Assembly (NCBI GenBank): GCA_022827405.1
Contig: JAJDTA010000145.1
Coordinates: 1-48,471 of the forward strand
DNA: 48,471 nt
Source: Acidimicrobiia bacterium
GTDB taxonomy: Bacteria > Actinomycetota > Acidimicrobiia > Acidimicrobiales > Bin134
Direction of reading: 5' to 3'
Part shown: in pieces, positions 1 through 48,471 of the stretch
Layout of the letters: each line of letters begins with the position of its first letter
Position numbering within the stretch: the stretch's first letter is position 1
Position numbers and translations under genes: made by a program
The notes under the pieces: model-generated
Databases searched by the model: none
Told to the model about the DNA's origin: nothing
What the model saw: only the letters and a program-made list of their open reading frames with translations

Positions 1-198
1 CGAATGGAGCCAGGAGATACCCGGCTCCAGGTCTGGACAGATTGACGGCAGCCCCGAAGCTACCCGCCGCCACCAGCCACGTCAACTATCGTATATAATT
101 CCCCAAGGAATAGTCCCCGGGCCACCCTTCGATAGCTGCCAAACGGCAGTAATTCATTAGTATCTACCCGGCAACTCTGAAAGGAAGAGGGAAGAGCC

Positions 199-1512
199 GT
201 GAGCGATAAATGGGGTTTTGAAACCAAGCAGATCCATGCCGGGCAAGAGCCCGATCCGGCCACCGGATCGCGGGCCGTGCCCATTTACCAGACCACCTCC
301 TATGTGTTTCGCGACACCGAGCACGCCGCCGCGCTGTTCGGGCTGGCCGAGGTGGGCAACATCTACACCCGCATCATGAATCCCACCCAGATGGTGCTGG
401 AGGCCCGCCTGTCTGCTCTGGAGGGCGGCACCGAGACCGCCATCGGGATTCCTGGGGCGCTGGCCATGGCGTCAGGACAGGCGGCCGAGACGCTGGCCAT
501 CTTGAACCTGGCCGAGTCGGGCGACCACGTGGTGTCCTCCGCGTCGCTGTACGGCGGTACTTACAACCTTCTGCACTACACCCTGCCCAAGATGGGCATC
601 GAGGTGTCGTTCATCGAGGATCCCGACGACTTGGGCGCCTGGAAGAACGCCATTCAGGAGAACACCAAGGTGCTCTACGCCGAGACCATCGGCAACCCCA
701 AGAACGACTGCCTCGACATCGAGGGTGTCGCCGCAGTGGGCCACGCCGAGGGCATCCCGCTGATGGTGGACAACACGGTGCCGTCTCCCTACCTGATCCG
801 GCCCCTGGAATTCGGGGCCGACATCGTGGTCCACTCCATGACCAAGTTCATCGGAGGGCACGGCAACTCCATCGGTGGGGTCATCATCGACGGCGGCACG
901 TTCGACTACGGGGCCAGCGGCCGCTTCCCCAACTTCACCGAGCCCGACCCCAGCTACCACGGCCTGGCCTTCTGGCCGGCTTTGGGCCACGGCTCTTTCA
1001 TCATCAAGGCCCGGGTGCAGCTGCTGCGGGATATCGGCGCGGCCATCTCCCCGCAAAACGCCTTCTACTTCCTCCAGGGACTAGAGACGCTCAGCCTCCG
1101 CATGGAGCGGCATTGCTCCAACGCCAAGGTCGTGTCTGATTACCTCGAAGGCCACGACCAGGTTGAGTCGGTGCAGTTCGGCGGACTCTCGTCCAGCCCG
1201 TGGCACGAGCGAATGAACCACTACACCGGCGGCAAGGGCTACGGCTCGGTGCCCGCCTTCCACATCAAGGGCGGACGCGACGCTGGCGAGAAGTTCGTGA
1301 ACGCGCTCACCCTGCACAGCCATGTGGCCAACATCGGCGACGTGCGCAGCCTGGTCATCCACCCGGCCTCCACCACCCACTCCCAGCTCACCGAAGAAGA
1401 GCAGGTGAGCACGGGCGTGTACCCCGGATTGGTCCGGCTGTCAGTCGGCTTGGAGTCGGTGGACGACATCATCGCCGACTTGGAGCAAGGCTTCGCGGCT
1501 GCCCGGGCCTAA
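199..1512 (+). CDS. metY: O-acetylhomoserine aminocarboxypropyltransferase / sulfhydrylase (PLP-dependent Cys/Met metabolism enzyme)
   Basis: 437 aa; GFETKQIHAGQEPDPATGSRAVPIYQTTSYVF N-terminus and HSMTKFIGGHG PLP-lysine motif; GTG start preceded by GGAAGAGGGAAGAG. Confidence 0.93.
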   Translation: MSDKWGFETKQIHAGQEPDPATGSRAVPIYQTTSYVFRDTEHAAALFGLAEVGNIYTRIMNPTQMVLEARLSALEGGTETAIGIPGALAMASGQAAETLAILNLAESGDHVVSSASLYGGTYNLLHYTLPKMGIEVSFIEDPDDLGAWKNAIQENTKVLYAETIGNPKNDCLDIEGVAAVGHAEGIPLMVDNTVPSPYLIRPLEFGADIVVHSMTKFIGGHGNSIGGVIIDGGTFDYGASGRFPNFTEPDPSYHGLAFWPALGHGSFIIKARVQLLRDIGAAISPQNAFYFLQGLETLSLRMERHCSNAKVVSDYLEGHDQVESVQFGGLSSSPWHERMNHYTGGKGYGSVPAFHIKGGRDAGEKFVNALTLHSHVANIGDVRSLVIHPASTTHSQLTEEEQVSTGVYPGLVRLSVGLESVDDIIADLEQGFAAARA

Positions 1513-1555
1513 GCCTGCCATCCGCACAGCAGCAGCTACGTGCGACCATAGGGGC

Positions 1556-3148
1556 GTGGGGTTCGCCCGCTTTCTCAAGTTCGCCTTCGCGCCATTGGCG
1601 CTGACGGTAGCGCTGTCCCTGGCGGTCGCGGCCTGCAAGACCCCCGACCTCGAGGGCCCGGTGGTATCGAGGCCCTCTCTGGCCACGCCCACCCCCACTG
1701 TCGAGGCCGAAACGCCAGAGGCTCCGGGGCCGACCTTTGAGCCCGAGGGTCCTGGTATCAGCGATGAGGCGATCAAGATCGGAGTGATCGCCGACGCCGG
1801 TGCGGGCAACGCGGTAACCGGCAGCAGCGAATCGGCGTGGCTGGCCATGCGGGCCTGGGCCCAGGCCGTGAACAGCACCGGTGGACTCGGCGGTCGGGAC
1901 GTGGAGATCGTCCTCATCGATTCCAATGTGTTCGACCACCGGGCCGCCATCCAGGAGGCCTGCGAGAGCGACATCTTCGCCTTGGTGGGTTCCTACGCGC
2001 TATTCGACGGTGACGGAGTGGATCTTCTGAACGACGAGTCCTGTCGGTTGCCCGACTTTCCCGCGGCCGCGTTGACCCCAGACCGGCGGGAGTCGCCGGT
2101 GACCTTTGTGTCCAACCCCACCTCCAACGTCTTGTGGCCGGCCGGTCCGGCCCGGTTCCTGAGTGAGCGCTACCCGCAGTCTGCGGCGGCATTGGGCACG
2201 GTCACTCTGGATCTGCCGGTGGCCTTCTATCGGGCCCAACGGGATATAGAGGCGGCCATTGAGGCGGGTTTCGGCTTCGCCTTTCAGACCACCGCCGAGG
2301 TAGTCGGCGAAGACTACGACGCGTTGGCTTCAGCCTTGCTGGAAGCAGGGGCGCGGGGGATTTTCTGGCCGGCTGACGGCCAGCGCCTTCTCGAACTGCT
2401 CAAGGCCTGGGAGAGCTTGATGGCCCAGTTGCCGATTTTCTTCTCAGCGCCTGCGGAGGAAGCGGCTGGGGTTTCTGAGGGAGAGACCACTGAGGTCCCT
2501 GTAGAGGAACCCACCTCGGTGCCCGAGGAAGGGTCGGGCCCGGAGACTGAGGAAGTTCCTGCGCAGCCGGGGGAGGATGACACGGTCATCGAGGAGGAGC
2601 CCACCGGTGGGGAGTTCTTCGTACTGTGCTCGACTGACTGCTACTCCCAGAGCTGGGCCGAACAAGCCGGGGAATTGGAATCGAACATCTGGGTGAGCAT
2701 CGGGATGCTCCCCTTTGAAGAGCCGGGCGACAACGTCGAATTGGTGAGATATGTGCTCTTTTTGAGGGAGGAAGTGGACGAGGAGGCCGAAGTCGACTTG
2801 ATCGGCCTATCGAGCTGGGCATCGGCACTGCTGTTCGAGGAAGCGGTCAATCGGGCGATGTTCACCAGCGGCGGAGGGCTGACCCGAGAGCTGGTGATTG
2901 AGGCGGCCGGCACCATCACCGAGTGGGACGGCCGGGGCTTGCACGGCCCGACCAATCCGGCAGAGGGAATACCCTCGCCGTGCTTCCTGCTAATGAGCCC
3001 CACCCCCAGCGGTTGGATCCGCCGCCACCCCGCCACCCAGGGCACCATGGACTGCGATCCCGACAACCTGGTTGAGCTCGTCGACTCGGCCACCCTGGGC
3101 ATCAGCCCCAGCCGCCGCGATCCAGCCGAATCGTCGGGAACGCGCTAG
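1556..3148 (+). CDS. ABC-type branched-chain amino acid-like substrate-binding lipoprotein with acidic low-complexity insertion
   Basis: Lipobox-like LAVAAC; IKIGVIADAGAGNAVTGSSESAW...NSTGGLGGRDVEIVLIDSN typical of type I periplasmic binding fold; E/P/T-rich insert around aa 300-350. Confidence 0.75.
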   Translation: MGFARFLKFAFAPLALTVALSLAVAACKTPDLEGPVVSRPSLATPTPTVEAETPEAPGPTFEPEGPGISDEAIKIGVIADAGAGNAVTGSSESAWLAMRAWAQAVNSTGGLGGRDVEIVLIDSNVFDHRAAIQEACESDIFALVGSYALFDGDGVDLLNDESCRLPDFPAAALTPDRRESPVTFVSNPTSNVLWPAGPARFLSERYPQSAAALGTVTLDLPVAFYRAQRDIEAAIEAGFGFAFQTTAEVVGEDYDALASALLEAGARGIFWPADGQRLLELLKAWESLMAQLPIFFSAPAEEAAGVSEGETTEVPVEEPTSVPEEGSGPETEEVPAQPGEDDTVIEEEPTGGEFFVLCSTDCYSQSWAEQAGELESNIWVSIGMLPFEEPGDNVELVRYVLFLREEVDEEAEVDLIGLSSWASALLFEEAVNRAMFTSGGGLTRELVIEAAGTITEWDGRGLHGPTNPAEGIPSPCFLLMSPTPSGWIRRHPATQGTMDCDPDNLVELVDSATLGISPSRRDPAESSGTR

Positions 3149-5544
3149 AGGCCGGCGGGGCGGGTGCCGACGACGCCCTTGGCCTCCAATTCGGCCAACT
3201 CGTTATCGGTCAGGCCTAGCTCGCCGCCCAGGACCTCGCGATTGTGCTGGCCGAGGGTGGGGGCCGGGGTCTTGGTCCAGGGGTCGGGTGATGACTCGAA
3301 GCGGAACGGGAGGCTGGCGCAGGGGACCTCTCCGCACACCGGGTGGTTGATCGACTCGATGAACGGACGGGCCAGAAGCTGGGGGTGGTCGCCGATTTCG
3401 GCCCCGAGCACCACCACGCTGGCCGGGATCCCAGAGGCGAGCAGCTTTTCCACCGCGTCCGCGTCGGATTGGGGGGCCACCCATTCGGCTATCCCGGCAT
3501 CGATGGCATCGGCCGCGGTCCGGCGCTTGTCGTCGGTGTCGTAGCTGGCCCATTCAGGGCGGTCGAGCAGGCCGCAGAGGGCCTCCCACTGGCGGTCGTT
3601 CGCCACCGCGATAGCCACCCAGCGCTCGAATCCGGCCGCGGGGTACAGGCCCTGGGGAGCGGCCCGCGGCCCTCGGTTGCCCTCCCGGGGGAGTTGTCGG
3701 CCAAGTGCCGAGTACTCCACCAGTTGCTCGGCGGCAGCGTTGAGGGCAGCGGCCACCATGGTCACCTCTACCAGACGTCCCTTGCCGGTGCGGTCTCGCT
3801 CCTCGAGGGCGGTGAGGGTGGCGAACACCGCGTGCATTCCGGCCAGCGGGTCGCACGGTCCTCGGGGAATCTGGGGATCCTCGTCGGGGTAGCCGGTGAT
3901 GTTGGCCATCCCGGTGAGCTGTTCCATGGTCTGGGCGAAGCCGGTGTTGTTGCGCCAGGCGCCGCTGAGGCCGAAGGCGGGCATCCGGGTCATGATCAGC
4001 CTCGGATTGAGGGCCGACAGCCGCTCCCAGGTGAGCCCGAAGCCTTCCATCACCCTGGGGGTGAAGTTCTCGATCACCACGTCGGCTTCGGCGATGAGCT
4101 TCTCGGCCACTGCCACACCCTCGGGGGAGCGGAGGTCGAGGGTGATGTCTCGCTTGTTGGTGTTGGCCCCGTGAAAGACCATGCCCCATTCCCACCACTG
4201 GTCTTGCGACGGTGGTTGGGCGGAGGCGAAGCGCATACCGTCGGCCCTCTGGATGGACTCGATCTTGACCACGTCGGCGCCAAGCAGGGCCAGTGAGTGG
4301 CTCGCGATGGGTCCGGCCCACCAGGCGGTGAAGTCAATCACCCGCACCCCGGCCAGGGGGAGTGCGGCAGGCTCGCCTCGGTTGGACTGGGGGGTGTGGG
4401 CTTCGATCTGGCCGGTGTGCTCACCTGCGGCGGGGACCGGCTCGAAGGGCCTGGTATCGGCGCCGTGCAATTGGTAGGGAACGGCTGGCTGGGTGAAGCC
4501 GCCCGAGGGGTTGGTGGTGAAGGCATCCCTCCCGGAGAACGCCTCCAAAGTAGGCACGGATGCCCCGGTGCCGATAGGGGCTACCGGAATGCGACGAGCT
4601 GAGGCTTCGGCAATCACCTCGGCGGTGGTCCGCTGAGTGGTCCAGGCGTGCATGGCCGCCCGGAATTCGTCCCTCCGTTTCCAGCGGCCGCCGTAGCCGC
4701 ACATCTCCTCGTCTTCCAGCCAATCGGAGCGGCCGATCATCACCAGGAAGTCCAAGAACTGTTGGCGGGCCACCGTGCAGAAGCCCACGTGGCCGTCGGC
4801 GGTTGGTTCGATGGAGGGCAGCTCTACGTTGCGGCCCGGTCGCTGAGGGTTGGTGTCGCCGGTGAACTCGGCGTTGATCCAAGCGTACGTGTTCATGGTC
4901 ATGACCATGGTCTCGAACATGGACACGTCCACATGGTCGCCCTGGCCGCTTCGTCCGGCGGCTCGGGCCGCGGCCAGCGCGCCCACTCCGGCATAGATGG
5001 CTGTGGTCCACTCGCCGATGACGCCTCCGGCCTGCACCGGCGGCCGCTCGGGGTTGCCCCGCTTGCCGATGCCGCCGCATTCAGCCTGCAAGGTGAACTC
5101 GGTGGCGGGACGATGGGCATAGGGCCCGGTGCGCCCCCACGGGGAGATCGACACCAGAACCAGCGCAGGATTGGCTTGGCGGGCCGACTCGATGACTGCG
5201 GGTGGCAGTCCTTGGTCGGTGGAGTCAATGAGGATGTCGGCGCTGGCCAGCAGGTCAGCGATTTCCGGGTCGCTTGGATCGCCAATCACCGAGCGTTTGG
5301 AGGTGTTCAGAAACTGGAACAGCGGGCCGTCCTTGTCGCCCAGCTCAGCACCTGAGGCCGACCACCGGCGCAGAGTGTCGCCGCCGGAAGGCTCGATCTT
5401 GATGACGTCGGCCCCGGCGTCGGCGAGGAGCTTGCCTGCGTAGGAGGCAGATATGCCGCCTCCTATCTCGAAGACCCGGAGGTGCTGGAGGATCATTGAG
5501 AGCTGGAGCCGTCGGCACAAGACATCGCCCGGCAGGTTACTCAT
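3145..5544 (-). CDS. Tandem fused CoA-transferase family III (CaiB/BaiF) protein, two domains
   Basis: Two CaiB-type N-terminal modules (LRVFEIGGGISASYAGKLLADAGADVIKIE and VRVIDFTAWWAGPIASHSLALLGADVVKIE) in one ORF; start placed at MSNLPGDV (5544) or MILQH (5496) rather than the longest ORF start. Confidence 0.88.
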   Translation of the reverse strand: MSNLPGDVLCRRLQLSMILQHLRVFEIGGGISASYAGKLLADAGADVIKIEPSGGDTLRRWSASGAELGDKDGPLFQFLNTSKRSVIGDPSDPEIADLLASADILIDSTDQGLPPAVIESARQANPALVLVSISPWGRTGPYAHRPATEFTLQAECGGIGKRGNPERPPVQAGGVIGEWTTAIYAGVGALAAARAAGRSGQGDHVDVSMFETMVMTMNTYAWINAEFTGDTNPQRPGRNVELPSIEPTADGHVGFCTVARQQFLDFLVMIGRSDWLEDEEMCGYGGRWKRRDEFRAAMHAWTTQRTTAEVIAEASARRIPVAPIGTGASVPTLEAFSGRDAFTTNPSGGFTQPAVPYQLHGADTRPFEPVPAAGEHTGQIEAHTPQSNRGEPAALPLAGVRVIDFTAWWAGPIASHSLALLGADVVKIESIQRADGMRFASAQPPSQDQWWEWGMVFHGANTNKRDITLDLRSPEGVAVAEKLIAEADVVIENFTPRVMEGFGLTWERLSALNPRLIMTRMPAFGLSGAWRNNTGFAQTMEQLTGMANITGYPDEDPQIPRGPCDPLAGMHAVFATLTALEERDRTGKGRLVEVTMVAAALNAAAEQLVEYSALGRQLPREGNRGPRAAPQGLYPAAGFERWVAIAVANDRQWEALCGLLDRPEWASYDTDDKRRTAADAIDAGIAEWVAPQSDADAVEKLLASGIPASVVVLGAEIGDHPQLLARPFIESINHPVCGEVPCASLPFRFESSPDPWTKTPAPTLGQHNREVLGGELGLTDNELAELEAKGVVGTRPAGL

Positions 5545-5670
5545 CAACGACCTGGGGTACCCATGCCAGCGCGTTGGGCGCTGCCAGACCGTCTGCGACC
5601 TAGTATTCGTGGTCGTTGAATTGAACTGCGATTCGGCCCTGAGCCATCTGGGTCGAGGGAAGGAGCCGTA

Positions 5671-6600
5671 ATGGCGACTGTGCCGCTGCACGAGGAGATC
5701 GAGCCGATCAAGGAGATGGTGCCGTTTGCCGTCATCAATGCGGAGAATCTGCCCGAGTTGCGGGCTGGGCGTCTAGGAGAGCTTCCCGAACTAAGCGATG
5801 TAGTCGAGCGCACCGACTATGTGGTGGATGAGACCAATGGGGTGGTGGTGCGGGTGCATCGCTCAGCGGGCGCAGAGGGCGATCTGCCATGCGTGTACTC
5901 GATTCACGGCGGGGGATACATCCTGGGCAGCTACGAGATGGACGACGCCAAGTTCGATCGGTGGTGTCCCGAATACGGGATTGTCGGGGTGTCGGTGGAG
6001 TACCGGTTGTCACCGGAGACGCCCTATCCAGGGCCGCTCGAGGACTGCTACGCCGGTTTGAAGTGGACCTACGACAACGCCGATGAGCTGGGGATCGACC
6101 GAGACAAGATCGGCATTACCGGGGTCAGCGCAGGGGGCGGCTTGTGCGCTGCGCTGGCGTTGCTGGCCCGGGATCGGGCCGAGGTGCCGCTGCAATTCCA
6201 ATTGCTGGACTGCCCGATGATTGATGACCGCCAGATCACCCCGTCAAGCCAACTCGACGAACTGCTGGTCTGGAGCAGGGAGTCGAACGCTTTCGGCTGG
6301 CAGAGCTACCTCGGCGACCTCTACGGATCGGACGATGTGCCCTACACCGCGGCCCCTTCCCGGGCTGAAGACCTATCCGGCCTCCCTGAGGCCTACGTCT
6401 GCATCGGCGGGGCCGACGGCTTCCGCGACGAAGACATCACCTACGCCATGCGCCTGTACGGCGCGGGCGTGCCCACCGAGCTCCACGTCTATCCCGGCGC
6501 CCCCCACGGCGTCGCCCTCTTCTCCCACCTCGAAGTGGCCCAGCGCTACTCCGCCGACCAAGAAGACTGGCTCCGCCGCCAGCTCGAGCGGCTCGGCTGA
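5671..6600 (+). CDS. alpha/beta hydrolase, HSL-type (HGGGY, GVSAGG) esterase, paralogue 1
   Basis: HGGGYILGS, GITGVSAGGG, PGAPHGV motifs; SD GGAAGGAG upstream. Confidence 0.9.
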   Translation: MATVPLHEEIEPIKEMVPFAVINAENLPELRAGRLGELPELSDVVERTDYVVDETNGVVVRVHRSAGAEGDLPCVYSIHGGGYILGSYEMDDAKFDRWCPEYGIVGVSVEYRLSPETPYPGPLEDCYAGLKWTYDNADELGIDRDKIGITGVSAGGGLCAALALLARDRAEVPLQFQLLDCPMIDDRQITPSSQLDELLVWSRESNAFGWQSYLGDLYGSDDVPYTAAPSRAEDLSGLPEAYVCIGGADGFRDEDITYAMRLYGAGVPTELHVYPGAPHGVALFSHLEVAQRYSADQEDWLRRQLERLG

Positions 6601-6626
6601 GGGCTTCTTCGCTTTTCAGCCCCGGA

Positions 6627-7565
6627 ATGGCGGGTACTGCGATGGTCCTACTGGACGAGGAGATCGAACAGCTCAAGCACACCGTGCCGACTCGTGAACT
6701 CAGTGCTGAGCTGCTGCCCGAGATTCGGGCCACTTTGCCGGTCCAGTTCCCCGAGTTGAGCGATGCGGTGGAGCGGTCGGATCATGTGGTGGATGAAGCC
6801 AATGGAGTGGTGGTGCGTGTACACCGCCCGCGGGGGATTGAGAGTGCGGTGCCGTGCGTGTATTCGATTCACGGCGGGGGCTACATCCGGGGCACCTACG
6901 ACATGGACGACGCCAGGTTCGACCACTGGTGTCCGACCTACGGCATCGTTGGGGTGTCGGTTGAGTACCGGCTGGCCCCGGAAACGTCCTACCCCGGTCC
7001 GCTGGAGGACTGCTACGCCGGTTTGACGTGGACATACGACAACGCCGCGGAGCTGGGCATTGACCCCGACAAGATCGGCATCACCGGAGTAAGTGCCGGA
7101 GGCGGCCTGTGCGCCGCACTGGCCTTGCTGGCCCGAGACCGAGGTGAAGTCCCCTTGCAGTTCCAGCTCTTGGACTGCCCCATGCTCGACGACCGCCAGA
7201 TCACTTCGTCCAGCCAACAGGAAGACCTGGTCATCTGGAATAAAGCCTCGAACGCCTTCGGCTGGCAGTGCTATCTAGGCGACCTCTACGGCTCAGAAGA
7301 CGTCCCCTACACCGCAGCCGCCGCCCGAGCCGAGGACCTGTCCGGCCTCCCCGAGGCCTACGTCTGCGTCGGCGGCGCCGACGGCTTCCGCGACGAGAAC
7401 ATCATCTACGCCATGCGTCTCTACGGCGCCGGCGTCCCCACCGAACTCCACGTCTACCCCGGCGCCCCCCACGGAGTAGGCCTCTTCCCCCAAACCGCCA
7501 TCGCCCACCGCTACGCCACCGACCGCGAACACTGGCTCCGGAGACAATTGGAGCGTCTTGGCTGA
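6627..7565 (+). CDS. alpha/beta hydrolase, HSL-type esterase, paralogue 2
   Basis: Same motifs and long shared blocks with 5671-6600. Confidence 0.9.
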   Translation: MAGTAMVLLDEEIEQLKHTVPTRELSAELLPEIRATLPVQFPELSDAVERSDHVVDEANGVVVRVHRPRGIESAVPCVYSIHGGGYIRGTYDMDDARFDHWCPTYGIVGVSVEYRLAPETSYPGPLEDCYAGLTWTYDNAAELGIDPDKIGITGVSAGGGLCAALALLARDRGEVPLQFQLLDCPMLDDRQITSSSQQEDLVIWNKASNAFGWQCYLGDLYGSEDVPYTAAAARAEDLSGLPEAYVCVGGADGFRDENIIYAMRLYGAGVPTELHVYPGAPHGVGLFPQTAIAHRYATDREHWLRRQLERLG

Positions 7566-7590
7566 GGGCGATCCCAGGCTCGAAGCCGGC

Positions 7591-8058
7591 TCAGTTGTCT
7601 TCAACTAGGCGGGCGGGGAAGCCGCCTTTGGAGATGGGGCCCCATTGGTCGATTGTGAGGCGGATGAGGCATTTGCCCTGGTGGGCCATGGCTTGGCGGT
7701 ATTCGTCCCAGTCGGGGTGTTCGCCGGAGATGACTCGGAAGTATTCGACTAGGCCGTCGAGAGCCTCGGGCATGTCGAGGACCTCGGCGGTGCCGTCGAG
7801 CTGCATCCACTCGCCGCCGAACTCGTCCGACATCACCACCATGGAGGCCTCGGGGTTTCGCTTGGCGTTGATCGACTTGGCCCGTTCGGGATAGCTGGAC
7901 ACCACCACCCGGCCGCTGGTGTCGAGGCCTAGCGTCACCAGCGAGCTCTGAGGACGCCCGTCTTGGCGGGTAGTGAGGAGCACGCCTCGGTGGCGGGGGC
8001 GGACGAATTCCTCCATCTCGGCCCTGTCGACATAGCGGTCGGTAGCAATCGAAGCCAT
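7591..8058 (-). CDS. PPOX-class F420-dependent oxidoreductase (pyridoxamine 5'-phosphate oxidase fold)
   Basis: FVRPRHRGVLLTTRQDGRPQSSLVTLGLDTSGRVVVSSYPERAKSINAKRNPEASM. Confidence 0.85.
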   Translation of the reverse strand: MASIATDRYVDRAEMEEFVRPRHRGVLLTTRQDGRPQSSLVTLGLDTSGRVVVSSYPERAKSINAKRNPEASMVVMSDEFGGEWMQLDGTAEVLDMPEALDGLVEYFRVISGEHPDWDEYRQAMAHQGKCLIRLTIDQWGPISKGGFPARLVEDN

Positions 8059-8095
8059 GGGTTGAACCTAGCTGTCTGCTGCCAATGGTCCTGAA

Positions 8096-8980
8096 CTACA
8101 GCGTGCGTCTTACGGGAAGGAGGTTCTGGAAGACGGGGTCGCGTCCTTCGGTTCTCGCCGCGAACACCTCGGCCATGTCGTCGGGGTGGAACATGCCAGC
8201 TTGCCAGGTGGCTATGTAGTTGAGGCCGTCGGCCACGCTGTGGTCGCGGGTGTAGTTGAGCATCTCCTTGGAGCCCCAAATGGCCAGCGGCGAGCGCTGG
8301 GCAATTTCCTGCGCGATGGCGAGTACTCCTTCGATCATGGCCTCTTGATCAGGGTAGACCTGGTTGACCAATCCTGCTGCCTTTGCCTCATCGGCGGTGA
8401 GCCGGCGTCCCGTGTAGGCCAGCTCGCGGGCTAGGCCGTCGGGGATGATCCGGGGCAGCCGTTGCAATGTGCCTAAATCGGCAGTCAGGCCGATGTTGAT
8501 CTCCTGGATGCAGAAGAAGGCATCGGCGGTGCAGTACCGCATGTCGGCGGCGCAGACCATGTCGACCCCTCCGCCGACGCAGCCGCCCTGCACTGCGGCC
8601 AGCACGGGCATACGGGCCTTCTCCAGGCAGCTGAACGACTCCTGGAGGATCAGGGCGAGGTTGCGAGTCTCGGCTCGGACCCGGCCGAATTCCGGTGCCT
8701 CTGCTGACTCCCTATCAGTATCTGAGCCACCCGAGAACAGCGAGTCCGGCTGGGTGAACACCGACAGGTCCATGCCCGCGGTGAAGTGGCGTCCGGTGGA
8801 GGAGACCACCAGCGCCCGGGCCTCCCCGGAGTCGGACAGCTCGTTCACCGCCGCGGGCAGCTCAGACCAGAACTCCGGAATCATCGAGTTCTTGGCCTCG
8901 GGCCGCGAGAGCTGGAGGTGGGCGACGCCACCTTCGAGGGTGATCTCGAAGCAGGTGTAGTTCTGGTTTGAGCCAGCCAT
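8096..8980 (-). CDS. enoyl-CoA hydratase/isomerase family protein
   Basis: crotonase fold motifs (HFTAGMDLSVF; AAVQGGCVGGGVDMVCAADMRYC); SD AAAGGAAG. Confidence 0.9.
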   Translation of the reverse strand: MAGSNQNYTCFEITLEGGVAHLQLSRPEAKNSMIPEFWSELPAAVNELSDSGEARALVVSSTGRHFTAGMDLSVFTQPDSLFSGGSDTDRESAEAPEFGRVRAETRNLALILQESFSCLEKARMPVLAAVQGGCVGGGVDMVCAADMRYCTADAFFCIQEINIGLTADLGTLQRLPRIIPDGLARELAYTGRRLTADEAKAAGLVNQVYPDQEAMIEGVLAIAQEIAQRSPLAIWGSKEMLNYTRDHSVADGLNYIATWQAGMFHPDDMAEVFAARTEGRDPVFQNLLPVRRTL

Positions 8981-9064
8981 ATTGACTTCCTTTCGTGGCC
9001 GATCTGCCCTACAGGGAGCCCCCTGAGATCGGCGTTAGGGGGCGTTGCCGAGCAAACTAGCCGG

Positions 9065-9829
9065 GTGCTCGTAGTAGACACTCATACTCATGTGATTTCT
9101 GACGATCACGAGCGGTATCCGCTTCAGGTGGCGGACTATCCGGGGGTGGAGTGGGTGTATGAGGCACCGGTAACCGCTGAGGAGCTGTTGGCCGAGATGG
9201 CCGCTGCCGGAGTGGACCGGGCGGTCTTGGTGCAGGCCCAGGGGGGCTATGGCACGGATAACTCCTATGTGCTGGACGCTCGGGCGGCATACCCGGACAA
9301 GTTCAGCGCGGTGGTGATCGTCGACGAACCTGTTGAGCTCGACCGGCTGGCCGAAGCTGGGGCGGGCGGGGTGCGGTTTTTCGCCATCGGCGGGGGAGGG
9401 CCGCTACACGATGAGGCCACTTGGGACACCGCGCGGCGACTCGGCCTGCGGGTGAGCGCGGCCACGATGCCCGAGTACCTGCCGGCGTTGGGTGAGGCGC
9501 TGGCCGCCCATCCTGATGTGATCTTGTCGCTTGATCACTGCGGGTTCGCGCCGGAGTCGATCGCCGACTATGCCCACCTGGGGAATCTGTACCTGAAGGT
9601 CACCCCCCATGTGCTGGATGCGGGTGACCCGGCGGCCATGCTGGAGCGGCTGGCCGAGCAGTTCGGCCTGAACCGGCTCATGTGGGGATCGGACTACTCC
9701 CAGACCCACGACCGGCCCTACCAGGAGCTAGCCGATCAGGCCCGAGCGGCCTGCGCGGGGCTGACCCCGAGCGAGCAAGCCCAGTTCCTGGGGGACACCG
9801 CGCTGGCTCTTTGGCCGGAACTGGGCTAG
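9065..9829 (+). CDS. amidohydrolase family protein (COG3618/2159-like TIM barrel)
   Basis: VVDTHTHVIS start; LSLDHCGF; LMWGSDYSQTH. Confidence 0.85.
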   Translation: MLVVDTHTHVISDDHERYPLQVADYPGVEWVYEAPVTAEELLAEMAAAGVDRAVLVQAQGGYGTDNSYVLDARAAYPDKFSAVVIVDEPVELDRLAEAGAGGVRFFAIGGGGPLHDEATWDTARRLGLRVSAATMPEYLPALGEALAAHPDVILSLDHCGFAPESIADYAHLGNLYLKVTPHVLDAGDPAAMLERLAEQFGLNRLMWGSDYSQTHDRPYQELADQARAACAGLTPSEQAQFLGDTALALWPELG

Positions 9830-10677
9830 TCGATTCCCAGCATTTCGTCGATCACCGCAGCCATGGCCGTGGGGTCTCGCTCGGTTTCGCGGGATTGGCC
9901 GCCGGCATCGAGGAAGCGCTGCATCAGCGGTACATGCTGGCCAGTGGCTGAGCAGGCCATCATGGCCTGGGTCTCGGTCAGCAACCCTGGTTCCACCGGC
10001 CCCAGCGCGGCGTCCACGGCTTGCTTGGCCTTGGCGATGGACAACCTCGGCGAGGCGGCGATGCGACGGGCCACCTGTGCGGTGTGGGCTCGGAGCTCAT
10101 CGGAGGGCAGCACCCGGTTCACGTAGCCGATAGCGGCAGCCTCCTCGGCGGTCACGTCGTTGCCCGACAAGACGATTTCCAGTGCCCGGCTGCGGCCCAC
10201 CAGGCGGGCCAGCCGCTGGGTGCCACTAGCCCCGGGGATGATGCCCATGGCCACCTCGGGCTGACCCAACACCGTGCGAGGCCCGGCAAAGCGCATGTCG
10301 AGGGACAGCAGGAACTCCGAGCCGCCGCCCCGAGCGACGCCGTCGATCATGCCGATGGTGGCCACCCCCATGGTGCGGCAGCGGTCGAACGTGGCCGCGG
10401 CGAAGTTGGGCTCGGAGGGCACCTCGGCGGGGGCCTCCATGGCCAGGATCTGCTCCACGTCGCCATGCATCAAGAAGAAATCGGGATCGGCGCTCTCGAA
10501 CACCAAGACGTGCACTTGCTCATCAGCCTCAACCGAGTCGAGCAGCCCCATCAGCCCGCCGATAAGGGGGCCGTCTACCAGCTGCTTGGGCGGATGATCG
10601 ATCACCACCCAGCCCACGCCATCGGCAACTCTCAAAGAGAACGGCCCAAAACTCTGCTCAGTTGATTGCTCACTCAT
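9826..10677 (-). CDS. enoyl-CoA hydratase/isomerase family protein
   Basis: Crotonase signature IDGVARGGGSEFLLSLDMRFAG; start trimmed to MSEQSTEQ, overlapping the upstream nitroreductase stop. Confidence 0.87.
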   Translation of the reverse strand: MSEQSTEQSFGPFSLRVADGVGWVVIDHPPKQLVDGPLIGGLMGLLDSVEADEQVHVLVFESADPDFFLMHGDVEQILAMEAPAEVPSEPNFAAATFDRCRTMGVATIGMIDGVARGGGSEFLLSLDMRFAGPRTVLGQPEVAMGIIPGASGTQRLARLVGRSRALEIVLSGNDVTAEEAAAIGYVNRVLPSDELRAHTAQVARRIAASPRLSIAKAKQAVDAALGPVEPGLLTETQAMMACSATGQHVPLMQRFLDAGGQSRETERDPTAMAAVIDEMLGID

Positions 10678-11287
10678 CGTGGTCCTCCCACTGGTTCCAA
10701 TACGCCACTTCTGACAATGGACGGCGGCGGACGGGGCCGAACGGCACCGCGGGCCAGCCCATCGGAATGCCGCACACGATATGGACGTCGTCGGGAATGC
10801 CCAGCACGGCCCGAACCTCATCGGCCCGGAAGGCATGCAGCGTGGTCAGCACCGTGCCCAACCCCAGGCTGCGGGCCGCCACTAGGAGGTTCTGCACCGC
10901 GGGGTACACCGAGTGGCTCACCCCCCGCTGGGTGGAGCCCACGATGATGAACACCGGCACGTCGCCCACCTCGCGGGCGAACTTGGCGGCCTTCTCGACG
11001 ATTCCGGCCTCCTGGCCCCGCAGCCACTCGGTGCCTGCCGCCGACGGGTTGTTGTACGACTCCTGCTGGGCGTCCAGATAAAGCTCGGCCAGACGGCGGC
11101 GTTTCTCAGGATCGGTGACCACCACGAAGCGGGCGAACTGCCCGTTGATGGCACTGGGCGCCCGGATAGCGGCGTCCAGCACTTGAGTGATCAGCTCGTC
11201 AGGCACCGGATCGGGCAGATAGCGCCGCACCGCCCGCTGGGTGTGCATGGCCTCGAACACGCCGATCTCGGCGTCTGGTTGATTCAT
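10670..11287 (-). CDS. nitroreductase family protein
   Basis: TQRAVRRYLPDPVPDELITQVLDAAIRAPSAINGQ; QNLLVAARSLGLGTVLTT. Confidence 0.9.
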   Translation of the reverse strand: MNQPDAEIGVFEAMHTQRAVRRYLPDPVPDELITQVLDAAIRAPSAINGQFARFVVVTDPEKRRRLAELYLDAQQESYNNPSAAGTEWLRGQEAGIVEKAAKFAREVGDVPVFIIVGSTQRGVSHSVYPAVQNLLVAARSLGLGTVLTTLHAFRADEVRAVLGIPDDVHIVCGIPMGWPAVPFGPVRRRPLSEVAYWNQWEDHDE

Positions 11288-11352
11288 GGGGTCCGACAGT
11301 AGCGGTCGCAGAATTGTGTGGGTTGTCGTCTGCCCGGCGATAGCCTGCTCCC

Positions 11353-11625
11353 ATGGCGCGAAAGCACCGCATCACCATCACCTATTGAGTTCCTTGAGAC
11401 TATTCCGAGCACGCCGTGAGCGCTGCCAAGGACCTCCTTCAGAACTACCAGCACATCATTGAGGACCTGACCCTGGTGACCGGCGCATCGGGCATCTTCG
11501 ACGTGGAAGTCGACGGTGAGATGCTCTTTTCCAAAGACGACTGCATGCGACATGCCAATGTCGGCGAGGTGCTGAAGCTCTTTGCCGAGCAATACGCCGT
11601 AGGAGTGCTGGTCTACGGCTCGTAG
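11353..11625 (+). CDS. Candidate double-selenocysteine SelW/Rdx (SelT/SelW/SelH) family selenoprotein with UxxU motif
   Basis: ATG at 11353 in frame with the 11416-11625 ORF across TGA 11386-11388 and TGA 11395-11397: MARKHRITITY-U-VP-U-DYSEHAVSAAKDLLQNYQHIIEDLTLVTGASGIFDVEVDGEMLFSKDD... The TGAs fall at the CxxC/CxxU redox positions of Rdx proteins; hairpin downstream; TANNNT box 6 nt upstream. Confidence 0.85.
11409..11426 (+). promoter_or_regulatory. Candidate bacterial SECIS hairpin (SelW-like gene)
   Basis: GCA-CGC / CGUGA loop / GCG-(C)-UGC; 6 bp with a 1-nt bulge; loop begins 17 nt after the second TGA. Confidence 0.55.
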
Positions 11626-11663
11626 CTGTTCGGACCGCCCGAGCGGGCCACTACGCTGCGGGC

Positions 11664-12926
11664 GTGGACGCCGAGACAGCAGACGTCACAGTCGACATCG
11701 ATCATCAGACGGCGGAGTTCGTCGCCAACCGCCATAGCCGCTACCACCAGTTGCGGGAGAGCTGCCCGGTGATGTTCAACGAGCACTACGGCGGATTCTG
11801 GATGGTCACCGACTATGAGTCGGTGGCCCAGGTAGCCCGAGACAACGAGACGTTCGCCCACAAGTACGAACCCGATGCCCCCGACGGCATCTCTTATATG
11901 GGCATCTGCGGGGTACCCCGCCCGAGCTACATCCCCCGCCAGGGAGTGTCCGAGATCGACGGCCCCGAGCACGCCGACCTGCGGCGGGTGCTGAACCCGC
12001 TCATGACCATCAACGCGGTGGAGAGCAACCGCCCCCGGATGGAGGCGGTGTCTGCGTGGTTCATCGACGAGATCATCGAGTCGGGCGCGGCCGACTTGGT
12101 GCTCGACTACACCACGCCGGTGCCCGCCGTGCTCACGCTGGAGATGATGGGCATGGTCTCGTCCAACTGGCAGCACTACGCCGACTTCTTCCACGCCACC
12201 TCGTCGTACGAGCCCACCGACGAGCGGTACAAAAGCGCAATTGCCCACCAGCCGGACATGTGGGGGGAGCTGCGCGACTTCGCCGCATTCCGCCGGGGCA
12301 ATCCGGCCGACGACGTCACCACTGCGTTGGTGTCGTCGCCGCTGGATGGCCGGATGCTGAGCGACGACGAGATCACCGCCATCATGTGGAATCTGGTGGC
12401 GGGCGGCCTCGACACCACTACCTCGTTGGTGTCGTGGGGGCTGCACCACTTGGGCACCCACCCCGAGGACCGCGCCGGGCTCATCGAGGATCCGAGCCTG
12501 ATCCCGGCCGCGGTGGAGGAGTTCTTGCGCCACTACAGCCCCAGCGAGACCCTTACCCGCACCGCCACCCGCGACGTGGAACTGGGCGGCCGCCAGATCA
12601 AGCGGGGCGACATCGTATTCATCAGCTGGGTGACGGCCAACCACGATCCCGCCGTGTTCGATGCTCCCGACGAGGTGCGCATCGACCGCGAGGTGAACAA
12701 GCACTTGGCGTTCGGGCTGGGCGGTCACCGCTGCATCGGCTCGTCGATCGCCCGCATAGAGTCGGAGCTGATGCTGCGAGACGTCCTCGCCCGCATCGGC
12801 GACTACGAAATAGACCTCGAGGGATTCAAGCCCTATCCCGGCAACCTGCTGATGACCGGCGTGGTGTCGATGCCGGTCACGTTTACCCCTGGGGTCCGCA
12901 CCGGCGCAGCCGACCCCTTCGCTTAA
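11664..12926 (+). CDS. cytochrome P450
   Basis: FGLGGHRCIGSSIARIE heme-binding motif; GGLDTTTS I-helix. Confidence 0.95.
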   Translation: MDAETADVTVDIDHQTAEFVANRHSRYHQLRESCPVMFNEHYGGFWMVTDYESVAQVARDNETFAHKYEPDAPDGISYMGICGVPRPSYIPRQGVSEIDGPEHADLRRVLNPLMTINAVESNRPRMEAVSAWFIDEIIESGAADLVLDYTTPVPAVLTLEMMGMVSSNWQHYADFFHATSSYEPTDERYKSAIAHQPDMWGELRDFAAFRRGNPADDVTTALVSSPLDGRMLSDDEITAIMWNLVAGGLDTTTSLVSWGLHHLGTHPEDRAGLIEDPSLIPAAVEEFLRHYSPSETLTRTATRDVELGGRQIKRGDIVFISWVTANHDPAVFDAPDEVRIDREVNKHLAFGLGGHRCIGSSIARIESELMLRDVLARIGDYEIDLEGFKPYPGNLLMTGVVSMPVTFTPGVRTGAADPFA

Positions 12927-12959
12927 GGTCCTATCTAGCCCAGATGATGATGGTGGGGC

Positions 12960-14162
12960 CTAGCTAAGGCGTTCCACGATCATGGCCATGCCCTGGCCGC
13001 CGCCCACGCACATGCTCTCGACCCCGATTGTCTTGTCGGCGTCCTCCAGCCCGTTCAACAGCGTGCCCATGATGCGAGCGCCGGTCATGCCGAAGGGATG
13101 GCCCAGGGCGATGGCCCCGCCGTTCACGTTGAGCTTGTCGTAGTCGATGCCCAACTCGTCGGCGCTGGGGATCACCTGGGCGGCAAAGGCCTCATTGATC
13201 TCCACCAGGTCGACGTCATCGATGGTCATGCCGGCCCGCTCCAGCACCTGGGTGATGGCCGGAATGGGGCCGAGGCCCATTATCTCCGGATTCACCGCGG
13301 CCACCCCCGAGGCCACGATCCGGGCCAGCGGCTTCACGCCCAGCTCGGCGGCCTTGGTGTCGCTCATCACCACCACCGCGGCGGCCCCGTCGTTGAGCGG
13401 GCAGGCATTGCCCGCGGTAACTGTCCCGTCGGGCCGAAAAACCGGATTGAGCTGCGAGACCTTCTCGATAACGGTGCCGGCCCGGATGCCGTCGTCTTTG
13501 CTCACCAGCGTGCCGTCGGCCAGCGGATACGGGGTGATCTCCCTCTCGAAGAAGCCCCGCTCTTGGGCGGCCTCGGCCCGGTTCTGCGACCTGACCCCGA
13601 ACTCGTCTTGGCGCTCGCGGCTCACGTTCCAGGCTTGGGCCACGTTCTCGGCGGTCTGGCCCATGGCGATGTAGATGTCGGGCAGGCCCTCGGGGGGCTC
13701 CCACACCGGGGTGCCCTCGCCACTGCGGTCGGCTGAGCGGGCCTCGGCTTCGGCGAACTTGTCGTTCTTGCCGCCCCGGTCGGCCGCCCCGGCCGCGAAA
13801 CGGCTCACACACTCCACCCCGCCGGACACGAACACGTCGCCCTCGCCGGCCCGCACCGCGTGGGCCGCCATGCGGATGGTTTGAAGCGACGAGGAGCAGT
13901 AGCGGTTCACGGTCACGCCGGGCACGTCGAGCCCGGCCAGCAGCCCCGACAGTCGGGCGATGTTGTAGCCGGCCTCGCCCGCGGGCTGGGCGCAGCCCCA
14001 CATCACGTCCTCGACATCGGCCCCGTCGATCTGGGGAACTTTGCCGAGCACGTCTTCGATGATGAATGCCGACATGTCGTCGGGACGTACGTCGGCCAGC
14101 GAGCCCTTGACGGCTCGCCCGATGGGCGTGCGGGAGGTGGCGACGATGACTGCTTCGGGCAT
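12960..14162 (-). CDS. acetyl-CoA C-acyltransferase (thiolase)
   Basis: MPEAVIVATSRTPIGRAVKGSL; CSSSLQTIRMAAHAV; NVNGGAIALGHPFGMTGAR; start at MPEAV with AGGAG upstream. Confidence 0.95.
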   Translation of the reverse strand: MPEAVIVATSRTPIGRAVKGSLADVRPDDMSAFIIEDVLGKVPQIDGADVEDVMWGCAQPAGEAGYNIARLSGLLAGLDVPGVTVNRYCSSSLQTIRMAAHAVRAGEGDVFVSGGVECVSRFAAGAADRGGKNDKFAEAEARSADRSGEGTPVWEPPEGLPDIYIAMGQTAENVAQAWNVSRERQDEFGVRSQNRAEAAQERGFFEREITPYPLADGTLVSKDDGIRAGTVIEKVSQLNPVFRPDGTVTAGNACPLNDGAAAVVVMSDTKAAELGVKPLARIVASGVAAVNPEIMGLGPIPAITQVLERAGMTIDDVDLVEINEAFAAQVIPSADELGIDYDKLNVNGGAIALGHPFGMTGARIMGTLLNGLEDADKTIGVESMCVGGGQGMAMIVERLS

Positions 14163-14236
14163 GGTGGCTCCTGTTATTGCTTGTGATCGGTTGGGATTGG
14201 GGCCCCTGGGGCCGATTGGGATGGGAAGTCTGGAGT

Positions 14237-15955
14237 CTAGGAGAGGTCTACTCGCTCGGTGTCGCTTCCGCTGCGAAGGTGCTTGCCCGGTCGAGCGTCG
14301 GTGAACTGCCCGTCCCGAACGATCTCCTCGCCGTTGCAAAACACGTGGTCGATGCCGTCGGCCTCACCGTACAGGCGGGGAGCGCCGGCGGGCAGGTCGG
14401 CCACCACCGTGAGGGGCTTGGCCCCCACCTGAGACTCGTCGATCACCACCACATCGCCGTGCCAGCCCTCTTGGAGCTGGCCCCGCTCTTTGAGGCCGTA
14501 CAGCTGGGCCTGCACGTCGGTCATCAGATGGACGGCCTCCTCGGTCGAGATGAGCTCCCGCTCCCGCATGCACTGGCCGAGCATGGACGTGGCGTAGTTG
14601 GCGGTCATGAACAAGTCGAGGTGGGCTCCGGCGTCGGAGGCGCCGATCACCGCTCGGCCGTCCCGCCAGATCTCCATGCGGGCCTTCCAGTCCTCGGTGG
14701 ACGACACCGGCGGCGGAGTACCGAAGGAGGTCTTCAGGTCGTCGGCCACCACGATGTCGCACAGGGCGTCGAAGGGCTTCTTGCCCTCGTCCTCGGCAAT
14801 CTGGCCCACGGTGCGGCCCCGGTACTGCTCGTTCTCTGGGGCGAACGTGTCGAAGATGATCTTCGTGGACCAGTCGGCCAGTCCCTTTAGGGGCCCGGGC
14901 TGCTGGGCCAGCTCGTCGAGGCGATCGCGCTCGGCCTGATTGGCCAACAGCGCCATCTTCTCGGCGGGCGGGGCCAGCATGGCGCCTTCCCAGTCGGGCA
15001 GGGCGTCGAGCACGAAGCCGCCGGCCATGCTGAGGCGAACCGAGAAGGCCATGGGCACGGTGAGGGCCACCACCTTGCCGCCGTTGGCCTTGGCGTGGTC
15101 GCTGGCCTCCAGCTTGGCGTAGCACTCATCGAGGTTGCCCTCAGCCACGGTCATAACGTTCCAGTTGAGCTGGGTCTGGGCCGCCACCGACATGTCGGTC
15201 ATCAGGTTGATGGCGGCGTCGTCGAACGGGCCGACACAGGGGATCAGCTCCAACGAGGTACCCGGGTACTCCGAGCACACCCGGGCCAGCTCCACCAGCT
15301 CCTCCCGGCTGGCATAGCGGCTGGGCACCATGTTGCCGAAGGGGTCGTTGTGGGTGCGGGCGTAGGAGGAGGAGAACCCCAGCGCACCGGCCTCCAAGCC
15401 GGCCCGGAGCAGGTCCTGCATCTGGGCCAGCTCCTCGGGGGTGGCCTCGCGCTTGACGCATTCCGGCCCCATGACCACCCGGCGCAGCGCAGAGTGGCCC
15501 ACCTTGAAGGCGGTGTTGATCGAAAGGGTGCCATCGAAGGCGTCGAAATATTCGGCGGTAGACCGCCAATTCCACGGCACGCCGACCTGGAGCGACTCCA
15601 AGGGCATGCCCTCCACCCGGGCCAGCATCTGCATCAGATACTCGCCGTCGGCGGGATCGTCGGTCAGCGGGGCGATGGTGAATCCGCAGTTGCCCCCGAT
15701 GACGCTGGTCACCCCGTGAAGAGGCGACGGGCTCAGCGTGGTGTCCCAGAACACCTGGGCGTCTAGGTGGGTGTGGACATCGATGAAGCCGGGGCACACT
15801 GCTTTACCGGTCGCGTCCACCGTGCTGGCTGCCTCGGCTGCGCTCAGGTCGCCGATGGCGGAGATTCGACCGCCTTGCAGTCCCAGATCGGCTCGGTAGC
15901 GAGGGCTGCCGGTGCCGTCGACGATGTCGCCGCCTTTGATGATGCTGTCAAACAT
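14237..15955 (-). CDS. N-acyl-D-amino-acid deacylase / D-aminoacylase-type amidohydrolase
   Basis: MFDSIIKGGDIVDGTGSPRYRADLGLQGGRISAIGDLS; PGFIDVHTHLDAQVFWD. Confidence 0.9.
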   Translation of the reverse strand: MFDSIIKGGDIVDGTGSPRYRADLGLQGGRISAIGDLSAAEAASTVDATGKAVCPGFIDVHTHLDAQVFWDTTLSPSPLHGVTSVIGGNCGFTIAPLTDDPADGEYLMQMLARVEGMPLESLQVGVPWNWRSTAEYFDAFDGTLSINTAFKVGHSALRRVVMGPECVKREATPEELAQMQDLLRAGLEAGALGFSSSYARTHNDPFGNMVPSRYASREELVELARVCSEYPGTSLELIPCVGPFDDAAINLMTDMSVAAQTQLNWNVMTVAEGNLDECYAKLEASDHAKANGGKVVALTVPMAFSVRLSMAGGFVLDALPDWEGAMLAPPAEKMALLANQAERDRLDELAQQPGPLKGLADWSTKIIFDTFAPENEQYRGRTVGQIAEDEGKKPFDALCDIVVADDLKTSFGTPPPVSSTEDWKARMEIWRDGRAVIGASDAGAHLDLFMTANYATSMLGQCMRERELISTEEAVHLMTDVQAQLYGLKERGQLQEGWHGDVVVIDESQVGAKPLTVVADLPAGAPRLYGEADGIDHVFCNGEEIVRDGQFTDARPGKHLRSGSDTERVDLS

Positions 15956-16082
15956 GGTTCGCCCCTTATGTGCGGCCCTTCGGCAGGCTTTGTGCACAAT
16001 CTAGGCCATGCCTGGGCTCGTTGGCGAAGAACCGGGCGTTGGGTGAATGGCTTGGGCGAAAGCATCGGTAAGCTTCCTCCCC

Positions 16083-17303
16083 ATGGCAGAGATCCCGCGC
16101 ATCATCTCGGTGGACGACCACGTGGTCGAACCGCCCGACCTTTGGACTGAGCGGCTTCCCCGCAAGTTCCACGACCGCTGCCCCCGGGTGGAGCGCGACA
16201 AGGCGACGTTCCACTTCGAGGGCGGGGTGTTCAGCTACGAAAAGGGATCACCCGACGGCACTTGGGGCGACTGGTGGCTCTATGACGACCTGATCTACCC
16301 GTTCCCCAAGTTGTCGGCGGCCATCGGGTTCGAGCCGCTCACCAACACCCCGGTGACGTTCGACGAGATCCTGCCGGGGTGCTGGAAGCAGAAGGAGCGC
16401 CTCGAGGACATGGAGGCCAACCACGTGGACGCCTCGATCTGCTTCCCCAACGTATTGCCCCGGTTCTGTGGCCAGACCTTCCACGAGCGGGAAGACAAGG
16501 AGCTGGCCCTGTTGTGCGTGAAGGCCTACAACGACTGGATGATCGACGAGTGGTGTGCGGGCGATGGCCAAGGGAGACTGATCCCGCTGACCATCATCCC
16601 GCTGTGGGACGCCCGTCTGGCCGCCGAGGAGATCCACCGCTGCGCCGACAAGGGCAGCTTCGCGGTGGCGTTCTCCGAGAACCCTTACCACCTGGGACTG
16701 CCGTCGATCCACGACCCCAGTCGATTCTGGGAGCCGTTCTTCGCGGCATGCGAGGAAACCGGGACTGTGGTGAACATGCACATCGGCTCGTCCTCGAAGA
16801 TGCCGACAACGTCGCCCGACGCCCCGTTTGCGGTCAGCTCCACCATCACCTTCAGCAACGCCATGGGCTCGATGTGTGACTACATCCTCTCGGGGGTGTT
16901 CGAGCGGTATCCCGGCCTGCGGGTGGCCTACAGCGAGGGCCAGGTGGGGTGGATGCCCTATGTGATCGAGCGCATGGACAAGTTGTGGGAAGAGCGGATC
17001 AACGACGATGACGGGGATTTCGGGGTCAATCTGCCCAATCCGCCGTCCTCCTACATCGCCGGCCACGTGTGGGGCTGCATGTTCGACGACGAGGTGGGGC
17101 TGAGGAATCGCGACCTTATCGGCATGGACCAAATCACCTTCGAGGTGGACTACCCCCACGCCGACTCCACGTTCCCCCACACCAAGGAAATCGCCACCAG
17201 GATCGTGACCCAGGCCGGTCTCAACGACGAGGAGACCTACAAGCTGCTCCGGGGCAACGCCATCGATTTGTACGGCCTGGAGAAGTACGGAATCGCTGCG
17301 TAG
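16083..17303 (+). CDS. amidohydrolase family protein (COG2159-like)
   Basis: IISVDDHVVEPPDLW; ASICFPNVLPRFCGQ; VDYPHADSTFPHTKE; start MAEIPRI preceded by TAAGCT-N8. Confidence 0.9.
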   Translation: MAEIPRIISVDDHVVEPPDLWTERLPRKFHDRCPRVERDKATFHFEGGVFSYEKGSPDGTWGDWWLYDDLIYPFPKLSAAIGFEPLTNTPVTFDEILPGCWKQKERLEDMEANHVDASICFPNVLPRFCGQTFHEREDKELALLCVKAYNDWMIDEWCAGDGQGRLIPLTIIPLWDARLAAEEIHRCADKGSFAVAFSENPYHLGLPSIHDPSRFWEPFFAACEETGTVVNMHIGSSSKMPTTSPDAPFAVSSTITFSNAMGSMCDYILSGVFERYPGLRVAYSEGQVGWMPYVIERMDKLWEERINDDDGDFGVNLPNPPSSYIAGHVWGCMFDDEVGLRNRDLIGMDQITFEVDYPHADSTFPHTKEIATRIVTQAGLNDEETYKLLRGNAIDLYGLEKYGIAA

Positions 17304-17342
17304 CTGTTTGAGGCGACGGGTATTTCGGCAAGGGGGATTGCC

Positions 17343-18824
17343 ATGGCACTGGCCGAATTGGAGCCGCTGAACGTCGACGACGAATATCGCCTGCTCATCG
17401 GAGGCGACTGGGTGACCCCGGAGGCGGGCACCTACGAGATCGTCGACCCGAACACCACCCAGGTGATCGGCCACGCCCCCGAGGCGTCGACTTCGCAGGT
17501 GGCCGACGCGGCTGCCGCGGCCAAGGCAGCTCTGCCGGGCTGGCGAGACACTCCGATGGCTGAGCGCTGCGCCTTGCTGGGCCGGGCTGCTGATCTGATC
17601 GACGAGCGGATCGGCGGCCTGACTGGGCTGCTTCAAGGGGAGACCGGGGCCACCATCAACATCACCGAGGCGGTGCAGCTTCCCGCGTGCGGCGACCGAT
17701 TCCGCCAGTACGAGATACCGGTGGACCTGGACGAGTCAATGGCGCCGTACCCGGTGGAGGCCAATCCGCTGGGGCCGGGCGGTTTGGCGGGGGCCCACGT
17801 AATCCGCCAACCGGTGGGGGTGGTGGCCTGCATCACCTCGTACAACTTCCCGCTGGTCAATGTCTCAGGCAAGGTTGCCCCTGCGCTGGCTATGGGCAAC
17901 ACCGTGGTGATCAAGCCAGCGCCACAGGATCCCCTGGCCATGATCAAGGTGGTGGAGATCATCGAGGAGGCCGGGTTCCCGCCAGGAGTGGTCAACATCA
18001 TCACCGGCTCGGGGGCCGCGGCGGGAGCCGCCCTGGTGGGGTCGCCCGATGTGAACATGGTGAGCTTCACCGGTTCGTCCGCGGTGGGGGTCAAGATCAT
18101 GAGGGCCGGAGCAGCCACCATGAAGCGCCTGCTCATGGAGCTGGGCGGCAAGGGGGCCTGCGTGCTCACCGACGACTGCAACGTGGACGCCGCGATTGGG
18201 GCCATCGCCTCGGTGTGGGGGCTTCACAGCGGCCAGATCTGCACCGCTCCCACCCGGGTGATCGTCCACCGCTCCCGCTACGACGAGGTGGTGGACAAGC
18301 TGACCGCGGTGGCCGGGATGCTCAAGGTGGGCGACGCCCTCGATCGGGAGACGATCGTCGGCCCGGTCATCACCGAGCTGCACCGCAACCGGGTGGAGCA
18401 CTTCATCGCCAGCGGCGTGGCCGATGGGGCCACCATGCTGTGCGGTGGGGAGCGCCCGGACTTGCCCGGCTACTTCGTGGCCCCAACCTTGCTGGCGGAT
18501 TGCGAGCCGGACATGCGGGTGGTGACCGAGGAGATCTTCGGGCCGGTGGTGGCGGTGATGCCCCACGACGGCGACGACCACGCGGTGGAGCTGGCCAACA
18601 GCAGTCGCTACGGCCTGTTCAGCTACGTGTTCGCCGAAAGCCCCGCCCGGGCCTTCGAGATTGGCCAGCGCATCCAATCGGGCAACGTCGGCATCAACTC
18701 ACTGGCCCCCCACGTCCACGCCCCATTCGGCGGCTTCAAGATGAGCGGCGTAGGCCGCGACCGAGGCATATTCGGCCTCCACGCCTACAGCGAACTCCAA
18801 GCCCTGAGTTGGGTATCGAGCTAG
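17343..18824 (+). CDS. aldehyde dehydrogenase family protein
   Basis: LMELGGKGACVLTDDCN; GQICTAPTRVIVH; EEIFGPVVAVM; SD AAGGGGG. Confidence 0.94.
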   Translation: MALAELEPLNVDDEYRLLIGGDWVTPEAGTYEIVDPNTTQVIGHAPEASTSQVADAAAAAKAALPGWRDTPMAERCALLGRAADLIDERIGGLTGLLQGETGATINITEAVQLPACGDRFRQYEIPVDLDESMAPYPVEANPLGPGGLAGAHVIRQPVGVVACITSYNFPLVNVSGKVAPALAMGNTVVIKPAPQDPLAMIKVVEIIEEAGFPPGVVNIITGSGAAAGAALVGSPDVNMVSFTGSSAVGVKIMRAGAATMKRLLMELGGKGACVLTDDCNVDAAIGAIASVWGLHSGQICTAPTRVIVHRSRYDEVVDKLTAVAGMLKVGDALDRETIVGPVITELHRNRVEHFIASGVADGATMLCGGERPDLPGYFVAPTLLADCEPDMRVVTEEIFGPVVAVMPHDGDDHAVELANSSRYGLFSYVFAESPARAFEIGQRIQSGNVGINSLAPHVHAPFGGFKMSGVGRDRGIFGLHAYSELQALSWVSS

Positions 18825-18851
18825 CTGATTGGAGGCGACACACTGGTTGGC

Positions 18852-19640
18852 GTGGTTGAGGAGCCCCTTGGCGGGGGAATTGCGAACGCTGGGCAGGTAG
18901 TCCGGGTCGGTCCGCATGTTCTTCGACCGTCGAATCCTTACTCACGTTCGATTCACGCTTTTCTTAGCGCGGTGAGGCGCGCCGGATTTGAGGGCGTTCC
19001 CGAACCGGTCGGCGTTGATGACGATGGCCGCGAGCGGCTCGTGTTCATCGAAGGCGAGGTTCCGATAGCGCCATATCCGGAGTGGAGCCAGTCGGATACC
19101 GCATTGGCATCGATGGTCGAGCTGCTGCGCGGCTTCCACGACGCCGCCAAGGGCTTCGACCCTCAGGACCTCACTTGGAACGACAGTTTGGCGGACCCGG
19201 CAGGCGGGACAGTGGTATGCCACAACGATGTGTGCCCGGAGAACGTTGTATTTCGGGATGGCGTCGCCATTGCCTTGCTCGACTTCGAGTTTGCGGCTCC
19301 TGGACGCCCGGTATTCGACTTGGCCCAACTGGCCCGTCTTTGTGTGCCGATCGAAAACGACCTCGACCAAACCCGTCTCGGGTGGCAGCCTGCTGACCGG
19401 CCGGCTCGGCTGCGGCTGGTAGCCGACGCTTACGGTCTAGACCGAGACGGCCGGAAGGAACTGCTGACCACAATCGACGTCGCCCTCACCCGTGGCGAGG
19501 AGTTCGTCCGCCGCAGAGTGGAAGCTGGTGACCCCAACTTCGTCGAAATGTGGAACCAAACCGATGGCCCCGAGCGCTACAACCGCCGACGCCACTGGTG
19601 GAATGACAACCACCATCACTTCGCAGCCGCTCTCCGCTGA
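18852..19640 (+). CDS. aminoglycoside phosphotransferase (APH)-family protein
   Basis: VCHNDVCPENVVFRDGVAIALLDFEFAAPGRPVFDLAQLAR kinase catalytic core. Confidence 0.83.
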   Translation: MVEEPLGGGIANAGQVVRVGPHVLRPSNPYSRSIHAFLSAVRRAGFEGVPEPVGVDDDGRERLVFIEGEVPIAPYPEWSQSDTALASMVELLRGFHDAAKGFDPQDLTWNDSLADPAGGTVVCHNDVCPENVVFRDGVAIALLDFEFAAPGRPVFDLAQLARLCVPIENDLDQTRLGWQPADRPARLRLVADAYGLDRDGRKELLTTIDVALTRGEEFVRRRVEAGDPNFVEMWNQTDGPERYNRRRHWWNDNHHHFAAALR

Positions 19641-19720
19641 GGACACGCCCCACGGCCAGTAGACTCAGGTGATATCGGCCTTGTGAGGCCCGTGCTTCGG
19701 CCTATCCGGCCCCTCGAATA

Positions 19721-19736
19721 ACAACTTGTAAGTTGT
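19721..19736. promoter_or_regulatory. Inverted repeat ACAACTT-GT-AAGTTGT, candidate operator of the toxin-antitoxin operon
   Basis: Perfect 7-bp arms; contains TTGTAA (-35-like, 19726-19731), 17 nt upstream of TAGGGT (19749-19754), just before ATG 19759. Confidence 0.65.
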
Positions 19737-19758
19737 ATTAGCTGGAAGTAGGGTCCAA

Positions 19759-20106
19759 ATGTGGGAGGTCGAGTACACCGACCAGTTCGAGCATTGGTGG
19801 GGCAAGCTGGCTGTAGGCCAACAGCGCCGGATCTCAGCGGCTGTCGATCTGCTCATACGCGACGGTCCCAGCTTGGGCCGTCCCTTTGTGGACACCGTCG
19901 CCCGCAGTCGGCACTCCAATATGAAGGAACTGCGGGTAAGCACGCTTCGGATTCTCTTCGCCTTCGACCCGTTGCGGAAAGCGATCCTACTGATGGGCGG
20001 GGACAAGTCCGGTCAATGGACCCGGTGGTACCCACGGGCTATCCGTCGAGCTGATGACCTCTACGACCAGCATCTGGTTTCCCTACGAGACGAAGGATTG
20101 ATCTGA
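19759..20106 (+). CDS. RelE/HigB-type toxin (type II TA)
   Basis: WEVEYTDQFEHWWGKLAVGQQRRISAAVDLL...RPFVDTVARSRHSNMKELRV...LRILFAFDPLRKAILLMGGDKSG. Confidence 0.88.
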   Translation: MWEVEYTDQFEHWWGKLAVGQQRRISAAVDLLIRDGPSLGRPFVDTVARSRHSNMKELRVSTLRILFAFDPLRKAILLMGGDKSGQWTRWYPRAIRRADDLYDQHLVSLRDEGLI

Positions 20107-20429
20107 TGGCCAAGAAATTCAAAGACCTCGCGGCGCCCCTCTACGCCGATCCCAAGTCTCGGGAGCAAGTAGAGCGGCACAAGCGGGACATGGAAGCCGA
20201 CATCTTCGCGTGCAAGATGGTAGATCTGCGTCAAGAACTGGGGATCAGCCAGACCGATCTGTCCGAGCGGCTAGGCATATCCCAGGCTGGTGTCTCCAAG
20301 CTAGAACGGTCCACCGACCCCAAGCTCTCCACAATGCGCAAGCTCACCGAAGCCCTCGGAGGAACCCTGCACATCGAGGTGCGCGTCGGAGACCGTTCCA
20401 TCGAACTCGGCACGGAGGCCATTGACTAG
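20106..20429 (+). CDS. XRE-family HTH antitoxin (HigA-like)
   Basis: LRQELGISQTDLSERLGISQAGVSKLER HTH; start overlaps toxin stop (TGATG). Confidence 0.9.
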   Translation: MAKKFKDLAAPLYADPKSREQVERHKRDMEADIFACKMVDLRQELGISQTDLSERLGISQAGVSKLERSTDPKLSTMRKLTEALGGTLHIEVRVGDRSIELGTEAID

Positions 20430-20436
20430 AGAGAGC

Positions 20437-20455
20437 CACTCGGAGCAGCCGAGTG
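20437..20455. terminator. Hairpin CACTCGG-AGCAG-CCGAGTG between convergent genes; possible U-tract-less terminator
   Basis: Perfect 7-bp stem 8 nt after the antitoxin stop; no U-tract on either side in the correct orientation. Confidence 0.4.
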
Positions 20456-20488
20456 AAAATCGCCACAGACGAGTGGTTTGAACGGCTC

Positions 20489-21325
20489 CTAGACTGGGCG
20501 GCGGCCGCCGGGGTAGGGGGTGGTGGCGTCGAGGGTCATGACGGTGAGGTCTAGTTTGTCGAGCAGGGAGAGGCTGGACAGGATTTCGCCGCAGCGGTCG
20601 ATGGGGCAGTCGCACAGGGCCACGGCTGCTTCCACCATGGCTTCCATTGACTCGATCTGGTCGGGGCGCAGGATGTTCCCCACCAGCTCGTCGGCCCCTT
20701 CCGACAACACCGCCGCTTGGGGTTCGATGGTGTTGATGCGGATGTTGCGGGGGTGCAGTTCCACGGCTAGTGCGCTGGTCATGCGGTTCAGGGCCGCTTT
20801 GGTGGTGCCGTAGAACCCGAAAGTGCCCTTCACTCCGTCGGAGGGGAACGGCGGGCCGACAGCCAGGTTGGCGGTGGCGCTGGAGAGGTTGACGATCCAG
20901 CCTTCTCCGGCGGCTTCCATGTCAGGCAAGGCCGCGTCGATGAGGTCGTGAGGGGCCAGCAGGTTGATCTCCAGCATCAGGCGGCGCCTCTTCAGCGGGT
21001 AGCCAACCATGGGCTGGTAAATGGCCGCCGCGGCGTTGTTGACCAGAATGTCGATGGGGCCAAGCGCCTCCCGGGTCTGGGGCACGATGGTCGCTCGGCT
21101 GTCAGCGTCGGCCAAGTCGGCCTGGATGGCGATGTGGGTGCCGGAGTGGGCATTGAGCTCAGCCAAGGTCTCGTTGAGAGAGCCGGGCAGGGTGGGGTGG
21201 GAGTCCAGTGTTCGGGCGGTGATGGCCACGTTGGCCCCTTCAGCAGCCAGCCGTTGGGCGATGCCTTTGCCGATGCCCCGGCTGGCTCCAGTGACGATGG
21301 CATTTTTGCCTTCGAATCGCTTCAT
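20489..21325 (-). CDS. short-chain dehydrogenase/reductase (SDR)
   Basis: GKNAIVTGASRGIGKGIAQRLAAEGANVAIT; FGFYGTTKAALNRMT; start at MKRFEGK. Confidence 0.92.
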   Translation of the reverse strand: MKRFEGKNAIVTGASRGIGKGIAQRLAAEGANVAITARTLDSHPTLPGSLNETLAELNAHSGTHIAIQADLADADSRATIVPQTREALGPIDILVNNAAAAIYQPMVGYPLKRRRLMLEINLLAPHDLIDAALPDMEAAGEGWIVNLSSATANLAVGPPFPSDGVKGTFGFYGTTKAALNRMTSALAVELHPRNIRINTIEPQAAVLSEGADELVGNILRPDQIESMEAMVEAAVALCDCPIDRCGEILSSLSLLDKLDLTVMTLDATTPYPGGRRPV

Positions 21326-21417
21326 GGCCAGCATCCTAAGTTCGCCGGCCTTCACACCTCGCAGTGAGGAGCCTCCAACTGCTCTGTCGCTGACCGCCGG
21401 TACTAGGGTCGCCACTC

Positions 21418-21888
21418 ATGTTGAGTGAAGGAACAAAGGCGCCGGAGTTCACTGCGCCCGACCAGGACGGCAACGATTTGTCTTTGGCTGACCTGCGGGG
21501 CAACTGGGTGGCGTTCTGGTGGTACCCGAAGGCGTCCACCAAGGGTTGAACCATCCAGGGACAGGGATTCCGTGATCGAATCTCCGAGTTTGAGGCCCTC
21601 AATGCCGTCGTGGTGGGGGCGTCGTTCGACTCCGTGGAGGACCAGAAGGGTTTTGTGGATGGCGAGAGCTTTCCCTTTGCCCTGATCTCTGATCCCGACC
21701 GGTCCGTTGGGCGGGCCTATGACGCCGAGCGGGCCGAGGGCGAGCCCTACTACGAGTATGGGCTGCCCCGCCGGATCAGCTACCTGATCTCACCCGACGG
21801 CACCGTGGCCAAGGCCTACGACCTTGAGGGTCAGGACTTGGCTGAGCACGCCGCCGTGATCATCGCCGACATCAAAGCGCTGAGCTAG
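21418..21888 (+). CDS. Candidate selenocysteine-containing peroxiredoxin (BCP/AhpC-TSA type)
   Basis: ATG 21418 in frame with the downstream ORF across TGA 21547-21549: MLSEGTKAPEFTAPDQDGNDLSLADLRGNWVAFWWYPKASTKG-U-TIQGQGFRDRISEFEALNAVVVGASFD...; the U aligns with the peroxidatic Cys of the YPKxxTPGCT motif; no Cys elsewhere in the 156 aa. Confidence 0.9.
21564..21584 (+). promoter_or_regulatory. Candidate bacterial SECIS hairpin (peroxiredoxin gene)
   Basis: GGGAUUC / CGUGAUC loop / GAAUCUC, 7 bp (one G-U); loop starts 21 nt after the TGA. Confidence 0.65.
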
Positions 21889-21903
21889 AAGTCCAGAGCT
21901 AAA

Positions 21904-22845
21904 TCAGAACTCGATTACCCAGCGCCCGCGCGTCCCGCCGGCTTCCAAGCGGGCGTGAGCTTCTGAGGCGTTCTCCATGGGAACCGTGCCGGCCACCCGC
22001 AGGGATACCTGGCCGTCTTCGGCCTGTTGGCGCAGGCGGTCGAGGCGGGCGTAGTCCTTGTCGTATGCGAACACCCAGGTGATGTGGAATTGGATGCCCC
22101 GCTCGCCATTGCCCGGCCACCCCCGCACCGAGGCGAAGCCGCCGCCGTCGCGCACCGCGGCCACCAGCGGCTCCATCTGCACCGACCCGTCGGCCAGGCC
22201 GTCCACGCCGTCGGGGGCGTGCTCTCTGATCCGGTCGGCCACGTCATCTCCCCGGCGCACGATCACGTCGGCCCTGAACGAGGCCACCAGCTCCTCGTCG
22301 GCCTCGGAGGAGTCAGCGATCACCCGCAACCCGTCGGCCTTGGCCAACTCCACCATGTAGCCGCCGTAGCACCCCGCCGCCCCGGTGACGGCCAGCGTCT
22401 GTCCCGGCTGGAGGTTGAGCTGGTCGAGGCTGAGCCGGGCGGTGAGGCCGTTCATGGGCAAGGTGCTGGCCTCGGCGAACGACGAGCCCGCCGGCATCCG
22501 GGCCACTGATTCCGCCGACAGCACCACATATTCCGAGTAGGCCCCGTGCGATCCCATGGGCACCACCATGGCCATCACGTGGTCGCCCACGGCCAGGTCG
22601 GTCTGGGCGCCCTCGCCGACCTGGTCCAGCACGCCGGCCACATCCATACCCGGGATATAAGGCGGCGGGCCGGTCTTGGCCTGCTGCTCGGCTCGAGTGC
22701 CGGCTCGCACGTGGGTGTCGGTGGGGCTGACCGCGGTGGCCCGCACCCGGACCCGCACCTGGCCGGGACCAGCCTCAGGCGTGGGCAACTCCACCACCTC
22801 CAGCGCTTCCGGTCCGCCGTACTCGATTACTCCAACTGCTCGCAT
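21904..22845 (-). CDS. zinc-type alcohol dehydrogenase / quinone oxidoreductase (MDR family)
   Basis: MRAVGVIEYGGPEALEVVELPTPEAGPGQVRVRVRATAVSPTD; LAVTGAAGCYGGYMVELAK. Confidence 0.92.
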   Translation of the reverse strand: MRAVGVIEYGGPEALEVVELPTPEAGPGQVRVRVRATAVSPTDTHVRAGTRAEQQAKTGPPPYIPGMDVAGVLDQVGEGAQTDLAVGDHVMAMVVPMGSHGAYSEYVVLSAESVARMPAGSSFAEASTLPMNGLTARLSLDQLNLQPGQTLAVTGAAGCYGGYMVELAKADGLRVIADSSEADEELVASFRADVIVRRGDDVADRIREHAPDGVDGLADGSVQMEPLVAAVRDGGGFASVRGWPGNGERGIQFHITWVFAYDKDYARLDRLRQQAEDGQVSLRVAGTVPMENASEAHARLEAGGTRGRWVIEF

Positions 22846-22885
22846 GGGCCGAGAGCCTACCCGTGTCCCGGCACGCGGCCTCGGC

Positions 22886-23713
22886 TCAACTCGAGGCGCG
22901 AGAGGCCACCACGTCGGTGAAGTCCACAAACGAGCGCAGGGTGTGGCCCCCGTCAACGGTGATGAACTGGCCGGTGGTGAAGCTCGACTCCGGTCCGGCT
23001 AGGTACCGGATGGCCCCGGCGACGTCGTCGGGTCGGCCGATGCGCTGGAGGGGCTGCTGCTCGAGGTATTGGGCTACCACCGAGTCGTTGTTCACCAAGC
23101 CCTGGGTGGTGTCGGTTGCGGTCAACCCCGGGCGGACCGCGTTGACCCGCACGCCGACGGCCCCCAGCTCATCTGCGGCCACCCTCACCAGGGCGTCAAC
23201 CCCGGCCTTGCCCGCGCAGTAGGGGGCCAAGAAGCGACACGACTGGATGGCCGATGTGGACGACACCGCCACGATGGAGCCGCCCCCGGCGTCGGCCATG
23301 TGGCGCCCGGCGTGTTTGATCATGATGAACGGAACCACCACGTTGAAGCTGACCGTCTCGGCCACTTGCTCCGGCTCGTAGTCGAGGATTGCGGCCATGG
23401 CACCCCCACCGGGCACCGACACCGCCATGTCGAGCCGGCCGGTGGGCTCGGCGGCCAGCGCCACCGCGGCCTGCACCTGATCGCTGTCGGTGGCGTCGCA
23501 GGCGGTCCAGCGGATCGAGCCGCCCGATTCGGCGGCCAGCGGGGCCAACTCGTCGGCCACCTCTTGCAGGTGGCCCTCGCTGCGGCTGGCGATCACCACA
23601 TGGGCCCCGTCGGCCACCAGCAGCCGGGCTGTGGACCGGCCGATGCCACCGGCGCCCCCGGTGACCAGGGCAGCCATCCTGGCCAGCGGCAGGTTCTCAG
23701 ACGGGTTGCTCAT
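22886..23713 (-). CDS. SDR family oxidoreductase
   Basis: ALVTGGAGGIGRSTARLLV; YCAGKAGVDALVR; GQFITVDGGHTL. Confidence 0.93.
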   Translation of the reverse strand: MSNPSENLPLARMAALVTGGAGGIGRSTARLLVADGAHVVIASRSEGHLQEVADELAPLAAESGGSIRWTACDATDSDQVQAAVALAAEPTGRLDMAVSVPGGGAMAAILDYEPEQVAETVSFNVVVPFIMIKHAGRHMADAGGGSIVAVSSTSAIQSCRFLAPYCAGKAGVDALVRVAADELGAVGVRVNAVRPGLTATDTTQGLVNNDSVVAQYLEQQPLQRIGRPDDVAGAIRYLAGPESSFTTGQFITVDGGHTLRSFVDFTDVVASRASS

Positions 23714-24681
23714 AGGTTGGCTACTCCTTCGCGAACGACGGTGCACAGCAGTTCGGCATGGCGATGGGCCAGATCGTCGGGCATGCCGGCGATGCTGGCC
23801 CAGCAGTAGGCCTCCACCATGGGGATGCCCTCGGACAAGCGGCCCAGATGGGCGATGGCATCATCGGGGGTCAGTACCTCCAGCGGGGAGATGACCCCCA
23901 TGGTGCTGCGCCGCTCCCGAAGCTTCTCCACTGTGAGTGGGCTGGGGGTTTTGCCGGTGCCCGACGCCCCCGCGGCCCGGTAAGTGTTGAGCTGCCAGGC
24001 CAGATGGGGGAGGATGCGCTCGTGGGCCTCCTCGGGGTCGTCGGCCACCACCATGCTCACGATTCCGGCCATCTTGGCGGTACCCGGGTCGTGGCCGCCC
24101 TCGGCCAGGCCCTCGGCATAGGGCTCCAGAGACGACTGGTTGATGGACAGCAGACCGCAGCCCAGCCGACCGGCTCGGCGGGCGCCCTGGGGGCCTTGGT
24201 AGCCCAGCCAAATGGGAAAGGGGTTCTGCACGGCCGGCGGGGTGACGACGCCGCCGTCGAGCAGTTCCCGAACCTCCCGCACCCGCTGGTCGGTGATCGT
24301 GTAGCGCCTGGACAGATCAGCCCCGTAGGCCTCAAACTCGTCGTACACGTAGCCCGCGCCCAGCCCTAGGTCGATCCGGCCGTTGCTGATCTGGTCGGCC
24401 ACGGCGGTCTCTTCGGCGATCTGGGGGGCGATGCGCAATGGGGCCAGCAGCACCGCGGTGCCGATCCTGACGCGCTTCGTTCGCGCCGCCACTGCGGCGG
24501 CGAAGGTGAGGGGCTGGGGCAGATAACCGTCCTCGAAGAAGTGGTGCTCGCTGAGCCACACCGAGTCGGCCCCCCACTCCTCGGCTTGGGTGGCCAGCTC
24601 CAGCGACTGTCGATAGAAGTCGGGCCAGGGCCTTTGCCAGTCGGGTGGGTTCCGCAGGTCCAGGTAGATGCCGATGCGCAT
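23710..24681 (-). CDS. LLM-class F420/flavin-dependent oxidoreductase
   Basis: EWGADSVWLSEHHFFEDGYLPQPL; RIGTAVLLAPLRIAPQIAEETAVADQISNGRIDLGLGAGY. Confidence 0.93.
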   Translation of the reverse strand: MRIGIYLDLRNPPDWQRPWPDFYRQSLELATQAEEWGADSVWLSEHHFFEDGYLPQPLTFAAAVAARTKRVRIGTAVLLAPLRIAPQIAEETAVADQISNGRIDLGLGAGYVYDEFEAYGADLSRRYTITDQRVREVRELLDGGVVTPPAVQNPFPIWLGYQGPQGARRAGRLGCGLLSINQSSLEPYAEGLAEGGHDPGTAKMAGIVSMVVADDPEEAHERILPHLAWQLNTYRAAGASGTGKTPSPLTVEKLRERRSTMGVISPLEVLTPDDAIAHLGRLSEGIPMVEAYCWASIAGMPDDLAHRHAELLCTVVREGVANL

Positions 24682-24709
24682 GGCCTGACCCTACTGATAT
24701 TGCGTGCCT

Positions 24710-25543
24710 CTACTCGTCTTGGGTGGCTGGGGGCATCCAGTCGGGCCAGTGCTCGGCCAGGGTGAGCGACCATTCCGGTGGGCGCTTCTCCAGAAAGGCC
24801 ATGACTCCCTCGGTGGCGTCGGGCTGGCCCATGACGTGGAGGTGGATGCGGCGCTCCATCTCGTTGATGATCCCTTGGTCGCCGGGCGAGGTGGTCCACA
24901 GCAGGCGCTTGCTGAGGGCAACCGACACCGGGGCCACGTTGATGGATATGTCGCGGGCGACCTCCATCGCCGCAGGCAGCACCTCATCGGCGGGCAGGGC
25001 AGCGGTGGCCAAGCCCATATCGGCGGCCTCTTGCCCGGTGTACATCTGGCCGGTGAGCAGGATTTCGAGCGCCTTGGCGTGGCCCACGGTACGGGGCAGG
25101 GTCCAATGGGAGCGGAAGTCGGGAAGCACCCCCCGGCGGTTCTGCACGATGCCCCATCGGGCGTCGACGGCGATGTAGCGGATGTCGCACTGGAGGGCCA
25201 TGGTCATGCCCAGGCCCACAGCATGGCCGTTGACGGCGGCGATCACCGGCTTGCGCACATCCCAGGGGTGGAACTCCAGCGCGTCGGAGCGGAAGCCGTC
25301 AGGGTTGGGTGCGCCGAACACGCCCGGCCCGCCGGAGAAGTCGGCCCCGGCGCAAAAGGCGCGGCCGGCGCCGGTGATCACAACCGCCCGTACTTCCTCG
25401 TCGGCGTCGCAGCGGCGCAGGGCGTCAGCCAGCTCAGTGCCCATCAGAGTGCTGAAGGCGTTGAGCTTCTCGGGACGGTTCAGCGTGATCACCGCCACCC
25501 GGTCGTCCACCGAATAGGCGATGTCTTGGTAGTCGTCAGTCAC
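24710..25543 (-). CDS. enoyl-CoA hydratase/isomerase family protein
   Basis: AVITLNRPEKLNAFSTLMGTEL; AVNGHAVGLGMTMALQCDIRY; GTG start overlaps the upstream stop (GTGA). Confidence 0.93.
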   Translation of the reverse strand: MTDDYQDIAYSVDDRVAVITLNRPEKLNAFSTLMGTELADALRRCDADEEVRAVVITGAGRAFCAGADFSGGPGVFGAPNPDGFRSDALEFHPWDVRKPVIAAVNGHAVGLGMTMALQCDIRYIAVDARWGIVQNRRGVLPDFRSHWTLPRTVGHAKALEILLTGQMYTGQEAADMGLATAALPADEVLPAAMEVARDISINVAPVSVALSKRLLWTTSPGDQGIINEMERRIHLHVMGQPDATEGVMAFLEKRPPEWSLTLAEHWPDWMPPATQDE

Positions 25544-27915
25544 TGGTCCTGGTATCTCCTCAAGGCCCGGGGGATGGTGATCACGCCCGCGCCGGCGATC
25601 ACCACCGCGGCGATGGTGGGGATCCACATCCATGCCGGGGGCCCGTCCAGCTCAAAGAACCTCCGCGCCAATGGCCACACCATCACGATCAGATACGACC
25701 CGCCCATGGCCGCGGCCAGGCCGATCTTCCACGGCCGCAGCGGGCGGCTGATCACCACCAAGATCACCAGACCCACTCCCAGCAGGGTGAACGTGGCCAC
25801 GGTGCGGGCCTCGGGCAGGGTGACCTCGTCATGGCGGCGGGCGATCTCGTAGACGAAGAACGACGCCACCGCAGCCAGCACCCCGGCAGGGACGGAGAAC
25901 CGCAGCACCCTGGTCAGAAAGCCAGGACGGATCAGCTCGGTGCTGGGGGCCAGGGCCAGAAACAGGCCCGGCACGCCGATGGAGAATGTGCCCACCAGGG
26001 TGAGGTGGCGGGGGAGGAAGGGGTACTCCACGGTGAAGATGCCCACCAGCACGGTGAGCAGCACGGCGTAGGCCGCCTTGGTCACGAACAGGTTGGCCAC
26101 CCGCTCCACGTTGTTGATCACCTTGCGGCCCTGGGCCAGCACCTCGGGCAGGGTGGCGAACGAGTTGTCGAGCAGCACCAACTGGGCCACCGCCCGAGTG
26201 GAGGCCGAGCCGCTGCCCATGGCGATGCCCATGTCGGCATTCTTCAAAGCCAGCACGTCATTCACGCCGTCGCCGGTCATGGCCACGGTGTGGCCTCTCG
26301 ACTGGAGCGCCCCCACCATGGCCTGCTTCTGCTGGGGGGTGACCCGGCCGAATACCGCGTTCTCAGACAGTGCCCTGGCCATCTCGTCGGTGTCTTCGGG
26401 CAGGTCCCGGGCATCCATGTGGCTTTGGGCGTTGGGGATGCCGGCCCGCTGGGCCACCGCGGCCACCGTGGCGGTGTGGTCGCCGGAGATCACCTTGAGG
26501 TTCACCCCTTGCTCCCGGAAGAAGGCCAGGATCTCGGGGGCATCGGGCCGGATGGTGTCCTCCAGCAGGATCAGCGCGAGCGGGGTCCGATCCTCGGGCA
26601 GCATCTCGTCGGCCAACGGCTCGGGGCTGCGGGCCAAAAGCAGGGTGCGCCGACCGGCTTCCGCGTGCACAGCCACCCGGTCCATCACCAGGGGGAAGTT
26701 GCCGGCAATCACATCGGGGGCGCCGAAGTAGAAGGCGCCGTGGCTGCGGAACTCCATGGCCGACCACTTGCGCGCGCTGGAAAACGGCGTGGCCCCCACC
26801 GGAGTCCAGCCACCGGCATCGCCGCCGTCGGGCGCGGGGTAGGCGTCGCGTACGGCCAGCATGGTGGCGTTGGGGGCCTCATCGGCATGGGCCAAGGCTC
26901 CGAGCGCGGTGGCTACCAGACCGGGTTCGACGTCGGGCAAGGTCTCCACCTCGCCGAAACTGATGTGGCCGGTGGTGATGGTGCCGGTCTTGTCGAGGCA
27001 CAGCACGTCGGTGCGGGCCAGCAACTCCACGGTGGCCAGCTCCTTGGCCAGCGCCCGACGGCGGGCCAAGGCGATGACCCCGGCCACGAACGAGAGGCTG
27101 GTGAGCAGCACCAGACCGTCAGGCACCATGGCCACTGCGGCGGCCACCGTGCCCTGGAGGGCGTTCTGCCAGCGGTCCTCGGTGTCGAGCAGCACCAAGA
27201 TCAGCAACGCCGATGCCGGCGGGATGATGATGATCAGCCAGCGCAGTACGGTGTCGATACCCCGGCGCAGCTCGCTGTTGACCAGGGTGAAGCGCCTGGC
27301 CTCTTCCGACAGAGAGCTGGCGTAGGACTCGGCGCCGATACGGGTGGCCTGGTACCTCCCGCTGCCCGCGGCCACGAAGCTGCCCGACAGCAGCTCGTCG
27401 CCGACCTCCTTCTCAATGGGATCAGCCTCGCCGGTGAGCAGCGACTCGTCGGCCTCCAACCCGGAAGATGTCAGCACCTCCCCATCCACCACCACCTGAT
27501 CGCCGGGGGCCAGCTCCAGCACTTCGTCGGCCACCACCTCGCTGACGCCAACTTCGGACACCTCCCCGTCGCGCACCACCCGGGCCTTGGGCGCGCTGAG
27601 CACCGCCAGCTTGTCCAGCTCGCGCTTGGCCCGGATCTCCTGGGCCACCCCGATGACCGCATTGGACACCACCACTCCAACGAACAGCCCGTCGCGGGGA
27701 AACCCGGCGATCAAGATGGCGGCAAACAGCGCCAGCATGATGCCGTTCACCGGGGAAAACACATTGGCCCGCAAAATCTGGGGCAGCGTGCGCACCGGGG
27801 CATCCGGCACTTGGTTGGTGCGCCCCGCGGCCACTCGCTCAGCCACCTGTTCGCTGGCCAGCCCTCTTGCCGGGTTCACCTCGGCTGTCGGGTGCGGAGC
27901 GGTCTCAGGGGCCAT
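25540..27915 (-). CDS. cation-translocating P-type ATPase, possibly CtpE-like
   Basis: DKTGTITTGH phosphorylation motif; MTGDGVNDVLALKNADMGIAMGSGS; PDGLVLLTS M4 region. Confidence 0.93.
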   Translation of the reverse strand: MAPETAPHPTAEVNPARGLASEQVAERVAAGRTNQVPDAPVRTLPQILRANVFSPVNGIMLALFAAILIAGFPRDGLFVGVVVSNAVIGVAQEIRAKRELDKLAVLSAPKARVVRDGEVSEVGVSEVVADEVLELAPGDQVVVDGEVLTSSGLEADESLLTGEADPIEKEVGDELLSGSFVAAGSGRYQATRIGAESYASSLSEEARRFTLVNSELRRGIDTVLRWLIIIIPPASALLILVLLDTEDRWQNALQGTVAAAVAMVPDGLVLLTSLSFVAGVIALARRRALAKELATVELLARTDVLCLDKTGTITTGHISFGEVETLPDVEPGLVATALGALAHADEAPNATMLAVRDAYPAPDGGDAGGWTPVGATPFSSARKWSAMEFRSHGAFYFGAPDVIAGNFPLVMDRVAVHAEAGRRTLLLARSPEPLADEMLPEDRTPLALILLEDTIRPDAPEILAFFREQGVNLKVISGDHTATVAAVAQRAGIPNAQSHMDARDLPEDTDEMARALSENAVFGRVTPQQKQAMVGALQSRGHTVAMTGDGVNDVLALKNADMGIAMGSGSASTRAVAQLVLLDNSFATLPEVLAQGRKVINNVERVANLFVTKAAYAVLLTVLVGIFTVEYPFLPRHLTLVGTFSIGVPGLFLALAPSTELIRPGFLTRVLRFSVPAGVLAAVASFFVYEIARRHDEVTLPEARTVATFTLLGVGLVILVVISRPLRPWKIGLAAAMGGSYLIVMVWPLARRFFELDGPPAWMWIPTIAAVVIAGAGVITIPRALRRYQDQ

Positions 27916-27987
27916 CAGGCTTTGAAGTTATCGGCTCGGGCTCGAAACAGAAGGATTCGCCATCGGCCAGGCGAGCCACCCAATCGT

Positions 27988-29376
27988 TCACTGCCAGATA
28001 CGCAGGGAGCCCTCAACGGTGGCGGCGGCGATCGACAGCGTGCCGTCGGGGCGGATCAGCACGGCGATGTTGGTGGCCAGCGTTCCTCCCAAGGGGCGAC
28101 TCCACATGTCCACGGCACCGTCGGGGCCGTGGCGGACGCCGGCGATGTTCTGTCGGTCGAGGGTGGGGACGATCACCTCTATGTGGCCGTCCCGGTCGAC
28201 GTCAGCGGCCAAGGCCTGTTCGAGGTTTCGGGATCCGAATTCATGGGACCGATAGCCGGTTCGGGTGGCGACCACCGGCAATTTGCCCCCGACCAGAGAC
28301 AGGAATCGGACCGACCCGTCGTCGTCGGGATAGAGGACTTCGACTATCTCGGTCTCCCCGTTGGGGCCGAGCGGTCCGACGGCCACCAGTTGCCGCCAGC
28401 CCAAGAGGCGGTCTACCGGCTCGCTGGTCGCCACCACACCGCTGCCGGTGCTCGATGCGACCACGATCCAGGCGTCCCGGTCATTGCTGACAACGAGGGC
28501 CACATCGTCTATCCCATCGCCGTTCACATCGGCCAGCAGGGGAGCGATGGACTCGATGACGTCATCCCCCGACCGGTAGATCGTCTGCACCTCGTTCACC
28601 CCCACGGTGACCACCACCGCGGTGTTGGCCTCGAGGTTGTCGCCCAGCGAGGAGTGGGGATACCGGTCGGTCGGCTCGGCCAGTACCAAAACCTGCTCGG
28701 GGCTGATCTGGACGACCCGGGAGTCGGGCAGAACCTCAAGGTCGGGCCGCCACAGCGTGCCGTCGGGCTCAAGGACGGTGAGCCGTTGGAGGTTGTCCAC
28801 ATAGGCGGCGCGGTTACCGGCCAGATACACAGGAACGCTGTTGGGCGACGCATTGGCCGGCGTGGTGGCCAGGCGCACCGAACTGCCCTGGACGGCCAGC
28901 ACCGGCGGCTGGCCGGGCACCAGCCGATCACCGGGAATGTCGATCTCCACCGGCTGGCCTCCGACGGGAACTTGGTAGCCCACCACCGTGCCGTCGGCCA
29001 GGGCCACCGCCCAGACGTCGCCGTCGGGAGCGCTGGCGCCGGTCACCCACGTGGGTTCGCTGTCGAGGCTTATGTCTTTGGTGGTCACCTGCTGGATGAA
29101 TCCGGTGCCCAGCCCCAAGCCGGTGGCCAGCCGGTTGCCATCGGGCTGGTACACGGGATCGGCGTGGGTCACCGGGCCGAGGTTGGCAGTAGGCGTGGCG
29201 GTCGGGATGGGCGTGGAGGAAGGCGGGGGAGCGGCAGTAGCGATGTCGGCCGGGGAGTTGCCCGAGTCGCCGCCGCAGGCCCCAATGAGCGCGGCAACGA
29301 GGGCGACAAGGGCCGCGATCAACACAGCCGAGGGCCGGCGCAACACCGCGGGTGCGCGGGTGGCGCGGCGGCTCAT
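27988..29376 (-). CDS. FG-GAP/VCBS repeat-containing putative lipoprotein
   Basis: ALIGACGGD lipobox-like; DVNGDGIDDVALVVSND and DVDRDGHIEVIVPT repeat-type calcium-loop motifs. Confidence 0.7.
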   Translation of the reverse strand: MSRRATRAPAVLRRPSAVLIAALVALVAALIGACGGDSGNSPADIATAAPPPSSTPIPTATPTANLGPVTHADPVYQPDGNRLATGLGLGTGFIQQVTTKDISLDSEPTWVTGASAPDGDVWAVALADGTVVGYQVPVGGQPVEIDIPGDRLVPGQPPVLAVQGSSVRLATTPANASPNSVPVYLAGNRAAYVDNLQRLTVLEPDGTLWRPDLEVLPDSRVVQISPEQVLVLAEPTDRYPHSSLGDNLEANTAVVVTVGVNEVQTIYRSGDDVIESIAPLLADVNGDGIDDVALVVSNDRDAWIVVASSTGSGVVATSEPVDRLLGWRQLVAVGPLGPNGETEIVEVLYPDDDGSVRFLSLVGGKLPVVATRTGYRSHEFGSRNLEQALAADVDRDGHIEVIVPTLDRQNIAGVRHGPDGAVDMWSRPLGGTLATNIAVLIRPDGTLSIAAATVEGSLRIWQ

Positions 29377-30095
29377 GTCCGCTCGAACCGCCAGCCGCCC
29401 TCATGCAGGGTTAGGCGATGCCGGGGGCCGGGCGCGCTGGTGTCATTGGTGTCGTAGCCGGCGTCGCCGTGCCACATCGACACCGGGACTTTGCCGTCGA
29501 GGCCGATGTGGGTGGCGTAGTGCGGGATGTCGTCGGCTCGGCCCCGTGCCGCGGCCAGGGCATGGTCGACGGTGGGATGCTCGGATAGCTCCATCAAGGT
29601 GATGTACGTGGGAGGGACCATCTCGATCTCGCCGGCCGCGTGGCGGGCCAGGGTGTCGGCCGGGCGCCACCAGGCGTGCTCTTTGATCTCGCCACCGTCC
29701 ACAGTGACCGCGCCGGCGGGCGCGGGAGCGAGGAAGAACCAGGTGGCGAACCGTTTGTTGATGGTGGTGGGCGGCACCCAATGGGAGTAGGGCACCAGAT
29801 CGTCAATGGCAACGGCCAGGTTGGCCTCCTCGGCGGCTTCTCGAACGGCAGCAGTCCGGCTGGCGGCAAATATGTCATAGGGCCGCTCGGCGGGGTAGTC
29901 GTCGTCGTCCACCCGGCCGCCGGGGAACACCCACATGCCGCCGACAAAGCTGAGCTTGGAATTGCGCCGCATCATCAGGGTCTCCAACCCCTCGGGGGCA
30001 TCGCGCAAAATGACGACGGTGGCCGCAGCCACCAGCTCCGGGGCATTCTCGTCCTGGCCAGCCCAGTCAGTGAACCGCTGTCGCTCGCCGCTCAT
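29373..30095 (-). CDS. NUDIX hydrolase family protein
   Basis: GGMWVFPGGRVDDDDY...AAVREAAEEANLAV. Confidence 0.88.
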   Translation of the reverse strand: MSGERQRFTDWAGQDENAPELVAAATVVILRDAPEGLETLMMRRNSKLSFVGGMWVFPGGRVDDDDYPAERPYDIFAASRTAAVREAAEEANLAVAIDDLVPYSHWVPPTTINKRFATWFFLAPAPAGAVTVDGGEIKEHAWWRPADTLARHAAGEIEMVPPTYITLMELSEHPTVDHALAAARGRADDIPHYATHIGLDGKVPVSMWHGDAGYDTNDTSAPGPRHRLTLHEGGWRFERT

Positions 30096-30931
30096 GGGGG
30101 ATCAGCTCCGATCATGCGGCTCCGGACCTCGGGGTCGGTCACAAACACCGGGGCATTGTCGTCACCCAGCATGGCCAGCTTCACCGACATCCCCCCGTCC
30201 ACGGACAGCACCTGCCCGGTGATGTAGCTGGCCTGGGGCGAGAGCAAGAACACCGCTGCGGCGGCGATCTCCGCGGGGTGGCCCCGGCGCCCGAGAGGGA
30301 TGGCCCGCTTGGCCGCTTCGGGGGACTCCTCATCACCAGCGCGAGGAGTGGTGATGGTGCCGGGGGCGACCGCATTGACCCGGATGCCGTGGTTACCCCA
30401 CTCCACGGCCATGGTGCGGGTAAGCGAGTTGAGCCCGGCTTTGGCCGCGCCGTAGGCAGCCAGGAAGGGCTGGGAGGCCAGGCTGCTCACCGAGGAGACG
30501 TTGACCATCGCCCCGCCTGTGCCGGCGTCGATCATGGCCTGGGCCACCGCCCGGTTGAGGAATGCCACATAGCGGAGATTGTTGGCCATGACCCGGTCCC
30601 AGCCCTGGTGGTCGATGTTCACCAGGGGGCCGAAGTCGTCTATGCCGGTGCCGCCAGCCACGTTGATGAGCCCGTCGATGCGGCCGTGGGCGTCTAACGC
30701 GGTTCGAACGACGGCCGCGGGGGCATCAGGATCGGTGAGATCGGCCTGGACTTTGGCTACCGGTCGGGAAAGCAGGTCGAGCTTGTCCAGCTCCTCTGGA
30801 GACCGCTCTACGGCCACCACCTCAGCTCCGGCAGCTAGTGCAGCCTCACACGAACAGGTGCCTATTCCCCCTCCTCCGGCCCCGGCCACGATCACGGTGG
30901 CGCCGGTGAGATCAACAACGGGTTTCGCCAT
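30092..30931 (-). CDS. SDR family oxidoreductase
   Basis: TVIVAGAGGGGIGTCSCEAALAAGAEVVAVE; YGAAKAGLNSLTRTMAVEWGNHGIRVNAVAPGTI. Confidence 0.9.
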   Translation of the reverse strand: MAKPVVDLTGATVIVAGAGGGGIGTCSCEAALAAGAEVVAVERSPEELDKLDLLSRPVAKVQADLTDPDAPAAVVRTALDAHGRIDGLINVAGGTGIDDFGPLVNIDHQGWDRVMANNLRYVAFLNRAVAQAMIDAGTGGAMVNVSSVSSLASQPFLAAYGAAKAGLNSLTRTMAVEWGNHGIRVNAVAPGTITTPRAGDEESPEAAKRAIPLGRRGHPAEIAAAAVFLLSPQASYITGQVLSVDGGMSVKLAMLGDDNAPVFVTDPEVRSRMIGADPP

Positions 30932-31043
30932 CTCCATCACCCTACGGCCTGTCGCCCTAGCTGCCCTGTCATGAAGAAATCAACGCCACGGGAACAGCCC
31001 TGGCAATATGAGGCGTCGGAAAATCAGAAAGCGGGTAACGGCC

Positions 31044-31877
31044 ATGAAAGAGCTCAACGGCAAGGTCGCCGTGGTCACCGGGGCGGCCAGCGGGATCGGA
31101 TTCGCGATGAGCGAGCGGTTCGTATCCGAGGGCATGTCGGTAGTGATGGCCGACGTAGAAGAAGAGGCGCTGGCCCGGTCGGCCACCCAGCTCGAGTCTG
31201 AGGGCGCCGATGTGCTGGGCGTGTTGTGCGATGTGAGCGACGCGGCCTCGGTGAAGGATCTGGCTGAGCAGACGCTGTCGGCCTACGGCGGAGTGCATGT
31301 GGTGTGCAACAACGCTGGGGTGGGGCCTGGTGGCCTGATGTTGGAGACCACCGTGGAGGAGTGGGAATGGATCGTGGGCGTGAACGTGATGGGCGTGGCC
31401 CATGGTGTGATCACGTTCGGCCCGATCTTGGCCGAGGCCGGGGAGGGCCACATCGTGAACACTGCTTCGGAGGCCGGATTGGTCACCAACTCGGCGCTGG
31501 GCATGTACTGCGCCACCAAGCACGCCGTGGTGGGGTTGAGCGAGTCGCTGTGGCGGGAGTTGCATCCCCTGGGTGTGGGGGTGTCGTGCCTGTGCCCCAA
31601 TTTGGTGAACACCCAGATCTTCCGGTCGGAGCGGAATCGACCTTACGACGCCAAGTTGACTGCCACCCAGAACGCCATCATGACCCCGATGCGGGAGATG
31701 CTAAGCGCCCGGGGCATCGCACCCTCCCAAGTGGCCGCCAACGTGTTGGACGCCATCACCGAAGACCGGTTCTGGGTGTTCACCCACGACATCACGCCGG
31801 AGGCAGCCGCAGTTCGCTTCACCGACATCGAGGCCCGCCGCAACCCCACAGACCCCTACGAAGGGGCCGAGTTCTAG
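31044..31877 (+). CDS. SDR family oxidoreductase
   Basis: MKELNGKVAVVTGAASGIGFAMSERF; YCATKHAVVGLSESLWREL. Confidence 0.94.
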   Translation: MKELNGKVAVVTGAASGIGFAMSERFVSEGMSVVMADVEEEALARSATQLESEGADVLGVLCDVSDAASVKDLAEQTLSAYGGVHVVCNNAGVGPGGLMLETTVEEWEWIVGVNVMGVAHGVITFGPILAEAGEGHIVNTASEAGLVTNSALGMYCATKHAVVGLSESLWRELHPLGVGVSCLCPNLVNTQIFRSERNRPYDAKLTATQNAIMTPMREMLSARGIAPSQVAANVLDAITEDRFWVFTHDITPEAAAVRFTDIEARRNPTDPYEGAEF

Positions 31878-31921
31878 GTCTGCATCAGGGATTCGTGGAT
31901 CCGGTGAACTAGGTTTCAGTC

Positions 31922-33130
31922 ATGGCTGTAGTGGACCACGCCCCCCGACTTCCCCTGTTCGACACCCTGGACTTCGACGACTTCCACTCAAATGACCTGC
32001 CTCGGCGCTTGGCCGCGGGCAATGGGGCGCTGGCTGCGAGCATTGGCTCCGGGGCCTTGGTCAAGAGCTTCGCCTGGCGGCTGACCGACGGTCGGTCGGT
32101 GACCTACGTGGTGAGCGACGATGGGGTGGAGATCCGTCCCGGCGACGATGCCGAGCTGGTGGTGGAGGTCAGCGAGGAGAACTGGTCGAATTACGTGGCC
32201 GAGCTGTGGACCTGGGTCGGGCTGCTGTATGCCGAGGCCGCCGAGATGATTCGGGGCGATTTCGGGCTGTTTGAGGACTTCGAGCCGGTGCTGTTGGCCA
32301 TGTACCACGGCCGTCCCCTGTACGAGGGTTGGGAGCCCACGGTGGACTTGTCTCGCAGCTTTACCCTCGACGACGACCACGAGGAGATGAGCCGGTTCCT
32401 CGACGAGGCCGGATTCCTCCACATCCAGGGTGTGTTCAGCGCCGAGGAGATCGAAGCCCTGCGGGCCGAGGTGGAGCGCCAGCGAAGCGCGGCCACCCCC
32501 GACGACCACCGGTCTTGGTGGGCCACCAACGCCGGTGGCGAGGAGGTGTGCTGCCGGGTGACCCACATGGACGACCGCAGCGAGCTGATGCTCGAGCTGA
32601 TCGGCGATCACCGTTTGGACGCCATCGGCGCGTTGGGCGGAGACGACTTCGCCGCCTATCCCGAGCGGGGTGACGGCGTGTCGGTGGTCATCAAACTGCC
32701 CAGCATCGTGGAAGGCCTGGCCGACCTGCCCTGGCACCGGGACTGCGGCACCGGAGGGCACTCGATCACCTGTCCCACGGTGAGCATCGGCATCCAGCTC
32801 GACGAGTGCAGCGAGGCCAACGGCCAGCTCCACTATCTGGCCGGTTCCAACAAGTCGTCCAACCGGGCGCGCGAGGTGCGAGACGACTGGCCCACGGTGG
32901 CCATCAGCGCCTCGCCAGGCGACGTCACCGTGCACTACGGCCATACCATGCACGGCGCCCCGCCCCCTACTGCGGCCCCCGAATCCGGTGGCCGACGCAC
33001 CATCTACGTGGGCTACCACCAGCCCATCTGGGCCGAATTCATTCCCCCCGGCCAGGGTTACAACGACATCTTGTTCAAGGACGGCGGCCGCATCAAGAGC
33101 CCCGAGGAGTTCCAAGAGCAGAACAGCTAG
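31922..33130 (+). CDS. phytanoyl-CoA dioxygenase (PhyH)-like protein
   Basis: FLDEAGFLHIQGVFSAEEIEALRAEVERQ; LPWHRDCGTGGHS Fe-binding; VTVHYGHTMHGAPPP. Confidence 0.85.
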   Translation: MAVVDHAPRLPLFDTLDFDDFHSNDLPRRLAAGNGALAASIGSGALVKSFAWRLTDGRSVTYVVSDDGVEIRPGDDAELVVEVSEENWSNYVAELWTWVGLLYAEAAEMIRGDFGLFEDFEPVLLAMYHGRPLYEGWEPTVDLSRSFTLDDDHEEMSRFLDEAGFLHIQGVFSAEEIEALRAEVERQRSAATPDDHRSWWATNAGGEEVCCRVTHMDDRSELMLELIGDHRLDAIGALGGDDFAAYPERGDGVSVVIKLPSIVEGLADLPWHRDCGTGGHSITCPTVSIGIQLDECSEANGQLHYLAGSNKSSNRAREVRDDWPTVAISASPGDVTVHYGHTMHGAPPPTAAPESGGRRTIYVGYHQPIWAEFIPPGQGYNDILFKDGGRIKSPEEFQEQNS

Positions 33131-33162
33131 AGGACAGTCCGGCTGCCCGGCTGTTCAGCTGT

Positions 33163-33711
33163 TCAGCGAACCAACAGCCGGTCGACGATCTCTTCGAGCA
33201 GGGGCTCTAGCTTCTTGGCGATGGCGTCTTTGTCCTCGCTCAAATAGTCGTGGGGGATGACCACCCGGGGGACGTCGGGCATGCCCAAAGAGCGGGCCAC
33301 GGTCTCAGCGGCCACCGTGAAGGGCTCGGTGACCACGGTGACGGTGGGGATGCCCAGCCTCTCCAGGTTCACGGCGTCGAGCACACTGCCCGACGTGCAT
33401 GAGCCTCATTTGGCCAGGCCGTTGACCACCCCCGCACAGGCCCGGAACGAGGCGAGCATCTCGTCGCCCGCCGGGCGGCTGAGCACCGGCTTGTGCTGGC
33501 GGACCACCGCGTCCACATCCAGGCGATGGCGGAATTCCTGCTCCAGCACCTCGGTGTAGCGGGTGAAGTCGGGGCCCGAGGAGGGGTTGTACTCGTTGAC
33601 CAAGAATCCGATGGTCAGCGGCCCCTGGGAGTGACCCCGCCGGGACGCCAGGGCGTCGTCGTTGACCACCACCTGGCCCCGGGGATCAACCAGCTCTCCG
33701 ATCGACTTCAC
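33163..33711 (-). CDS. Candidate UGSC-family selenoprotein
   Basis: ORFs 33406-33711 and 33163-33384 are in one frame, separated only by TGA at 33408-33406: ...SFRACAGVVNGLAK-U-GSCTSGSVLDAVNLERLGIPTVTVVTEPF...; the motif reads U-G-S-C. Confidence 0.9.
33375..33395 (-). promoter_or_regulatory. Candidate bacterial SECIS hairpin (UGSC gene)
   Basis: CGUCGGGC / AGUGU loop / GCUCGACG, 8 bp (one G-U); loop starts 18 nt after the TGA. Confidence 0.65.
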
Positions 33712-33730
33712 GCTCTAAATCCTGCCAGCT

Positions 33731-34771
33731 TTAGCCGTCCAGCGCCCGGCTTACGGCGTAGCCGCCCAGGTTGCCCCAGCCAGCGCACACCGCCATCCAC
33801 GGGATCGACTCGGCGCCGGTGACCATCACGTGGATGTCTTCGGGCCGCTCGGTGACCGGCACCAGCGTGTCGGGATCGTCGGCGTTCACCCAGTCGGGCC
33901 ACCAGGCATAGGGGGGAACGCCGGGGGAGAGGAGGTCGCGGATGCGCCGCCGGGCCTGCTGCCAGAGTTGCTCTTGCACGGCGGCCCGGTCGTAGCCGTT
34001 CTCGGCCAGGTGGCGGGCCTCATTGGGGGTGAGGACCACCAGGGTCTCGCCCATGGTGTGGGTGTTGTTGCACCCCTTGATGGCCATGGCATCGGCCAAC
34101 TGGGCCAGGCGGTTGACCGGGGTGTCGTCGGCCCCCCACATGGCCACGCTGGTGGGGGACTCGCAGGCGAACACCGTGATCCCGCTGGCCGCGTCGACGC
34201 CTCGGGCTTGGTGCAGCGGAAGCCACGGGCTGGCCGGTGACTCCGCCACGCAGAATGCGTAGCGGCCTGGGTGGCCGAACACCTCTTTCACCGGCTCGCC
34301 AGGGGTGGCCCCGCCAGCGTTCCACAACAGCAGTTTTACGGCCCGGCCGATGGCGGCGTTGGCGTGGGCCCCGCCGCCGCTGAACACCGACTCGGTATGG
34401 GCCATGGCCAGCCGTTCCACCGCCGGCCCCGACACGATGACCAGCGGCCAGCACGGGTGGGTGGTGGTGACCACCCCCCGCAGGTTGAAGCGGTCCTCCA
34501 GCATGGCCTCGACGGCGGTCAGCACCACCTCGAAGTGCTCGGGCCGACACCCGGCCATCACCGCGTTGGCCGCCACCACCTCGACGGTGGCCGCCCCGCC
34601 CCTCGGGGGGATGGCGCCCAGCAGCTGGCCGGGATCGCGGCCCGAGGCGGCCACCAGGGCGTCCACCGCCGCTCGGGTGGGGGGATACACCGGCAAGCCG
34701 TCGGTCAACCCCTCGGCGTGGGCCAATTCCACCCACTTTTCGATGGTGTCGGCCGTTGTGATCAGGCTCAT
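33731..34771 (-). CDS. conserved hypothetical protein, probable operon partner of the UGSC gene
   Basis: 346 aa ORF with good coding character; 4-nt gap to upstream and 19-nt gap to downstream gene; scattered Cys (MAGCRPEH, THPCWPL, KGCNNTHTMGE, AVCAGWGN). Confidence 0.8.
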   Translation of the reverse strand: MSLITTADTIEKWVELAHAEGLTDGLPVYPPTRAAVDALVAASGRDPGQLLGAIPPRGGAATVEVVAANAVMAGCRPEHFEVVLTAVEAMLEDRFNLRGVVTTTHPCWPLVIVSGPAVERLAMAHTESVFSGGGAHANAAIGRAVKLLLWNAGGATPGEPVKEVFGHPGRYAFCVAESPASPWLPLHQARGVDAASGITVFACESPTSVAMWGADDTPVNRLAQLADAMAIKGCNNTHTMGETLVVLTPNEARHLAENGYDRAAVQEQLWQQARRRIRDLLSPGVPPYAWWPDWVNADDPDTLVPVTERPEDIHVMVTGAESIPWMAVCAGWGNLGGYAVSRALDG

Positions 34772-34775
34772 GGGC

Positions 34776-35852
34776 TCAGTCCCACCCGAACAGCCGCTTG
34801 GGGTTGGCCTCGAATATGGCCCGCTTGTGGACCTCGGCCATATCGGAGCGGTCGGTCACGCCGGTCACGCTGGTGGGGAAGTCGCTGTCCCAGTGGGGGT
34901 AGTCGGACGCCCACACGATGATGTCGCCGCCGATCTGCTCGATCACCTGGGGCAGGCCCTCTTCGCCCTCGGTGGACACGAACAGCCGCCCCTCGGCCAC
35001 GTACTCGCCCGGTGGTTTGGTGATGGCATCGAACTCGTGGCTCCGGTACTCGTAGTGCTCGTTCAGGCGCTCCAAGGTGTGGGGCACCCAACCCACGCCG
35101 CCCTCCAGCAAGGCGATCCGGAGCCGCTTGAACCGCTCGAACACCCCGCCGCAGATCAGCGTGGTGGCCGCGAACATCAGATTGAACGGGAACTCGATCA
35201 CATGGAGCTGGGCATAGGCGTCGGTGAACCTGCCATTGGCGAACCGGCAGCCCCCGGCGTGGAACCCGAGAGGCACGTTGAGCTGTTCGGCCAGGTCGTA
35301 GAGCGGGTCGTTGTCGGGGTGATCGGGATTGCGATCGCCCACCGCGCAGGGAACGGTCAGCGACACGAAGCCCAGCTCGGTAACGCACCGCTCGGCCTCG
35401 GCTACCGCCTCGTCCATCCACTTCAACGGCAGCGCCGGAGTGCCACGCAGCCGCTGGGGGTCGGCCGAGCACCAGTCGGCCAGCCAGTTGTTGTAGGCCC
35501 GACAGGAGGCGACGGTGAGGTCTCGGTCTGATCCGGCGTACAAGCCGAGCGACATGGCCCCGTACAGCACGGCGATATCGATGCCCTCGGTGTCCATGTC
35601 AGCCAGCCGCAGCGAAGAGTCGACCCCGCCCTCCCGGAGGGTGGTGGACTCCCGGATGCCCTCGGGCGCCCACGCGCCTGTGCCGGTGCCCGGGGGGATC
35701 ACCTTGCCCTCGATCACATAGCGGGTGGTGCCCCGGTCGTCGGTGATCAACCGGGGCCGCCGCTCATGGAAACGGGCCGGGAGGTACTTCGCCCACAGCT
35801 CGTCGGGTTCGAACACGTGGCCGTCCACGTCGATAACCAGATGATCCGGCAC
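34776..35852 (-). CDS. amidohydrolase family protein (COG2159-like)
   Basis: LVIDVDGHVFEPDELWAKYLP; GVERFKRLRIALLEGGVGWVP-type block; WASDYPHWDSDFP. Confidence 0.9.
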   Translation of the reverse strand: MPDHLVIDVDGHVFEPDELWAKYLPARFHERRPRLITDDRGTTRYVIEGKVIPPGTGTGAWAPEGIRESTTLREGGVDSSLRLADMDTEGIDIAVLYGAMSLGLYAGSDRDLTVASCRAYNNWLADWCSADPQRLRGTPALPLKWMDEAVAEAERCVTELGFVSLTVPCAVGDRNPDHPDNDPLYDLAEQLNVPLGFHAGGCRFANGRFTDAYAQLHVIEFPFNLMFAATTLICGGVFERFKRLRIALLEGGVGWVPHTLERLNEHYEYRSHEFDAITKPPGEYVAEGRLFVSTEGEEGLPQVIEQIGGDIIVWASDYPHWDSDFPTSVTGVTDRSDMAEVHKRAIFEANPKRLFGWD

Positions 35853-35905
35853 CCCACGAAGCTAACCCCTCCGGCGTCCCGCGGCCCGCGCCTAGTCTTC
35901 TGCTC

Positions 35906-36808
35906 ATGGTCAGCCTCGGAGTCCTTCCCCACATGCACGAGTCGGTCGTCACCGACGCCCGCTGGATCACCCAGTTCGCCCAGGCGATGGACGAAGAGGG
36001 AGTGGAGTCGATCTGGACGGTTGAGCACGTGGTGGTGGCCAACAACTACGAGCCCCGCTACTCGTATTCGGAGTCGGGCCGCATGCCCGGCGCCCCCGGC
36101 GTGGTGATGCCCGACCCGCTGGAGATGCTGGCCTTCATGGCCTCGGTGACCGAGCGGGTGCGGCTGGGCACCGGGGTGATAGTCCTGCCCCTGCACCCGC
36201 CAGCGGTGATGGCCAAGCGGGTGGCCACCCTTGATGCCCTCAGCGGCGGGCGGGTGATCCTCGGGGTGGGCAGCGGCTGGCAGATCGAGGAGTACGCCGC
36301 CTGCGGAGTGCCCTACGAGGGCCGGGGCGAGCGGCTCGACGAGTGCATCGGCGCCCTGCGGGAGCTGTGGGCCCCCGGATACCGCACCTACCAGAGCAAC
36401 GCGGTGAGCTTCACCGAGTGCGAGAGCCTGCCCAATCCGGCCCAGCCCGGTGGCCCGCCCATCGTGATCGGGGGCAGCACCGGCCGGGCGGCCCGGCGAA
36501 CCGGGCGACTGGGCGACGGGTTCTATCCCTATGTGATCTCACCGGAGGACTACGCCGACCGGGTGGCCACCATTCGGGCCACCGCCATCGAGCACGGCCG
36601 GGACCCCGACGCCATCGAGATGACGGTGTGGCCGGGCAGCTACCAGCAGGGCGGGTCGTTCGATCTGGGCCTCATCGAGAAGTACGCCGAGTCGGGACTC
36701 GACCGGCTGATCGTGTCAGCCGCGGAGTCGGGGAGCACCGACATCGACGACATCCGCCGCTTCGTCGGGCGTTACCAGACCGAGGTTCTGGACAAGATCG
36801 GAGGTTGA
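35906..36808 (+). CDS. LLM-class F420-dependent oxidoreductase
   Basis: RVRLGTGVIVLPLHPPAVMAKRVATLDALSGGRVILGVGSGWQIEEY. Confidence 0.95.
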   Translation: MVSLGVLPHMHESVVTDARWITQFAQAMDEEGVESIWTVEHVVVANNYEPRYSYSESGRMPGAPGVVMPDPLEMLAFMASVTERVRLGTGVIVLPLHPPAVMAKRVATLDALSGGRVILGVGSGWQIEEYAACGVPYEGRGERLDECIGALRELWAPGYRTYQSNAVSFTECESLPNPAQPGGPPIVIGGSTGRAARRTGRLGDGFYPYVISPEDYADRVATIRATAIEHGRDPDAIEMTVWPGSYQQGGSFDLGLIEKYAESGLDRLIVSAAESGSTDIDDIRRFVGRYQTEVLDKIGG

Positions 36809-36810
36809 CC

Positions 36811-37668
36811 ATGGCACTGGTCACACAGGTTGGCGACGTGAAAGTCATGCTGGTGCGCGAGACCCTGCAACCGGTTCCCGCCGAGGGGATGTACGTGGAG
36901 CCCGACATGGGGGTGTTCGAGGCCAACGCCGACTGGTTGCGGCCCTATTTCCTGGACGAAGAGGGCAACATGCCGTTGTCCATCCATGCCCTGGTGCTGG
37001 AGTCGGAGGGCCAGACCATCATGGTGGACACCTGCATCGGCAACCGCCCCATCGACATGGTCCCCCAGATGAGCCATTTGGGAGAAGGATTCCTCGACGA
37101 GCTGGCCGCGGCCGGCTTTGAGCCGGGCGACATCGACATCGTGCTGTGTACCCACTTGCATTTCGACCACGTGGGCTGGAACACGATCCTGGTAGACGGG
37201 GAGTGGGTGCCCACCTTCCCCAACGCCCGGTACCTGTTCAACCGCACCGAGTACGAGTACTGGGACTCCGGCGCCGAGGGGGCGGCCATCACCTTCGGCG
37301 ACGCTGTACGCCCAGTATTGGAAGCCGGTCTGGCCGACCTGGTGGACAGCGACCACCAAGTCACCGGCGAGATCAGCCTGGAGCCCTCTCCGGGCCACAG
37401 CCCCGGCCACGTAAGCGTGCGCATCTCATCGGCGGGCCAAGAGGCCGTGATCACCGGCGACCTGGTCCACCACCCCGTCCAGTTCTCCGCCCCCGAGTGG
37501 GTGATGACCGCCGACGACGACCCGACAAGGGCCTCTGAGACCCGGAGGACCTTCCGCGACCGCTACGCCGACTCCGGTATCCTCATATTCGGCACCCACT
37601 TCGCCGGCCCCAGCTGCGGCCACTTGTCCAACGCCGACGGCCGCTGGGTATTCACCGTCAAGTCGTAG
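36811..37668 (+). CDS. MBL-fold metallo-hydrolase
   Basis: LCTHLHFDHVGWN; PSPGHSPGHVSV; ITGDLVHHPVQ. Confidence 0.94.
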   Translation: MALVTQVGDVKVMLVRETLQPVPAEGMYVEPDMGVFEANADWLRPYFLDEEGNMPLSIHALVLESEGQTIMVDTCIGNRPIDMVPQMSHLGEGFLDELAAAGFEPGDIDIVLCTHLHFDHVGWNTILVDGEWVPTFPNARYLFNRTEYEYWDSGAEGAAITFGDAVRPVLEAGLADLVDSDHQVTGEISLEPSPGHSPGHVSVRISSAGQEAVITGDLVHHPVQFSAPEWVMTADDDPTRASETRRTFRDRYADSGILIFGTHFAGPSCGHLSNADGRWVFTVKS

Positions 37669-37677
37669 CTACGGATC

Positions 37678-37977
37678 TCATCCTCCTGCCACGGAGGCGC
37701 GGGCCAGCGCTCCTTGGGCCGCCACGTCGATGGGCTGATCTCGCACGATCAGCACCTTCCACTCCAGCAAGGCCCGGTCGAGTTCTGCGAACAACTCGTC
37801 GTCCACATTCTCTAAAGACAAGCCGGTGAGTTCAGCACCAATGGTGGGGGTCACCGGGGATATCTCGAACCGCTGGAACTTGGCTGGCTTCCAGCCCTCC
37901 GGCAGCCGTTGCATGACTCGAGGCCCAACGGGGTGGCGGCACATAGTCGCCATTGTTGCCGACAGGCGTTCCCTCAA
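37678..37977 (-). pseudogene. Truncated TauD/TfdA-type dioxygenase N-terminal remnant
   Basis: FEISPVTPTIGAELTGLSLENVDDELFAELDRALLEWKVLIVRDQPID matches the start of this fold, then diverges and stops; no catalytic HxD...H region. Confidence 0.6.
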
Positions 37978-38318
37978 ACAGAGGCGTCGCGTTCGGCGAA
38001 TATGTCGGTGGCGATGTCGAAGGCCTTCATTGCGGCGGGGAAGCCGGCGTAGATGGCGGCTTGGATCATGACCTCGCAGATCTCCTCACGGCTCAGGCCA
38101 AAGGAATCCAAGCCCATGATGACGTGTTCACGGATGGCGAACTCGTTGCCCAGGGCGGTCATCATGGCAATTGTGGCCAAGCTGCGCTCCCGGCGGCTCA
38201 GAACCGGCCGACCCCACACCGCCGAAGGTCCCACCCTCAACATCTCCATCACGTCGTCGCGGACTTCCTCAGGAATGGGCAAGCGGCTAAGCACATCGGG
38301 CTGACGAGGTTCAGGCAT
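37974..38318 (-). CDS. carboxymuconolactone decarboxylase family protein
   Basis: LSRRERSLATIAMMTALGNEFAIREHVIMGLDSFGLSREEICEVMIQAAIYAGFPAAMKAFDIA; start MPEPRQPD supported by TACGGT-N6-ATG. Confidence 0.85.
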   Translation of the reverse strand: MPEPRQPDVLSRLPIPEEVRDDVMEMLRVGPSAVWGRPVLSRRERSLATIAMMTALGNEFAIREHVIMGLDSFGLSREEICEVMIQAAIYAGFPAAMKAFDIATDIFAERDASV

Positions 38319-38442
38319 AGCCCGACCGTACTCCACGCCTGTTTGCGATAACCCATCTCCTACGACACCGTGTGGGCCGCGGCGGGAACCCCTGACTCCT
38401 GCTTTCCGATTGCCCCGGTTCAGCTGACGGAGGCGACGGGGG

Positions 38443-39255
38443 CTACTCCGGGGGATTTTGCCCGGCGCTAGGCGCCTCGTTCAGCGAATCGCCAAGGCGC
38501 CTGTCTAGGGCGCCGGCTATGGCGGCGCCGGCGGTTACGCCACAGGCGGCGGCCCATAGCCAGCTTAGGGCGGCCAGGGTTCCGGCGGTGGCCACGGTGA
38601 CCGCGGTGCCGCCGACGGACCAGTTCACTGCCAGCGCGGCGACAGTCGAAACGATTGAGAACCAAACGGCCGATACCAGGCCGCCGATCAGGTCGTGGCG
38701 GAGGGGTCGGCGGGGACAGGCCACTTTCTGTACCAGGGAGAACACGGCCACTGCTGCCACGAAGCCGACAACTGGGGCCAATCGAGGGTCGACCCACACC
38801 GCAATGGCGGTGGGTCCGGCGATCAGGGGGATGACACCCACCAAGAGCCAGAACCCGGCGAACCGCTCCATCCACCATGACCGGCGGGCCTCTCCCCGAA
38901 CCCGGCGAACGGCCCGGCACGCCGCGGCCGCGGCCCTCATGGTGCCCCACACCGCGACCACCGCGGCAATGGACGTGGCCGCCACCGGCGCCGACACCAC
39001 ATCGGCGAACTCCTCGCCGATGGTGCTGTCCACGTCGCTGAGCGCGGTCTGGCCGGCGTCGGCCAGCCACTCGTTGAACCGGTCGGCGATCCGGTCGGAC
39101 ACCGCCCGAACCGTTGAGGCGATGGCGGCCGCGGCCACCGCAGCGGGAAACAGCGACACCGCCGACCAGAAGGCGATCTCCGCCGCCCCGGTCCCACCCT
39201 CACCCTCGCGCCAGCACGAGATTGATTGCTTGATGAGGGAGCCGATGTCCACCAC
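38443..39255 (-). CDS. YihY/BrkB-like multispan membrane protein (divergent)
   Basis: AEIAFWSAVSLFPAAVAAAA; several hydrophobic segments; LRHDLIGGLVSAVWF. Confidence 0.6.
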   Translation of the reverse strand: MVDIGSLIKQSISCWREGEGGTGAAEIAFWSAVSLFPAAVAAAAIASTVRAVSDRIADRFNEWLADAGQTALSDVDSTIGEEFADVVSAPVAATSIAAVVAVWGTMRAAAAACRAVRRVRGEARRSWWMERFAGFWLLVGVIPLIAGPTAIAVWVDPRLAPVVGFVAAVAVFSLVQKVACPRRPLRHDLIGGLVSAVWFSIVSTVAALAVNWSVGGTAVTVATAGTLAALSWLWAAACGVTAGAAIAGALDRRLGDSLNEAPSAGQNPPE

Positions 39256-39282
39256 GTCTCAGAGGGTAGCTACGGTGGGCGG

Positions 39283-40236
39283 ATGGCATTCACAAGGCGG
39301 CGAATTGTTACCGGACACGACGAAGGGGGTGCCCCGGTCATCGCTTCCGACGGCATGGCCGAGTCGAGCTTTTTGGGACGGAGCACGGCCAGCATGTGGT
39401 ACGTGGGGCAGCATCCCGTCTCCGTCGACGACGGCGGGGACGAGCCCGAGGGCATTACTGATTTCGTCCCCCCGCCCGGTGGGATTTCGTGGCGCTTCTT
39501 CACCCTGAAGCCCTCGGGTGGAAAGGCCATCGGCCCGACCGACGACCCCCGGTTCGACCAAGACCGCGTCGGCTTCCACGCCACCCCCACCATCGACTTC
39601 ATCGAGATCATCTCGGGCCAGATCCGCTTGGAGCTGAACGACCATTGGGTGGAGCTCGAAGCGGGCGACTGCGTGATACAGCGGGGCACCTGGCATCGGT
39701 GGATCGTCATCGGCGACGAGCCCTGCACGTTCAGCGCCATCATGCTGGGGGTGGGCGAAGGGGCTGATCCCGGCTTTGCCGGGGCGTCCGTCGGCACGGT
39801 GGGTCCTCGCCGGATCGTCACCGACGGCGACGGGGTGTGCGCCGATGGGCCGCCGGCTACCGCATCGCAGTCCGAGGGCGGGCTGTTAACCGCCGAGCTG
39901 TGGCACACGTTCGCTCCCGTGGCCAGCGAGCTCCAGGGTGGCGATGCTCCCCAGTCGGAGATGCAGCTCAACCCGCCCGGGGAAGGAGTGACCTGGAAAC
40001 AGGTGACCATTCCGGCGTCGATGGCCGACCAGGCCGCATTGATGCACCAGACTCCCACCATCGACTTCGTGCGGATCGCCCAGGGCACCGTCGATTTGGA
40101 GCTGCCCGGCCAGCCCCCGGTACACCTCACCGCTGGCGACAGCGTGATCCAGCGGGGCACCGAGCACGCCTGGCGCAACACCGGCGACGGCCCATTCACC
40201 CTCTCGGCGGTGATGATCGGGGTGGACGGTGGTTGA
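39283..40236 (+). CDS. bicupin domain protein
   Basis: Two repeated blocks: TPTIDFIEIISGQIRLELNDHWVELEAGDCVIQRGTWHRWIVIGDEP and TPTIDFVRIAQGTVDLELPGQPPVHLTAGDSVIQRGTEHAWRNTGDGP. Confidence 0.9.
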   Translation: MAFTRRRIVTGHDEGGAPVIASDGMAESSFLGRSTASMWYVGQHPVSVDDGGDEPEGITDFVPPPGGISWRFFTLKPSGGKAIGPTDDPRFDQDRVGFHATPTIDFIEIISGQIRLELNDHWVELEAGDCVIQRGTWHRWIVIGDEPCTFSAIMLGVGEGADPGFAGASVGTVGPRRIVTDGDGVCADGPPATASQSEGGLLTAELWHTFAPVASELQGGDAPQSEMQLNPPGEGVTWKQVTIPASMADQAALMHQTPTIDFVRIAQGTVDLELPGQPPVHLTAGDSVIQRGTEHAWRNTGDGPFTLSAVMIGVDGG

Positions 40237-40783
40237 TCGATCGGAGGCTGAGCTCGATCCCCGGCTTCAGGCGCTGGTCGACAAGGACGAGATCACCGAC
40301 ACCATCCACCGGGTGGCCCGGGGCACCGACCGGCTCGACAAGGAGCTGATCATCTCGGGCTATCACCCCGACGGCTTCGACGATCACAACAACTTCCGCG
40401 GCAGCCCGGTGGAGTTCGCCGACTGGGTGCAGGAGGTGCTCGCGGCCTTCGACTACACCCAGCACCTGCTGGGCCAGTCCCGCATCCAGCTAGAGGGCGA
40501 CGTGGCCTTCGTGGAGACCTACTGCAACGCCCACCACGTGGTGCATCCCACCGAGGAGGGACCGGGCTCCGACATGCGCATGGGCCTGCGCTATGTGGAC
40601 CGGTTCGAGCGGCGCGACGGAGGACCCTGGCTGATCGCCACCCGGATCTGCGCTTTCGAGTGGCGCTACACCCTCACCCTGAATTACTCGTTCCCCTACG
40701 ACGACGACTTCACCATCGGTTACCGCGATCGCACCGACATCACCTACACCCGCAAGGGCCTGACGGGAGAACCCCGGCAATAG
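40229..40783 (+). CDS. nuclear transport factor 2-like / SnoaL-like family protein
   Basis: LQALVDKDEITDTIHRVARGTDRLDKELIISGYHPDGFDDHNNFRGS. Confidence 0.85.
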   Translation: MVDRSEAELDPRLQALVDKDEITDTIHRVARGTDRLDKELIISGYHPDGFDDHNNFRGSPVEFADWVQEVLAAFDYTQHLLGQSRIQLEGDVAFVETYCNAHHVVHPTEEGPGSDMRMGLRYVDRFERRDGGPWLIATRICAFEWRYTLTLNYSFPYDDDFTIGYRDRTDITYTRKGLTGEPRQ

Positions 40784-40814
40784 GGCTGCGCCTTCAGAAA
40801 TTGACAGGAGCCTC

Positions 40815-41273
40815 CTAGCCCCCCATGAGGGGGCCCTCGGACATCGACTCGATGGTAGAGGTGGCCAACACGTTGTGATCGGCGTCGAGGGTTTCGAAGA
40901 GCACGCCGGTGGGGGAGTGGAGATTGAACAGCACGATGGCGCCGTTTTCACCGCCCCGCTCCATGTGAATTTCGCCGGAGGGACTCTGGCTGTAGGTGCC
41001 GGCGGGCTTGATCTTGTGGATTGTCTCGCCGTTGGATCCGACGTCGAACACATGGTGCTCTCCTTGGAGCACCAGGGTGCGGGTGACCGCAACGTGGCGA
41101 TGGAAGTGGCAGTGAGAGTTGGGGGCGAATCGAACCAGCAGGTCAAGCGTGCCGTGGTCGGGCTGGGAGCCGAGCACGGCCACGTCGAACTCGATGGGAT
41201 AGTCGTACTCCGAGCCCCCTTCCATGTGGGTCCAATGCACATCGCTCAAGTCGAATCGGGCCTCAAAGGTCAT
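40815..41273 (-). CDS. cupin-domain (ChrR-like) protein
   Basis: HCHFHRHVAVTRTLVLQGEHHVFD; PAGTYSQSPSGEIHME. Confidence 0.75.
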   Translation of the reverse strand: MTFEARFDLSDVHWTHMEGGSEYDYPIEFDVAVLGSQPDHGTLDLLVRFAPNSHCHFHRHVAVTRTLVLQGEHHVFDVGSNGETIHKIKPAGTYSQSPSGEIHMERGGENGAIVLFNLHSPTGVLFETLDADHNVLATSTIESMSEGPLMGG

Positions 41274-41293
41274 GAGTTCTATCGTAGTGAGCT

Positions 41294-43096
41294 ATGACCG
41301 ACACTCTCTCCTCCGACGCCAAGATGGAATTCGACCCCAACGCCCTCCGAGAGAAGTACCGAAAGGAGCGGGATAAGCGCCTCCGGGCCGACGGCAACGA
41401 CCAGTACATCGCCATGGACGGGGAGTTCTCCCGCTATCTGGACGACCCGGCCCAAACGGGGATCACCCGGGCGGCGCTGACCGACGAGGTGGACGTGGTC
41501 ATCATCGGCACTGGGTTCAGCGGGCTGTTGGCCGGGGCCCGGCTCCGCCAGCTCGGCGTGGAGAGCATCCGGATGATCGAGACCGGGGCCGAGTTCGGCG
41601 GCACCTGGTACTGGAACCAGTACCCCGGCGTGCAGTGCGACATCGAGTCGTACATCTACCTGCCCCTGCTGGAGGAGATGGGCTACATGCCCAAGGAGAA
41701 GTACTCCTACGGCCCCGAGATCCTGGAGCACTGCAAGGCCCTGGGCCGCCACTTCGACCTGTACCGCGACGTGTGCTTCGGCACCCGGGTACACGAGATG
41801 CACTGGGACGACGCCGACCACCGCTGGGTGTTGCACACCAACCACAACGACCGGATGCGGGCCCGGTTCGTGATCATGGCCATCGGACCCCTCAGCCGCC
41901 CCAAGTTGCCGGGCATCGCCGGCATCGAAACCTATGAGGGCCACTCCTTCCACACCAGCCGGTGGGACTACGACTACACCGGCGGCGACACCCACGGGAA
42001 CCTGACCAAGCTGTCCGACAAGGTGGTCGGGGTGATCGGCACCGGGGCCACCGCGGTGCAGTGCATCCCCCATGTGGGCGAGGCCGCCCAGCACCTGTAC
42101 GTGTTCCAGCGGACCCCGTCGTCCATCGACGTGAGGGGCAACCGCCCCACCGATCCGGAGTGGGCCATGTCGCTGGAGCCCGGCTGGCAACAGCACCGCA
42201 TCGAGAACTTCGGCAACATCGTGGCCGGCAGCATGCAAGAGGAGGATCTGGTCAGCGACGGCTGGACCGACATCCTGCGCAACCTCACCGCGCTGGGCGA
42301 GGGCGCTCGCCTGGGCACCCCCGAGGAGATTGCCGAGGCCATGGAAATGGCCGACTTCCAGAAGATGGAGCAGATCCGCAGCCGGGTCGACGAGCTCATC
42401 GAAGACTCGTCCATCGCCGAGGCGCTCAAGCCCTACTACCGGCAGTTCTGCAAGCGGCCGTGCTTCCACGACGACTACCTGCCCACCTTCAATCGCGACA
42501 ACGTCACGCTGGTGGACACCGACGGGCAGGGCGTCGAGCGGATCACGCCCAACGGCGTGGTGGCCGGCGGCCAGGAGTACGAGCTGGACTGCATCATCTT
42601 CGCCACCGGGTTCGAGGTGGGCACCGACTATTCCCACCGGGCCAACTGCGAAATCTACGGCCGGGGCGGCGTGAGCCTCAGCGAGCGGTGGGCCGACGGG
42701 ATGTCCACCTACCACGGGGTGGTCACCCGGGGATACCCCAACCTGTTGCACATGGGCGGCATCCAGTCGGGGGTCTCGCCCAACTTCACCGAGCTCTACA
42801 ACGAGCAGAGCCAGCATGTGGCCTACATAGTCGAGAAGGGCCTGTCGGCGGGGGCCACCGTGGTGGAGCCCACCGAGCAGGCCGAGGCCGACTGGGTGCG
42901 CGTCATCATGGAGTCGGCCTATCGCCGAGCCGGATTTCTGGAGTCCTGTACGCCCGGCTACTACAACAACGAGGGAAGGCCCGACGAGGGCCCCGGCTGG
43001 TTCGGCGGCAACTACGGCGGCGGCGCCCAGGAGTTCTTCAAGCTCCTCAAGGCCTGGCGCGAAGAGGGGTCCCTCGAAGGCCTCGAGCTGAGCTGA
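41294..43096 (+). CDS. flavin-containing / Baeyer-Villiger-type monooxygenase
   Basis: VVIIGTGFSGLLAGARL; GGTWYWNQYPGVQCDIESYIY; F(x)GxxxHxxxW-like YEGHSFHTSRWDYDYTGG; VIGTGATAVQCIP. Confidence 0.95.
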   Translation: MTDTLSSDAKMEFDPNALREKYRKERDKRLRADGNDQYIAMDGEFSRYLDDPAQTGITRAALTDEVDVVIIGTGFSGLLAGARLRQLGVESIRMIETGAEFGGTWYWNQYPGVQCDIESYIYLPLLEEMGYMPKEKYSYGPEILEHCKALGRHFDLYRDVCFGTRVHEMHWDDADHRWVLHTNHNDRMRARFVIMAIGPLSRPKLPGIAGIETYEGHSFHTSRWDYDYTGGDTHGNLTKLSDKVVGVIGTGATAVQCIPHVGEAAQHLYVFQRTPSSIDVRGNRPTDPEWAMSLEPGWQQHRIENFGNIVAGSMQEEDLVSDGWTDILRNLTALGEGARLGTPEEIAEAMEMADFQKMEQIRSRVDELIEDSSIAEALKPYYRQFCKRPCFHDDYLPTFNRDNVTLVDTDGQGVERITPNGVVAGGQEYELDCIIFATGFEVGTDYSHRANCEIYGRGGVSLSERWADGMSTYHGVVTRGYPNLLHMGGIQSGVSPNFTELYNEQSQHVAYIVEKGLSAGATVVEPTEQAEADWVRVIMESAYRRAGFLESCTPGYYNNEGRPDEGPGWFGGNYGGGAQEFFKLLKAWREEGSLEGLELS

Positions 43097-43100
43097 AACC

Positions 43101-44276
43101 ATGGCCGTCAAATTCGCTTACCGCGGCGGGGAGAAGTGGGCTGAGCCGTGGGACGACTACCGAGCCCTGCGAGATGAGGACCCCGTCCACGAGGTGGGCG
43201 ACGGCCAGTTCTGGGTTCTCTCCCGGTTCGACGACGTCTTCGCCGCCGCCCGCGACACCGCCACTTATTCGTCGGCCAACGGCCTGACCACCGTCCCCGA
43301 CGACATGGCCAGCTTCGACGAGAAAGCCCGGCCCATCGTGATGATGGACCCACCCGAGCACACTGCCATGCGCCGGCTGGTGAGCCGGCCCATGACCCCC
43401 CGCCAGGTGGCCCCGGTGGAGGACCTGGTTCGGGAGTTCATCACCCAAAAGCTCGATGCGGTGGCCGAGGCTGGCGACGTCGACATCGTCCAAGCCTTGT
43501 TCAAGCCTCTGCCCAGCTACCTCGTCGCCTACTACCTGGGCGTCCCCCCCGAAGACCGGGTGCTGTTCGACCGCTGGACCGAGCGCATCGTGCAGGCCAC
43601 CGCCGAGTCCACCGCGGCCTATGGCCAGGACCAGAGTGCGTTTCTCGAGCTGTTCGAGTACGCCACCGGGCTGATCGAGCGCCGCAAGACCGATCCCGGC
43701 GACGACCTGGTGACCGACCTGGTTGAACAAGGCGAGGATGTGGCCTCGGCCATGTGGATCGTGGGGTTCATATTCACCATGATCACCGGCGGCAACGACA
43801 CCGTCACCGGCATGCTCAGCGCTTCAACAGTGCTGCTCGACCGCCATCGGGATCAGCGTCAGGTGCTGATCGACGATCCCTCGGCGATCCCCAATGCGGT
43901 GGAGGAGCTGCTGCGGCTGACTTCGCCGGTGCAGAACCTGGCCCGCACATTGACCCGGGATGTGACCCTGCACGGCGTCACCATCCCCGAGGGCAAGAAA
44001 GCGCTGCTGCTGTACGGATCGGCCAACCGGGACGAGCGGGAGTTTGGGCCCACTGCCGGAGAACTCGATGTGAAGCGAAAGATCGACAAGATCGTCGCCC
44101 TCGGCTACGGCGCCCACCACTGCCTAGGCGCCTCGGTGGCCCGTCTCCAGTGCCGAGTCGCCCTCGAGGAGCTGCTGCGGCGGTTCCCGGACCACTCGGT
44201 TGACGAGAATGCCGCCCGCTTCGCCGGCGGCTCGTCGACCCGCACCTACCAGAACCTGCCCTTCTCCGCGAACTGA
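43101..44276 (+). CDS. cytochrome P450
   Basis: LGYGAHHCLGASVARLQ heme motif; TGGNDTVTG I-helix. Confidence 0.95.
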   Translation: MAVKFAYRGGEKWAEPWDDYRALRDEDPVHEVGDGQFWVLSRFDDVFAAARDTATYSSANGLTTVPDDMASFDEKARPIVMMDPPEHTAMRRLVSRPMTPRQVAPVEDLVREFITQKLDAVAEAGDVDIVQALFKPLPSYLVAYYLGVPPEDRVLFDRWTERIVQATAESTAAYGQDQSAFLELFEYATGLIERRKTDPGDDLVTDLVEQGEDVASAMWIVGFIFTMITGGNDTVTGMLSASTVLLDRHRDQRQVLIDDPSAIPNAVEELLRLTSPVQNLARTLTRDVTLHGVTIPEGKKALLLYGSANRDEREFGPTAGELDVKRKIDKIVALGYGAHHCLGASVARLQCRVALEELLRRFPDHSVDENAARFAGGSSTRTYQNLPFSAN

Positions 44277-44282
44277 GCCAGG

Positions 44283-44627
44283 CTAGAGCGCGCCGATGCG
44301 CTCCAACAGAGCATCGGGAGCACCCACATACTGGGCAATCTCATTTGCCGGTACTATCTCGCTCCACTGTCCGTCGTCGCCGCGCAAGATGGCGGGCAGA
44401 CCAGTGGTGGCTGCCAGTTGCTCGGCGGTGGCCTCGTCGCGATGCAAGAGCTCCAGCTCGACATCCGACGCCATACAGGCCTGTTTCCAGCTCCGCGACC
44501 CCATCGGATTCCACCCGTGGGTGATGTCGCACAGAGCGCACTTCCCCCGGCCCAGTAGCTTGTCGGCCACGTACCGCAGCTCGCCGCCAAGCCCCCCGTC
44601 AGCGTCGTAAATGCCTACGAATGACAC
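44283..44627 (-). CDS. conserved hypothetical protein with CALC (CxxC) motif
   Basis: SVSFVGIYDADGGLGGELRYVADKLLGRGKCALCDITHGWNPMGSRSWKQAC; GTG start with TAGGAT-N5. Confidence 0.65.
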   Translation of the reverse strand: MSFVGIYDADGGLGGELRYVADKLLGRGKCALCDITHGWNPMGSRSWKQACMASDVELELLHRDEATAEQLAATTGLPAILRGDDGQWSEIVPANEIAQYVGAPDALLERIGAL

Positions 44628-44654
44628 GCTCAATCCTAGCGGCGAAATCCCCGT

Positions 44655-45074
44655 TTACTCCGGCTGACAGGCCCATTGGGACCAAGGGGGGTGGCCGCTG
44701 GAATCCTCGTAGTAGCGGACGAACTTGGCGGCTTGCAGATTGGTGGCCGGGTCGGTGAGGTCGACGGGCTGATCGTCGTGGGACAGGATCGCCCACTCTG
44801 GCTGGCCCCATCCGAACAGCCAGCCTTCGTTGATCTGCATGAGACCCAGGGAATAATCGCCCCATTCCTCCAGGTAGCGGGTGTTGGGGTTGCCGAGCGA
44901 CTCACAGGCCATCACCGAGAGCACGTCGTCTACCTCGTCGGCCGGGAATATATCCTCAACCAGAGGGCGCCACTGCTCCACGTCGTATTGGTCGTAGCTG
45001 TCGATCTGGCTTCCCGTGCCAACGAGGGCCAGGCCAGACAGGGCGATAAAGCTGAGCAAGCGGATGAAGCGCAT
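44655..45074 (-). CDS. secreted lytic transglycosylase/lysozyme-like protein
   Basis: N-terminal signal-like RFIRLLSFIALSGLALVG; DVLSVMACESLGNPN...DYSLGLMQINEG typical of SLT fold. Confidence 0.8.
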   Translation of the reverse strand: MRFIRLLSFIALSGLALVGTGSQIDSYDQYDVEQWRPLVEDIFPADEVDDVLSVMACESLGNPNTRYLEEWGDYSLGLMQINEGWLFGWGQPEWAILSHDDQPVDLTDPATNLQAAKFVRYYEDSSGHPPWSQWACQPE

Positions 45075-45165
45075 AAAAGGGTGTGGGGGACTTCTGCGAA
45101 AGCGGGCAGAAACTAGAGGATTGAAATTACAAGCAGATTCTTGGCATGACAAGCATACCCAATGC

Positions 45166-46050
45166 CTACTTGGCCCCTGTGCCCATCCCTGCGGCGGTGC
45201 CGCCGGATCCCTTCACGGTGCGGCTGAGCAAGATAGCGGCGATCACCAAGGCGATGCCAAACAATTCCCGCCCGCTGGGCACCTGGATGAGCACAGCCAG
45301 ACCCACCAGAACAGCGGTCGCGGGGAGCAGCGCCTGAAGCAGGGCGAAGCGGTGCTGGGTGATGTGCTTCATGACCAACTGGTCGATCCAGTAGGGGATG
45401 ACGTTGGACAACAGCCCGGTGGCCAGGGCCAACAGCAGCACCAGCGGCGAGCCCAGAGCCGATCCCACCTCGGTGGCGCCGAAGCCGCTGATGGCCGCCG
45501 CTCCGGCCAGCATCCCCAGGCCCAGTCCGTCCACCGCGGCCGGGCCCCGCGCCACTCGGTGCCCGAGCACGATGTAGCCGGCCCAGAACATCCCGGCCAA
45601 CAAGGCAAACCCCACCCCCCGCATGGTGCCGTCGGCCTCCACCCCGGCCAGCACCACGACGCCGCCCGCAGCCAGCAACAGCGCCGCGCCAGAGCGCATG
45701 GTGCGGGTTCCCACGGCGGCCACCAGGATCGGGCCGGTGAACTCGATGGCCACCGCGTTGCCCAACGGCAGTTCGTCGATGGCCAGATAGATCGACAGGT
45801 TCATGGCGGCCAGCGCCACTCCAAAGGCCGACGCCCACGCCAGGTCGCTGGCCTTCCAACGCCGTTGCCAGGAGCGCCGCAGCACGATGATCATCACCGC
45901 TGCGCCCAACACCCGCACCAGCGCCACCCCTGCGGGGGCCATCTCGTCGAACAGGTGAACCGCCACCGCCGCGCCCAGATACTGCGACACCGCCCCCACC
46001 ATGAACAGCGGTTCGGGGGCAACCGACTCCGATCGGGGCACTCGGACCAC
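45166..46050 (-). CDS. EamA/DMT family transporter
   Basis: about 10 hydrophobic segments; AIEFTGPILVAAVG; NVIPYWIDQLVMKHI. Confidence 0.88.
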   Translation of the reverse strand: MVRVPRSESVAPEPLFMVGAVSQYLGAAVAVHLFDEMAPAGVALVRVLGAAVMIIVLRRSWQRRWKASDLAWASAFGVALAAMNLSIYLAIDELPLGNAVAIEFTGPILVAAVGTRTMRSGAALLLAAGGVVVLAGVEADGTMRGVGFALLAGMFWAGYIVLGHRVARGPAAVDGLGLGMLAGAAAISGFGATEVGSALGSPLVLLLALATGLLSNVIPYWIDQLVMKHITQHRFALLQALLPATAVLVGLAVLIQVPSGRELFGIALVIAAILLSRTVKGSGGTAAGMGTGAK

Positions 46051-46137
46051 AACAACGTTTTACTTGGCTGGCGCCGTGGAGTCGGTTCAAGCTGCCCGCT
46101 ACTTCCGCCCTATCCGCAGAATTCCTAGAGTGCAGAG

Positions 46138-46542
46138 ATGGAAAAGGGCGAGATGCGGCGGCGGGTGGGAGAGGCCCGATCGGCCGTGTTGAGCACCGTC
46201 ACCGCCGACAGCCGCCCCCACGCCGTGCCGTGTTGCTTCTTCCTCAAGGGCGATGTTGTGTATTCGGCGGTTGATGCCAAGCCCAAGTCCACCCTGGCGC
46301 TGCGCCGCCTCGACAACCTGGCCGCCAACCCCACGGCCTGCTTGTTGGTCGACTGCTACGACGACGACTGGTCGAAGCTGTGGTGGATCCGAGTGGACGG
46401 CACCGCCCGAGTGCTCGTCGACGGCGACGAGCGCGACCACGCCCTCGACCTGCTGGCTGCCAAATACCCCCAATACCAAGCCACCCGGCCCCCCGGGCCG
46501 GTTATCGCCATGGACATCACTGCTTGGCGTTCCTGGCCATAA
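46138..46542 (+). CDS. PPOX-class F420-dependent/pyridoxamine 5'-phosphate oxidase-like protein
   Basis: VLSTVTADSRPHAVPCCFFLKGDVVYSAVDAKPKSTLALRRLDNLAANPTACLLVD. Confidence 0.88.
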   Translation: MEKGEMRRRVGEARSAVLSTVTADSRPHAVPCCFFLKGDVVYSAVDAKPKSTLALRRLDNLAANPTACLLVDCYDDDWSKLWWIRVDGTARVLVDGDERDHALDLLAAKYPQYQATRPPGPVIAMDITAWRSWP

Positions 46543-46558
46543 GCCACGTTGGCCGGGC

Positions 46559-47995
46559 TTATTGAGGTATTTCGGCGGCGGCGTTGCGGCCGGCGACCCG
46601 GCCGAAGGCCAGGGCGTCGCCGATGTGGAAGCCGCCGTCTTTGCATCGGCTGTAGGTGGAGCTGACGGTGCCGGCGGCGTAGAGGCGGCTGATGGTCTCG
46701 CCGAAGGGGTCGAGTACCTGGGCTTTCTCGTTGCGGCGGGGACCGCCGTTGGTCCAGCCCAAAAGCGGGGCAGAGGTGAACCCGTAGTAGGGGGGTGTGG
46801 CCAGCGGGGCCAGGGTGGCCGCGGGGCGTCCCAGGGGGTCGTGTCCGTCGGCGCAGGCCTCGTTCCATGAGGCCACCGCCGCCTCCAAACCGTCGGGGTC
46901 GATGCCCAGACTCTCGGCCAGCTCGGCGGGGGTGTCGGCCCGTTGGATCCACCCCTTCTCGATCTCGGCCGAGTTGTCGGCGCTCCACTCGTAGCCCTCC
47001 ATGAGCAGATTCCAGCCCACCGGCAAGATCTCCCGAGGCGGGGAGATGGGCCCGGCCTGACGGGTGGTCTCGTCGAAGATCACGTGCAGCGGCCGGCGCT
47101 GGAACAGCTCGTAGTCGCCGTCGATGAGGGCGTGACCATGGCCCTGGGGCGGCATCTCGTTGTGGTTCCGGCGGCCGTCGTTGCCCACGCAGATGAACCC
47201 CATGGAGTAGATGAACATCACGTACATCCCCGCCTCGAAGCCGTCGGCGGCGAAACCAAGGGCGGCCATCATGTTGTCCATGTGCCACAGATCGGCCCCC
47301 ACCTTCTGGGCCATCTTGATGCCGTCGCCGGTGCCCGCCGGCGAGCCCCACACCGGGGAGCCGGGAAGCTGCAAGTAGTCGCGCACCATGTCGGGGTTGT
47401 TCTCGAAGCCACCAGTGGCCAGCACCACCCCCCGGCGGGCGCCCACCCTCAGCGGCTGACCGCCCGAAGTGGCCGCCACGCCAACCACCGCGCCGTCATC
47501 ATCAGTCACCAGCTCGTCAGCCGGGGTATCCAACAACACCTCCACACCCTTGTCCCGCACCGCAGCAGAAAGGGCCTTCCACAGCAACTGCTGCCCCATC
47601 TCGCCGTTGACTCCCAAATAGCCACCATAAAACTCGGCCCCAGGCATCTCGGGATACTCCGGCTTGTAGTCGGCATGAACCCCCGGCGTCACGCCCAGCC
47701 CCTCCAACCACTCAGTGTTCTTGTAAGTCTCGTCAGCCCAAACCGCAATGATCTCCTCAGGCAGCGTGTAAGGCCCGCACAACGACCGCAAATACGTGGC
47801 CATCCCGTCGCGGTCCAAGCTGTTGTACCAGATCCCCCCCGAAATCCGGGTATTGCCCCCCTCACGCCCCTCAGGCATCTTCTCCAGCAGAATTACTGAC
47901 GCCCCCTCATCAGCCGCCGCAATGGCCGCCGCACACCCCGCCGCGCCCATCCCCAAAACAACCACATCAGCTTCTCTGTCCCATCCATTGCTCAT
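46559..47995 (-). CDS. FAD-dependent oxidoreductase (fumarate reductase/ketosteroid dehydrogenase-like flavoprotein)
   Basis: ADVVVLGMGAAGCAAAIAAADEGASVILLEKMPEGREGGNTRISGG; ...GLYAAG-type RLYAAGTVSSTYSRCKDGGFHIGDALAFGRVAGRNAAA. Confidence 0.92.
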   Translation of the reverse strand: MSNGWDREADVVVLGMGAAGCAAAIAAADEGASVILLEKMPEGREGGNTRISGGIWYNSLDRDGMATYLRSLCGPYTLPEEIIAVWADETYKNTEWLEGLGVTPGVHADYKPEYPEMPGAEFYGGYLGVNGEMGQQLLWKALSAAVRDKGVEVLLDTPADELVTDDDGAVVGVAATSGGQPLRVGARRGVVLATGGFENNPDMVRDYLQLPGSPVWGSPAGTGDGIKMAQKVGADLWHMDNMMAALGFAADGFEAGMYVMFIYSMGFICVGNDGRRNHNEMPPQGHGHALIDGDYELFQRRPLHVIFDETTRQAGPISPPREILPVGWNLLMEGYEWSADNSAEIEKGWIQRADTPAELAESLGIDPDGLEAAVASWNEACADGHDPLGRPAATLAPLATPPYYGFTSAPLLGWTNGGPRRNEKAQVLDPFGETISRLYAAGTVSSTYSRCKDGGFHIGDALAFGRVAGRNAAAEIPQ

Positions 47996-48021
47996 GGCCG
48001 GGAATGTAGTGGGTGGACTGC

Positions 48022-48471
48022 TTAGGCAGGCACTTCCACTCGGTACAGTTTTTCGGCGTTGCCCCAGAGGAGCTGGTGGCGCTCTTCGGGGGAGAAGTGG
48101 CCGAGGCTGGCGGCGATCTTCTCCTCCACGTTGTCGTAGAGACAGGTGGGGTGGGGGAAGTCGGTCTCAAACAGCACGTTGTCGAGCGGAATCCGGCCGC
48201 CTAACAAGTCCTGGGGGGCGGACTCTTCGAACCAGAACGTGGTGTACACCTGGCCGGTGAAGTACTCGCTGGGCAGCTGGTCGAACTCGGGCCGGTCATT
48301 CATGCCGCCGCCTTCTACAAACTGGTTGTCCACCGCTTCGAGCATGAAGGGCAGCCACCCGATGCCCGATTCCACCGACACCACCTTCAGCTTGGGGTAG
48401 CGGGGGAGCACACCCGACAGCAGCAGGTCGCACACCTGGATGCCGTTCTTGGTGAACAGGTCCACCGATTG
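48022..48471 (-). CDS. amidohydrolase family protein, partial (runs off window end)
   Basis: DLLLSGVLPRYPKLKVVSVESGIGWLPFMLEAVD; FETDFPHPTCLYDN. Confidence 0.85.
   Translation of the reverse strand, partial: QSVDLFTKNGIQVCDLLLSGVLPRYPKLKVVSVESGIGWLPFMLEAVDNQFVEGGGMNDRPEFDQLPSEYFTGQVYTTFWFEESAPQDLLGGRIPLDNVLFETDFPHPTCLYDNVEEKIAASLGHFSPEERHQLLWGNAEKLYRVEVPA

Follow-up and report, generated by a model that had tools for sequence, protein, structure and literature searches.

A stretch of 48,471 nucleotides from a contig assigned to an Acidimicrobiia bacterium, referred to here as the window, contains a short selW-like gene of the Rdx family in which two in-frame TGA codons, 9 nt apart, occupy the two chalcogen positions of the redox motif. 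Judged from the aligned sequences, both codons very probably specify selenocysteine (Sec), which would give the encoded protein a UVPU (UxxU) active site. The family is known, as is the type of motif; their combination is apparently undescribed in bacteria. The gene and its two TGA codons are located as follows.

11353–11625, forward strand: selW-like (Rdx) gene, 90 codons plus a TAG stop (11623–11625), with two in-frame TGA codons.
11386–11388, forward strand: UGA1, codon 12; Cys (TGC or TGT) in 66 distinct CVPU sequences; predicted Sec.
11395–11397, forward strand: UGA2, codon 15; Sec position of the CxxU motif; TGA in 74 of 74 aligned loci.

The initial annotation described a frame opening at ATG 11353 and interrupted solely by the TGAs at 11386 and 11395; these coordinates, and the stop at TAG 11623, are as described. 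Conceptual translation of the frame yields MARKHRITITYUVPUDYSEHA...VYGS.

With Cys placed at the TGA positions, the protein matches the Pfam Rdx family PF10262 (E = 9.3e-15; 55 bits against a cut-off of 22.6). Its score is also above the cut-off for TIGR02174 (CXXU_selWTH; 40.3 against 34.2) and is below that for the equivalog NF041051 (66 against 88). An AlphaFold model built from 75 homologues has a pLDDT of 95 and a pTM of 0.86 and supersedes a model built from 4 sequences (pLDDT 58). At E ≤ 0.001 there are 21 PDB matches, each a chain of a SelW-related or putative Se-binding bacterial protein. The best fold matches, the SelW-related Rdx structures 3dex, 2fa8, and 2oka, have TM ~0.8 and rmsd 1.3–1.5, although their sequence identity to the window protein is just 22–28%. 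The assignment to the Rdx/SelW group, originally made from the sequence alone, is thus upheld by two profiles above their cut-offs (PF10262 and TIGR02174) and by a SelW-type fold.

The motif follows strand 1, at the position of CxxC/CxxU in the family, and its residues are U-V-P-U if TGA is read as Sec, the first Cys being the one that has varied. It had also been claimed that the TGAs fall exactly on the chalcogen positions, and this agrees with the 66 distinct homologues in which the first site is Cys and the second is TGA. Because UGA2 aligns with TGA and UGA1 with Cys in the homologues, UGA2 is the ordinary Sec codon of the family and UGA1 replaces the partner Cys. We regard it as close to certain that the gene encodes a selenoprotein with Sec at UGA2.

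Both TGAs (UVPU) are present in 16 of 22 congeneric genomes; four others have a single TGA (CVPU), and the gene is absent from two. Sequencing or assembly error was considered as a source of the double TGA and ruled out, since the same pair recurs in 16 genomes, two of which (G006 and G014) are single-contig chromosomes. The gene, or a member of its family, was found in 85 of 298 genomes of the order, 153 of 395 of the class, and 56 of 397 of the phylum (Actinomycetota); among the matches listed for these genomes (for the phylum, all but the weakest), no UxxU form was seen outside the genus, where there is at most one TGA. A search for viral relatives of the gene found none. From GTDB genomes, a scan recovered 80 named loci, comprising 14 with UVPU and 66 with CVPU, CVSU, or CAPU. 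The UVPU records are mostly labeled Acidimicrobiia or Acidimicrobiales, with one labeled as marine group Sva0996. Several seem, judged by bin names, to come from sponge metagenomes, and the genus with UVPU is one of mostly sponge-associated marine actinobacteria.

In a tree built without the two motif columns, all 14 distinct UVPU sequences group as a single clade (99/82), which has the CVPU congeners L070 and L074 as its sister and is nested within CVPU. On the evidence of these sequences, UVPU appears to have arisen by a single Cys-to-Sec codon change and to have been kept since. TGA is present at codon 12 in every UVPU sequence, and there are no reversions to TGC or TGT, one base change away, among the 14 distinct sequences; these are close relatives, and features that they share are not independent evidence. 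Two homologous loci, L092 and L098, are labeled Anaerolineae and Acidobacteria; the tree places L098 with Acidimicrobiia, and its label or binning is probably wrong. In a side group of homologues (L081, L084, L087, L088, and L102), CVSU replaces CVPU.

The Sec machinery that the initial annotation proposed to look for was recovered in part: the genome to which the window belongs (3.77 Mb in 237 contigs, 95.7% complete and 5.3% contaminated) has profile matches to selA, selB, and selD, all over cut-off, whereas the gene for tRNA-Sec (selC) was not found in this fragmented assembly (G000). Adjacent selA and selB genes lie on two contigs, at L050 (G000:C163) and L051 (G000:C226), the copies being 87% identical in DNA; judged from these two copies, the bin is probably a mixture of two related species or strains. 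Among the congeners, selA is found in 21 of 22 and tRNA-Sec scores above cut-off in 17 of 22. The selD gene is located as follows.

L052 (G000:C40), 5922–6866, reverse strand: selD, with an in-frame TGA at the usual Sec/Cys site (GAGUAGK) and a strong downstream hairpin.

From its sequence, the SelD of this genome is probably itself a selenoprotein. Contig C226 stops shortly after the gene found next to tRNA-Sec in congeners, and the final 130 bases of the contig differ. Unrelated sequence at L051:17585–17725 includes a short inverted piece resembling the 3' half of tRNA-Sec (TTCGATTCCCGTCCA), and an insertion at, or a rearrangement of, the tRNA-Sec locus is possible there. We take the missing tRNA-Sec to reflect an assembly gap or local rearrangement and not absence.

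The presence of two in-frame TGAs in one short gene might also be explained by reassignment of TGA in this organism (e.g., to Trp or Cys), with no selenium involved. Such a reassignment is exceedingly improbable, given that the TGAs are confined to the two chalcogen columns and, in selD, to the usual Sec site, that selA and selB are present in the genome, and that several homologues in the order stop with TGA where the window gene stops with TAG.

The position of the translation start bears directly on whether the TGAs are read at all, and a predicted promoter element lies just upstream of the ATG.

11341–11346, forward strand: predicted −10 element TAGCCT (TANNNT), 6 nt 5' of the ATG.

TANNNT occurs within one base of the 11341 position in 54 of 77 homologous genes, and in every UVPU locus listed among them. 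A distance of about 6 nt between TANNNT and ATG is the spacing of leaderless actinobacterial mRNAs. The mRNA thus looks leaderless, with its predicted 5' end at or next to ATG 11353; the conservation of TANNNT at the spacing expected for a leaderless transcript pins the start to this ATG and argues that translation begins upstream of both TGAs. The TANNNT conservation within 11341–11352 also points to leaderless selenoprotein mRNAs of this gene class-wide. The ratio dN/dS is ~0.24 for the frame as a whole, 0.35 for the part preceding UGA1, and 0.22 downstream, from codon 22 on; purifying selection on both the 5' and the 3' side of UGA1 implies that both sides are translated.

An open reading frame starting at GTG 11416 had been reported to lose the active site, and this GTG is indeed codon 22, past the active site and within the predicted SECIS apical loop (11415–11419). 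Were translation to start there or elsewhere past the TGAs, or were the gene a decaying pseudogene, the TGAs would be plain stops; the GTG is in frame, and automatic ORF callers would start after the TGAs. We consider this very improbable. The protein is conserved 5' of and between the TGAs in all homologues, and these begin upstream of both TGAs, the opposite of what the initial annotation had named as grounds for rejecting its reading. GTG 11416 forms part of the loop of a conserved hairpin and lies past strand 1 as well as the active site, TANNNT precedes the ATG in most homologues, and dN/dS is below 1 upstream. A downstream start at GTG 11416 was ruled out by the upstream conservation, the upstream dN/dS, and the TANNNT before the ATG. 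Standard annotation of the gene, then, strips off its active site.

Two RNA elements, one of them speculative, were identified around the TGAs.

11404–11432, forward strand: SECIS-like hairpin with loop CGTGA (11415–11419); fits a published model, shows covariation, and has no synonymous change at codons 18–25 of UVPU genes.
11388–11446, forward strand: possible extended stem, AGUUC (11388–11392) with GAACU (11442–11446), its base at UGA1; UVPU only.

The sequence directly 3' of UGA2 is GACUAUUCCGAGCACGCCGUGAGCGCUGCCAAGGAC. The upper stem of the hairpin pairs 11409–11414 with 11420–11426 (one bulge, at 11423), and a short lower stem pairs 11404–11406 with 11430–11432. The loop (CGUGA) starts 17 nt past UGA2 and 26 nt past UGA1. 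The bacterial SECIS model specifies a loop of 3–9 nt with G in the first two places, a stem of 4–16 bp, a spacing of 16–37 nt from the UGA, and an MFE ≤ −7.5 (PMC13188914). With 9 bp and an MFE of −8.7 kcal/mol, the hairpin satisfies this model for both UGAs; the strict SECIS model is passed by 61 of 90 loci.

The hairpin is short, and its energy is not better than that of shuffled sequence (z ~−0.9) and is uninformative, so the case for a SECIS rests on covariation, synonymous constraint, and the spacing rule. Rfam gave no useful match around the gene, and RF00031 was silent here and in all control genomes, and hence uninformative. Among 66 distinct aligned sequences, five of the six pairs have changed on both sides (e.g., C-G to U-A and G-C to A-U), and the covariation score of the hairpin is above that of all 500 shuffles. 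Codons 18–25 have zero codon diversity, with no synonymous change, in UVPU genes, compared with a diversity of 0.20 further downstream; in CVPU genes they have half the usual diversity.

The hairpin is also present in the CVPU congeners, and so a SECIS seems to have been in place already when Sec was gained at the first position. It is likely that one hairpin serves both UGAs. All five pairs of the extended stem are present in 13 of the 14 distinct UVPU sequences and in none of the 66 CVPU sequences, one pair depending on UGA1 itself; the z-scores of the extended fold are weak (−0.8 to −1.5). The UVPU sequences being close kin, we present the outer stem at UGA1 as a speculative lead.

A rival reading is that UGA2 alone is Sec, with UGA1 read as a near-cognate Cys or Trp or mostly causing termination, so that little full-length protein and no true UxxU would result. 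UGA1 is further from the loop than UGA2 (26 versus 17 nt), and, the hairpin being shared with CxxU congeners, nothing in it is clearly new for UGA1 beyond the weak extended stem. We nevertheless judge this unlikely: 26 nt is within the published range of 16–37 nt (PMC13188914), UGA1 is unreverted in every one of the 14 distinct UVPU sequences and is flanked on either side by codons under purifying selection, and bacterial UxxU is already accepted in Prx-like and metal-binding protein families (PMC13188914).

The UVPU proteins also carry a Cys that sets them apart from their CVPU relatives.

11542–11544, forward strand: codon for Cys64, a residue of the loop that follows the final beta strand.

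Cys is found at position 64, 65, or 66 in all 14 distinct UVPU proteins (in the contexts SKDDCMRH, SKDDCCRH, or SKYATDCH) and in 0 of 66 CVPU proteins, which have no Cys elsewhere either, save for a handful close to the likely start or 5' of it. Two UVPU subclades differ in its position (Cys64 versus Cys66), a pattern that suggests two gains or a shift. Thioredoxin-like folds have this loop at the edge that bears the active site, and from this position Cys64–66 could act together with the two Sec residues. The appearance of a loop Cys in step with the second Sec suggests a change in chemistry as well.

Returning to Sec insertion at both UGAs, we propose that ribosomes would start at ATG 11353 on a leaderless mRNA, and that SelB and Sec-tRNA would insert Sec at UGA1 and then at UGA2, steered by the single downstream hairpin, to produce UVPU with Sec12 and Sec15. 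The selenol pair would constitute a fast, oxidation-resistant redox couple (selenol/diselenide), with Cys64 (or Cys at 65 or 66) in the neighboring loop possibly acting as a third, resolving residue. We give diselenide chemistry involving a third Cys an even chance of being correct. Somewhat less probable is the full combination, in which one SECIS decodes two UGAs 9 nt apart on a leaderless mRNA, helped by the outer stem at UGA1, and the diselenide site then repeatedly gains a third redox residue (Cys64/Cys66); this we offer tentatively.

The closest known relative is the bacterial SELENOW-like selenoprotein (PF10262, CxxU), with which the window protein shares its domain, fold, second-position Sec, and a SECIS-like hairpin just downstream; Acidimicrobiia homologues outside the genus are of this form (CVPU). 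The window protein differs in that a second Sec replaces the first Cys (UVPU) and in the extra Cys at 64–66. Reviews from 2022 and 2026 give prokaryotic SELENOW-like proteins as CxxU only (PMC9312934, PMC13188914), the bacterial protein having one Sec in the latter (PMC13188914), and we found no bacterial UxxU SELENOW in the open-access literature. The initial annotation considered UxxU unusual for Rdx proteins, and this stands for bacteria, but UxxU SELENOW has already been reported in amphioxus and Ostreococcus lucimarinus (PMC7539508, PMC3473315). Those proteins are of the same family and have the same double-Sec motif as the window protein. In the eukaryotic UxxU SELENOW, however, the 3' UTR carries the SECIS, so that neither UGA competes with the other for a set distance, and a separate origin from bacterial UVPU is likely.

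UxxU is also known in the bacterial Prx-like, metal-binding, and FmdB families (PMC13188914), including Prx-like sequences in marine bacteria (PMC2398784), and a diselenide bond has been reported for SelL (Shchedrina 2007, as cited in PMC2398784). Selenoprotein L and the bacterial Prx-like UxxU proteins resemble the window protein in having two Sec in UxxU, but they belong to a peroxiredoxin-like family, whereas the window protein is an Rdx protein. The features that bacterial UVPU adds are the SECIS, probably shared by both UGAs, and the linked Cys. One genus thus offers a natural progression from CxxU to UxxU in which the RNA hairpin is the same before and after the change; this makes testable both the reach of a bacterial SECIS to more than one UGA and the gain from a second selenium in a one-Sec redox motif.

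The genes flanking selW in the window are the following.

10670–11287, reverse strand: nitroreductase-family gene, divergent neighbor (PF00881, E = 9e-28).
11664–12926, forward strand: cytochrome P450 gene, downstream neighbor (PF00067, E = 1.5e-30).

A thiolase gene follows the cytochrome P450 gene. This gene order is found in all 14 named UVPU loci (L056–L069) and differs in the CVPU homologues, and it is possible that the UVPU protein shares a role with the nitroreductase.
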